From assembly GCA_905480575.1 (NCBI GenBank), contig CAJQQZ010000048.1, positions 1 to 46,893 on the forward strand: a stretch of DNA of 46,893 bases. The letters run 5' to 3'. Under the pieces are notes generated by a model that saw nothing but the letters and a program-made list of their open reading frames with translations, was not told the origin of the DNA and searched no databases. The translations under genes were made by a program, and so were the position numbers. This DNA comes from an uncultured Alphaproteobacteria bacterium (lineage in GTDB: Bacteria; Pseudomonadota; Alphaproteobacteria; UBA7985; CAJQQZ01). Shown here piece by piece: positions 1-46,893 of this stretch (position 1 is its first letter; each line of letters begins with the position of its first letter).

Positions 1-67
1 AACAGCTCTGCGCCTCTTTTTTTAAGCGTAAATCACCAAAATACCCAAGATCAATTGCTTCAACCAT
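1..67 (-). CDS. Probable transposase, N-terminal fragment (runs off left edge)
   Basis: Only the first 22 codons are inside the window. The ATG at 67-65 is preceded by AGGA four bases upstream, which fits a real translation start. The readable residues contain an acidic 'DLGYFGDLRLKKEAQ' stretch. This resembles the short N-terminal DNA-binding segment (DLGD-x-R-x-x-x-R type) of IS4/Tn5-like transposases. The resemblance is from memory of the family, and the fragment is too short to be certain. It would read leftwards, away from gatB. It could be any small gene, but the matching transposase-like tail at the other end of the window makes insertion-sequence flanks plausible. Confidence 0.4.
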   Translation of the reverse strand, partial: MVEAIDLGYFGDLRLKKEAQSC

Positions 68-140
68 GATGTCCTGCCACGCAAATTACCAATCACGCCA
101 ACACAATAGACTCAAACCAGAAATGTGTGAACACGGTAGG

Positions 141-270
141 CCTTGAGCGGGGATCTTTGTTTGAAAGAGATCAATTCTGTAAAGATAGATCAAAGCTTGC
201 GGATAAGAACATCAAAACCCAAATGAAAGAACGCAGCATGCTGATAGAAAGATCCCCGCTCAAGGCGGGG
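141..270. repeat. Inverted repeat with perfect 18-bp arms, 3' of gatB
   Basis: CCTTGAGCGGGGATCTTT at 141-158 is the exact reverse complement of 248-265, separated by 89 bases. The right arm continues into CGGGG, which makes a small inner hairpin (CCCCGC at 254-259 with GCGGGG at 265-270) followed by ATGACA. 'CCCCGC..GCGGGGATGACA' is a common sequence style for dispersed intergenic palindromes in proteobacteria. It lies 27 bases beyond the gatB stop codon and could also help end or stabilise the gat transcript. The stretch 1-296 contains no other gene that I can support apart from the partial one at the edge. Confidence 0.8.
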
Positions 271-296
271 ATGACAGCCTGTGAGCGAGAGCTATC

Positions 297-1748
297 CTAC
301 CCCAACTTCGCCTTCAATATCTGGTTCACAACACCGGGGTTGGCCTTGCCACCGCTGGCCTTCATGGTCTGGCCAACGAACCAGCCGATCAGTTTCTCGT
401 TACCGCCGCGGACCTGTTCTACTTGGCTCGGGTTGTTGGCGATGATTTCGTCGATAATGGCTTCAATCGCGCCGGTGTCGGAGATTTGCTTCAGGCCTTT
501 TTCTTCGACGATGTCGCCAGCGGACTTGCCGCTTTCCCACATGGCCTCAAAAACTTCTTTGGCGATACGGCCAGAGATGGTGCCGTCGGAGATTAGGTCG
601 ATCAGGCCGCCGAGGCCTTCTGCGGATACGGGACTGTCGGCTAAATCTTTGCCGGATTTGTTCAGCGCGCCGAAGAAATCGCCCATAACCCAGTTGGCGG
701 CCAACTTGGCATCGCGGCCTTTGGCGACGGCCTCAAAGAAGTTCGCAGTCTCACGTTCGGCCACCAAAACACCGGCATCATAAGCAGAAAGGCCGAGTTC
801 AGAAATGAAGCGCTCTTTCTTGGGATCCGGCAGCTCTGGCAGGTCCTTTGCCAACTCATCAACAAAGGATTGCTCCAGTGTTAGCGGCAACAAGTCTGGA
901 CAAGGGAAGTAGCGGTAGTCGTGCGCTTCTTCCTTTGAGCGCAGCGGATGGGTTGTGTTGTTTGCCACATCCAACTGGCGTGTTTCCTGGTCGATTGTCC
1001 CGCCGTTTTCCAGGATCTCGACCTGACGTTTGGCCTCAATCTCAATGGTTTGCATGATGAAGCGGATTGAGTTGACGTTTTTGGTCTCAGTTCTCGTCCC
1101 GAACTCTTCGCCAGGGCGACGCACAGAAACGTTGACGTCGGCGCGCATTGAGCCTTCGTCCATGTTGCCGTCGCAGGTGCCGAGGTAGCGCATGATTGAG
1201 CGCAGCTTGCGCACGTAGGCACCGGCTTCTTCCGGGGAGCGCAAGTCAGGCTTCGACACGATTTCCATCAGCGCTACGCCCGTACGGTTCAAATCGATGA
1301 AAGACCGTGTTGGATCCTGGTCGTGGATCGACTTACCGGCGTCTTGCTCCAGGTGGATACGCTCAACACCAACTTCACGGGTCTCACCACCTTCAAGATC
1401 TAGTATCACTGTGCCCTCACCCACGATTGGATGATAGAGCTGAGAAATCTGATAACCCTGAGGCAGGTCAGCGTAGAAGTAGTTCTTACGGTCAAAAACT
1501 GAATAGAGATTGATCGCGGCCTTGATACCAAGACCCGTTCTAACGGCCTGTTTGACACATTCTTCGTTCAAGACCGGCAACATGCCCGGCATAGCCGCAT
1601 CAACCAAGGAAACGTTGTGGTTGGGCTCAGAGCCGAAGTTTGTGGAGGCACCAGAGAAGAGCTTTGAATTCGAGATGACCTGAGCGTGGACCTCTAGTCC
1701 AATGACCATTTCCCAGTCGCCTGTACGGCCTTTAATCACTTTCGCCAT
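297..1748 (-). CDS. gatB: Asp-tRNA(Asn)/Glu-tRNA(Gln) amidotransferase subunit B
   Basis: GatB recognises the misacylated Glu-tRNA(Gln) or Asp-tRNA(Asn), phosphorylates the side-chain carboxylate, and receives ammonia from GatA. The 483-residue product has the usual length. Family signatures are visible: GLEVHAQ at residues 17-23, [18 protein letters not shown] at 85-102 and [17 protein letters not shown] at 152-168, with the tRNA-binding helical and YqeY-like tail at the C terminus. It is the last gene of a gatC-gatA-gatB operon and starts 3 bases after the gatA stop, so the three are almost certainly co-transcribed. Presence of the complex implies indirect charging of Gln and/or Asn tRNA, which is normal in this class of bacteria. 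Confidence 0.97.
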
Positions 1749-1751
1749 GAT

Positions 1752-3232
1752 CTATGCTCCCGCTCTCAGTTGTGGCTTTGCAGAGAAGGCCGCTGCCTTT
1801 TCCATCACACCACCAATGTTCAGCAATTCGCCTTCTTCAAAAGGTTGCCCAATGAGGTGCAGCCCAAGTGGCAGGCCGTCATTTGACAGGCCAGCGGGTA
1901 CTGACATAGCGGGCAAACCAGCCAAGGAAGCAGGCACTGTGAACACATCGTTCAAGTACATCGCAATCGGATCGTCTTGGATCTCATTGTCACCAAAGGC
2001 CGGCGTCGGCGCAGTTGGTGTCAAAATCGCGTCAACCTGACCAAAAGCGGCCTTGAAGTCGTTCGCGATCAGAGTGCGGACCTGGCGAGCCTTGTTGTAG
2101 TAGGCATCATAGAAACCAGCGGATAAAACATAAGCGCCGATCATGATACGACGCTGCACTTCGTCGCCAAAACCATCGGCGCGGGTTTTGCAGTAAAGAT
2201 CGTTCAAGTCTTCGCCCTCTACGCGGTGGCCATAGCGAATGCCATCGTAACGCGCCAAGTTCGAAGAAGCTTCAGCTGGAGCTACAATATAGTATGCAGG
2301 CAAAGCGTATTTCGTGTGCGGCAGTGAAATGTCAACGATCTCTGCACCGGCGTCACGCATCCACTCAATGCCCTGCTCCCAAAGCTTGATGATCTCATCG
2401 GAGGTGCCGTCAACACGGTATTCTTTTGGAACACCGATGCGCTTGCCCTTGATGGAGCCTGTCATTTCATTTTGGTAACTAGGGACCGGACGATTGATCG
2501 ACGTTGAGTCTTTCTTGTCGTAGCCAGCCATGGCCTCCAGCATGATCGCGCAGTCGCGCACAGAACGCGTCATTGGTCCCGCTTGATCGAGTGATGAAGC
2601 AAAAGCAACAACACCCCAGCGCGAGCAACGGCCGTAAGTTGGCTTGATGCCTGTGATTCCACAAAATGCTGCTGGCTGTCGGATAGAGCCGCCCGTATCG
2701 GTGCCGGTCGCGCCCAAAACTGAGTTAGCAGCTACGGAGGCCGCAGATCCGCCGGATGAACCACCAGGAACCATCCTGGCGTTCGAACCATTGTTGCGCT
2801 GCCAAGGGTTAACCACATTGCCAAAATGAGAGGTGATGTTGGCAGAGCCCATCGCAACTCATCAAGGTTGAGTTTGCCCAGCATGACAGAACCAGCGTTC
2901 CACAGATTTTGCGAAACAGTTGACTCATACTGAGGGACAAAGCCTTCCAAGATATGACTGGCGGCAGTTGTCTGTGTGCCCTGAGTGCAGAACAGATCCT
3001 TCATGCCGATTGGAATACCTTCCATGACACCCGCTTCGCCCTTTGCACGACGCGCGTCAGAGGCGGCGGCCATTTCACGGGCTTTGCCAGGTGTTTCAAC
3101 GATGAAAGCGTTGAGTTCTTTGGTCTGCTCCATTGCTGTGATGCAATCCTGCGTCAACTCAACAGAAGTAAAATCACCTTTCGCCATACCGTCCAGGGCT
3201 TCGGAGATTTTGAGTTCGTTTAATTTAGTCAT
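1752..3232 (-). pseudogene. gatA: Glutamyl/aspartyl-tRNA amidotransferase subunit A, frameshifted as sequenced
   Basis: GatA is the glutaminase of GatCAB. It releases ammonia from glutamine and channels it to GatB. The N-terminal part (ATG at 3232) reads normally to GKLNLDE at residue 125 and then goes out of frame. The rest resumes in another frame at [12 protein letters not shown]. Adding one T in the coding strand (an A beside 2856-2857 on the plus strand) gives [20 protein letters not shown], exactly as in the family, and a 493-residue protein of normal length. The Ser-cisSer-Lys triad is intact: K78 in [11 protein letters not shown]159 in GGSSGGS and S183 in [10 protein letters not shown]. 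The gene sits between gatC (2-base gap) and gatB (3-base gap). The product is expected to be essential, so a base-calling error is more likely than real loss. Confidence 0.93.
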
Positions 3233-3234
3233 CT

Positions 3235-3522
3235 CTATTCAACCACCTTAGGAACCGCGAAGAAATCTTGAACGCGCTCAGGAGCGTTTGCCAAAACTTT
3301 CTCGGCAATATCGCCATCGTTAACAACGTCTGCACGCAAAGGCGCATTGGCCTCGACAACAGAAGTCATAGGTTGAACGCCGGTGGTGTCCAGTTCGCTC
3401 AATTGCTCGACAAAGCCGATAATTGCATTGAGTTCACCTGCGAGACGATCCTTGTCGTCCTCGTCAATGGCCAGCTTGGCCAGCTGAGCAACCTTTTCAA
3501 CGGTTGATCGATCTAGAGACAT
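3235..3522 (-). CDS. gatC: Asp-tRNA(Asn)/Glu-tRNA(Gln) amidotransferase subunit C
   Basis: GatC is the small belt-like subunit that wraps GatA and GatB and stabilises GatA. I start it at the ATG at 3522 ([19 protein letters not shown]), giving 95 residues, the usual length. A TTG four codons upstream gives a less typical N terminus. The recognisable family features are the N-terminal helix [12 protein letters not shown], the central [22 protein letters not shown] and the C-terminal [16 protein letters not shown]. It is the first gene of the gatCAB operon and is divergent from ruvX across a 465-base spacer that holds the operon's promoter region. Confidence 0.95.
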
Positions 3523-3631
3523 AAATTTAACCAATTTTGTCAGAGGAAATTTCGCGCGGAAACTACAAGCTCAGCCAGGATTATTCAAGCGCTGTCTTGA
3601 GCAAATTCGTCTCGGTCACAAAAACGCCCAT

Positions 3632-3732
3632 CCCTAGAGCCGAACGAAGGGTCGGCTTGAGGTTTTATCTCACCGCTGGAAGGGGAACCCGCTCTCCTTC
3701 TAGAAGACCCTTCGTCGCTCCGCTCCTCAAGG
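3632..3732. repeat. 101-bp palindromic repeat element, copy 1
   Basis: This unit begins CCCTAGAGC and ends GCTCCGCTCCTCAAGG. It aligns without gaps to the unit at 3818-3918, with 86 of 101 positions identical by my hand count. The two ends are imperfect inverted complements (GAACGAAGGGT against ACCCTTCGTCGCTC), so single-stranded forms should fold into a long hairpin. Short flanking complements (CCCATCC before, GGATGGG after) may extend the stem. It looks like a member of a dispersed non-autonomous intergenic repeat family. Confidence 0.8.
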
Positions 3733-3817
3733 AAAAGAGCAAAAAGGATGGGACGCAGTTTGGGAGAGCAAGGGCAGCATTCTGATTCTCTCGAAGCATC
3801 CAATCCCCCAACCCTAT

Positions 3818-3918
3818 CCCTAGAGCGGAGCGAAGGGTCTTCCTGCCGTTTGATCTCATCGCCGGAAGGAGAACCCGCTCTCCTTCCAGAAGATCCTTCG
3901 CCGCTCCGCTCCTCGAGG
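3818..3918. repeat. 101-bp palindromic repeat element, copy 2
   Basis: Second copy of the element at 3632-3732, in the same orientation and of the same length. Here the terminal arms are closer to perfect complements: CTAGAGCGGAGCGAAGGGTC pairs with GATCCTTCGCCGCTCCGCTC apart from small bulges. The central GAACCCGCTCTCCTTC is identical between the copies. CCAATCC to the left and GGATTGG to the right repeat the flanking-complement pattern seen around copy 1. It lies 69 bases before the ruvX start and may affect the ruvX leader. Confidence 0.8.
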
Positions 3919-3987
3919 ATTGGGTGCTTAAGTCAATGGGCCAATTGTTTGATTGATCTCTTTCCTCAAAACCTTTACCCCGCCGTC

Positions 3988-4464
3988 ATGCTTTGTGAAC
4001 ATAAAGACGAATTTGCTGAACTTTTGCCGAAGAAAGGCCGTTTGTTGGGCCTGGATTTGGGCACTAAGACCATTGGCCTAGCGCTTTCTGACTCCAATTG
4101 GCAGGTGTCTTCTGCTATCGAGACCATCCGACGGACGAAATTCACGAAGGATCTCGAAGCGCTCAAGGCTCTCATCGCTGAACGAGGAGTCAAAGGGCTT
4201 GTTCTTGGTCTGCCGGTCAACATGGACGGCAGTGAAGGGCCGAGATGCCAATCGACCCGCCAATTCGCGAGCAACCTGGAAAAGATGGGGGAGCTTGATC
4301 TCCCGATTTTGCTTTGGGATGAACGGTTGTCGACCTCAGCCGTGCAGCGTTTCCTCATCGACGAAGTGGATATGAATCGCAAACGCCGTAAAGAAGTCGT
4401 CGATAAGATGGCGGCTGGATACATCTTAGAGGGCGCTTTAACAGCACTCAATCGAGGCAATTGA
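3988..4464 (+). CDS. ruvX: Putative pre-16S rRNA nuclease / Holliday junction resolvase-like RuvX (YqgF)
   Basis: YqgF/RuvX proteins have an RNase H-like fold and process the 5' end of 16S rRNA. A role in Holliday junction resolution has also been proposed. The ATG at 3988 gives 158 residues beginning MLCEHKDEFAELLPKKGRLLGLDLG, which matches the usual alphaproteobacterial form with a short leader before the first strand. The catalytic Asp lies in LLGLDLGTKTIGLALSD. Also visible are LVLGLPVNMDGSEGPR and the DERLSTSAVQ motif with a conserved acidic residue. A much longer in-frame extension back to 3748 would read through the repeat element and is not credible. There is no obvious Shine-Dalgarno before 3988. 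It heads the run leading to pyrB, which starts 42 bases downstream. Confidence 0.9.
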   Translation: MLCEHKDEFAELLPKKGRLLGLDLGTKTIGLALSDSNWQVSSAIETIRRTKFTKDLEALKALIAERGVKGLVLGLPVNMDGSEGPRCQSTRQFASNLEKMGELDLPILLWDERLSTSAVQRFLIDEVDMNRKRRKEVVDKMAAGYILEGALTALNRGN

Positions 4465-4506
4465 ATCCTTGCGTCCTAAGGGCCTCAGGTCTAATAGGAG
4501 GCTTTG

Positions 4507-5499
4507 ATGACAGAATCAAAAACACATAAGGGTTCATCCCTTTACCAGCGTCGGCACCTTCTCGGAATCGAGGGGTTAACCGCGCAAGAAATTGGCTATT
4601 TGTTGGATCAAGCCGACAAATTCGTCACCCTCAATCGTTCAGCCAAAGAAACCAGTGACAGCCTTAAGGGCCGCACGGTGATCAATCTGTTCTTCGAAAA
4701 TTCAACCAGGACCAGAACATCGTTCGAGATCGCGGCCAAACGCATGGGCGCGGACGTCGTTAACATGTCGGTTGCAACTTCTTCTGTGAAGAAGGGCGAG
4801 ACATTGCTGGATACCGCCTACACGCTGAATGCCATGCATCCGAGCCTGATTGTTGTCCGGCATAATGAGTCAGGTGCAGTGTCTCTGCTCAGCCAGAAAG
4901 TTGATGCTGGCGTCTTGAACGCCGGTGACGGTCGCCATGAACACCCAACCCAAGCTCTGCTTGATGCGTTGACCATCCGACGCCGCCTTGGCACCTTATC
5001 TGGGCTGACCGTTGCGCTTTGCGGAGACATCACCCACAGCCGCGTCGCACGCTCGAACATCTTGCTGCTCAACACCATGGGCGCACGGGTCAGGGTAATC
5101 GCACCCCCTACTCTCGTTTCCAGCGACATGGAACGCATGGGCGTCGAGATCCACACCGATATGCGCCAAGGTCTCAAGGGCTGTGATATCGTGATGATGC
5201 TGCGCCTGCAGATGGAACGTATGCAAGGCTCTTTTGTCCCTTCGACGCGGGAGTACTACCGTTTCTTCGGCTTAGACGCTGAGAAGCTTTCTTGTGCTAA
5301 ACCGAACGCCTTGATCATGCACCCTGGCCCCATGAACCGTGGTGTGGAAATCGATTCAGAACTGGCAGATGATGAGGACCGCTCCCTGATCCGCACGCAA
5401 GTAGAGATGGGCGTTGCCGTCAGGATGGCTTGCATGGAGGCGCTCATAGAAAACGTTGTCCTGCCAGAAAGTGGCGAAGAAAGGTTCAAACATGGTTAA
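4507..5499 (+). CDS. pyrB: Aspartate carbamoyltransferase catalytic subunit
   Basis: PyrB joins carbamoyl phosphate and aspartate in the second step of pyrimidine synthesis. The 330-residue product carries the carbamoyl-phosphate loop STRTRTSFE (residues 66-74), the SVKKGET loop contributed to the neighbouring active site (94-99), HPTQALLD and HPGPMNRG. The ATG at 4507 is preceded by AGGAGG at a 5-base spacing. A TTG one codon earlier is too close to it. It overlaps the downstream pyrC' by 8 bases. No pyrI regulatory-subunit gene is present. The neighbouring dihydroorotase-like protein lacks catalytic residues, so the pair is expected to form the PyrB-PyrC' dodecamer known from Pseudomonas-type ATCases. 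Confidence 0.97.
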
Positions 5500-6763
5500 A
5501 TTACTCGCTTTAACCAATGCCCGGCTGATCGATCCTGCCAGCGGTTTGGACGAAAAGGGCTCAGTCCTCGTCTCTAAGGGCCGGATTGACGCCATTGGCA
5601 ACATCGATACCAGCGAAGCTTCTGAGGCCATCGATTGCAAAGGCAAAGTGCTTTGTCCTGGTTTAGTCGACATGCGCGTTCACCTGTCAGAACCGGGCAA
5701 CGAGCACCGCGAGACGATCGCAGAAACAGCCTCGGTAGCCGTCAACGGTGGTGTGACGTCAGTTGTGGGATTACCAGATACAGACCCAACCACCGATTCT
5801 GTGCCAGCGCTTGAGTTCATCGCCCGCAGAGGCCGCGAAGCTAAGTTGGCGAAGATCTATGCCTACGGAGCCATCACACGCGGCATGGCGGGCAAAGAGT
5901 TGACGGAAATGGGCCTTTTGACCGAAGCTGGCGCCGTTGCCTTCTCTGACGCGCAGACAACTTTGACAGATACGGTTGTCATGTCACGAGCGCTTTCATA
6001 CTCGAAGTTCTTCGACCAAACGTTGGTTAACTTCCCTTTAGAACCTGGTCTCTCCAACGGTGTTATGAACAAGGGCGAACTTTCAACACGGTTAGGGCTA
6101 GGCGGCATAGGCACGGCTGCTGAAGTCATGCAGATCGAGCGAGACATTCGATTGGCAGAGATGACTGGCGGCAAGCTGCACGTTGGCCCGATCACCTGCC
6201 ACGAATCTGTCGAAGCCATTCGTCAGGCCAAAGATCAGGGCATTAACGTTACCGCTTCTACAACGCCACACTATTTCTCCCTCAACGAGACTACGATTGG
6301 TGACTACAGAACATTCGGTAAGTTCCTCCCGCCACTCAGAGATGAATTCCATCGCCGTTCGGTGGCTGGAGCCGTCGCGGATCGCACAATTGATGTTATC
6401 GTCAGTGATCATCACCCCCACGATCCTGATAGCAAGCGCCTCCCCTTTGCCCAAGCATCTTTTGGTGCAGTCGGTCTTGAGACTTTGCTACCGATGAGCC
6501 TGCGCCTCTATCACGAAGGGCTCATCAATTTGCCCGATCTACTAGCAAAACTAACAAACAATCCCGCTTCGATTGTAAAAATCAAAGCAGGCAAATTAGA
6601 AGCCGGCGTGCCAGCCGATCTAACGCTGTTCGATCCCAACAAGCCCTACAAGTTTGAACCGGATCTTTTGACTTCCAAATGCAAGAACACGCCTTATGAA
6701 GCTTTCCCCCTTCAAGGACAGGTCTTGATGACTCTGGTCGACGGGCGTATTCTAAAGCGATAA
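5492..6763 (+). CDS. pyrC: Dihydroorotase-like PyrC', probably non-catalytic ATCase partner
   Basis: This is a 423-residue class I dihydroorotase-fold protein starting at the ATG at 5492 inside the end of pyrB, with AAGG upstream. The family's HxH metal motif reads R62-V-H64 here ([17 protein letters not shown]). The His that follows in the VxxHxED region is N180 ([10 protein letters not shown]). The CHVS-type His is P233 ([13 protein letters not shown]). D153 and the SDHHPH Asp (D306) remain. Loss of three of the usual ligands strongly suggests it cannot do the dihydroorotase reaction. Such PyrC' proteins are known to be needed for assembly of the PyrB holoenzyme in Pseudomonas, and similar degenerate forms are common next to pyrB in alphaproteobacteria. 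A catalytic PyrC should be encoded elsewhere. Confidence 0.9.
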
Positions 6764-6781
6764 ATCAATTTTGGAGCCGCT

Positions 6782-7390
6782 ATGCCTTCTCAAATGTCAT
6801 GGGATCTTATTGCCGCTTTTGTTTTGGCCTATATCATCGGCTCCATTCCTTTTGGACTGATTTTAGTCAAGCTTTCTGGCGGCGGAGACATCCGCTCCAT
6901 CGGCTCAGGCAACATTGGCGCAACAAATGTCCTGAGAACCGGCAACAAAGGTTTGGCTGCAGGCACCCTCCTCTTTGATTTGCTCAAAGGCACAGTCGCT
7001 GTGTTGATTGGCCTTCGTTGGGGCATGGATACGGAACTAATGGCTGGATATGGCGCCATATTGGGTCATATCTTCCCAGTTTGGCTCAAGTTTAAAGGTG
7101 GCAAGGGTGTTGCGACTGTTCTCGGCGTTGTCTTAGGTTTCAACTGGCTCCTCTGTATTATTGCTTGCTTAACTTGGTTAGTAATCGCCGCCGTCTTTCG
7201 AATTTCCTCACTAGCAGCACTCATTTCAACAACAGTTTTACCTGCCGCTGCTTGGTTCCTTACCCGGGATCCCCAATTGGCGGTTTTCTTCGCGATAATC
7301 GCTGTTCTGATGTGGTGGACCCATAGAGCCAACATCGGACGGCTTCTTAAGGGCGAAGAGCCAAAAATTGGTAAAAGTAGCAAGAGCTGA
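6782..7390 (+). CDS. plsY: Glycerol-3-phosphate acyltransferase PlsY
   Basis: PlsY is an inner-membrane enzyme that moves an acyl group from acyl-phosphate to glycerol-3-phosphate, the first step of phosphatidic acid synthesis. The 202-residue product has several strongly hydrophobic segments and the three cytosolic family motifs: GSIPFGLI at about 21-28, GSGNIGATNVLR at about 41-52 and GHIFPVWLKFKGGKGVAT at about 96-113. RLLKGEEPKIG lies at the C terminus. The ATG at 6782 follows a GGAG site. Its TGA overlaps the dprA ATG (TGATG at 7388-7392), suggesting translational coupling. The plsY-dprA-topA order is a common alphaproteobacterial arrangement. Confidence 0.96.
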   Translation: MPSQMSWDLIAAFVLAYIIGSIPFGLILVKLSGGGDIRSIGSGNIGATNVLRTGNKGLAAGTLLFDLLKGTVAVLIGLRWGMDTELMAGYGAILGHIFPVWLKFKGGKGVATVLGVVLGFNWLLCIIACLTWLVIAAVFRISSLAALISTTVLPAAAWFLTRDPQLAVFFAIIAVLMWWTHRANIGRLLKGEEPKIGKSSKS

Positions 7391-8474
7391 TGGTTAATGC
7401 CCATCACGCTGTCTTAAGGCTCATACGCTCAGACAACATTGGCCCCGCTACTTTCCACAAACTCCTGCAACGTTTCGGCACAGCGGAACAAGCCCTTGAA
7501 GAACTGCCGGAACTATCAAAGAAATATAAGACCAAGACCTATCGACCGCCATCAGTCGAAAAAGTTAAACAAGAGATCGCAGAGCTGAGCGAAATTGGTG
7601 GCAGGTTTGTTTCGATCTTTGATCATGAATACCCCAGACTTCTAAAGGAAACAGCCGACCCTCCTCCTATGTTGGCGGCCAGAGGCCGTGTTGAATTGCT
7701 GGATCGGCCTTCCGTTGCTATTGTGGGGGCTAGGAACGCATCGTTGAATGCCCGAAATCTTGCAAGACAGATTGCCCAGGATTTGAGCCAGAATGAAACG
7801 GTTGTCACTTCAGGTCTAGCGAAGGGCATTGATACCGCCGCTCATACTGGCGGCGTGAAGAACGGCACTATTGCCGTTGTTGCCGGTGGTGCCAACGTCA
7901 TCTACCCTCGCGAAAACGCCCGTCTGCACAGTGAAATTTGCGAGCGAGGATTATTGTTAGCAGAAGATCCCTTGAACATCAGCCAAACGCCCAAGCTTTC
8001 CCAAGAAGAAACCGGATCATCTCAGGACTTTCATTGGGCGTAATCATTATAGAAGCAGCAAGAAAATCTGGCACCTTAATCACGGCTAGATTGGCAGCAG
8101 AACAAGGACGAGATGTCTTCGCTGTCCCTGGTTTCCCTATGGATCCAAAGGCAGAAGGTGCCAATCATTTAATCCAGCAAGGTGCTCATTTAATCACTTC
8201 TGCACAAGATGTCTTGCAACTGCTTTCAAAAGAGCCACTCCTCAACCTTTTGCCAAATCGAAAACAAGCAGTTACCAAATCCGCTGACGAAGGCGACATT
8301 GAACGAGCCTGCAAAACGATACTCGCAATCTTGAATGATTCACCTGTCCACATCGACGATCTCGCTCGAGACACAAACCTTGAATCGGCCCTGCTTTCTT
8401 CAGCACTGACAGAACTGGAATTGGTCGGAAAACTAGAGCGATTAGCCGGAAACCGCATAGCACCGCTGTTTTGA
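7390..8474 (+). pseudogene. dprA: DNA-processing protein DprA, frameshifted as sequenced
   Basis: DprA/Smf binds single-stranded DNA entering the cell and loads RecA onto it. The N-terminal reading frame covers the SAM-like region and the Rossmann fold, with PSVAIVGARNASLNARN, SGLAKGIDTAAHTG and GLLLAEDPLN. It then fails at about 7971-7980 and ends at 8043. The remainder resumes in another frame at HQPNAQAFPRRNRIISGLSLG, the most conserved DprA segment, and continues to a winged-helix C-terminal domain. Restoring one base near 7976 joins the parts into 361 residues, the normal size, with no other defect. Both halves are well conserved, so a sequence error or very recent mutation is likely. 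It overlaps plsY by one base and ends 81 bases before topA. Confidence 0.92.
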
Positions 8475-8555
8475 TTTATGTTGAAAATCCACTCAGGGCT
8501 TTTCAAACCCGTGCTTTTCCTATAGGAGCCTCCCCCGAGTCAATAGAGAGGCCTT

Positions 8556-11126
8556 ATGGACGTCGTTGTCGTAGAATCACCATCCAAAGCAAAAACCATC
8601 AATAAATACCTGGGTAAGGACTATATGGTTTTTGCATCATTTGGGCATGTTAGAGACCTGCCCCCGAAGGATGGTTCCGTCGATCCGGAAGATGCTTTTG
8701 CTATGAAATGGGAAGTCTCTGGCCAAGCTGACAAGCGCATCAAAGAGATTGCTGCTGCTGTCAAACAAGCTGACCGTCTATTCCTCGCGACAGATCCGGA
8801 CCGCGAAGGCGAAGCTATTTCTTGGCATCTCCAAGAAGAGTTGAAGCGCCGCCGTGTCTTAAAAGACGTTGAAATTAAACGCGTTGTTTTTAACCAGATC
8901 ACAAAGTCAGCCGTTCAAGAGGCCTTCCGTGAGCCACGTGAACTCAACAATGAACTGGTCGACGCTTACTTGGCGCGCCGCGCACTAGATTATCTCGTTG
9001 GTTTTACACTGTCCCCCGTTCTCTGGCGCAAATTGCCAGGTAGTAAGTCCGCTGGCCGCGTGCAGTCGGTAGCTTTGAGATTAATTTGTGAGCGCGAAGC
9101 CGAGATTGAAATTTTTAAGGCCCAAGAATACTGGACGATTGATGTCGACGTCAAAAATGAGTCTGGTGCTGTGTTCCAAGCCGCCCTCACTCACCTCGAC
9201 GGCAACAAGCTCGCCAAATTCGACCTGCCTAATGAGACAGCGGCAACTGGCGCCGCGTCTATCCTAGAGAACGCTAAGAATTTCACCATTGGTGCGATCG
9301 AGCGGAAGCAAACAAGGCGCAACCCTTACGCACCTTTTATTACTTCGACCTTGCAGCAGGAAGCTTCCAGAAAGCTCGGTTTCTCTAACGCTCACACCAT
9401 GCGCGTGGCTCAGAAACTCTATGAAGGCATAGAGATCGACGGGGAAACAACTGGCCTGATCACCTACATGAGAACAGACGGTACAGACCTTGCACCAGAA
9501 GCCATCAATCAGATCAGAAGCACGATCCATTCCAGCTTTGGCGAACGCTACATCCCTGATTCTCCACGGATTTTCAAGACTAAAGCAAAGAATGCCCAAG
9601 AGGCGCACGAAGCCATTCGCCCAACGGATTCAGCCCGCGTTCCAGAGTCTTTGAGAGAGCGTTTGGGCAAAGACGAGTACCGCCTTTATGAACTGATTTG
9701 GAAGCGCACCATGGCCTGTCAGATGGCCAGCGCAATCATCGATCAGACAGGCGTGAACATCGTCGTTGATCAGGGTGCCGCTCAATTGCGCGCCAACGGT
9801 TCTGTCATTGTCTTTGACGGTTTCTTGAGACTTTACCAAGAGAGTAAAGACGACGGTAAAGACGATGACGGTGACCGCAGATTGCCACAAATGTCTGAGG
9901 GCGAAGTCCTGGAGCGCCAGAAAGTTGCGCCAGAACAGCATTTCACACAGCCTCCTCCGCGCTACACTGAAGCAAGCCTTGTAAAGCGTATGGAGGAGCT
10001 CGGTATCGGCCGCCCTTCAACTTACGCTTCAATCATTCAAGTGCTCCAGGATCGAGACTACGTCACGTTAGAGAAGAAGCGCTTCACACCGGCCAGCCGT
10101 GGTCGTGTGGTTGTTGCCTTCCTTGTGAACTTCTTCAAGCGTTACGTTGAATATGATTTCACAGCCAACTTGGAAGATCAGTTAGATAACGTTTCCAACG
10201 GTTCGCTCGATTACAAAGTCGTTCTGAGTGACTTCTGGACTGACTTTAAAGCCGCCGTTGACGACACGAAAGAGCTTCGCATAACAAATGTTATCGATGC
10301 CCTGGATGAAACTTTGGCGGCACACTTCTTTCCAGAAAAGGAAGATGGTAGCAACCCAAGAGCATGCCCGACTTGCGCGAACGGTATTCTTGGTCTTCGC
10401 TTGGGCAAATCTGGAGGTTTCATTGGTTGTTCCAATTATCCAGAATGTAAGCAAACACGCCCCCTCACCGTTTCTGACGGAGTCGACGGGCAAATAGGTG
10501 ATAGTCGATTACTGGGTATCGATCCAGAAACCGAACAATCTGTCTTTATCAAAAAAGGCCCTTACGGTTGGTATGTTCAGCTTGGTGAAGAAGCTAAGCC
10601 AAAAAGAACGTCTCTTCCGAAGGGTGAAAAGGCGGACGAGATTGAACTTGATCGCGCTTTGGCTCTACTCAGTCTCCCACGCCTCCTTGGCGTCCATGAA
10701 GATGAAGAAGTGACGGCCGGTATCGGTCGTTACGGCCCCTTCGTGAAAAAGGGAAAGACCTACAAATCTATTCCTGTTGATGAATCCGTCCTTGAAATCG
10801 GCATAAACCGCGCAGTGACCTTGTTGGCTGAAGCCAAACCAGGTGCACGCGCCGGTAAAGAAATAGGCAAGCACCCCGAAGACAGTGAACCAATCACGTT
10901 GCACGACGGCAAATACGGCCCTTATGTGAAGCATGGTAAACTTAATGCTTCGCTGCCAAGAGGCGACAATCCTGACGAAATCACTGTCGAAAAGGCTGTT
11001 GAGTTGTTGATCGCTCAAGCCGAACGCAAAGCTGCTAAGAGCGGAAAAAAAGCCCCCGCTAAGAAAGCACCAGCTAAAAAGAAGACACCAGCAAAGAAAA
11101 AAGCTGCCGCCAAAAAGGAAGCATAG
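8556..11126 (+). CDS. topA: DNA topoisomerase I
   Basis: Type IA topoisomerase that relaxes negative supercoils. The 856-residue product has the N-terminal TOPRIM domain (VVVESPSKAKTI and the TDPDREGEAI metal motif at about 79-88) and the active-site Tyr at residue 304 in GLITYMRTDGT. One zinc ribbon (CPTCANGILGLRLGKSGGF) is followed by GxxCSNYPEC. Two degenerate repeats of the GKYGPYVKHGK type come next, and the C-terminal tail is a Lys/Ala-rich stretch built of repeated APAKK units. Such basic tails are usual in alphaproteobacterial TopA and aid DNA binding. The TAG stop is in the same reading frame as rnr and only one codon before its apparent start. Confidence 0.97.
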   Translation: MDVVVVESPSKAKTINKYLGKDYMVFASFGHVRDLPPKDGSVDPEDAFAMKWEVSGQADKRIKEIAAAVKQADRLFLATDPDREGEAISWHLQEELKRRRVLKDVEIKRVVFNQITKSAVQEAFREPRELNNELVDAYLARRALDYLVGFTLSPVLWRKLPGSKSAGRVQSVALRLICEREAEIEIFKAQEYWTIDVDVKNESGAVFQAALTHLDGNKLAKFDLPNETAATGAASILENAKNFTIGAIERKQTRRNPYAPFITSTLQQEASRKLGFSNAHTMRVAQKLYEGIEIDGETTGLITYMRTDGTDLAPEAINQIRSTIHSSFGERYIPDSPRIFKTKAKNAQEAHEAIRPTDSARVPESLRERLGKDEYRLYELIWKRTMACQMASAIIDQTGVNIVVDQGAAQLRANGSVIVFDGFLRLYQESKDDGKDDDGDRRLPQMSEGEVLERQKVAPEQHFTQPPPRYTEASLVKRMEELGIGRPSTYASIIQVLQDRDYVTLEKKRFTPASRGRVVVAFLVNFFKRYVEYDFTANLEDQLDNVSNGSLDYKVVLSDFWTDFKAAVDDTKELRITNVIDALDETLAAHFFPEKEDGSNPRACPTCANGILGLRLGKSGGFIGCSNYPECKQTRPLTVSDGVDGQIGDSRLLGIDPETEQSVFIKKGPYGWYVQLGEEAKPKRTSLPKGEKADEIELDRALALLSLPRLLGVHEDEEVTAGIGRYGPFVKKGKTYKSIPVDESVLEIGINRAVTLLAEAKPGARAGKEIGKHPEDSEPITLHDGKYGPYVKHGKLNASLPRGDNPDEITVEKAVELLIAQAERKAAKSGKKAPAKKAPAKKKTPAKKKAAAKKEA

Positions 11127-11129
11127 GCT

Positions 11130-13376
11130 CTGGCCAAAGATAAAAAAACGACACAGCACCTCCCTACTCGGGAGGAAATTTTAACCTTCACCAACGAAAA
11201 TGAAGGCGAAGTCAGCAAGCGGGAGATTGCCCGGGCCTTTCACCTGAAAGGCGATCAGCGCATTTGGTTGAAAACAGAGCTTAAAGCTCTGCAAGCCGAA
11301 GGTCATTTAGAACGTAAAGGCCGCCGGAAGCTTCAAAATGCGGAACGGTTACCTCCGGTCACCGTCCTTGAAGTCAGTAAAATTACCAGTGACGGAGATT
11401 TGTTTTTCAAACCGGTTGCAGAAGAATTTGCATCTCTGTCCGCCACGATAGAACTTGCGTCCTACGCAAAGAACAAAGGCCTGAAGCTCAGCAGCCGCAT
11501 TCTCGCACGCCTAAAACCAGCTGGTAAAGACCGATACTTCGCAACGGTCATGAAAGTTTTGGAGAGCAAGGCAAGTGGCCGCGTCTACGGCGTTATTGAA
11601 GGCAACTACTTACGCCCTGCGGATCGCCGGCAAAAGCAGTCGTTCAGCATTGTAAAGAAAAACGATCTGACCGTTCAAGACGGCGATCTCGTCGTTGCAG
11701 AAGTGGTTGAAGGACGAAAATCACTTGGGTTGTCTGAAGTGGAGTTGGTCACCTTCATTGGTCCAGCCACGGATGTAGCCTCCATTTCTCTGCTTGAGGC
11801 GCTCAGCAAAGAAATCCCCATTGAGTTCCCAGAAGCTGTTTTGGCAGAAGCCGACGAAGCCAAGCCAGTGTCACTCGGCAATCGGGTTGATCTTCGCGAC
11901 AAAGGCTTAGTCACCATCGATGGTTCAGATGCCAAGGATTTCGATGACGCTGTGTTTGCACAGGAAGATGAAGCCCCTGAGAACGTCGGTGGCTTCAAGC
12001 TGACTGTCGCTATCGCTGATGTCTCCTGGTATGTCCGCGAAGGTTCAGCACTCGATAGAGAAGCCCTAAAAAGAGGCAACTCGAGCTATTTCCCTGACCG
12101 CGTTTTCCCGATGTTACCGGAAGCATTGTCCAATGGTTTATGTTCCTTAGTTCCCAATGAAGAACGGGCTTGCTTGGCTTGTGACTTGACTATTTCTAAC
12201 GATGGGACCTTACTCAAGAAGCATTTCTATCGCGGTCTGATGAAATCGGAAGCCAGGTTAACCTACGAAACCGTTCAGGAAACAGCGGATAGCAATGGCG
12301 CCGAAGGACGAGGAGACTTGTGGGAGAGTCATTTAAAGCCACTTTATGCCGCTTATCACCTTCTTAAGAAGAAACGTGTGGAGCGTGGTGCGCTGGGAAT
12401 TGAATCTCAAGAGTTTTATGTCGACCTGAGTGATGACAAGAAAACCGTGCAGAACATGCGCCCGCGTGAGCGGCTCACCAGTCACGAGCTGATCGAAGAG
12501 TTCATGATCCTTGCCAACGTTGCAGCGGCCGAAGTTTTGGAAGCAAAATCAGCTCTTTGTATGTATCGTATTCATGAGCCACCTGATGCTGCCAAGGTCG
12601 AAGGACTGCGCGCAATGTTGGAAACTTTGGACATGAAGTTACCACGCAGCAAACTAGCACCAGAACATTTCAACCGTATCTTAATGCAGGTTGAAAAGTC
12701 TCCGCACAAGGATCTCGTGCATGAGTCCGTTCTCCGGTCGCAGTCTTCGGCTTTCTATGGTCCCAAAAACCGGGGGCACTTCGGACTTGCCCTTAATTCT
12801 TACGGTCATTTTACGTCCCCTATTCGACGCTATGCTGATTTGATTGTCCATCGTCAGCTGGTTCATCACCTGAACCAGGGCGAAGGTGACTTCAATTATG
12901 ATTCCATTGGCAATCTGACTGAAATTGGCGAGAAAATCTCAACCACCGAACGGCGGTCTGTCGATGCGGAAAGAGCTTCCAAAGATCGCTATGCTGCCGC
13001 CTACTACTCGAAGCATATTGGTGAAATTGTCGACGGGCGGATTTCGAGTGTCACCAAATTTGGGCTGTTCGTTAAACTGACTGCAACCGGTGCGGATGGA
13101 TTACTGCCTTTTTCCTCTCTGCCGGATGACCGCTACGACTTATCTCAAAATGAGCAGTTCGTGACAGGGCGACGTTGGGGGCGAATCTTCTCTCGAGGCG
13201 ACTTACTGAAGGTCAAAATCATTGATGCAGATCCCATTCTGGCTTCATTAGGATTCGAATTCGACAGCCTAATTTCATCAGTAGTGCCGAACGACTCCAA
13301 ACGAATCGGCGGACTAAGCAAGCCAAAGGTAAAGCCTGCGAAGAAGGGCCGAAGAAAAAGAGCTCTTAGTAAATAA
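11130..13376 (+). CDS. rnr: Ribonuclease R (RNB family 3'-5' exoribonuclease), probable CTG start
   Basis: RNase R degrades structured RNA and takes part in rRNA quality control. The order is N-terminal winged helix, cold-shock domains, the RNB catalytic domain with IDGSDAKDFDDAVFA, and a C-terminal S1 domain (VDGRISSVTKFGLFVKL) followed by a basic tail. No ATG, GTG or TTG opens the frame before a TTG at 11268, but translation of 11130-11267 gives a typical RNase R N terminus (PTREEILTFTNENEGEVSKR, then EIARAFHLKG). I therefore start at the CTG at 11130, which has AAGGA ten bases upstream inside topA and gives 748 residues. The start codon is the only uncertain part. Confidence 0.9.
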   Translation: MAKDKKTTQHLPTREEILTFTNENEGEVSKREIARAFHLKGDQRIWLKTELKALQAEGHLERKGRRKLQNAERLPPVTVLEVSKITSDGDLFFKPVAEEFASLSATIELASYAKNKGLKLSSRILARLKPAGKDRYFATVMKVLESKASGRVYGVIEGNYLRPADRRQKQSFSIVKKNDLTVQDGDLVVAEVVEGRKSLGLSEVELVTFIGPATDVASISLLEALSKEIPIEFPEAVLAEADEAKPVSLGNRVDLRDKGLVTIDGSDAKDFDDAVFAQEDEAPENVGGFKLTVAIADVSWYVREGSALDREALKRGNSSYFPDRVFPMLPEALSNGLCSLVPNEERACLACDLTISNDGTLLKKHFYRGLMKSEARLTYETVQETADSNGAEGRGDLWESHLKPLYAAYHLLKKKRVERGALGIESQEFYVDLSDDKKTVQNMRPRERLTSHELIEEFMILANVAAAEVLEAKSALCMYRIHEPPDAAKVEGLRAMLETLDMKLPRSKLAPEHFNRILMQVEKSPHKDLVHESVLRSQSSAFYGPKNRGHFGLALNSYGHFTSPIRRYADLIVHRQLVHHLNQGEGDFNYDSIGNLTEIGEKISTTERRSVDAERASKDRYAAAYYSKHIGEIVDGRISSVTKFGLFVKLTATGADGLLPFSSLPDDRYDLSQNEQFVTGRRWGRIFSRGDLLKVKIIDADPILASLGFEFDSLISSVVPNDSKRIGGLSKPKVKPAKKGRRKRALSK

Positions 13377-13476
13377 TGATGGATTCTCGACTCCACTACA
13401 GACGTGCAATTCCAAGTAAATAGGGTATTCTCCTAATAAGCGCAGTTTATTTAGCGCACTTTTATTTGAATAAATC

Positions 13477-15033
13477 TTGGTTGGACCTTTGTTGTCGTCT
13501 TATTTCAGACGAGCTGTACAGCTCTTTGCCTGCTTCTTTGTTTTGCTTGTTGTTGCATCCTGTTCGCCACAACAGCTGCATAATCCTCTTGGCTCCCCGT
13601 CACAAGGGCCCAGCGGATTAAGCAGTTCAGAAGCCCAATATTACGCAGGCATGAACGCCATACTTGAGAATTATGTAGCAGAAATTCCCGCAGGAACATT
13701 GGCCCTCGTCGGCGTGAACGGTTTAGCTGCCATTGATCCCGGCTTCATGGTTCACCGGAGCCACCAGACCGCACTCATCACATTCACCAACGGTACGAAC
13801 CAGCAAGTTGATCTTCCAATCACGAAAGATCCTGTCGTCTGGGCACGTTTCACTGATTACGTGGTAACTGTGGCGCGCGAGAACTCACCGAAAATTGCTG
13901 CCGCCCATGAAGAACAAATCTACGAAGCAGTGTTTGATGCCTATGTCTCTGTTCTTGATGAATACTCGCGCTATTGGAACAAGGTTCAGGCCAAGGCCCT
14001 TTGGGAACAGCTGTTAGGCTTCGGTGGTATCGGTATCACGTTGAAATTTGAGCGTCGCGGCATGCGAGTTCAAACTGTCTTGCGGAATTCACCCGCTCAA
14101 AAAGCAAAGATCCGCCCTGATGATTTGATCGTTGCAATTGATGGCATTCCCTTCCGCACCCATGACAATCCACAGAATTCAGTCAAACAGCTGCGCGGAC
14201 CAGTAGGTTCAGTGGTGTGGGTGTCTTTGGAACGCGGCAATGGCCGCCCGCTAGACGTCAAAGTGAAAAGAGATGAGGTTGTGCCGGAGACTGTTCAAGG
14301 TCAGTATCTCGGCAACACGCTTTATCTAAAACTGTCCGGCTTTAACAAAACGACGGCGCGCTCAGTGTTGGAATCTCTCATCGGCCCTACTGGAGCCCGC
14401 ACAAGAGGTGCAAACGGCATAATCTTAGATGTCAGAGGAAACCCAGGCGGTATCCTTCCGAGTTCTATCGCTATTGCTGACATGTTCCTCAATGGTAAGT
14501 CCATCAGTAAAACCACAGGTCGAGTGGCCGACTCTAACGATGATTTCTTCACCAAACTACCGGACGTCACGAACGGCCTACCACTGGTGATCCTGCAAGA
14601 CGAGGAATCGGCTTCCGCCGCTGAAGTTCTTGCCGCCGCCATCCAGGACAACCGCCGCGGTATCATTATCGGCACCACCTCCTACGGCAAAGGCAGTGTG
14701 CAATCTAGTCTCCCGCTGCCCAACGGAGGACGTATTAACCTTACAATTGCGGAGTTCTCGGGACCCAATGGCACACCGCTTAATCGTTATGGCGTTACCC
14801 CGGACATCTGCACCAATCGTGCGAACTTCCAACTGGCCACCGCCTTGTCCAACGGTCAACTCTCCAGCGCCTCAAAGAGAAGTAGAGAACTGATCTCAGC
14901 AGGTGCGAAACCAAACCAGGTTCGCAAAATTTGCCCGCCGGCAAAATCGAGCCAAGACAAAGAGTTAGCGATGGCCCTAACGCTCATGTCAGATCCAGCC
15001 CTTTATCGCAGAGCCTTACAACTTTTACCTTAA
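13477..15033 (+). CDS. S41-family C-terminal processing peptidase, predicted lipoprotein
   Basis: A periplasmic carboxyl-terminal processing protease. The product has a signal peptide ending in a lipobox (VVASC, Cys at about residue 29) and is predicted to be lipid-anchored. An N-terminal helical region is followed by a PDZ domain around 185-265 and the S41 core. The catalytic dyad is S380 in ESASAAE and K405 in SYGKGSVQ, 25 residues apart as in the family. The start is uncertain: TTG codons lie at 13477, 13489 and 13492, with only a weak GGTTGGA upstream of the last. A 100-base gap separates it from rnr. Compared with standard CtpA it has an unusual C terminus with two Cys residues (TPDICTNRAN and RKICPPAK). 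Confidence 0.88.
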   Translation: MVGPLLSSYFRRAVQLFACFFVLLVVASCSPQQLHNPLGSPSQGPSGLSSSEAQYYAGMNAILENYVAEIPAGTLALVGVNGLAAIDPGFMVHRSHQTALITFTNGTNQQVDLPITKDPVVWARFTDYVVTVARENSPKIAAAHEEQIYEAVFDAYVSVLDEYSRYWNKVQAKALWEQLLGFGGIGITLKFERRGMRVQTVLRNSPAQKAKIRPDDLIVAIDGIPFRTHDNPQNSVKQLRGPVGSVVWVSLERGNGRPLDVKVKRDEVVPETVQGQYLGNTLYLKLSGFNKTTARSVLESLIGPTGARTRGANGIILDVRGNPGGILPSSIAIADMFLNGKSISKTTGRVADSNDDFFTKLPDVTNGLPLVILQDEESASAAEVLAAAIQDNRRGIIIGTTSYGKGSVQSSLPLPNGGRINLTIAEFSGPNGTPLNRYGVTPDICTNRANFQLATALSNGQLSSASKRSRELISAGAKPNQVRKICPPAKSSQDKELAMALTLMSDPALYRRALQLLP

Positions 15034-15075
15034 TAGAGCTGGATTTGTAGCGGTCATGAACCTATTGTCGAGCTC

Positions 15076-15732
15076 ATGACCGATGAAGTAATCCCTCTTC
15101 CCTCCGCCACTCTGATACTCCTGCGCCCGTCGAACCAAGGCTTAGAAGTTTTGATGGGCCAGCGACACGCCACCCATTCCTTCATGCCGAACCGCTTTGT
15201 TTTTCCAGGTGGCCGTGTGGATGAGGAAGACAGTCTAGTTTCCGGATTTGCGGAGTGTCTTCCAAGAGCGCGAGATGACCAAGAACCAGCACTAGACGAC
15301 GCAACCCGCCTCACATTGGCGAGAACCGTTCTTAGAGAAACGCTGGAAGAGACAGATCTGCTGATTGGCAGGCCAGAGACTCTCTCCACCAAAATCACCA
15401 ACCCAGCACCAATTTGGCAATCCTACGCCGACAAAGGATTACGGCCTGCTTTCGAAGATCTCATCATGATTGGTCGAGCGATCACGCCTCCTCCTTCTCA
15501 CAAGCGGTTTGATGCACGATTCTTTATGGCGGACGGCCGATTGGCCCATGGAGACTTGCCGGCAGACGGCGACAGTGGTGAGCTTTTGGACCTTGCATGG
15601 CGTCCCGTGGCGCAATTAGCGGGTCTAAAGATGCCAACCATCACCAAAATCCTGCTTTCTATCGCCGTAAAAGCCTGGAAAGACGATGGTCCAACGCTTC
15701 CCGATGAACCTTTCGAGTTCACGACTATTTGA
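15076..15732 (+). CDS. NUDIX hydrolase
   Basis: A 218-residue NUDIX pyrophosphohydrolase. The NUDIX box is split by an insertion: FPGGRVDEEDS supplies the first Gly and Glu, and RETLEETDLLIG supplies the REUxEE metal-binding core, with Thr-Asp where Gly is usual. The ~30-residue insert between them, and the length of about 220, resemble the NUDT7/NUDT19-like (CoA-diphosphatase-like) branch, but I cannot name the substrate. The ATG at 15076 is 42 bases after the protease stop. A promoter-like site for rpmG begins immediately after this gene. Confidence 0.85.
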   Translation: MTDEVIPLPSATLILLRPSNQGLEVLMGQRHATHSFMPNRFVFPGGRVDEEDSLVSGFAECLPRARDDQEPALDDATRLTLARTVLRETLEETDLLIGRPETLSTKITNPAPIWQSYADKGLRPAFEDLIMIGRAITPPPSHKRFDARFFMADGRLAHGDLPADGDSGELLDLAWRPVAQLAGLKMPTITKILLSIAVKAWKDDGPTLPDEPFEFTTI

Positions 15733-15735
15733 CCC

Positions 15736-15763
15736 TTGACAGTCTCCGAACAATCGCTATGTT
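15736..15763 (+). promoter_or_regulatory. Sigma-70-type promoter for rpmG
   Basis: TTGACA at 15736-15741 is a perfect -35 hexamer. It is followed after 16 bases by TATGTT at 15758-15763, which in alphaproteobacterial style can also be read as CTATGT. The ribosomal protein gene starts 46 bases further on, leaving a short leader. Confidence 0.72.
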
Positions 15764-15808
15764 CCGCGCAAATTCAACGCCCTCTATGGGTGAGATCGAG
15801 GTATTCCA

Positions 15809-15976
15809 ATGGCTAAACCAGCTTCAATTTTGATCAGAATGGTCAGCTCCGCAGACACTGGCTTTTTCTACGTCACTAAGAAAAACGCACGTACTTCAAC
15901 AGAAAAGCTTGAATTGCGCAAATACGATCCTGTTGCGCGCAAGCACGTAATGTTCAAGGAAGCAAAGATTAAGTAG
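15809..15976 (+). CDS. rpmG: 50S ribosomal protein L33
   Basis: A 55-residue basic protein, [20 protein letters not shown] to EAKIK, matching alphaproteobacterial L33 in length and sequence. It lacks the paired CxxC zinc motifs, so it is the zinc-independent form. The ATG at 15809 is preceded by GAGG eight bases upstream. It has its own promoter and is followed by a strong terminator, so it is probably transcribed as a single gene. It converges on pleD, and an rpmG/pleD neighbourhood is common in this class. Confidence 0.96.
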
Positions 15977-15992
15977 TCTTACTCCTAAGACT
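15975..15992 (+). other. Small perfect hairpin at the rpmG stop codon
   Basis: AGTCTTA, a four-base loop CTCC, and TAAGACT form a perfect 7-bp stem that begins inside the rpmG stop codon, just before the main terminator. No T-run follows. It may be an mRNA 3' stabiliser or chance. Confidence 0.45.
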
Positions 15993-16000
15993 GTTTGATG

Positions 16001-16034
16001 AAAAGGCGGTGCCAATTGGTAGCGCCTTTTTTTT
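16001..16034 (+). terminator. Rho-independent terminator of rpmG
   Basis: AAAGGCG pairs with CGCCTTT around an inner TGCC/GGTA stem and an AATT loop, followed directly by a run of eight T residues that ends the stem. It sits 25 bases past rpmG, and because it is nearly symmetric it may also act on pleD transcripts from the other side. Confidence 0.88.
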
Positions 16035-16087
16035 ACTGCACATACCCAACTGCTCATCCTGGCCATCAATTGGGCGAGCGCATCGCG

Positions 16088-17414
16088 CTAAGTTTGGTAG
16101 GAATTCCCCCCAGATCTCTTTGCGCGATACATAGCCTGATCAGCTTGCTCCAACAGCTGGGCGAAAGACTGTTCTTGCTCCGGCAATGTTGCGGCGATCC
16201 CAACGGACATGGAAATCCCTTCAAACTGACCAGTTGCGCCAGATAGCAACCGTTCAGCCAACGCTTTCCCACCGTCCGGACCGGTTGCGGGAAGAAAGAT
16301 TGCGAATTCATCCCCCCCCTATACGGAAACAAAGATCCGCTGCCCTGACGGAGAGTTTGATCAGCTCTGCGGCCTTGGTGATGAATAGATCGCCCTGCCC
16401 ATGGCCCTGCTCGTCATTGATGCGCTTTAAGCCATCAAGATCAACGATCAAAACACAGGCAGCCTGTCGCTGTTCACGTAGAGTTCGGAGTTGCCTGGGC
16501 AGTATTTCATCCAGATAATGCCGGTTGTAGAGACCTGTTAAACTGTCCTTTACCGAACGCTCCAAACTCTGGTGGTGGCGAGCCTTGAGTTGGCGTTCAA
16601 AATTGAGCTGTCGTAGCAAAGAAATTCCCCGGTAAACCAATTCATTTGGATCAATTGGTTTCACAACACAGTCGTCCACGCCTTGTCGGAAAGCCCGGTC
16701 CATTAAGACATCGTCAGGCTCATCCAGAACCAACAAAATTGGCCCAACATCATTCCCCAGCTTTGCTCTGAGTTCGACAGCAAAGCGCAGTCCACTGTGA
16801 GCGGCTTGCCCTTGGTTTACAACGAGCAGGTCAAATGCTTTGATTTCGTCGGCTCTCTCAGAATTCGCCGAAGGCTCGGGCAAAGCAGACGTGTCAAAAC
16901 CCGCCCTTTCGAAAGAATCATGCCAAGACTCACGCAGAATTTCATCGTCTTCAACCAGTAAAATCACGCTATCGGCAGATGCTTCGATATCGCCAGCCAA
17001 AAGATTGTCACCGTACCGAAGGAGCAGCTGGTCTTTGTTTGTCTTCTTTCGAATCAGGCCACGCAACCGGGAAAACAACAAAGGGAAATTTATCGGCCTG
17101 ACGATCAAATCGTCTGCGCCAGCCTTTATGGCCGTCAGTCTGAATGATGTCTCAAGGGAGGCTGTTACCATGATGATTGGCGTAAATTGTGCCTTCTCAT
17201 CTCTTCTAACTGCTTCACAAAACGGAACGGCTTCACCTTGGTTCAAAGCTAGATCAGTGATGATCGCAGAAAAAGAGCCAAGGCGATCCAGCTTTTCAAG
17301 AGCATCAGGTCCAGAAGTCGCTTCTTCAACCAAGAAGAACTCTGCCTCGAGCCGCAACCGCAGGAGCCGCCGGTTAGCCGCTTTGTCGTCAACTATTAAA
17401 ATTCTATCGCTCAT
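16088..17414 (-). pseudogene. pleD: PleD-like response regulator/diguanylate cyclase, frameshifted in the GGDEF motif
   Basis: The architecture is REC-REC-GGDEF, as in PleD, which makes the second messenger cyclic di-GMP. REC1 (1-120) has VDDK and the phosphoacceptor Asp in IITDLALNQG. REC2 (about 150-270) begins LLVEDDE, but its acceptor position reads LLVVNQGQ, so Asp is replaced by Asn. The cyclase domain shows DSLTGLYNRHYLD, VDLDGLKRIND and an RxxD inhibitory site (RAAD) just before FRIGG. At that point a run of eight C on the plus strand (16312-16319) shifts the frame and gives GG-G-stop. With seven C the frame reads RIGGDEFAIFLPATGPDG and goes on to RAKRSGGNSYQT with a stop at 16088-16090, a 441-residue protein of normal length. 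No divK is adjacent. Confidence 0.9.
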
Positions 17415-17561
17415 GCGTTCATCTCATATCAGTTGGCTAGTTGCATCAGCAAAACAATCTTGCAAACAAATCCTAAACATTAACCGCTCCTCTTTTCCTT
17501 TGTGAACAAAAAGAGTACACAAAACCCACCATTTGGATTGAGGCCATTAGGATTGAGCTCA

Positions 17562-18848
17562 ATGGCGGAAAAGAGAACGCCTATTCTCTGCCGAGATTGC
17601 TTTAGTAAGGACGAATCTCACCCAACAGTGGAAGCGCCTGTACGCTGCTCTCATTGCGGTTCTCCACGCCTACTCGTCAACACCGAGCTTTTTGATCTCA
17701 CATTGGCCCACATCGATTGTGATGCTTTCTATGCCGCTGTCGAAAAACGCGACAATCCAGATCTTCTCGACAAACCTCTCATTATTGGCGGTGGTAAGCG
17801 TGGCGTTGTCTCTACGGCCTGTTATTTGGCGAGGATGACCGGCGTTCGCTCCGCAATGCCCATGTTTAAGGCGTTGAAACTCTGCCCCAATGCGACGGTC
17901 GTTAAGCCAAACATGGAAAAGTACACCGCCGTTGGCCGCGAGGTGCGAAACCGTATGCGCAATCTAACCCCACTGGTGGAACCCCTTTCAATTGATGAAG
18001 CTTTCCTGGACCTTGCAGGTACTGAAAAACTGCGGGAAGAACCAGCCGCGGTACAATTGGCAAGGTTTGCGAGCGAAGTCGCAGAGGACCTTGGCATCAC
18101 TGTCTCTGTCGGGCTTAGTCATAATAAACTTATGGCGAAGCTAGCGTCCGACATCGATAAACCGCGCGGTTTTACTGTTATCAGCAAAGAGGAAACATTG
18201 GATTTCCTTGGTCCCCGTCCCGTTTCCCTTCTCTGGGGTGTGGGGAAAGTTCTAAACAAAAAACTCAATCAACAAGGTATCGAGAAGATCAGCGACCTCA
18301 GGCGTTTCGACCAGATGGAACTTATGGCCCGACACGGTTCTATGGGCCAACGCCTCTATCATTTTTGCCGTGGAATTGATCCACGCAAGGTGAGCATCGA
18401 TGGCGAGACCAAATCGATCTCTTCTGAAACCACCTTTAACGAAGACATCGGTGATTTTGAAACGTTGAAGCGTAAGCTTTGGCCTTTGAGCGAATCAGTT
18501 TCCCGCCGAGCTAAGAAGAGCCAATTGTCCGGCCAGACCGTTACGCTCAAATTGAAGGATGATAGCTTCAACAATAGAACAAGAAGCCAAAAACTGGCTC
18601 ACCCAACCTGCCTCGCAGAGGTCATTTATCAAACGGGGATCAGTCTACTAGAGAAGGAAGCGACTGGAGAAACAGATTTCCGCTTGCTCGGCATAGGCAT
18701 TTCAACGCTCGGCCCCATAGAACTCGCTGATCCCATCGACCTTGCAGACCCAGACAGCTTCAAACGCCGCCAAATCGAAACCGCTATGGACAAAGTCAGA
18801 GAGAAGCTTGGCAAAGAAGCAATCAACAAAGGTCGTTTGATTGATTAG
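17562..18848 (+). CDS. dinB: DNA polymerase IV (Y family)
   Basis: An error-prone translesion polymerase. Catalytic residues are in AHIDCDAFYAAVEKRDNP (D52, D54) and PLSIDEAFLD. The little-finger domain follows residue ~300. Ahead of the polymerase core is a 45-residue extension with C10, C13, C29 and C32 in LCRDC and RCSHCGSPR, a putative zinc ribbon typical of alphaproteobacterial DinB. I prefer the ATG at 17562 (MAEKRTPILCRDC), with AGGA nine bases upstream. An in-frame GTG at 17502 adds 20 residues and has no ribosome site. It is divergent from pleD, and its stop codon overlaps the lpxB stop on the other strand. Confidence 0.95.
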   Translation: MAEKRTPILCRDCFSKDESHPTVEAPVRCSHCGSPRLLVNTELFDLTLAHIDCDAFYAAVEKRDNPDLLDKPLIIGGGKRGVVSTACYLARMTGVRSAMPMFKALKLCPNATVVKPNMEKYTAVGREVRNRMRNLTPLVEPLSIDEAFLDLAGTEKLREEPAAVQLARFASEVAEDLGITVSVGLSHNKLMAKLASDIDKPRGFTVISKEETLDFLGPRPVSLLWGVGKVLNKKLNQQGIEKISDLRRFDQMELMARHGSMGQRLYHFCRGIDPRKVSIDGETKSISSETTFNEDIGDFETLKRKLWPLSESVSRRAKKSQLSGQTVTLKLKDDSFNNRTRSQKLAHPTCLAEVIYQTGISLLEKEATGETDFRLLGIGISTLGPIELADPIDLADPDSFKRRQIETAMDKVREKLGKEAINKGRLID

Positions 18849-20005
18849 CGTAATCGAATTCCAGCATTCTGCACATATTCCAAAACAGCCTCAGCTGCAA
18901 CTTCGCTTGGAAGTCTATCAGGATGCCTTAACCTGTCTGTAATCGCGCTGAGGGCCTCTATCTGCGCGTTACGGGCATCTTTATCCAGCAACAGCGGTTC
19001 AAGGGAAGCGATGACGTCTTCAAGTGTACAACGCCATTGAAGAAACTCAGGCTGGACCATCCGGTCAGCAATGATGTTAATCATTCCGGCGTATTTAACT
19101 TTGAGAAGCGTGTAACCAATAAGCGACGACACCATTGCCATTTTATACGTGATTATCGTTGGTACTTTTGCCCAGGCCAATTCCATGGAAACGGTCCCCG
19201 AACAAGCAAGTGCTGCGTCAGCTGCTGCAAATGCCTGGTCTTTGCTCTCTCCTTGTTCAATCAACATAGGCTTAGTCTCCCATGTCGACACCAATTCCTG
19301 GACCTCATCCTTAACATAGTCGACGACGGGCAGAACGGTTTTAAGATTGGGAATGCGCTCTTGGAAATGCTGCACGACTTCCTGGAAGAACGGCAACATT
19401 CGTCGAATCTCGCTCTTCCGAGAACCGGGCAAGAGAACCAAAACAAGGTCATCATCTTTGATTCCTAGCTTCACTCGACTTTCAACCCGACTAAAAACAA
19501 CTCGGCTTTCTGTCAGAGGATGACCGACAAAGGTCGTTCTCAAACCGTGCTTAGTAAAGTAAGGAGGCTCAAAATCAAAAAGTGTCAGTAGGTGATCCAG
19601 GTACCGCGAAATCTTCTTCGCCCGTCGAGGCTTCCAGGCCCAAACAGTCGGCGCCACATAGTGTACTAAAGGAACGTCGAGGTGCTTCACTTTTCGAGCC
19701 ACACGCAAAGAGAATCCCGGCGCGTCCACTGTTACCAAAACATCAGGCTTATCGGAGGAAACGGCTCCCACAACCTGATCAATTCGCTTCAAAATGCCAG
19801 GAATGTGCCTAATGACTTCGACGATGCCGTGGAGAGCGAGCTCCTCCATAGGAAACAAGCTCTTTAGGCCCTGCTCCTCCATTAAATTGCCACCAACACC
19901 GGAGAAGCGAGCCGTGGGATCAATCGCTTTGATCGCTTTCATCAAACGAGATCCCAAGAGATCTCCGCTGGCCTCGCCGGCGATGATGAATATGTGACCG
20001 GCCAT
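18845..20005 (-). CDS. lpxB: Lipid-A-disaccharide synthase
   Basis: LpxB joins UDP-2,3-diacylglucosamine and lipid X to give the lipid A disaccharide on the inner membrane. The 386-residue GT-B type protein begins [20 protein letters not shown], the family's N-terminal glycine-rich loop. It also contains VDAPGFSLRVARK, YVAPTVWAWKPRRAKKI and LVLLPGSRKSEIRRMLPFF. It is the last gene of the long envelope block. Its ATG shares one base with the lpxI TGA (TGATG). The TAA stop overlaps the stop of convergent dinB. Confidence 0.97.
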   Translation of the reverse strand: MAGHIFIIAGEASGDLLGSRLMKAIKAIDPTARFSGVGGNLMEEQGLKSLFPMEELALHGIVEVIRHIPGILKRIDQVVGAVSSDKPDVLVTVDAPGFSLRVARKVKHLDVPLVHYVAPTVWAWKPRRAKKISRYLDHLLTLFDFEPPYFTKHGLRTTFVGHPLTESRVVFSRVESRVKLGIKDDDLVLVLLPGSRKSEIRRMLPFFQEVVQHFQERIPNLKTVLPVVDYVKDEVQELVSTWETKPMLIEQGESKDQAFAAADAALACSGTVSMELAWAKVPTIITYKMAMVSSLIGYTLLKVKYAGMINIIADRMVQPEFLQWRCTLEDVIASLEPLLLDKDARNAQIEALSAITDRLRHPDRLPSEVAAEAVLEYVQNAGIRLR

Positions 20006-20835
20006 CAGCCGCTCTCATTCGCATCAAGACCGATCAGAAACATGCCTGCTTCATCAGCCACAGATATCATCTCGTCCAAGGCAACAACGAGAGTTTCCCC
20101 CGCCTCAACGGCGATACCCGCGAACCCCGAAGCAGCGGCCGCTTTAACAGTATCTGGCCCTACGGTCGGCAGGTCAAGCCGTCGGTCTTGTTGTGGTTTC
20201 CGCACTTTGACAAGGACGGGAGCTTCCAGTGTTTTATCGCCAAGCGTTTGAGACCGATTGATTAGTGCATCAGTCCCCTCAATGGCCTCAACAGCCAAAC
20301 ACAAGTCGCCTTGCATGACGACGGCCTGTCCAATGTCCAAGGCACCGATCCCCTTCGCCAAGCGTTTACCGCTTTCCGCGCTCTGTAAGGCTGCTTCTGA
20401 CGGCGATATCTGCCCCCAAACGCCTTTCTTAGCCACAGCATCAGAAAAGACCTCGTCGACACCCAGAACGTGGAAACCTTCTTCTTCGATGGCCGTTTTA
20501 ACGGCGCCCATCAGAGAATTGTCGCCCAAAAAGCCTTTACCTAGCTTTGCAAGAAAGGCGGCTGCCTTTAGATCCGGCCTCAACGCTTTCAGGCTCGGAC
20601 GCTCGACCTTGCCGACAAAAACGACATCGGTAACTTCTGCTTTCCGTAAATGGCTTAGCCCCTTGTTGACTTGCACCAGTCCCGTTTCAGAAAATTCAAC
20701 GTCTTGATAATCTGAAGGGTTCGCAAAGGTTTCTAAGCCCAATACAAAAAAAGGCCGTCCGATAGCGATACAATGATCAACGAGGTCTCGAGGCAGGTGA
20801 CCGCGGCCAGCAATGATCCCTAACTTAGACATCAC
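20005..20835 (-). CDS. lpxI: UDP-2,3-diacylglucosamine diphosphatase LpxI
   Basis: LpxI (DUF1009) hydrolyses UDP-2,3-diacylglucosamine to lipid X, the step done by LpxH in enterobacteria. It is the form used by most alphaproteobacteria. The 276-residue protein begins [19 protein letters not shown] and contains [16 protein letters not shown] and [18 protein letters not shown]. The catalytic Asp region follows ([26 protein letters not shown] region). Either of the first two Met codons may be the start. It overlaps the end of lpxA by about ten bases. No lpxH is present nearby, consistent with LpxI filling the gap between LpxA/LpxD and LpxB. Confidence 0.95.
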
Positions 20836-21625
20836 TCTTTTTTTCGGGCATCAAGAACCCTCGTTTACTTTTGCGGGACAAGAACGCTACAAGCTCCTGT
20901 GTGACAAGGCTAGAAGCATTTTCATTAAGGAAATTCTGGAGACGGTTATCAAAAGTCTCGTCAGCCGCTTTGAACAAGCCATTGACGGCTGCCCTCAACT
21001 CGTGGACCTCCGACTTACCAAAACCTCGACGTCTCATCCCGATGATGTTAACGCCTTTCAGAGAGGCGCGTTCTCCGTGAACAAGTGCAAATGGAATGAC
21101 ATCGTATTCAACACCTGACATGCCACCAATCATTGCATACTTGCCAATGTGGACGAACTGGTGGATAGCTGCCAGTCCACCGATGATCGCAAAATCACCA
21201 ACATGGACATGACCACCCAGGGTAACCAGGTTGGTCAAAATAGCGTTCTCACCAACCTGACAATCATGAGCAACGTGAACTCCAACCATAAGCATTGAGT
21301 TGTCGCCAATACGCGTATGGGCGCTGTCTTTGACAGTTCCACGGTGAATGGTAACGTTCTCCCGGATCAAAACGTTTTTACCAATGGTTACCTGTGTCGG
21401 TTCCCCCGTGTAGGTCATATCCTGAGGGGGCATACCAAGAGAGCAGAAGGGATAGACTTCGGTTCCCTCTCCAATTTCAGTGTGTCCCTGTACGATGACA
21501 TGGCTGTGCAACTTAACGCCAGCGCCAATAGTCACATCCGGACCGATAACACAAAAAGGACCGATCTCGGCAGTGGCATCGACAACGGCTGTGTCAGCGA
21601 TGACAGAACTAGAATGTATGTTCAT
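20825..21625 (-). CDS. lpxA: UDP-N-acetylglucosamine O-acyltransferase
   Basis: LpxA adds the first 3-hydroxyacyl chain to UDP-GlcNAc, using acyl-ACP. The 266-residue product is built of left-handed beta-helix hexapeptide repeats ([39 protein letters not shown]). The catalytic His is H120 in VHVAHDC, and a short helical C-terminal domain follows. Gene order fabZ-lpxA-lpxI-lpxB is typical of alphaproteobacteria. Its ATG overlaps the last base of the fabZ TAA, suggesting coupled translation. Confidence 0.97.
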
Positions 21626-22089
21626 TAAGAATTTTCTGTTGTCATGGCCGTTAGCTCAGCTTCAGCGACGATCTTACCGTCAACCTTAGCCACGCCGCGG
21701 AACCGTGAAATTGTACCACGCTGGCGCAGCAATGAGACGTGAAGATGAAGTTGATCGCCTGGTTCAACCGGGCGACGGAACTTGGCCTGCTCTATGCCGA
21801 GGAAATAGACCAACTGTCCTGCAGATTCAGGTGATATCTGCATCCTGACCACCGCAGCTGTCTGTGCCATTGCTTCGATGGTCAAGACACCTGGCATGAT
21901 TGGTTTTTCGGGAAAATGCCCTTGGAAAAACTCCTCATTCACCGTGACATTCTTGATGCCCGTTCCAGAAACTTTATCCGCATCAATATCAACAACTTTG
22001 TCAATCAACAGCATCGGATAGCGATGTGGGATAAGCTTCTTTATCTCTGTAACGTTGAGCGCCGTTACTGGTGCCTTTTCATCACCCAT
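21625..22089 (-). CDS. fabZ: 3-hydroxyacyl-[acyl-carrier-protein] dehydratase
   Basis: FabZ removes water from 3-hydroxyacyl-ACP in fatty-acid elongation and competes with LpxA/LpxD for the same substrate, which explains its place here. The 154-residue hot-dog fold protein has the active-site His in [14 protein letters not shown] (H58) and Glu in LTIEAMAQ (E72), spaced 14 apart as expected. It lies 19 bases after lpxD and touches lpxA. Confidence 0.97.
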
Positions 22090-22108
22090 TATGGTGATCC
22101 TTTTACTG

Positions 22109-23125
22109 TTATTTCTTGCGAGTTAGTTTAGCGATTGCAATCTGTCTACGCCAGTATTCTTTGAGGTCAATCGCAGGCGCGCCACCAAGTTTATCACCTG
22201 GCTTGGTATCGCTCATGATGCCACTCATCGGTCCCAACTGTGTGCCGTCGGCCACATTCGTGTGGCCATTGACAGAGGAATGCCCGCCCATGACGACGAA
22301 GTTGCCAAGCTTGACACTGCCAGCGAGCGAACAATGAGCGACAATCACACAGTGATGGCCCATCTGCGCATTGTGGCCGATCTGAACCAGATTATCCAAC
22401 ATACAGCTATCGCCAATAATAGTGTCGCCTTGAGACCCTCGATCAATCGTCGTATTGGCACCAATCTCAACATCGTTACCAACAACAACTCTCCCAACTT
22501 GAGGGATCTTAACGAAGCCTTTAGCACCCATTGCGAAACCGTAGCCGCGCTGCCCCAGGACTGCACCGGCCAGAACAACACATCTATCGCCCATAATAGT
22601 ATGCGAGATAGTGACGTTTTCACCGATCACACAGGCTTCGCCAATGACGCAATTCTTGCCGATGACGGCATTTTCTTTGATCTTCGAGTTTGCGCCGATC
22701 TCCGCACCAGCCTGTACAATCGCTCCAGCTCGGATCTCACAGCCCTCTGCGATTACCGCAGACGGATGGATTATAGCACTATCATCAATTGCAGGATCGG
22801 CTGTTTCTTCGGGATAAAAAAGTTGGGCTATCAGAGCAAAAGATCGGTGTGGATCCTCACTAATGAGCAATGCCATTCCTTCAGCAGCTTTAGCTGCATA
22901 CTTTTCCTCCAAGACACAAGCGGCGGCTTGAGAGACCGCCAACTGATCAAGATATTTCTTGTTATGAAAGAAACTGAGGATGGATGTGCTGTCGGTATCG
23001 AGCGGACCGACATCCGTGATCTTTGTATCCGGGTCGACACCAGTAGCCAATGAGGCTTCACCTGCTGCTGCTAGTTCCCCCAGAGAGAACGGTCCCTGAC
23101 GGGCGAAAAAACGTGAGTCAGCCAT
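22109..23125 (-). CDS. lpxD: UDP-3-O-(3-hydroxyacyl)glucosamine N-acyltransferase
   Basis: LpxD adds the second acyl chain of lipid A. The 338-residue protein has an N-terminal uridine-binding domain (about 1-100, with FFHNKKYLDQL). It is followed by a long left-handed beta helix of hexapeptide repeats and a C-terminal helix. The active-site His lies in IGHNAQMGHHCVIVAH. It ends in a basic KLTRKK. It follows skp in the conserved bamA-skp-lpxD-fabZ order and starts 33 bases after the skp stop. Confidence 0.97.
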   Translation of the reverse strand: MADSRFFARQGPFSLGELAAAGEASLATGVDPDTKITDVGPLDTDSTSILSFFHNKKYLDQLAVSQAAACVLEEKYAAKAAEGMALLISEDPHRSFALIAQLFYPEETADPAIDDSAIIHPSAVIAEGCEIRAGAIVQAGAEIGANSKIKENAVIGKNCVIGEACVIGENVTISHTIMGDRCVVLAGAVLGQRGYGFAMGAKGFVKIPQVGRVVVGNDVEIGANTTIDRGSQGDTIIGDSCMLDNLVQIGHNAQMGHHCVIVAHCSLAGSVKLGNFVVMGGHSSVNGHTNVADGTQLGPMSGIMSDTKPGDKLGGAPAIDLKEYWRRQIAIAKLTRKK

Positions 23126-23157
23126 TTTGGACCATCACCTATTGAGGAACAAACTGC

Positions 23158-23694
23158 TTATTCGGTCGGAAGCTGTGGAAGTCTTTCGTTAAGGCGTTCC
23201 ATCGCAGCCTTCGTAACATCAAAATCAGGAGCCATGATAACGACGGAAGTTTGAGTCAGAACCATGTTTGCTCCACGCTCTTGGGCTAACTCAGCAACAA
23301 CCTTCATCAGTTCAGCCTCGATTTGGCGAACGCCACTGCCCATAACCTGATCCAAATACTGCTTACGCTGTTGGATGTTCTGCTGAATTGCCTGAACTTG
23401 CTGCTCTAGCTCGCGCGCTTTAGCATTGAAGTCTTCCTGGCTAAGGGAACTCTTTGACTTGATCAACTCTTGTTCTTTAGCCTGAAAAGCCTGTTGCTCT
23501 TTGGTGATCGCGTCTTGAAAGGCGCGACGCTGGCTGGTGATCTGATTACGCAGAACAACAGAAGCAGATGAATCTTGAATGATTTTATTAACATCTACTG
23601 AAATAATCAGAGGCGCACCGATTTGCTGTGCCTGACCGGCTACTGGCAGCAACGCTGCAAGCATTAGAGCAATAATAAGTGAATAACGTTTCAT
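23158..23694 (-). CDS. skp: Periplasmic chaperone of the Skp/OmpH family
   Basis: Skp-type chaperones hold unfolded outer-membrane proteins on the way to BamA. The 178-residue product has a clear signal peptide (MKRYSLIIALMLAALLPVAG, cleavage after GQA) and a long, Gln/Lys/Glu-rich central coiled-coil region from about 50 to 115. The terminal part returns to beta structure. Its position directly after bamA and before lpxD is diagnostic. Confidence 0.93.
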   Translation of the reverse strand: MKRYSLIIALMLAALLPVAGQAQQIGAPLIISVDVNKIIQDSSASVVLRNQITSQRRAFQDAITKEQQAFQAKEQELIKSKSSLSQEDFNAKARELEQQVQAIQQNIQQRKQYLDQVMGSGVRQIEAELMKVVAELAQERGANMVLTQTSVVIMAPDFDVTKAAMERLNERLPQLPTE

Positions 23695-23719
23695 GGCTGA
23701 ATACCCTTTTATTTAATTC

Positions 23720-26053
23720 TTAGAAGCGTGTTGCACCGCTGAAGCGGAACACCTGTTCGTCGTCGTATGTTTCGCTTTGGAGTGGATAACCGAAGTCAAA
23801 CGCCAAAGGACCAATTGGAGAGACCCAAGTAAAACCAGCACCAGCGGAAACTCTAAGTGAGTCATCATCATCAAAGGCTGAGGTTACATATGTGGTGTCT
23901 GGGTCCCACAAAGAACCGGCATCAACAAATGTACGTCCAGTCAATTCTAATCCCAGGACTTTCGGTAACGGGAAGCGCAACTCTGCGGTCGCTGCATAAT
24001 ATTTAGTGCCTCTCAGCGACTCGCCCGTCGCAGTAATTCTTGGCCCAATACCACCGGAGTCAAAACCACGAACCTTAGATTCTCCCAATGAAAAACGGTC
24101 GGAGACAAGCGTTCCAGCACTATCAAAAGAGTTGAGTATTCCGCCTTCAAATGCCAGCTTGAGGCCCCAATCATCAGCAATTGGAAGAGGTCGCAGTACG
24201 GTCAAGGCGGCGACGTTCCTCAAATAGTTCACTTCGCCGCCAATACCGGCGTAGACTGTCGTCAGGGTTAGTCGCTGACCATCAGTTGGTTTAACGAGGC
24301 TGTCAAAGTCTGTATAAATCAATTGGTGGGTGAAGTCCGATCTATCAACACTTGCTGGCTCGTTAGCGACCACACCGCTAAGAGCCGCGCTGTTTTCAAT
24401 TTCAGAGCGTTTCCAAGTATAACTCCAGTTTTGTCTCAAGTTCTCTGAGAGTTGGTAGCCAAATTTGATTGTGGCACCGATGTCGAGCTGCGTGTAGTCG
24501 GATTCATCAAAGTCTGTGTCATCGTAGAACAACTCCACACCGGCCGAAACCGGTCGATCACGAAAATAGGGATTACTAAAGCTTACGCGGCCTTTTTGGG
24601 AATCCGCAGAAATGGTTGCTTCGGCAGAAAGTGAATAACCCTTACCAAGCAAATTGTTCTCGCCGATTTTAACTTGCCCTTGCGCGCCAGCAGCCGTCGA
24701 GAAGCCAGCGCCAATTTCGAATGCGCCGGTCGATTGCTCCTCCAGATCGACATCGATGGTCGCCTTGTCTTCTGCTGAGCCTGGTCTTGGTGTAACTTCT
24801 GCTCTTGCAAAATAGGGCAGCCCCTCGATCGCACGCTTAGACTGACGGAGTTTGGTCACACTGAAGGCATCGCCTTCAATCAATCGAAATTCCCGACGAA
24901 TGACGTTATCATGTGTGCGGACATTTCCTTTGATATTGATGCGCTCCACATAGACTTTCGCGCCCTCTTCAATTTTGAAATTGATGTTAACCAGGCGCGC
25001 TTTTTCATCTCTGTCGATCTGTGGCTTAATATCCACAAAAGCAAAGCCCAAATCGCTGGTTACATCTTTCAATTCTTCGATAGACCTCTCAAGCTTCTCA
25101 GCGTTGTAACGTTTACCGCTTTCTATTTTCAGGCTTTTGCGAACGCTAGACGTTTTCAGTTTTTCCAGTTCACTCTCGATTGTGATCTTACCAAATTTGT
25201 AAACCTCACCTTCTTCCATGGTGATAGTGATGACAAAGCCATCTTTGGAAGGAAGCAGTTCGCCCACGGAAGAAAGCACCCGAAAATCGGCATAGCCTCT
25301 TTTGAGGTAGAATTGCCTTAACAGTTCCTCGTCGACAGACAATCGATCGGGGTCATATGTATCTGTCGCGGTTAGAAACCGCCAAAACGCCGCTTCTTTA
25401 GTCAGAATCACATCCTTCAAGCGACGGTCAGAGAATCTTTTGTTGCCAATAAAGTTAACCGACTGAACCTTAGTCTTCTTGCCCTCTTCGATCTCGAAGA
25501 CAACATTAACCCTGTTTCTCTCCAGCTTGATGATCTTGGGCTCAACCCGCGCACCAAACCGTCCAGATTTTTGATAAACATCAAGGAGTCTTTGGACGTC
25601 GTTTTTAACTTTGGTGACGGTGTAGACTTGGCGAGGTTTCAAACTGACTTCACTCACCAACGCGTCATCTTTGAATTTGTCATTCCCCTCAAAGGCGATC
25701 TTATTAACGATCAAGTTTTCCTTGATATCAATAATCAAGTTTCCGCCCTGCCGCCCAATGACGACATCGTTAAAGAGACCAGTGGCAAAGAGTGATTTTA
25801 TCGCATCGTTGATCCGATCTGGATCGAAGGGATCACCTCGTCGTAAACTCAGGTAAGATAGAACTGTCGAATCTTCGATCCGCTGGTTACCCTGGACGAC
25901 AATGTTTTGAATAATTCCAGCATTCGATTGTTGGGCTGCCTGCGATTGAGGCAGAGACTGGGCATAAGCATCACTGACAGCGCCAACAACTCCGCCGGAA
26001 AGCACAAAAGCAGAGAGCAACAAAGCTGCGCTAAGAACCTTCAAGCACCTCAT
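23720..26053 (-). CDS. bamA: Outer membrane protein assembly factor BamA
   Basis: BamA is the outer-membrane insertase for beta-barrel proteins. I start at the ATG at 26053 (MRCLKVLSAALLLSAFVLSG), preceded by GGGAG nine bases upstream. An ATG 11 codons further up would put extra residues in front of the signal peptide. The mature 777-residue precursor has five POTRA domains (first at IVVQGNQRIEDSTVLSYL) and a 16-strand barrel. The conserved loop motif VRGFDSGGIGPR near 660 is present, and it ends in Phe (FSGATRF), the outer-membrane signature. It sits between rseP and skp, all expected to be co-transcribed. Confidence 0.96.
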   Translation of the reverse strand: MRCLKVLSAALLLSAFVLSGGVVGAVSDAYAQSLPQSQAAQQSNAGIIQNIVVQGNQRIEDSTVLSYLSLRRGDPFDPDRINDAIKSLFATGLFNDVVIGRQGGNLIIDIKENLIVNKIAFEGNDKFKDDALVSEVSLKPRQVYTVTKVKNDVQRLLDVYQKSGRFGARVEPKIIKLERNRVNVVFEIEEGKKTKVQSVNFIGNKRFSDRRLKDVILTKEAAFWRFLTATDTYDPDRLSVDEELLRQFYLKRGYADFRVLSSVGELLPSKDGFVITITMEEGEVYKFGKITIESELEKLKTSSVRKSLKIESGKRYNAEKLERSIEELKDVTSDLGFAFVDIKPQIDRDEKARLVNINFKIEEGAKVYVERINIKGNVRTHDNVIRREFRLIEGDAFSVTKLRQSKRAIEGLPYFARAEVTPRPGSAEDKATIDVDLEEQSTGAFEIGAGFSTAAGAQGQVKIGENNLLGKGYSLSAEATISADSQKGRVSFSNPYFRDRPVSAGVELFYDDTDFDESDYTQLDIGATIKFGYQLSENLRQNWSYTWKRSEIENSAALSGVVANEPASVDRSDFTHQLIYTDFDSLVKPTDGQRLTLTTVYAGIGGEVNYLRNVAALTVLRPLPIADDWGLKLAFEGGILNSFDSAGTLVSDRFSLGESKVRGFDSGGIGPRITATGESLRGTKYYAATAELRFPLPKVLGLELTGRTFVDAGSLWDPDTTYVTSAFDDDDSLRVSAGAGFTWVSPIGPLAFDFGYPLQSETYDDEQVFRFSGATRF

Positions 26054-26140
26054 CTGCACAATCTCCCAAACACTTTCAAAGCCCAAAATTGTGACTTCAA
26101 ACTAATCGCACCGCCAAAGCGGCCTAGCGCCTCAAGCGCC

Positions 26141-27289
26141 TTAACTAAAAAAATGACTAACATCATTGAAAGTCGCAAATACCATCAAACTAATAAGAAG
26201 CATGAAGCCCACGCTAAAGGCCGCGTTTGCAACATTGTCAGGCAACGGTTTACCGCGCACAGCTTCAATTGCATAGAGAACAAGATGTCCGCCGTCCAAA
26301 ACAGGGATTGGGAACAAATTGATCAGCCCTAGGCTGATGGAGAGCATAGCGGTGAGCATCAAAATCGGGACAATATTATAATTATAAATGTTACCGTCAT
26401 CGTCGATTCCAGCTTTCGTTGCTTTCCCAACCAAAGTTCCAATACCAACCGGCCCGCTGAGACCATCTGTTTTGCGTTTGCCTACAATCATTTGACCGAT
26501 AGCTTTTAGGCTGCCCCAAGCAATCTTGTAGGTGTCATTCAGCGCTGCGCCTAAAGCTTGCCCAGGAGACAGTCTCTCTCGTGTGCCAACACCATCGGAG
26601 ATGACCCCTATTTGGCTCATCTCAATGTCTTTGCCGGAGTGATCTGTTATCACTATTCGATCCGGCGTCACGAGGACATCAACTATCTGTCCAACTCGAT
26701 CAACCTCAAAAACCATTTGAGAACCGTTGTTTAACTGAACGGCAAAACGTATGTCTTCAAATCTGGCTATGCTAGATCCATCAATGGATATGATTTTGTC
26801 ACCTGGTTGAAAACCTGCTTTCTCCGCCGCAGAGCCTGGCTTCACTCCGCCGATTACAGACGAAGTTGTTTGCTGTCCGTACACCATGAAAACAAAGCAA
26901 AAGACCACGATCGCGAGAATGAAGTTCGCGATAGGCCCTGCTGCAACAACCGCTGCACGCTGCCACAAGGCTTTATGATGAAAGGATTGAGATTTTTCTT
27001 CGTCGCTCATGTCATCGAGATCGCGCCCGCCAGCACTTGCTGCGTTCGCATCGCCAAACATTTTGACGTATCCACCGAGAGGTATCAGGCTAAACTTCCA
27101 ACGGGTTCCAAGCTTGTCTGTATAACCAAACAACTCCTTACCAAAACCCACAGAGAAAACTTCAACTTTGACGCCATTCCAGCGAGCCAGAAGATAGTGT
27201 CCAAGCTCATGGAAATAGACGAGCACAGTCAATACCAACAGAAAGGGTACGATTATCTGTCCAAAAATCTGCCAGATAGAGTCGATCAA
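26141..27289 (-). CDS. rseP: RIP metalloprotease RseP (site-2 protease)
   Basis: An intramembrane zinc protease that cuts anti-sigma factors and remnant signal peptides. The 382-residue protein has the metal motif HELGH at residues 27-31 in the first membrane segment. One PDZ domain follows at about 125-200 (GVKPGSAAEKAGFQPGDKIISIDG). The third zinc ligand is the Asp in NLFPIPVLDGGHL near the C terminus. At least four hydrophobic segments are visible. It is placed between dxr and bamA, as in most proteobacteria. Confidence 0.96.
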   Translation of the reverse strand: MIDSIWQIFGQIIVPFLLVLTVLVYFHELGHYLLARWNGVKVEVFSVGFGKELFGYTDKLGTRWKFSLIPLGGYVKMFGDANAASAGGRDLDDMSDEEKSQSFHHKALWQRAAVVAAGPIANFILAIVVFCFVFMVYGQQTTSSVIGGVKPGSAAEKAGFQPGDKIISIDGSSIARFEDIRFAVQLNNGSQMVFEVDRVGQIVDVLVTPDRIVITDHSGKDIEMSQIGVISDGVGTRERLSPGQALGAALNDTYKIAWGSLKAIGQMIVGKRKTDGLSGPVGIGTLVGKATKAGIDDDGNIYNYNIVPILMLTAMLSISLGLINLFPIPVLDGGHLVLYAIEAVRGKPLPDNVANAAFSVGFMLLISLMVFATFNDVSHFFS

Positions 27290-27326
27290 GCTAGGCTTCC
27301 AATAAAAATAAATTAATCAAATCGAG

Positions 27327-27342
27327 TCGACTATAGAGTCGA
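27327..27342. other. Hairpin between dxr and rseP
   Basis: TCGACT-ATAG-AGTCGA forms a perfect 6-bp stem in the 141-base AT-rich gap between dxr and rseP. Five T residues follow on the plus strand, but no plus-strand gene is present, so it is not an obvious terminator for the minus-strand operon. It may be a processing or attenuation structure. Confidence 0.4.
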
Positions 27343-27430
27343 TTTTTCCAAAAGGCAATTCGTCTTTGCTGTTTCTCGCATAGATTTCTCTCCTTTTAGA
27401 CTCCGAAATTCAATCTCGATGTCCCATTTT

Positions 27431-28603
27431 TTAGTTTTTACTTATCAAATGCTGAACCAGCAAGCGCGTTTCTCTGTCACTATCGATTATCTGTGGCAAT
27501 TCTTGGGCAGGCGACCACTCAATTTGCTCTAGAGCTGCCTCAACCATAGCTGGGATATCCATGAAAGTTATTTTCCGCTTCAAAAAGGCAGAAACCGCCT
27601 CTTCATTGGCTGCATTCAGAACCGTCGTTGCGTTGCCCCCTACTTCCATCGCTTCAATCGCTAGTCTGAGGCAAGGAAAGCGTTCATGGCAAGGCGCTTC
27701 AAATGTCATCATCCCTAATTTAACAAGGTCAAGCGGCGGACAAGGTGTCTCAATGCGTTCCGGCCAAGCCATGGCGTAGGCTATCGGCAAGCGCATGTCG
27801 GGGTTCGCAAGCTGTGCAATCACCGACCCATCGCAATAATGAACCAAGGCGTGGATGATCGATTGGCGATGAACGACGGCATCAAGTTGATCTGGCCTCA
27901 GGTCGAAGAGATGCTTGGCCTCGATTAACTCCAACCCTTTGTTCATCAAGGAGGCTGAATCAATCGTTATCTTGCGGCCCATTTCCCAACTAGGATGTTT
28001 CAGTGCCTGTTCTAATTGTGCGTTTTGAATTTGTTCTTTTGACCAGTCGCGGAACGGCCCACCAGAAGCCGTTATCGTGACCTTGTCAATTTTGGTTCTT
28101 TGCTCCGGATCAAAACATTGAAACACAGCACAATGCTCTGAGTCGACTGGCAAGATCTTGACTCCTCGCCTTCTGGCTTCGGCCATCACCAAGTCGCCGG
28201 CACAAACGAGTGTTTCTTTGTTCGCTAGCGCTATATTGTTTCCTGCCTTGATCGCATTCAACGTCGGCAAAAGACCCGGAGCCCCAACAATTGCAGCCAG
28301 CGTCAAATCACAGGGTTCAGCCGCGACATCGCGAATTGCCTGTTCCCCTGCCAATACTTCAACGGAACATCCACTGAGAGCAGTTTGCAGGGCTTCTCGT
28401 TTCGACTCATTTTTGATAACGACGGAAGCAGGCTGAAACTCTTTTGCTTGTTGCGCTAGAAGTTCGGCGTTTTCATTTGCTGTGAGGACTGTGACCTTAA
28501 ATCGATCAGAGTGCTGCCTTACGACATCAAGTGTGCTGCATCCGATTGAGCCGGTCGATCCAAAAATCGCAACCTTCTTTACACCGCCACTGTTGACTCG
28601 CAT
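27431..28603 (-). CDS. dxr: 1-deoxy-D-xylulose-5-phosphate reductoisomerase
   Basis: Dxr makes 2-C-methyl-D-erythritol 4-phosphate, the committed step of the non-mevalonate isoprenoid pathway, supplying undecaprenyl diphosphate synthesis by the neighbouring UppS. I start at the ATG at 28603 (MRVNSGGVKKVAIFGSTGSI), whose A is the last base of the cdsA TGA. A TTG four codons upstream is less likely. The 390-residue product has the NADPH loop GSTGSIG, LANKETLVCAGD, PVDSEHCAVFQC, SGGPFRDW with the flexible catalytic loop, and HPSWEMGRKITIDSASLMNKG for metal and substrate binding. Confidence 0.97.
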   Translation of the reverse strand: MRVNSGGVKKVAIFGSTGSIGCSTLDVVRQHSDRFKVTVLTANENAELLAQQAKEFQPASVVIKNESKREALQTALSGCSVEVLAGEQAIRDVAAEPCDLTLAAIVGAPGLLPTLNAIKAGNNIALANKETLVCAGDLVMAEARRRGVKILPVDSEHCAVFQCFDPEQRTKIDKVTITASGGPFRDWSKEQIQNAQLEQALKHPSWEMGRKITIDSASLMNKGLELIEAKHLFDLRPDQLDAVVHRQSIIHALVHYCDGSVIAQLANPDMRLPIAYAMAWPERIETPCPPLDLVKLGMMTFEAPCHERFPCLRLAIEAMEVGGNATTVLNAANEEAVSAFLKRKITFMDIPAMVEAALEQIEWSPAQELPQIIDSDRETRLLVQHLISKN

Positions 28604-29382
28604 CAAGACATCCAAAGCAATAGTGCAACGAGGGTGGCGGCCGTCATGAATCCGTCCATCCTATCAAGGATACCACCGTGTCCTGGCAAAATGTTGCTAG
28701 AGTCCTTCACACCAAATCTACGTTTCACATAGGATTCCCAAAAGTCTCCTGCTTGAGCAACAACCGCAATCAAAGGTCCCAAAATTAGGGGAGAGATCTC
28801 CATCGGGTAAAGTACAAAATACTGGAAGGCTAAACAGGTAAGCGTTGCACCGAAGATGCCACCCAACAACCCAGCCCATGTCTTGTTTGGGCTAATAGAA
28901 GGAGCAATTTTGGGTCCACCCAAAACTTTCCCAAAGGCAAAAGCCAAAATATCGACAGCCCAAACAGTTACCAGAAGCCACAGAAAACCAGAAATGCCGA
29001 GGTGGTCAAGAATATAGAACGTCGCAAAAACGGGTACTGTAACGTAGGTCAGGCCCAGACTATGCCAGCTGTGCTTCTCTTTTCGGACAAACAAGGAAGC
29101 CAGTATTCCAAGCACAACAAATGTGGCCGCATACCCAAAATGAGCATGGCTCACTAGAAGCAAACTGCTACCGATAACTGTCAAGCTCATCGCGTCAGCA
29201 CTGGCCAGTTGTCCAAGTCGGTTTCCAGACACCAAACTATCCCATTCTCGCATCATCAGCACAGCAAAGAGGATAACAAGCGCATCCACCACCGGACGGC
29301 CGAGGTAAAGCAGGAACAAAGCAAGTGGAATCGCGACGGCTGCAGTGGACAATCGGGCTTTTAGGCTTTCCAATAGATTCAT
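28603..29382 (-). CDS. cdsA: Phosphatidate cytidylyltransferase
   Basis: CdsA turns phosphatidic acid plus CTP into CDP-diacylglycerol in the inner membrane. The 259-residue product has many hydrophobic segments. It also carries the C-terminal family signature ending in DSSNILPGHGGILDRMDG, and the earlier SPNKTWAGLLGG loop. It overlaps uppS by four bases (ATGA) and dxr by one, so the three genes are tightly coupled. Confidence 0.95.
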   Translation of the reverse strand: MNLLESLKARLSTAAVAIPLALFLLYLGRPVVDALVILFAVLMMREWDSLVSGNRLGQLASADAMSLTVIGSSLLLVSHAHFGYAATFVVLGILASLFVRKEKHSWHSLGLTYVTVPVFATFYILDHLGISGFLWLLVTVWAVDILAFAFGKVLGGPKIAPSISPNKTWAGLLGGIFGATLTCLAFQYFVLYPMEISPLILGPLIAVVAQAGDFWESYVKRRFGVKDSSNILPGHGGILDRMDGFMTAATLVALLLWMS

Positions 29383-30101
29383 TCGGCTGCTCCAGTAACG
29401 TCTTCGGCTCCAAAGCGGCGTTGACGATTTGAATAGTCCGCGAGAGCTTGCTCAAGACAAGCTTTGTCAAAATCAGGCCAAAGGGTATCTGTAAAAACCA
29501 ACTCGCTGTAGGCTATTTGCCATAGCAGGAAATTACTGATGCGCAACTCGCCACTTGTTCTAATGAGAAGATCGAGCGGTGGCAAATCACTTGTCATGAG
29601 ACAATCCTCGAACAGCTGTTCGTTTATGTCACCAGGTTGGATTTCACCGTTTGCAACTCTTTGAGCCAGTTTCTGGCTTGCCGAGACAATTTCTGACCTC
29701 GCCCCATAAGAGAGAGCAATAGTCACATTGATTCGACTGTTTGTCGCTGTCAGGGCCTCGGCCCCTTCGATCAGCTTGACGATATCGGGTGCCAGCCGAT
29801 CACGTTCACCAATGACCCGGAGCTTGGCCCCCTTCTTGTGGAGAGTTTGAAGCTCGTTTTTTAGATAGAACCTCAACAAGCCCATGAGGTCAGAGACCTC
29901 ATCTGTCGACCGCTTCCAGTTCTCGGTCGAGAAACCGAAAACCGTCAGGAATTCAACACCCAGTTCTGCTGCATTCTCAACAGTATTCCTAAGCGCTTCA
30001 AGCCCTTTGCGGTGTCCTTGCGTTCTAGACAGGCCTCTTTTCTTCGCCCAACGGCCATTGCCGTCCATGATGATCGCAATGTGTTTCGGCAATTGAATCA
30101 T
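29379..30101 (-). CDS. uppS: Isoprenyl transferase (undecaprenyl diphosphate synthase)
   Basis: UppS adds isopentenyl units in cis to farnesyl diphosphate, giving the C55 carrier lipid for peptidoglycan and O-antigen. The 240-residue protein has the catalytic Asp in HIAIIMDGNGRWAKKRGL (D13), the FSTENWKR motif, and the C-terminal DLLIRTSGELRISNFLLWQ with YSELVFTD. It starts 20 bases after frr and overlaps cdsA by four bases. Confidence 0.97.
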   Translation of the reverse strand: MIQLPKHIAIIMDGNGRWAKKRGLSRTQGHRKGLEALRNTVENAAELGVEFLTVFGFSTENWKRSTDEVSDLMGLLRFYLKNELQTLHKKGAKLRVIGERDRLAPDIVKLIEGAEALTATNSRINVTIALSYGARSEIVSASQKLAQRVANGEIQPGDINEQLFEDCLMTSDLPPLDLLIRTSGELRISNFLLWQIAYSELVFTDTLWPDFDKACLEQALADYSNRQRRFGAEDVTGAAE

Positions 30102-30121
30102 GATTGTCTAACGACCCTCGA

Positions 30122-30673
30122 TCAGACCTGCATGATCTCTTGTTCTTTAGTCGCGAGCTGATCGTCGAGAATTTTAATGGCAGCATCAGTGAGCTTTTGA
30201 ACCTCGTCAGAAAATCCCCGCTGCTCATCTTGAGACATGTCGCCGTCTTTCTCTGCTTTTTTGGCACTGTCCATCCCGTCACGACGAACGTTGCGGATCG
30301 CAATTCGACCCTGCTCAGCGTATTTTCCAGCGATCTTCACCAGGTCTTTACGACGGTCCTCGGTGAGATCAGGCAATGGAATGCGCAACAACTGACCATC
30401 GACAACGGGATTCAAGCCAAGATCTGACTGTCTAATTGCTTTCTCAACAGCAGCAGCCATTGTCTTATCCCACACTTGGACCGTTAACAGTCTTGCTTCC
30501 GGTGCTGCCACAGACGCAACCTGGGTGAGTGGCATCATAGAGCCGTAGGCTTCAACCTGAATAGGATCCAAAAGAGAAGCGGAGGCACGATTAGCTCTCA
30601 AACCGGCAAGCTCTTTACGGAATGCCTCAACAGCACCATCCATACGTTTTTTCAGATCATTCAAATCAGTCAT
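30122..30673 (-). CDS. frr: Ribosome recycling factor
   Basis: RRF splits the post-termination ribosome with EF-G. The 183-residue protein starts [20 protein letters not shown] and has the family features [22 protein letters not shown] and [25 protein letters not shown] long helical C terminus follows. It comes 25 bases after pyrH in the universal pyrH-frr pair. Confidence 0.97.
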
Positions 30674-30698
30674 CGTCTTTTCCTTAACCTAATCAGGG

Positions 30699-31421
30699 TT
30701 ACTCTTTGATTATAGTAAACTGGCCTTGCCCCTGAACCGCACGAGCCATAGCACCCGGCTCCACCAAAGAGAAAACTAGTATTGGAATATTGCTTTCTCG
30801 TGCAAGCGATATGGCGGCGTGATCCATCACACCAAGATCGTCGCTCAATACTTTGAGATAACTGAGTTCACTATACCGTTTTGCATCAGGGTTCTTGACA
30901 GGGTCACTATCATAAACGCCATCAACCTTTGTACCCTTCAACAAAGCGTTACAGCTCATCTCAGCAGCTCTGAGAGCAGAAGCACTATCAGTTGTGAAGA
31001 ATGGGTTTCCAGTACCAGCAGCGAAAATTACAATCCGCCCTTTTTGCAGGTGTCTGATAGCCCGATTTCTGATGTAGGGCTCACACACCGAAGCCATGGG
31101 GATCGCCGACTGCACGCGGCAATCACACCCCTGCTCTTCCAGCGCATTTCTAAGCGCCAGTGCGTTCATCACCGTCGCAAGCATGCCCATATGGTCAGCG
31201 GTTGTTCTATCCATGCCTTTTGCAGCACCAGACATGCCGCGGAAGATGTTACCACCCCCAACAACCAAGCACATCTCCGTTCCCAGATCGTAGACAGTTT
31301 TCAGTTCCGCTGCGACTCTATTGACCGTTTCCGGATCAAGGCCAAACTCTTGGTTTCCCATCAGAGCTTCGCCAGAAATCTTCAGGAGCACTCTTTTATA
31401 AACAAGGTTGTCGCTAGACAT
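30699..31421 (-). CDS. pyrH: Uridylate kinase
   Basis: PyrH phosphorylates UMP to UDP and is the pyrimidine-specific bacterial kinase of the amino-acid-kinase fold. The ATG at 31421 ([20 protein letters not shown]) gives 240 residues. A TTG seven codons upstream is less likely. Motifs include the phosphate loop [36 protein letters not shown] and [14 protein letters not shown] terminator separates it from tsf, so it probably has its own promoter, although I cannot place one. Confidence 0.97.
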
Positions 31422-31433
31422 GGATTTCCCGTA

Positions 31434-31474
31434 CAAAAACAAAAAGACGCTCCCCTACAAAGGGAGCGCCTTTT
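31434..31474 (-). terminator. Rho-independent terminator of rpsB-tsf
   Basis: Read on the minus strand, AAAAGGCGCTCCC and GGGAGCGTCTTTTT form a strong stem with one G-U pair and a seven-base loop. It is followed by TTTTTGTTTTT. It lies about 55 bases after the tsf stop and just ahead of pyrH. Confidence 0.88.
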
Positions 31475-31527
31475 ACTACTCGATTTGGCGCTGCTTAACA
31501 ACGCTGGATTCGTGTATAAGTCAGAAA

Positions 31528-32448
31528 TTAACCGCCAACAGCAGCCGCAACTTCAGCTGCGAAATCTTCTTCTTTCTTCTCGATGCCTTCACCAAGCTGC
31601 ATACGAACGAACGCGGCAAGTTTGATTTCTGCACCCATGTCTTTGCCAGCTTGCTCGATTACTTTGCGAACCTGAGTTTCGCCATCGATCACAGAAGTCT
31701 GCTCGAGAAGAACGACTTCCTGGTAGTACTTGCGCATACGGCCATCAACCATCTTTTCGATGATTTCTTCAGGCTTACCTGAATCACGAGCTTGCTCGAC
31801 AAGAACGTTGCGCTCTTTGGCAACAGCTTCTGGATCCAGATCATCGACGCTCAACGATTGTGGGTTGGTTGCAGCGATGTGCATAGCAATCTGTTTGCCA
31901 AGTGCGTTCAGCTTGTCAGCATCACCAGCGGATTCCAACGCAACGAGAACACCGATTTTGCCCATGCCACCAGCGACAGCATTGTGAACGTAAGACGCTA
32001 CAACACCAGAGGAAACCTCAAGGCGCTCCATACGGCGGATCGACATGTTCTCACCGATTGTCGCGATTTGATGTGTCAGCTCGTCGGCGACGTTGCGGCC
32101 CGTACCGGGATAGTCAGCGGCTTTCAAAGCATCAACGTCAGCAACTGTCGCTGCCAAATTTCCGATTTCGCCAACGAACGCTTGGAATGAATCGTTTCTT
32201 GAAACGAAATCAGTTTCTGAGTTCACTTCGACAACCGCCGCCGATGTACCAGCAGCAGCCACAGCAACCAGACCTTCGGCAGCAACACGACCAGATTTCT
32301 TTGCAGCAGCCGAGAGACCTTTCGTGCGAAGCCAATCAACCGCAGCTTCCAAGTTACCATCTGTTTCGGACAAAGCTTTCTTGCAGTCCATCATGCCTGC
32401 GCCAGAGGACTCGCGCAGCTCTTTTACCAATGCAGCTGTAATAGCCAT
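31528..32448 (-). CDS. tsf: Elongation factor Ts
   Basis: EF-Ts is the nucleotide-exchange factor for EF-Tu. The 306-residue protein has the N-terminal UBA-like domain ([20 protein letters not shown], then KALSETDGN) and the core motif [10 protein letters not shown] that contacts EF-Tu. A coiled-coil module and a C-terminal half of usual length follow. It follows rpsB in the conserved rpsB-tsf pair, separated by 116 bases holding two hairpins. Confidence 0.97.
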
Positions 32449-32480
32449 GATATTTCACTTTCTAGATTTTAACTAAAGGA

Positions 32481-32507
32481 GCTCCGGAAGTTTTAACCTT
32501 CCGAAGC
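32481..32507 (-). promoter_or_regulatory. Intercistronic hairpin, rpsB-tsf (proximal to tsf)
   Basis: On the minus strand GCTTCGGAAG and CTTCCGGAGC pair over ten positions with one G-U and a seven-base loop. It is GC-rich but is followed only by TCCTTTAG, so it is better viewed as a partial attenuator or an RNase-stopping stem than a full terminator. It lies about 30 bases before the tsf start. Confidence 0.65.
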
Positions 32508-32523
32508 ATCACTTAATTTTCAA

Positions 32524-32545
32524 TTGCCCCAACAACTGGGGAATT
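32524..32545 (-). promoter_or_regulatory. Intercistronic hairpin, rpsB-tsf (proximal to rpsB)
   Basis: CCCCA and TGGGG flank a five-base loop, extended by AATT on both sides with one bulge. It follows the rpsB stop by about 20 bases. Together with the next stem it makes a double-hairpin spacer that could set the rpsB:tsf expression ratio. Confidence 0.5.
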
Positions 32546-32564
32546 ATTTCAGACTTTCAAGCCT

Positions 32565-33389
32565 TTAAGAAGCTGGTGCTTCTTCTGCAGCAGGAGCCGC
32601 AGCTTCAGGAGCAGCCTCTGCAGCAGGTGCTTCCGCTGCTACAGCAGCTTCCATCGGAGCTTCAGCAGATTCGCCAGCATCTCTGCCACTTGCTGTTACT
32701 TCAGCCTGGATACCGTCAAGAACGGAATCAGAGAAGAGCTGGCAGTAAAGAGCAATCGCGCGTGTCGCATCGTCGTTACCAGGAATTGGCAAATCGATAC
32801 CATCCGGGCTTGAGTTCGTGTCAACAACACCAACGATAGGAATACCGAGCTTGCGGCCTTCCTCTACAGCCAGGTGCTCTTTGTTTGTATCGATGATAAC
32901 GATGATATCAGGCAAACCGCCCATATCTTTAATACCGCCAAGCGCACGCTCTAGCTTTTCGCTCTCACGAGAAAGGGAAAGCTGCTCTTTTTTCGTCAAA
33001 GACTGAACTTCGCCGCTTTCGAACTTGCCCTCAAGCTCACGGAGACGCTTGATTGAATTGGAGATTGTCTTCCAGTTAGTGAGCATGCCGCCCAACCAAC
33101 GGTGGTCAACGTAGTACTGACCACAGCGACGTGCAGCTTCTTTAATCTGCTCACCCGCTTGACGTTTTGTACCAACAAACAAAACACGACCGCCACCAGC
33201 AACAGTTGCGCGGATCGCTTCCAACGCACGGCTCAGCATAGGAACTGTTTCGTCAAGGTTCAAAATGTGGATGTTGTTGCGCTCACCAAAGATGAAGGGA
33301 GCCATTTTTGGGTTCCAGCGACGTGTGTGGTGCCCAAAGTGAACGCCAGCTTCCAATAGCTGACGCATGGTGAAAGTAGGTAACGCCAT
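32565..33389 (-). CDS. rpsB: 30S ribosomal protein S2
   Basis: S2 binds the 30S head-body junction. The 274-residue product begins [20 protein letters not shown] and includes [34 protein letters not shown] and [18 protein letters not shown]. The C terminus carries an Ala/Glu-rich tail of about 45 residues (from [11 protein letters not shown]), a low-complexity extension seen in many alphaproteobacterial S2 proteins. A promoter is visible about 130 bases upstream, leaving a long leader suitable for S2 autoregulation. Confidence 0.98.
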
Positions 33390-33518
33390 TCGTTCTCTCT
33401 TTTCCGGTTAATCCTCCGCAAGTCATCTGCACCCCTCATCATTAAGAGGCACCGGAACGATTGACCAGGATTTCTCCCCAGCCACTCGCAAAACCTGCGT
33501 GTGTTTTAAGATGGGCGC

Positions 33519-33547
33519 TCTTTAATCGAAGTTCTTAAGGATTGCAA
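33519..33547 (-). promoter_or_regulatory. Sigma-70-type promoter of rpsB-tsf
   Basis: On the minus strand, CTTGCAA (-35, TTGCAA at 33547-33542) and TAAAGA (-10, 33524-33519) are separated by exactly 17 bases and followed by GCGCC. This resembles strong translation-gene promoters in alphaproteobacteria. Transcription would begin near 33512, giving a leader of about 120 bases. The rest of 33390-33708 holds this leader and the upstream region of the GFA gene, with no additional gene. Confidence 0.7.
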
Positions 33548-33595
33548 GGGGGCTGGCGTTTAGAATCGAGGGAAAGAATTCGTTCACAACCATGC

Positions 33596-33624
33596 TTGCT
33601 TTACGAGATGGCTAAACATACATT
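33596..33624 (+). promoter_or_regulatory. Possible promoter of the GFA-family gene
   Basis: TTGCTT at 33596-33601 and TACATT at 33619-33624 are 17 bases apart and lie 85 bases before the gene. Each box has two or more mismatches, so this is only a candidate. Confidence 0.35.
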
Positions 33625-33708
33625 TAGGCGAGCCTGCATACACTGCATGCCGACGACAAAATTGCACTACACTTCGCCAACAAAGCTGTCTTTTCGAGGA
33701 GATTGACT

Positions 33709-34077
33709 GTGAAAAAAATTACCGGCGGATGCCAGTGCGGCAAAGCCAGAATTGAAGCGAAAGGTGTACCCGACCGTGTTGGAATTTGCCATTGCCTTGA
33801 TTGTCGTAAGCATCACGGTGCTTTGTTTTACGCCGCTGCAATATTCGGTGAGGATGCCGTAGTAATCGAAGGCGAGACAAAGGACTATCGCGGACGTCAC
33901 TTCTGCCCCGCTTGTGGATCGTCGGTGTACGCCCAAACAGGTTGCGAAATCGAAATACATCTAGGGGCATTGGATGAACCAAACCAGTGCACCCCTACTT
34001 ACGAAAGCTGGACCGTTCGTCGAGAGCCCTGGCTACCGCAATTTCCCACGACCAAACGATACGACCGGGACCGTTAA
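33709..34077 (+). CDS. GFA-family (glutathione-dependent formaldehyde-activating enzyme-like) zinc protein
   Basis: A 122-residue member of the GFA/CENP-V fold family, which binds zinc through Cys clusters. Visible ligands are CQC near residue 8, CHCLDC near 27 and CPACG near 67. I start at the GTG at 33709, which has GAGGAG seven bases upstream. A TTG two codons earlier is too close to that site. Most members are annotated as formaldehyde-activating, but the function of small stand-alone ones like this is largely unknown and I do not assign a substrate. Its neighbours do not help: rpsB is divergent and a secreted-protein gene converges from the other side. Confidence 0.85.
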   Translation: MKKITGGCQCGKARIEAKGVPDRVGICHCLDCRKHHGALFYAAAIFGEDAVVIEGETKDYRGRHFCPACGSSVYAQTGCEIEIHLGALDEPNQCTPTYESWTVRREPWLPQFPTTKRYDRDR

Positions 34078-34148
34078 GCCTCGAAACATCCGAGAAACCA
34101 AGCTTATTTAGCCTAACAGATATCTTCGTTCTCGCTCACCGAAACAGC

Positions 34149-34653
34149 CTAGTGCTGCAAAGCATTGATCTCTTGCGGGCCACAGGCTCCTTGCACGAAG
34201 CAACGTTGCATTGCTTCTACCTGCTCGCGTGACGGCCAAGATTTAGACATCGAATCGCATGGACCCGGCGCATAAACATACTGTCCGTTCCGTGCCTCCA
34301 AAAAAAACCATCATCGTGTCTCTTGGCTGCGGTAGGCCACCGCACCAGGACGCCAAGCATTTGGTTTCAACGATCACTGGCCAATGGTGGTGGGGACCGA
34401 CAAATCCGCTTCCTACCTGATTACCCTGAAAATTATAACTTACAGCCATGGGCACGCCGGGCTGAGCTTGTGGTACCGGGCCTGTTGGCTCAAAGTTACC
34501 AATCATCAAAGCGTAAGGTTCTGGCACCTCATTCAATTGATTGAACGTTTGGGCCAAGTTTGGCGGGATGCATGACAAAGCGACAGCTTGCTGCACTGAA
34601 AAAAGCAATGCCCCTAGCGTTAATGCCCCTTGAGCAAAAATGATTCTACGCAT
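34149..34653 (-). pseudogene. Small secreted Cys-containing protein of unknown function, frameshifted as sequenced
   Basis: The protein has an N-terminal signal peptide (MRRIIFAQGALTLGALLFSV) with cleavage near QQAVA-LSC. The mature part has CIPPNLAQTFNQ, PHHHWPVIVETKCLASWCGG and paired Cys residues suited to disulphides. As sequenced it ends at 34243 after TERTVCLCAGSMRFDV. Eight A on the plus strand (34310-34317) appear to be one too many. With seven, the frame continues MMVFLEARNGQYVYAPGPCD and then SMSKSWPSREQVEAMQRCF, ending NALQH with a stop at 34149-34151. That gives 167 residues. The restored tail looks far more protein-like and gains Cys residues. I do not recognise the family. It is an exported, probably periplasmic protein. 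Confidence 0.6.
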
Positions 34654-34981
34654 TATTCGGTCTCCTCCCTTAATGTCTGATGTCTCACCCTATCATGTCT
34701 GCAATAGATGGCCAAATTGTGAAAAGAGGCTTCAAAATGGCTGTGTTGTAATTTTTTTTACAGCAACCCAGCAGTGGGCCGTTAAATTTTTACAAACTTT
34801 ACTGGGCGGGTTTGCAAGACTCTGGCATTGTTTCTAAACTATGCACTAGGAATCAAAAATAGAGTCATTTGACTTTTGACCCCAGAGCGCTATTTTGGCG
34901 CCCACTAACATACAGATGGAAAAATCCATCGGCCGGGTTCAAAAAACCCGAACAAACAACATGGCTTAGGGAGGTCTATAG
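34654..34981. other. Upstream region of the ligase/Liv operon
   Basis: This 328-base AT-rich gap separates the secreted-protein gene (divergent) from the acyl-CoA ligase. It contains a candidate promoter (listed separately) and a small hairpin CGGGTT-CAAAA-AACCCG near 34936-34952 about 30 bases before the ligase start. The latter could be an operator or leader structure. I see no gene in it. Confidence 0.6.
34869..34896 (+). promoter_or_regulatory. Candidate promoter of the ligase/Liv operon
   Basis: TTGACT at 34869-34874 and TATTTT at 34891-34896 are 16 bases apart, 86 bases upstream of the ligase ATG. The -35 box differs from consensus at one position. The small inverted repeat CGGGTT/AACCCG lies just downstream of the predicted transcription start. 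Confidence 0.5.
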
Positions 34982-36943
34982 ATGCCGATTCAGCAGGCAC
35001 CTGCAGGAATGGATACTTTTCCAAAAATTTTGCGCGACCACGCAAAAGTCAGACCAGACAAAGTAGCATACCGTGAAAAAGAATTCGGTATTTGGCAAGC
35101 CTACAATTGGTCTGAAGTCAACGATCACGTTCGAGCTCTTGCCCAAGGCCTCCATGTACAGGGTGTGAAACGCGGTGACCGCATCGCGATTATCGGCAAC
35201 AACCGCCCTCGCCTTTATTGGGCCATGGCTGCAGCTCAGGCTATCGGTGCAGTTCCCGTCCCCATGTACCAAGACGCCGTAGCAAAAGACATCGGCTACG
35301 TGCTTGAGCATGCTGAAATCACGGCTGTCGTGGCTGAAAACCAGGAACAGGTCGACAAAGTTCTTGAGATTCACGACCAATGTCCATCGATCAAGACGGT
35401 CATCTACTGCGATCCTAAGGGGCTCAGAAAATACGAGGTTCCTTTCCTTTTCTCTTTCAGCGACATTCAAGAAAAAGGCCGCGAGTTTGCTATTGGTAAC
35501 GCAAGCTTCCTAGATGCTGAAATTGACCGGGGGAAAGCCGACGATATTGCCGTGCTGCCCTACACTTCAGGAACAACCGGCAACCCCAAAGGTGTTGTGC
35601 TTTCCCACAACAACATTCTTTGTTCTTCCTTCAATGCAAATGAATTTGAAGGGCTCACAGAAAACGAAGAAATTCTCGCCTATTTGCCGATGGCTTGGAT
35701 TGGCGATCATATCTTCTCTTATGGTCAGGCATTGGTTGCGGGATTTGCTGTCAACTGTCCTGAGTCAACCGAAACGGTGTTGACGGACTTGAGAGAAATT
35801 GGCCCGACATACTATTTTGCACCGCCTCGCGTTTTTGAGAACCTACTGACCACTGTCATGGTTCGCATGGAGGATGCGTCTAAGATCAAACGTAGTGTTT
35901 TCAATCACTTCCTGGGTGTCGCCAAAAGAGTTGGCGCAGACATTCTTGAAGGTCGTTCCGTCAGTTTTGGCGATAGAATTCAGTACGCCTTGGGCAACTT
36001 GATCGTTTATGGCCCATTGAAAGACACCCTGGGCCTTCGCCGTGTACATTTGGCCTATACTGCCGGTGAAGCTATTGGCCCTGAAATCTTTGATTTCTAC
36101 CGTTCACTCGGGGTAAATTTAAAGCAACTCTATGGCTCTACAGAAGCGTCCGTTTATGTGACAATCCAGCCAAATGGAGAAATCAGATCTGATACTGTTG
36201 GTCCGCCAGCGCCGGGTACAGAAGTCAAGATCGACGAAAAAACAAAAGAAGTACTCTTCAAAAGCCCTGGTGTTTTCGTCGAATACTTCAAAAACCCGAA
36301 AGCCACCGCAGAGACGAAAACCAAAGATGGTTGGGTCATGACGGGCGACGCTGGTTTCTTCGACGACGAAGGCCACTTGCACATTATCGACAGAGCCAAA
36401 GACGTGGGGACATTGAAGGACGGAACGCTTTTTGCTCCTAAGTACATTGAAAACAAACTGAAATTCTTCCCGAACGTCAAGGAAGCCGTAGCTTTTGGAG
36501 CAGACAGAGACCAAGTCACTGCCTTTATCAATCTTGACCTTCAGGCGGTTGGTAGTTGGGCAGAGCGCAACAATATTGCTTATGCCTCCTACCAAGAATT
36601 GACCGCTATTCCGGAAATTGAGAACTTGCTGAAAGAGAATGTTGAGCAAGTCAATGCTGACTTGGCAAACGATCCAAATGTTGCAAGTTCTCAGATCACA
36701 CGGTTCATTCTGTTACCTAAAGAACTGGACGCGGATGATGGTGAGTTGACCCAAACCCGTAAAGTTCGCCGTCGTATTGTCGCTGAACGCTACGAAGGGC
36801 TTATTAACGCTTTATATTCGAACGACTCAGAAGCTCATATGAAGGCTGAAGTGACGTTCGAAGATGGTCGCAAAGGCTTCCTGGAAGCCGACGTAAAAAT
36901 AATCGACGCTCAGACTTTTGAGCCACAGAAGAAAGCCGCTTAA
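34982..36943 (+). CDS. AMP-dependent acyl-CoA ligase (long-chain-fatty-acid-CoA ligase type)
   Basis: A 653-residue adenylate-forming enzyme expected to activate a carboxylic acid to its CoA thioester. The phosphate loop YTSGTTGNPKG is at 194-204. Further motifs are LYGSTEAS, GWVMTGDAGFFDDEGHLHIIDRAKD and the C-terminal catalytic Lys region ELTQTRKVRRR. Its length and the insert after the first motif fit the long-chain FadD/ACSL branch. The ATG at 34982 follows GGGAGG eight bases upstream. It is three bases ahead of livG, the first of a complete branched-chain-type ABC transporter, so the imported compound is probably its substrate. That arrangement is seen in alpha- and betaproteobacterial clusters for aromatic or fatty acids. 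The actual acid cannot be read from sequence. Confidence 0.92.
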   Translation: MPIQQAPAGMDTFPKILRDHAKVRPDKVAYREKEFGIWQAYNWSEVNDHVRALAQGLHVQGVKRGDRIAIIGNNRPRLYWAMAAAQAIGAVPVPMYQDAVAKDIGYVLEHAEITAVVAENQEQVDKVLEIHDQCPSIKTVIYCDPKGLRKYEVPFLFSFSDIQEKGREFAIGNASFLDAEIDRGKADDIAVLPYTSGTTGNPKGVVLSHNNILCSSFNANEFEGLTENEEILAYLPMAWIGDHIFSYGQALVAGFAVNCPESTETVLTDLREIGPTYYFAPPRVFENLLTTVMVRMEDASKIKRSVFNHFLGVAKRVGADILEGRSVSFGDRIQYALGNLIVYGPLKDTLGLRRVHLAYTAGEAIGPEIFDFYRSLGVNLKQLYGSTEASVYVTIQPNGEIRSDTVGPPAPGTEVKIDEKTKEVLFKSPGVFVEYFKNPKATAETKTKDGWVMTGDAGFFDDEGHLHIIDRAKDVGTLKDGTLFAPKYIENKLKFFPNVKEAVAFGADRDQVTAFINLDLQAVGSWAERNNIAYASYQELTAIPEIENLLKENVEQVNADLANDPNVASSQITRFILLPKELDADDGELTQTRKVRRRIVAERYEGLINALYSNDSEAHMKAEVTFEDGRKGFLEADVKIIDAQTFEPQKKAA

Positions 36944-36946
36944 TCA

Positions 36947-37765
36947 ATGAATGAACCCGCAGCTCAAGCCGCAGGATCTCATGACAAGGTCATTGGCGAT
37001 GTTATGTTGGACGTTAATGCGATCACTCTCCGTTTTGGTGGAGTGGTGGCGCTCAACAACATTTCCTTTAATGTTCGAAAACATGAAATTCTAGCGATTA
37101 TTGGCCCCAACGGTGCCGGCAAAACGTCGATGCTTAATGTGATTAATGGTTTTTACCATCCTCAAGAGGGAGAGATCACATTTAAGGGCAATGTTCGCAG
37201 CCAAATGCGCCCACATATCGCCGCGTCTCAGGGAATAGCCCGTACTTTCCAGAACGTGGCGCTCTTCAAAGGCATGTCGACCCTCGATAACATCATGTCT
37301 GGGCGTTTGATGAAAATGAAACGCAACTTTCTTTGGCAAGCACTGCACTTTGGTCCAGCGCGCAAGGAAGAGTTGGAACATCGTGCTTTTGTCGAGAAAA
37401 TCATCGACTTCCTTGAAATTCAATCCATCCGCAAAACACCTGTTGGGCGTTTGCCTTATGGATTGCAAAAGCGTGTTGAGTTGGGCCGTGCCTTGGCCAT
37501 GGAACCAGAGCTACTGTTGCTCGACGAACCAATGGCGGGCATGAACACTGAGGAAAAAGAGGACATGTGCCGCTTTATTCTGGATGTGAATGATGAATTC
37601 GGCACCACCATTTGCCTGATCGAACATGATATGGGCGTTGTTATGGATATCTCTGATCGTGTGGTCGTTCTGGACTATGGTCGCAAAATTGGTGACGGAA
37701 CACCTAATGAGGTTCGAAACAATCAAGAAGTTATCGACGCCTATTTGGGAGTCAGCCATGATTAA
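36947..37765 (+). CDS. livG: ABC transporter ATP-binding protein, LivG type
   Basis: One of the two ATPases of a branched-chain-amino-acid-type (HAAT family) importer. The 272-residue protein has Walker A GPNGAGKTS near residue 56, the Q-loop region ARTFQNVALF, and a variant signature LPYGLQKRVELGRALA with YGLQK instead of LSGGQ. Walker B is LLLLDEPMAG and the switch His is in LIEHDMGVV. The C-terminal GTPNEVRNNQEVIDAYLG is the usual LivG tail. The YG-x-Q-K signature is unusual for LivG but is found in transporters paired with acyl-CoA ligases. It starts three bases after the ligase stop. Confidence 0.94.
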   Translation: MNEPAAQAAGSHDKVIGDVMLDVNAITLRFGGVVALNNISFNVRKHEILAIIGPNGAGKTSMLNVINGFYHPQEGEITFKGNVRSQMRPHIAASQGIARTFQNVALFKGMSTLDNIMSGRLMKMKRNFLWQALHFGPARKEELEHRAFVEKIIDFLEIQSIRKTPVGRLPYGLQKRVELGRALAMEPELLLLDEPMAGMNTEEKEDMCRFILDVNDEFGTTICLIEHDMGVVMDISDRVVVLDYGRKIGDGTPNEVRNNQEVIDAYLGVSHD

Positions 37766-37800
37766 CACATCAACAGTAACAAACAGAGGGGAGCAATAAA

Positions 37801-38937
37801 ATGGAACTGCTACAAGCCTTATTCGTATCTCCTTTCATGGATATGTGGAACGAACCCGCATTCTTTATCGAGACTTTCACCAAAGGCCTGCTGACCGGTG
37901 TCCTCTATTCACTGGTGGCTCTTGGTTTCGTTTTGATTTTCAAGGCCTCAGGCGTTTTCAACTTCGCCCAAGGTGTCATGGCTTTATTCGCTGCTCTGAC
38001 TCTGGTCGGATTACTCGAATTCATGCAAGGCAAGGACATGACCGCCAACCATTTGGTGGGAATGACCGTTGTTGCCGCCGTTGTCGCCATTGGCATGCTT
38101 GGTTTGAAAAAAGTTAATAAAATCAGCTCTGTACAGGCACCTTATGCGCTTCTGGGCTTCTGCGCAGTCGTCGGATTTGCCTGGATATTGCGCACGATAG
38201 GCCTCCCGAATTACATACTGATCCCCTTCGCGATTGTCGGTACAATCATCACGATGATAGCCCTCGCCTACCTGATAGAAATCGCCGTTTTGAGGCCCTT
38301 GGTTAACCAGGAACTGATCATCCTCTTTATGTCGACACTCGGTCTTGCTTATGTTCTCGAAGGTGTTGGTGACTTGTTGTGGGGCTCTGATGTTAAGATC
38401 TTAGACATTGGCCTGCCTACCGATATCTATATCGCTGAGTTTCCATTCGGTGATGTTTACATAGAACAACTGGATATGGTCGCCGCTGTCGTCGCAGCGG
38501 CAATGGTGATAATTCTAGCAATATTCTTTAACAAGACACGCATTGGTCGCGCTCTTCGAGCGGTGGCAGATGATCACCAAGCAGCGATGTCCGTCGGTAT
38601 CCCATTGAAAACCATTTGGGTTATTGTTTGGTCAGTCGCGGGTATTGTTGCGATGGTTGCTGGCGTTATGTGGGGCAGCAGCTCTGGTGTTCAATTCTCG
38701 TTGTCGCTTATCGCACTCAAGGCCCTGCCTGTTCTTATTCTCGGAGGTTTCACGTCAATTCCAGGCGCCATCGTCGGCGGATTGATTATTGGTGTTTCTG
38801 AAAAACTGGCAGAAGTCTTCTGGTATGACCTCCATGGCGGTGCCATTGAGAACTGGTTCGCTTACTTTGTTGCACTCGCATTCTTGTTGTTCAGGCCCCA
38901 AGGTCTGTTCGGCGAGAAAATCATTGAACGTATTTAA
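37801..38937 (+). CDS. livH: ABC transporter permease, LivH type
   Basis: Inner-membrane permease of the HAAT importer. The 378-residue protein has eight or so hydrophobic segments and the LivH motifs LVALGFVLIFKASGVFNFAQG near residue 40. The EAA-like cytoplasmic loop is IGRALRAVADDHQAAMSVGI near 245. It is longer than E. coli LivH (308) through an extra hydrophobic stretch at about 80-155. The ATG at 37801 follows GGGGAG. It lies 35 bases after livG. Confidence 0.94.
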   Translation: MELLQALFVSPFMDMWNEPAFFIETFTKGLLTGVLYSLVALGFVLIFKASGVFNFAQGVMALFAALTLVGLLEFMQGKDMTANHLVGMTVVAAVVAIGMLGLKKVNKISSVQAPYALLGFCAVVGFAWILRTIGLPNYILIPFAIVGTIITMIALAYLIEIAVLRPLVNQELIILFMSTLGLAYVLEGVGDLLWGSDVKILDIGLPTDIYIAEFPFGDVYIEQLDMVAAVVAAAMVIILAIFFNKTRIGRALRAVADDHQAAMSVGIPLKTIWVIVWSVAGIVAMVAGVMWGSSSGVQFSLSLIALKALPVLILGGFTSIPGAIVGGLIIGVSEKLAEVFWYDLHGGAIENWFAYFVALAFLLFRPQGLFGEKIIERI

Positions 38938-38951
38938 GGAGGGTTTGAAAC

Positions 38952-40025
38952 ATGTTTTATCGTGAATCCGGTCAATTCAAGTCCTCTTACGCAAAAGATC
39001 AGGCGATCTTCCCGATCCGCCAAGATCAGATTGCAATTGTCTTAATTCTTGCAGTCGCTTTCCTGGTCGTTCCTTGGTTTGTAAACGACTATTGGTCTAA
39101 ATCAGTCCTCCAGCCATTCTTGGTTTTCTCCATTGCTGCAATCGGTCTCAATATCCTTGTTGGATATTGCGGACAGATCTCGCTGGGTACCGGTGGATTT
39201 ATGGCGGTCGGCGCTTACGCCTCCTACAAGATCATGACTTCTTTTCCGGACATGCCGATTGTCTTGGTAATCATTTTGTCGGGTTTCTGTGCGGCAGGTG
39301 TCGGAATTCTCTTTGGCCTGCCTTCTCTGCGCATTAAGGGCTTCTATCTGGCGGTGGCGACGTTGGCGTCCCAGTTCTTCCTGATTTGGATGTTTAACAA
39401 GGTTCCTTGGTTCCATAACTATACCATGAGCCAAATCACAGTCCCTCCCCGCGAATTTTTAGGTGTCACGGTCACTTCATCTTCCGCCGGACCTGCAGCG
39501 CAGTATTTGTTCTGTCTCGGTTTTGTCGTCGTCGGTGCGTGGCTGGCGAAAAATCTTGTTCGCGGTCGAACAGGTAGATCCTGGATGGCTATCAGAGATA
39601 TGGACATAGCGGCTGAGTTGATTGGTATCCGTCCTCTTCAAACCAAGCTTCTGGCATTCGCCATCTCATCCTTTTACATCGGTATCTCAGGCGCTCTCAT
39701 CTTCTGCGTCTATCTCGGCACCGTGGAGGCCAGTGAAGCTTTTGATATTAACCAGTCATTCCTTGTATTGTTTATGATCATCATTGGTGGTCTTGGATCA
39801 ATTCTAGGTTCCTTCTTGGGCGCTGGCTTTATGATCCTTATGCCAATCGTTCTAAAGAACATCATGGTTGGCTCGTTTGGCATGGCGGCTGTTACAGCCA
39901 AGCACATTGAGATCTCCCTTATGGGAGTATTGATTGTTTTCTTCTTGATCGTTGAACCGCATGGTTTTGCGCGCCTCTGGCAGATCTTGAAGGAAAAACT
40001 GAGACTCTGGCCCTTCCCTTACTAA
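38952..40025 (+). CDS. livM: ABC transporter permease, LivM type
   Basis: Second permease of the importer, 357 residues, with LNILVGYCGQISLGTGGFMAVGAYASY near residue 70, the LivM hallmark. The cytoplasmic coupling loop is TGRSWMAIRDMDIAAELIGI near 205. A soluble N-terminal 25 residues precedes the first membrane segment. The ATG at 38952 has GGAGGG upstream. It is 14 bases after livH. A 125-base gap then separates it from the binding-protein gene, which may allow that gene separate, higher expression. Confidence 0.94.
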   Translation: MFYRESGQFKSSYAKDQAIFPIRQDQIAIVLILAVAFLVVPWFVNDYWSKSVLQPFLVFSIAAIGLNILVGYCGQISLGTGGFMAVGAYASYKIMTSFPDMPIVLVIILSGFCAAGVGILFGLPSLRIKGFYLAVATLASQFFLIWMFNKVPWFHNYTMSQITVPPREFLGVTVTSSSAGPAAQYLFCLGFVVVGAWLAKNLVRGRTGRSWMAIRDMDIAAELIGIRPLQTKLLAFAISSFYIGISGALIFCVYLGTVEASEAFDINQSFLVLFMIIIGGLGSILGSFLGAGFMILMPIVLKNIMVGSFGMAAVTAKHIEISLMGVLIVFFLIVEPHGFARLWQILKEKLRLWPFPY

Positions 40026-40150
40026 GAGGGGCCAAACAGAATCGCTCGCGTTGTAGCGGTTTGCGCTCAAAGAGGTCTTAAGCTAAGCTGAAAGTCCTCA
40101 AAGCAATTTGGGTGAATAAACAACGCAATTGTTGAATTGGGAGAACCCTT

Positions 40151-41476
40151 ATGAACTTAAAAAAACTAGCTCTCGGTGCTCTAGCCGCAGCTGTTGTCGC
40201 TACACCAATGGCGCTCAGCACTCCGGCTTCTGCTTACGAGTACACAATTCCTGGTCTGGTCTACAGAACTGGCCCTTATGCCCCTAACGGCATTCCTTTC
40301 GCTAACGGCTATGCTGATTACTTTAAGCTCCTGAACGAGCGTGACGGCGGTATCGGCGGTGTTAAGCTGAACGTTGTTGAGTGTGAAACAGGCTACAACA
40401 CTAAAGTCGGTGTTGAGTGCTATGAGAACCTAAAGAATGAAGGCGATTCAGGCGCTATGGTTTTCAGCCCGCTTTCTACTGGTATCACTTACGCATTGAT
40501 CCCGAAGGCGACTGAAGACGAAATTCCTATCTTCTCTATGGGCTATGGCCGTACATCAGCTGCTGATGGTACTGTTTTCCCTTGGGTCTTTAACTTCCCA
40601 ACAACCTACTGGTCGCAGGCAACAGCCTTCGTTAAGTATGTTGGCGCTCAAGAAGGCGGCATGGAAAACCTAAAAGGCAAGAAGATTGCTTTGGTTTACC
40701 ACAACTCTGCTTACGGTAAAGAGCCGATCAAGACCCTTGAAGTACTCGCTGCTGACCTCGGGTTCGAGTTGATGCTTCTTCCTGTTGACCACCCAGGTCA
40801 GGAACAGAAAGCGACATGGCTCCAGGTTCGTCGTGCTAAGCCTGACTGGATCTTCATGTGGGGTTGGGGTGTTATGAACCAGGTTGCTATTAAAGAAGCA
40901 GCCTCAATCAAGTACCCAATGGATCATTTCATCGGCGTTTGGTGGTCAGGTTCTGAAAATGACGTCCTTCCTGCTGGTGACGGTGCGAACGGTTATCTCG
41001 CTGGTACATTCCACTCACCTTCAAACTCATTGCCAGTTCACGACCAAATTCGTGACATGCTCTATGCAAATGGCAACGGTGCCGGCGAAGTCGACCGTGT
41101 TGGCGAAGTTCTTTACAACCGCGGTATGCTGAACGCCATGTTCATTGCTGAAGGCATCAAGAATGCTCAAGCAATCCACGGCACAACAGAGCTTCGTGGT
41201 AAGCATCTTCGTGATGGTCTTGAGGCTATGGACATTACTGAGGCCCGCCTCGCTGAACTTGGTATGGGCGGTTTCACTCCAGAAGTGAAAGTTACCTGTG
41301 CTGATCACGAGGGTGGTGGACCGGTTCGCATTCAACAGTGGAATGCTGCTGACCAAAAATGGGAATGGGCTTCTGATTGGATCACACCAATGTCAGACGT
41401 CGTCCGTGAACTTGTAATGGCTGACTCAGCTGCTTATGCAGCAGAGAACAACATCACACCAGTTGACTGTAACTAA
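40151..41476 (+). CDS. Periplasmic substrate-binding protein of the Liv-type ABC importer
   Basis: A 441-residue type I periplasmic binding protein (Peripla_BP_6 fold). The signal peptide MNLKKLALGALAAAVVATPM is cleaved after ASA, leaving YEYTIPGLVYRTGPYAPNG. Compared with LivK (about 370 residues) it is long and carries many aromatic residues (WVFNFPTTYW, WIFMWGWGVMNQ, GVWWSGSEND). That suits an organic acid or aromatic ligand better than a branched-chain amino acid, but this is inference. It is flanked by livM and livF. A GGGAG site lies seven bases before the ATG. Two hairpins follow the gene, as expected for a highly expressed binding protein. Confidence 0.93.
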   Translation: MNLKKLALGALAAAVVATPMALSTPASAYEYTIPGLVYRTGPYAPNGIPFANGYADYFKLLNERDGGIGGVKLNVVECETGYNTKVGVECYENLKNEGDSGAMVFSPLSTGITYALIPKATEDEIPIFSMGYGRTSAADGTVFPWVFNFPTTYWSQATAFVKYVGAQEGGMENLKGKKIALVYHNSAYGKEPIKTLEVLAADLGFELMLLPVDHPGQEQKATWLQVRRAKPDWIFMWGWGVMNQVAIKEAASIKYPMDHFIGVWWSGSENDVLPAGDGANGYLAGTFHSPSNSLPVHDQIRDMLYANGNGAGEVDRVGEVLYNRGMLNAMFIAEGIKNAQAIHGTTELRGKHLRDGLEAMDITEARLAELGMGGFTPEVKVTCADHEGGGPVRIQQWNAADQKWEWASDWITPMSDVVRELVMADSAAYAAENNITPVDCN

Positions 41477-41487
41477 TCTCTGAAGTT

Positions 41488-41517
41488 GAGCGAAGGTCAC
41501 TCACGTGGCTTTCGCTC
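41488..41517 (+). terminator. Hairpin after the substrate-binding-protein gene
   Basis: GAGCGAA pairs with TTCGCTC around an inner GTCAC/GTGGC stem, 12 bases past the stop codon, then CTCTTTC. Probably a partial terminator or 3' stabiliser that lowers livF expression relative to the binding protein. Confidence 0.65.
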
Positions 41518-41527
41518 CTCTTTCAAG

Positions 41528-41549
41528 CAGCGTCGAAATCCGCTGTTTT
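41528..41549 (+). terminator. Second hairpin with T-run before livF
   Basis: CAGCG, an eight-base loop and CGCTG are followed by TTTT. With the stem just before it, this makes a tandem structure in the 111-base gap between the binding protein and livF. The stem has only 5 bp, so it is likely leaky. Confidence 0.5.
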
Positions 41550-41587
41550 AAAGAGGAAACTAAACAATCATCGCTGGGAGCGTAAAT

Positions 41588-42424
41588 GTGGCTGAAGCTG
41601 CTTTAAACCAGAATGCCGATCAAGGTGAAATCATTCTCTCGGTTAACAACATCGAGGTTGTCTATAACCACGTAATCCTGGTGCTTAAGGGCGTTTCGCT
41701 TGCAGTGCCTCAGGGTGGTATCGTTGCTATCCTCGGTGCCAATGGTGCGGGAAAAACAACCACACTCAAAGCCATTTCCAACCTGTTGAATGCTGAACGC
41801 GGCGAAGTCACCAAGGGTTCGATCGAGTTCCATGGTGAACAAGTCGACTCTATGACGCCCAATGATTTGGTTCGGCGCGGTTGTATCCAGGTTATGGAAG
41901 GCCGTCATTGCTTCGAGCATTTAACAGTGGAAGAAAATCTGCTGACGGGTGCCTACACCCGGACCGATGGTCGTGCCGGGGTTAATCAAGCCCTAGAGAT
42001 GGTCTACAACTATTTCCCTCGCTTGAGAGAAAGAAGAACGTCACTTGCCGGGTACACTTCGGGTGGCGAGCAGCAAATGACCGCCATTGGCCGTGCCTTG
42101 ATGTCCAACCCTTCTATGATCCTGCTGGATGAACCCTCCATGGGCCTAGCGCCTCAGTTGGTGGAAGAGATTTTTGAGATCGTTAAGAAGCTCAACCAAC
42201 AGGAAGGCGTGACTTTCCTACTGGCTGAACAGAACACCAACGTCGCGCTCAAATACGCGACTTACGGCTACATCCTAGAATCTGGTCGTGTTGTTATGGA
42301 TGGTGACGCTAAATCGCTCCGAGAAAACGATGACGTTAAAGAATTTTATCTTGGCGTCAGCGAAGAAGGTCGCAAGTCGTTCAAGGACGCAAAGTCTTAC
42401 AAACGTCGCAAACGTTGGTTATAG
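41588..42424 (+). CDS. livF: ABC transporter ATP-binding protein, LivF type
   Basis: Second ATPase of the importer, 278 residues. It has Walker A GANGAGKTT, signature YTSGGEQQMTAIGRALM, Walker B MILLDEPSMGLAP and LLAEQNTNVALKYATYGYI. The signature's TSGGEQQ follows the LivF pattern. The start is the GTG at 41588 with GGGAG seven bases upstream. The ATG-like triplet two bases earlier is out of frame. The C terminus has a basic extension (KSFKDAKSYKRRKRWL) longer than in E. coli LivF. It completes the set LivG-LivH-LivM-binding protein-LivF, which is needed for a working transporter. Confidence 0.95.
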   Translation: MAEAALNQNADQGEIILSVNNIEVVYNHVILVLKGVSLAVPQGGIVAILGANGAGKTTTLKAISNLLNAERGEVTKGSIEFHGEQVDSMTPNDLVRRGCIQVMEGRHCFEHLTVEENLLTGAYTRTDGRAGVNQALEMVYNYFPRLRERRTSLAGYTSGGEQQMTAIGRALMSNPSMILLDEPSMGLAPQLVEEIFEIVKKLNQQEGVTFLLAEQNTNVALKYATYGYILESGRVVMDGDAKSLRENDDVKEFYLGVSEEGRKSFKDAKSYKRRKRWL

Positions 42425-42467
42425 TAGGCGCTACCGTACTCAACTAATCCTCGTAGGATCACTTTTG

Positions 42468-43106
42468 ATGAATAAGATTTTCGCTGCCGCATTGGCCCTT
42501 AGCCTTTGTGCTCCTTCTTTCATGGCCAATGCAGAAGAAAAGCAAGATGGCCCACCCCGCTGGTTCCATCTCGTTGGTGACGAATACTTTCACATTCCTG
42601 TCCAGGATGGCTGGCAAGTTGTTTGGGCTGACCCAAAAAGCGGCGAGAGTCTGATTGAAATCGATTTCATGCCAGTGGATCAAGACCCCGCCGACTGGCA
42701 GGACAAGCTGACCATTCAGGTCATCCCCAAAGAAGAGGACATGACAGCAGAGTTGATGATCAATCAAATTGCTGTTGGCTTTAAAAAGCTCTGTTTAGAC
42801 CACATCCAGACCCCAAACTTCCCGGGCATGGAGAAAGGCATCCAATCGTTCCAGGCGATCGTAGGCTGTGAGTGGCAACCACCAGAGTTTGACAAGACCG
42901 TGTTTGAAAACCTTTATTTGCGCGTCTTTGAAAGCCCCAAAGCAATCTATGTTCAACAGCGCGCTTGGCGTCTAAAGGAATTTTCAGTTTTGATGCTGCC
43001 GCCAGAAATCTACGAAGAAGATCTAGGCCCCATTAACAACTTTGTCCTTTGCAGCCTTTCCGGCGAAGGTATTCCAGTCTGTCCAATCGGAACCAACGAC
43101 CAATGA
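42468..43106 (+). CDS. Secreted protein of unknown function in the Liv operon
   Basis: A 212-residue protein starting at the ATG at 42468. A signal peptide MNKIFAAALALSLCAPSFMA is cleaved after ANA, so it should be periplasmic. The mature part begins EEKQDGPPRWFHLVGDEYFHIP and has four Cys residues that could form disulphides: KKLCLDH, VGCEWQPPE, VLCSLSG and PVCPIGT. Trp and aromatic residues are common. I recognise no family. Translation is coupled to the next gene, since its TGA overlaps the ligase-like ATG (ATGA at 43103-43106). Its place between livF and an AMP-binding gene suggests a helper in binding or processing the transported compound, but that is only context. Frames reading upstream of 42468 lie in the livF gene. 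Confidence 0.75.
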   Translation: MNKIFAAALALSLCAPSFMANAEEKQDGPPRWFHLVGDEYFHIPVQDGWQVVWADPKSGESLIEIDFMPVDQDPADWQDKLTIQVIPKEEDMTAELMINQIAVGFKKLCLDHIQTPNFPGMEKGIQSFQAIVGCEWQPPEFDKTVFENLYLRVFESPKAIYVQQRAWRLKEFSVLMLPPEIYEEDLGPINNFVLCSLSGEGIPVCPIGTNDQ

Positions 43107-44329
43107 GTGATTTTTTCGACAATCTAGAAACCCAGAGCCATGACAAGAGGCAAGCGGACTTGCTTGCTCGTCTTTCTGCGCAGGTAGCGCACGCCAAAGA
43201 CAATACAGCTGGCTTTGGCCGTGTCTTCTCAGACGTTGATGCGCCGTCGGTTTCTTCACTGGAAGCCTTAAGCGAGCTGCCCATCACACGCAAGCCGGAC
43301 CTAGTAGCCATGCAAAAGGACAATCCGCCTTTTGGTGGCTTCGCGGCCAAGAACGCCGGTTCAATGCCGCGCTTGTTCATGTCTCCCGGCCCCATCATGG
43401 ACCCGTCTGGCCCAGGAGATTGGTGGAGTGCTGCTCGTGCTGGATACGCTGCTGGTCTGCGTGCCGGTGATATTGTCATGAACTGCTTCTCCTATCACTT
43501 CACACCAGCGGCCTTCTTGTTCGAAGGCGGTGCTCGTGAAATTGGGTGTGCCGTTATCCCAGCTGGCGTCGGCAATACAGACATGCAAATCACTGCGGCT
43601 TCTGGCTACCAAGCCAATGCCTATGTCGGTACACCTGACTTTCTCAAGATCATTCTCGAGAAGGCTGACGAACAAGGCACAGACCTCTCCTCCATCACAA
43701 AAGCTATGGTTTCCGCTGGGCCCCTCTTCCCGGCATTGCGCCAATGGTACATTGATCGGGGTCTCACCTGTATGCAATGTTATGGCACGGCAGACCTCGG
43801 TATCGTGGCCTATGAAAGCCCGCCGATGGAAGGTATGATCCTCAACGAGAACTACATTGTTCAAATCTGTGGTCCTGATGGTAAACTCGTCGACGATGGT
43901 GAGATTGGCGAAGTCGTCGTCACCACTTTCAACAAAGATTATCCTTTGGTTCGCTTCGGCACAGGCGATCTTTCCGCTGTCTTGCCAGGACAAAGCCCCT
44001 GTGGTCGTACAAATACTCGCATCAAAGGCTGGCTCGGTCGTGCCGACATGATCACTAAAGTGCGCGGCATGTTTGTCCATCCAAGCCAGGTCGAAAAAGC
44101 AGTCAAGTCCTGCCCTGAGATCGAACGCTTCAGTCTTGTGATCACGGAAGAAATGGGCACTGATCATATGACTTTGAAAGTGGTCACAAACGCTGTAGCC
44201 AGCGAGGACTTCCAAGGGCGAGCAGAAAAAGCCCTGTCAGACGCTTGTAAAATTCGGGGCAAAGTTGAGATCGTTGACGAGTTGGCCGAAGACGCCAAAG
44301 CGATTGATGATCAGCGCGTGATAGGATAG
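43103..44329 (+). CDS. PaaK-like AMP-binding protein with non-canonical P-loop
   Basis: A 408-residue protein of the phenylacetate-CoA ligase type. Recognised motifs are YGTADLG (A5, residues 227-233), VRFGTGDLSAV (A7, from 283) and RIKGWLGRADMITKVRG (A8, near 306), followed by VHPSQVEKA typical of PaaK. The expected Gly/Ser/Thr-rich phosphate loop (SSGTTGxP) is replaced by FMSPGPIMDPSGPG at 92-105. A C-terminal Lys is present in DAKAIDDQR. It may still bind ATP in another way, act on an already activated substrate, or be a non-catalytic partner. The start ATG overlaps the TGA of the secreted-protein gene by four bases. It is immediately followed by a Rieske oxygenase gene. Confidence 0.85.
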   Translation: MSDFFDNLETQSHDKRQADLLARLSAQVAHAKDNTAGFGRVFSDVDAPSVSSLEALSELPITRKPDLVAMQKDNPPFGGFAAKNAGSMPRLFMSPGPIMDPSGPGDWWSAARAGYAAGLRAGDIVMNCFSYHFTPAAFLFEGGAREIGCAVIPAGVGNTDMQITAASGYQANAYVGTPDFLKIILEKADEQGTDLSSITKAMVSAGPLFPALRQWYIDRGLTCMQCYGTADLGIVAYESPPMEGMILNENYIVQICGPDGKLVDDGEIGEVVVTTFNKDYPLVRFGTGDLSAVLPGQSPCGRTNTRIKGWLGRADMITKVRGMFVHPSQVEKAVKSCPEIERFSLVITEEMGTDHMTLKVVTNAVASEDFQGRAEKALSDACKIRGKVEIVDELAEDAKAIDDQRVIG

Positions 44330-44363
44330 CCTTCCCTAGAAGTATTGCTAGATGGAGGCCGAG

Positions 44364-45584
44364 ATGCACTTAGACCAACTCATTTCAAAACAACGCCCTG
44401 GATTCACGCTGGATCAGGAATTCTATTGCTCCGACACGATCTTCGAAGAAGAGATCCAGAAAGTCTTTCCAAACCACTGGATGCCTCTGGATCATGCTTC
44501 TCGCATTCCAAATGCTGGCGACTATTTCCTAGTCTCTATTGTCGGTGAATCGATCATTGTTGTACGCGGTAAAGACGGGGACATTCACGCCCACTACAAC
44601 GTTTGCCGCCATCGAGGTTCTAAAGTATGCATCGAGCAAGAAGGCAACGTTAGCCGCCTGACCTGTCCTTATCACGCCTGGACCTATGCTCTTGATGGCA
44701 AGCTTGTCGCTGCTCGTTTGATGCATGAAGATTTTAAGAAAGAAGACTACGGCCTCAAGCCCTGCCATCTGCGCGTGCATGACGGGCTGATCTTTATCAA
44801 TCTCAGCTCCGGCGAAGCCCCAGACTTTGATGAAATGGTCGCGCCACTCTTACCTTTCCTCGACATGCACGGCCTGGACAAGGCGAAGATTGCCCACCGC
44901 GAGGTCTATCCAACGGATGCCAATTGGAAGCTGGTGCTGGACAATTTCTTTGAATGCTATCACTGCGCACCCTCTCATCCCGAGTATTCACGCGTGCATT
45001 CTGCTGCGAAATTGATGGCCTTTGGTGCAGGCCCTGACTCTGGCACTGAAGGCGCCATGAAAGATTTTGAGCCTGAGATGAAGGAATGGCAGGCCAGCGC
45101 ACAAGCGCTTGGCCATTTCACCGGTTCTCATGCTGCCAGAGGCGTTGGCTCGTTTCAGGGGGCTATGCGCGCGCCAATCAAACGAGGTTCCCTATCCGAA
45201 ACAAAAGACGGCACCCCGGTCTCCACCCTCATGGGCAAATTCAAGGATTTTGACGGTGGTCAAACCGCCGTGTCCTTCAATCCTTTTGGCACTATGCTCA
45301 TGTCGAACGACTTTGCTGTCCTGCTCAGGTTCATCCCTCACAGCGCGACCAAGTCCGATATGGAAGTCATCTGGATGGTCAATGCCGACGCCGAGGAAGG
45401 TAGGGACTACGACGTGGAAAAACTCATCTGGGTCTGGGATGTCACCACAAAACAAGACAAAGATATAATCGAATGGAACAGAGCCGGCGTCATGTCACGG
45501 CATTACGAGCCTGGCCCCTATTCCACTCAGGAAGCGGCCTCGGCCAAGCTGATCGAATGGTATTTGAGCCAGCTGGCCGCTTAG
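44364..45584 (+). CDS. Rieske [2Fe-2S] aromatic-ring-hydroxylating-type oxygenase, alpha subunit
   Basis: A 406-residue oxygenase alpha subunit. The Rieske cluster ligands are C81, H83, C101 and H104 (CRHRGSK and CPYHAW). The mononuclear iron site is H200 and H205 in DNFFECYHCAPSHPEY, with a later Asp near DKDIIEWNRAG. The NFxECYHC spelling also occurs in carnitine/choline/betaine-type monooxygenases (CntA, GbcA), so the substrate could be a small quaternary or carboxylated compound as well as an aromatic one. I start at the ATG at 44364, with GGAGG five bases upstream, rather than the ATG at 44352 with no ribosome site. No reductase or ferredoxin gene is in view, so electrons must come from elsewhere. 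It follows the PaaK-like gene by 34 bases. Confidence 0.9.
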   Translation: MHLDQLISKQRPGFTLDQEFYCSDTIFEEEIQKVFPNHWMPLDHASRIPNAGDYFLVSIVGESIIVVRGKDGDIHAHYNVCRHRGSKVCIEQEGNVSRLTCPYHAWTYALDGKLVAARLMHEDFKKEDYGLKPCHLRVHDGLIFINLSSGEAPDFDEMVAPLLPFLDMHGLDKAKIAHREVYPTDANWKLVLDNFFECYHCAPSHPEYSRVHSAAKLMAFGAGPDSGTEGAMKDFEPEMKEWQASAQALGHFTGSHAARGVGSFQGAMRAPIKRGSLSETKDGTPVSTLMGKFKDFDGGQTAVSFNPFGTMLMSNDFAVLLRFIPHSATKSDMEVIWMVNADAEEGRDYDVEKLIWVWDVTTKQDKDIIEWNRAGVMSRHYEPGPYSTQEAASAKLIEWYLSQLAA

Positions 45585-45632
45585 CCCTTTCCTTTACTAT
45601 CGCCCACGAATTGCACTCAGGTAAGATTAACA

Positions 45633-46586
45633 ATGGCATCTAATCAATCGAAAAAAGTCATCTACGCCGCCCTTATTGGCAACTCTATGATTGCGGTCAG
45701 TAAGTTTTTCGCGGCATCGGTCACAGGCTCCTCGGCCATGGTGTCAGAGGGCATTCACTCTGTCGTCGACTCAGGGAACCAATTGCTGTTGCTGTGGGGC
45801 ATTCACGTTTCAAACAAGAAGCCCGACGAGAAGCACCCTTTTGGCTACGGCATGGAGCTTTATTTCTGGGCCTTCGTGGTGGCGATCCTCATATTCGCCA
45901 TTGGCTCCGGCATCTCCTTCTATGAAGGCTTCAAGCATTTGGGCCACTCAGAGCCGATCAAAGCCCCCTGGTGGAACTATAGTGTCTTGATTTTTGGTAT
46001 GATCTTTGAAGGTTGGGCGTTGAGCGTCGCCTACAAAGAGTTCAACAAGATGCGCGGTTCAACCCCTTTGTTTGCTGCGATCCGCCACTCGAAAGACCCA
46101 ACCGTCTTTACGGTCCTGTTCGAAGACAGTGCCGCCATGTTGGGCCTCATCATAGCCTTCTTAGGCGTGGCTGGATCTCATTTGTTGGGTCTTCATTACC
46201 TGGACGCCCTGGCCTCTATCGGTATTGGCATCGTCTTGGCCGTCGTCGCTATCGTTCTCGCAATAGAGAGTAAAGGCCTGCTCATCGGTGAAGGTGCGGA
46301 TCCCAAAACCATACAAAGCATCCGCGAATGCATTGAGCGCGATAGCCGCATTCAATCCGTCAACGAATTGCTGACCATGCACCTCAGCCCGCAAGACATC
46401 CTGGTCAACGCCAGCATCGACTTCATCGATGGCCTGCCCGCCGAAGACGTCGAGGCCGCAATCACCTCCTTCGAAAAAGAAATCAAAGCCAAACACCCCG
46501 ACGTCCGCCGAATTTTCATCGAAGCCCAAAGCCTGTCCGGCCATTTGGCGGATATGAAAACGAGAGAGGTTAGTGAAGATTCGTGA
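45633..46586 (+). CDS. Cation diffusion facilitator family transporter (ZnT9-like branch)
   Basis: A 317-residue CDF protein with about six membrane segments and a C-terminal cytoplasmic domain (from about 215). TM2 carries the metal-site pattern H42xxxD46 in SEGIHSVVDSGNQ. The partner TM5 reads FEDSAAML (E164, D165) rather than the usual HxxxD. Such a substitution is typical of the SLC30A9/ZnT9-like branch and may change the ion or the transport direction, so I do not name a metal. The ATG at 45633 follows CAGGTAAG. It is 48 bases after the Rieske gene, and functional linkage to that operon is doubtful. Confidence 0.9.
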   Translation: MASNQSKKVIYAALIGNSMIAVSKFFAASVTGSSAMVSEGIHSVVDSGNQLLLLWGIHVSNKKPDEKHPFGYGMELYFWAFVVAILIFAIGSGISFYEGFKHLGHSEPIKAPWWNYSVLIFGMIFEGWALSVAYKEFNKMRGSTPLFAAIRHSKDPTVFTVLFEDSAAMLGLIIAFLGVAGSHLLGLHYLDALASIGIGIVLAVVAIVLAIESKGLLIGEGADPKTIQSIRECIERDSRIQSVNELLTMHLSPQDILVNASIDFIDGLPAEDVEAAITSFEKEIKAKHPDVRRIFIEAQSLSGHLADMKTREVSEDS

Positions 46587-46780
46587 GATCGAGTTGGCTC
46601 GTAACTGTAAAACTCCCAAGCATCCACAACAGACGTAATCAATCCTTTTACTCGCGAACTCACTTCCGCTTTCGAGATATGAGGACGGAAACCAGAAGTC
46701 ATTATGTCAGTTTATTTTTAAATTCATATTGTTCAGTGGCTTAGCTAATCAACAAGTAACATCGGCAAAAGTCCGGGGTA
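46587..46780. other. Gap between the CDF gene and the right-edge fragment
   Basis: Nothing convincing is seen here. The sequence is AT-rich near 46700-46745, and open frames in it are shadows or lack start signals. It probably contains the end of the insertion-like element whose coding end lies at 46781. Confidence 0.5.
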
Positions 46781-46893
46781 TCAAGCAGTTTCTTTTTGTC
46801 GGATGAGGTTTGGTAAGTGTGGGATATTGGGTGCGCCGGGATGTGATAGTCGGTCTCCAAGATAGTCCCAGAAATTAATTCCCAGCTTGGCGC
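46781..46893 (-). CDS. Probable transposase, C-terminal fragment (runs off right edge)
   Basis: The last 36 codons of a minus-strand gene are inside the window: AKLGINFWDYLGDRLSHPGA, then PNIPHLPNLIRQKETA, then TGA. The LG-x-x-FWDYLGDRL pattern followed by a Pro-rich IPxLPxLIRQ tail resembles the C termini of transposases I recall from alphaproteobacterial insertion sequences. This recognition is from memory and the fragment is short. The family cannot be settled without the rest of the gene. Confidence 0.5.
   Translation of the reverse strand, partial: AKLGINFWDYLGDRLSHPGAPNIPHLPNLIRQKETA

Follow-up and report, generated by a model that had tools for sequence, protein, structure and literature searches.

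The ANL superfamily comprises acyl-CoA synthetases, NRPS adenylation domains and luciferase. The described proteins closest to the one considered here, which we call PaaKx, are ligases of the PaaK type (2y27, 2y4o, 4r1l; TIGR02155, PF14535); PaaKx has the same whole-length fold and C-terminal PF14535 domain, and differs in having no SSGTTG loop, an Asp for the A5 Glu, a Lys gained and an Asp lost in A8, and a shortened A10 tail. The 2-hydroxyisobutyryl-CoA ligase HCL (6he0, 6hdw) also has a PaaK-like fold; it is, however, a complete ligase that was crystallised with its acyl-AMP, and its identity to PaaKx is only 22-24%. EhpF of phenazine biosynthesis (3hgu, Z 19) is, like PaaKx, an unusual protein related to the PaaK-like fold. 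The two differ in what is missing: the C-terminal domain in EhpF and, in PaaKx, which retains that domain, the P-loop. AuaE is a further member of the ANL superfamily. There is precedent in nature for dividing ligation and acyl transfer between two proteins, since AuaE takes anthraniloyl-CoA, and less well anthraniloyl-AMP, from a separate ligase, AuaEII, in aurachin biosynthesis (PMC10295502). From its description, this pair can be likened to PaaKx and the FadD-like ligase encoded with it, in that each would combine a complete CoA ligase with another protein that takes over transfer of the acyl group from CoA. The acceptor of AuaE is, however, a carrier protein, and none is apparent at the PaaKx locus.

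PaaKx is encoded in the window (the whole stretch of DNA that was analysed, 46,893 nucleotides from an uncultured member of the Alphaproteobacteria) in an operon with genes for a FadD-like acyl-CoA synthetase and a Liv-type importer (Table 1). Its start codon overlaps the stop codon of the preceding ORF (ATGA), and the frame at 43103-44326 translates to ...PRLFMSPGPIMDPSGPGDWW.... Both Pfam domains and the whole-chain fold place PaaKx in the PaaK-like branch of the ANL superfamily. PF00501 scores 36.9 bits against a gathering threshold of 29.9, with a match that starts only at profile position 200 and so covers the C-terminal half of the AMP-binding domain; PF14535 (AMP-binding_C_2), the C-terminal domain, scores 32 against 25. 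The best NCBIfam models are the PaaK equivalogs TIGR02155 and NF041878, neither of which reaches its equivalog cut-off (127.2 versus 646.3 bits and 133.6 versus 700 bits, respectively), and the nearest solved structures are PaaK-type ligases. Public records name the protein 'AMP-binding protein' or 'putative phenylacetate-CoA ligase', the latter implying an activity that is probably absent. A search of the open literature for the PaaKx family, pseudoenzyme PaaKs, the liv/FadD/PaaK cluster and fitness data returned nothing relevant.

Table 1. Features of the PaaKx operon, of PaaKx itself and of a related fusion protein (window positions unless a locus is given)
Feature	Position	Strand	Remark
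FadD-like acyl-CoA synthetase	34982..36943	+	operon head; intact TSGTTG loop
LivG-like ABC ATPase	36947..37765	+	
LivH-like permease	37801-38937	+	
LivM-like permease	38952-40025	+	
LivK-like periplasmic binding protein	40151..41476	+	
LivF-like ABC ATPase	41588..42424	+	
PaaKx	43103..44329	+	PaaK-like, 408 aa, without phosphate loop
Replaced loop, residues 92-105	43376..43417	+	FMSPGPIMDPSGPG; invariant SPG; from alignment with canonical PaaK
SPGPI	43382-43396	+	at the place of SSGTTG
His132	43496..43498	+	clade-invariant; Gly/Ser/Ala/Thr in canonical PaaK
Motif A5	43781..43795	+	YGTAD; canonical YGLSE/YGSLE
Motif A8	44036..44068	+	GRADMITKVRG
Lys319	44057-44059	+	within A8; clade-invariant; Ile/Val in canonical PaaK
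A10 tail	44282..44317	+	LAEDAKAIDDQR; shortened
Fusion protein	L147:5038-8931 and L152	L152 minus	

The original prediction was that the phosphate loop of this protein had been replaced. The SPG-type loop proved to be real and clade-wide, but the surrounding element is not lost: the AlphaFold model (mean pLDDT 93.4; at least 90 at 328 of the 408 residues) keeps a strand-turn-strand at the site, with strands at 91-94 and 98-101, and what remains of the long phosphate loop is a turn. Compared with PaaK in the alignment, 7-8 residues are missing between the loop and the helix that follows. Several PaaK-type structures can be superposed on 396-408 residues of the model, among them 4r1l_A (PaaK; Z 37.5, 401 residues, 29% identity). 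End to end, the model superposes best on 6he0, which is HCL captured in the thioesterification state (Z 35.1, 408 residues, 4.5 A), whereas only 314 residues align with ATP-bound PaaK1 (2y27). These superpositions fit a PaaKx that rests in a thiolation-like state, a point on which we would place little weight.

An orthologue search at an identity of at least 40% detected PaaKx in 107 of 385 genomes of the class (about a quarter). GTDB contigs, when scanned, yielded 583 relatives; among the best 80 of these, which were taken for comparison, the named taxa are Alpha- and Betaproteobacteria and a few Granulosicoccaceae. The family is widespread in bacteria and the loss of the loop is fixed throughout the clade: (i) S94, P95 and G96 are invariant in all 110 aligned homologues; (ii) position 100 is Asp or Glu in 110/110 and (iii) each of the 135 loci checked for the motif has SPG, with P, T, S or Q as the next residue and I, V or L after that, and none of them encodes an orthologue with a normal P-loop. 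The check suggested at the outset was to collect homologues in the same gene context, and since all of these have an SPGP-type loop, the change is not an individual mutation. The idea of an individual mutation or of a pseudogene in one genome is refuted by more than 130 homologues having the same loop, with intact frames and a mean column identity of ~61%; we found no evidence in its support and give it practically no chance of being correct. A sister clade with 31-36% identity to PaaKx, whose hosts include a Sulfitobacter plasmid and other genomes of the class, also carries the loop, in the form SPGPI(F/N)EP; canonical PaaK paralogues (28-33% identity) retain SSGTT or SSGTS loops. In our tree a fully supported branch separates the canonical proteins from the rest, and the sister clade is likewise recovered with full support. 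The sequences are consistent with one origin of the SPG loop but fall short of proving it because branches are long and support between the main and sister clades is weak.

It had also been stated that all later ligase motifs were intact. This turned out to be wrong. A5 reads Y(A/G)TAD in place of YGLSE/YGSLE (Glu to Asp), A8 reads GRADQTTKVKG in place of GRSDDMxIxRG, with an Asp lost and an invariant Lys gained, and the A10 tail is ~3 residues shorter. When 113 main-clade and 6 sister-clade members were compared with 16 canonical PaaKs, nine residues proved to be fixed in the clade while being rare or missing in canonical PaaK (Q71, G79, P95, H132, P135, A230, G233, K319 and F324). Conversely, the clade has lost residues that are fixed in canonical PaaK, including a His immediately ahead of the loop (column of F92), a Ser and a Thr within it (columns 95 and 98), one Asp of the hinge motif, the second (column 316), an Asn (column 324) and, in the A10 tail, the Arg/Lys. 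The column of the canonical A10 Lys is a gap in 119/119 aligned members, with a Lys 2-3 residues away in 93/110. In three closely related PaaKx proteins whose genes do not have LivF directly upstream (L017, L028 and L034), Ile replaces this nearby Lys (DGIVVED). Residues that PaaKx and canonical PaaK have in common are K64, S94, G96, Y131, R284, D289 and R313, and E238, R284 and D289 are invariant in the PaaKx clade.

In adenylation domains, the A8 Lys helps the thiolation half-reaction and the A10 Lys serves the adenylation half-reaction (PMC11253843). Given these roles, and with Lys319 at the A8-lysine position, the PaaKx clade has lost parts linked to adenylation and gained a Lys linked to thiolation; the Lys near the canonical A10 position in 93/110 members calls for caution here. 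Judged from its sequence, PaaKx has very probably lost adenylation, and the disappearance of adenylation parts while P95, H132 and K319 became newly invariant looks like new function rather than decay. Nucleotide binding may persist, since two residues of the old loop, Ser94 and Gly96, remain, as does the ribose-binding Asp289. The adenylation losses together with the A8 Lys would make PaaKx a natural test of separating the two ANL half-reactions. One could argue that PaaKx is still a working ATP-dependent ligase that holds the phosphates in another way, using Ser94, Gly96 and new residues instead of the long loop; Ser94, Gly96, Lys64, Asp289 and Arg313 are, after all, common to canonical PaaK, and most members have a Lys near the A10 site. 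We consider this unlikely, as the loop is cut to a turn with an invariant acidic residue after it, the clade lacks both the hinge Asp316 and the A10 Lys column, and the same operon already encodes a complete ligase.

The ligase at the operon head had been described as complete, and rightly so: its P-loop is TSGTT or TSGTV in all 57 readable copies. Among the 385 genomes of the class, 102 have both PaaKx and a FadD of the operon type, 5 have PaaKx only and none has FadD only, where FadD was counted above a cut of ~36% identity (E around 1e-115) that was set after seeing the list and that leaves genomes with only 32-36% FadD paralogues uncounted. Fisher's test gives p ~5e-88 for this co-occurrence, a value that ignores relatedness. 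Four of the five genomes with PaaKx only are assemblies at most 86% complete; the near-complete genome G232 has PaaKx and no FadD of the operon type. With linkage defined as a distance of at most 9 kb on the same strand, the two genes are unlinked in 29 of the 102 genomes, many of which may reflect contig breaks, and in G190 and G198 they lie on one contig ~26 kb and ~258 kb apart. Because the loop change is fixed and co-occurrence with one ligase is near-constant, we think PaaKx is probably a partner protein with a new job, and it is likely that it functions as the partner of an acyl-CoA synthetase. Being tied to a single ligase and a single Liv-type importer, PaaKx also offers a direct way into the function of their uptake-and-activation module.

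A further association comes from a fusion protein of ~1300 residues found in two species of one genus, which belongs to the same taxonomic order as the source of the window; a normal PaaKx is also present in both. The protein consists of a ligase that resembles acetoacetyl-CoA synthetase and has an intact FSSGTTG loop, a long acidic linker and, at the C-terminus, a degenerate PaaKx-like domain from which the hinge Arg, the His and the SPGPI loop have disappeared. The fusion ties the PaaKx fold independently to complete acyl-CoA synthetases. A 2010-codon frame over a canonical PaaK at L143 was considered as a second fusion and rejected as read-through of GC-rich DNA.

The original prediction offered either a distinct mechanism or a non-catalytic role beside a complete ligase. 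This pair of options stands because same-context homologues are all of the SPGP type and the FadD P-loop is intact, and either may hold. According to the second option, PaaKx would be a true pseudoenzyme, a protein that catalyses nothing itself but has a CoA ester or AMP as its ligand and exerts allosteric control over the FadD ligase or the importer. This is a possibility that we take seriously while leaning against it: the near-perfect coupling to FadD, the loss of adenylation motifs and the fusion of a more degenerate copy to a complete ligase all speak for it, but the newly invariant His132 and Lys319, together with invariant E238, R284 and D289, exceed what a scaffold would need.

Our working model, which stands about an even chance of being right as a whole, is that PaaKx is a neofunctionalised ANL protein of the PaaK branch that has lost the adenylation half-reaction and acts as the partner of a complete FadD-like acyl-CoA synthetase. 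PaaKx would keep the acyl/nucleotide pocket and the GR hinge, and it has the new invariant A8 Lys. The LivGHMKF-type importer encoded with FadD would take up a carboxylic acid, which FadD would turn into an acyl-AMP and then an acyl-CoA; PaaKx would bind the product of FadD in a thiolation-like state. It may then transfer the acyl group in a step that needs no ATP, much as AuaE does from anthraniloyl-CoA, or hydrolyse it, or it may only bind and report on or regulate acyl-CoA formation. We infer that PaaKx uses no ATP, and the nature of its ligand and the way it works with its partner are likewise conjectural. A broader version, which we advance tentatively and would not expect to hold, is that of a widespread ATP-independent ANL family that takes its acyl group from the acyl-AMP or acyl-CoA of a dedicated ligase, so that import, activation and onward transfer or sensing are coupled in an ABC-type vectorial acylation.

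Neighboring genes were assigned by homology and codon-position bias, as clustering of longest ORFs picks antisense frames where the DNA is GC-rich. The genes are usually ordered FadD-LivG-LivH-LivM-LivK-LivF-PaaKx, and a second order is LivG-FadD-LivH-LivM-LivK-LivF-PaaKx. LivF is directly upstream of PaaKx at 72/79 and 36/54 of the judgeable loci in two sets. In the window, a 212-aa ORF with a signal-peptide-like start (MNKIFAAALALSLCAPSFMANA) lies between LivF and PaaKx (42468-43106); it matches neither Pfam nor NCBIfam models and has no counterpart in the 80 related loci. Directly downstream of PaaKx, 44352-45584 encodes a Rieske oxygenase alpha subunit for which the nearest NCBIfam model is glycine betaine monooxygenase GbcA (323 bits versus a cut-off of 670). 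Some sister-clade members likewise occur in FadD-Liv-type operons. Orphan copies of PaaKx outside the operon are present at L056, L059 and L076, and copies within clusters of acyl-CoA enzymes at L067 and, for the sister clade, in Sulfitobacter. Canonical PaaKs near liv operons (L145 and L151) were weighed as counter-examples and rejected; they are distant paralogues (28-29% identity) that lie 4-6 kb from the liv genes with no close FadD, a different arrangement.

As to the substrate, structural relatives of the LivK component are named only as putative amino-acid binding proteins, and in the related loci the genes flanking the seven-gene module are variable, with no common substrate emerging. 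A lead is provided by plasmid pXAUT01 of Xanthobacter autotrophicus Py2 (L129:5777-18829), where PaaKx precedes the FadD-Liv block and follows genes for a B12-dependent acyl-CoA mutase, a LAO/AO-type ATPase and a PaaD-type protein. On plasmid RPME01 of Methylibium petroleiphilum PM1 (L128:9986-20955), ~7 kb separate PaaKx from genes for a Rieske oxygenase and a PDR/VanB reductase, a pair that resembles MdpJK.
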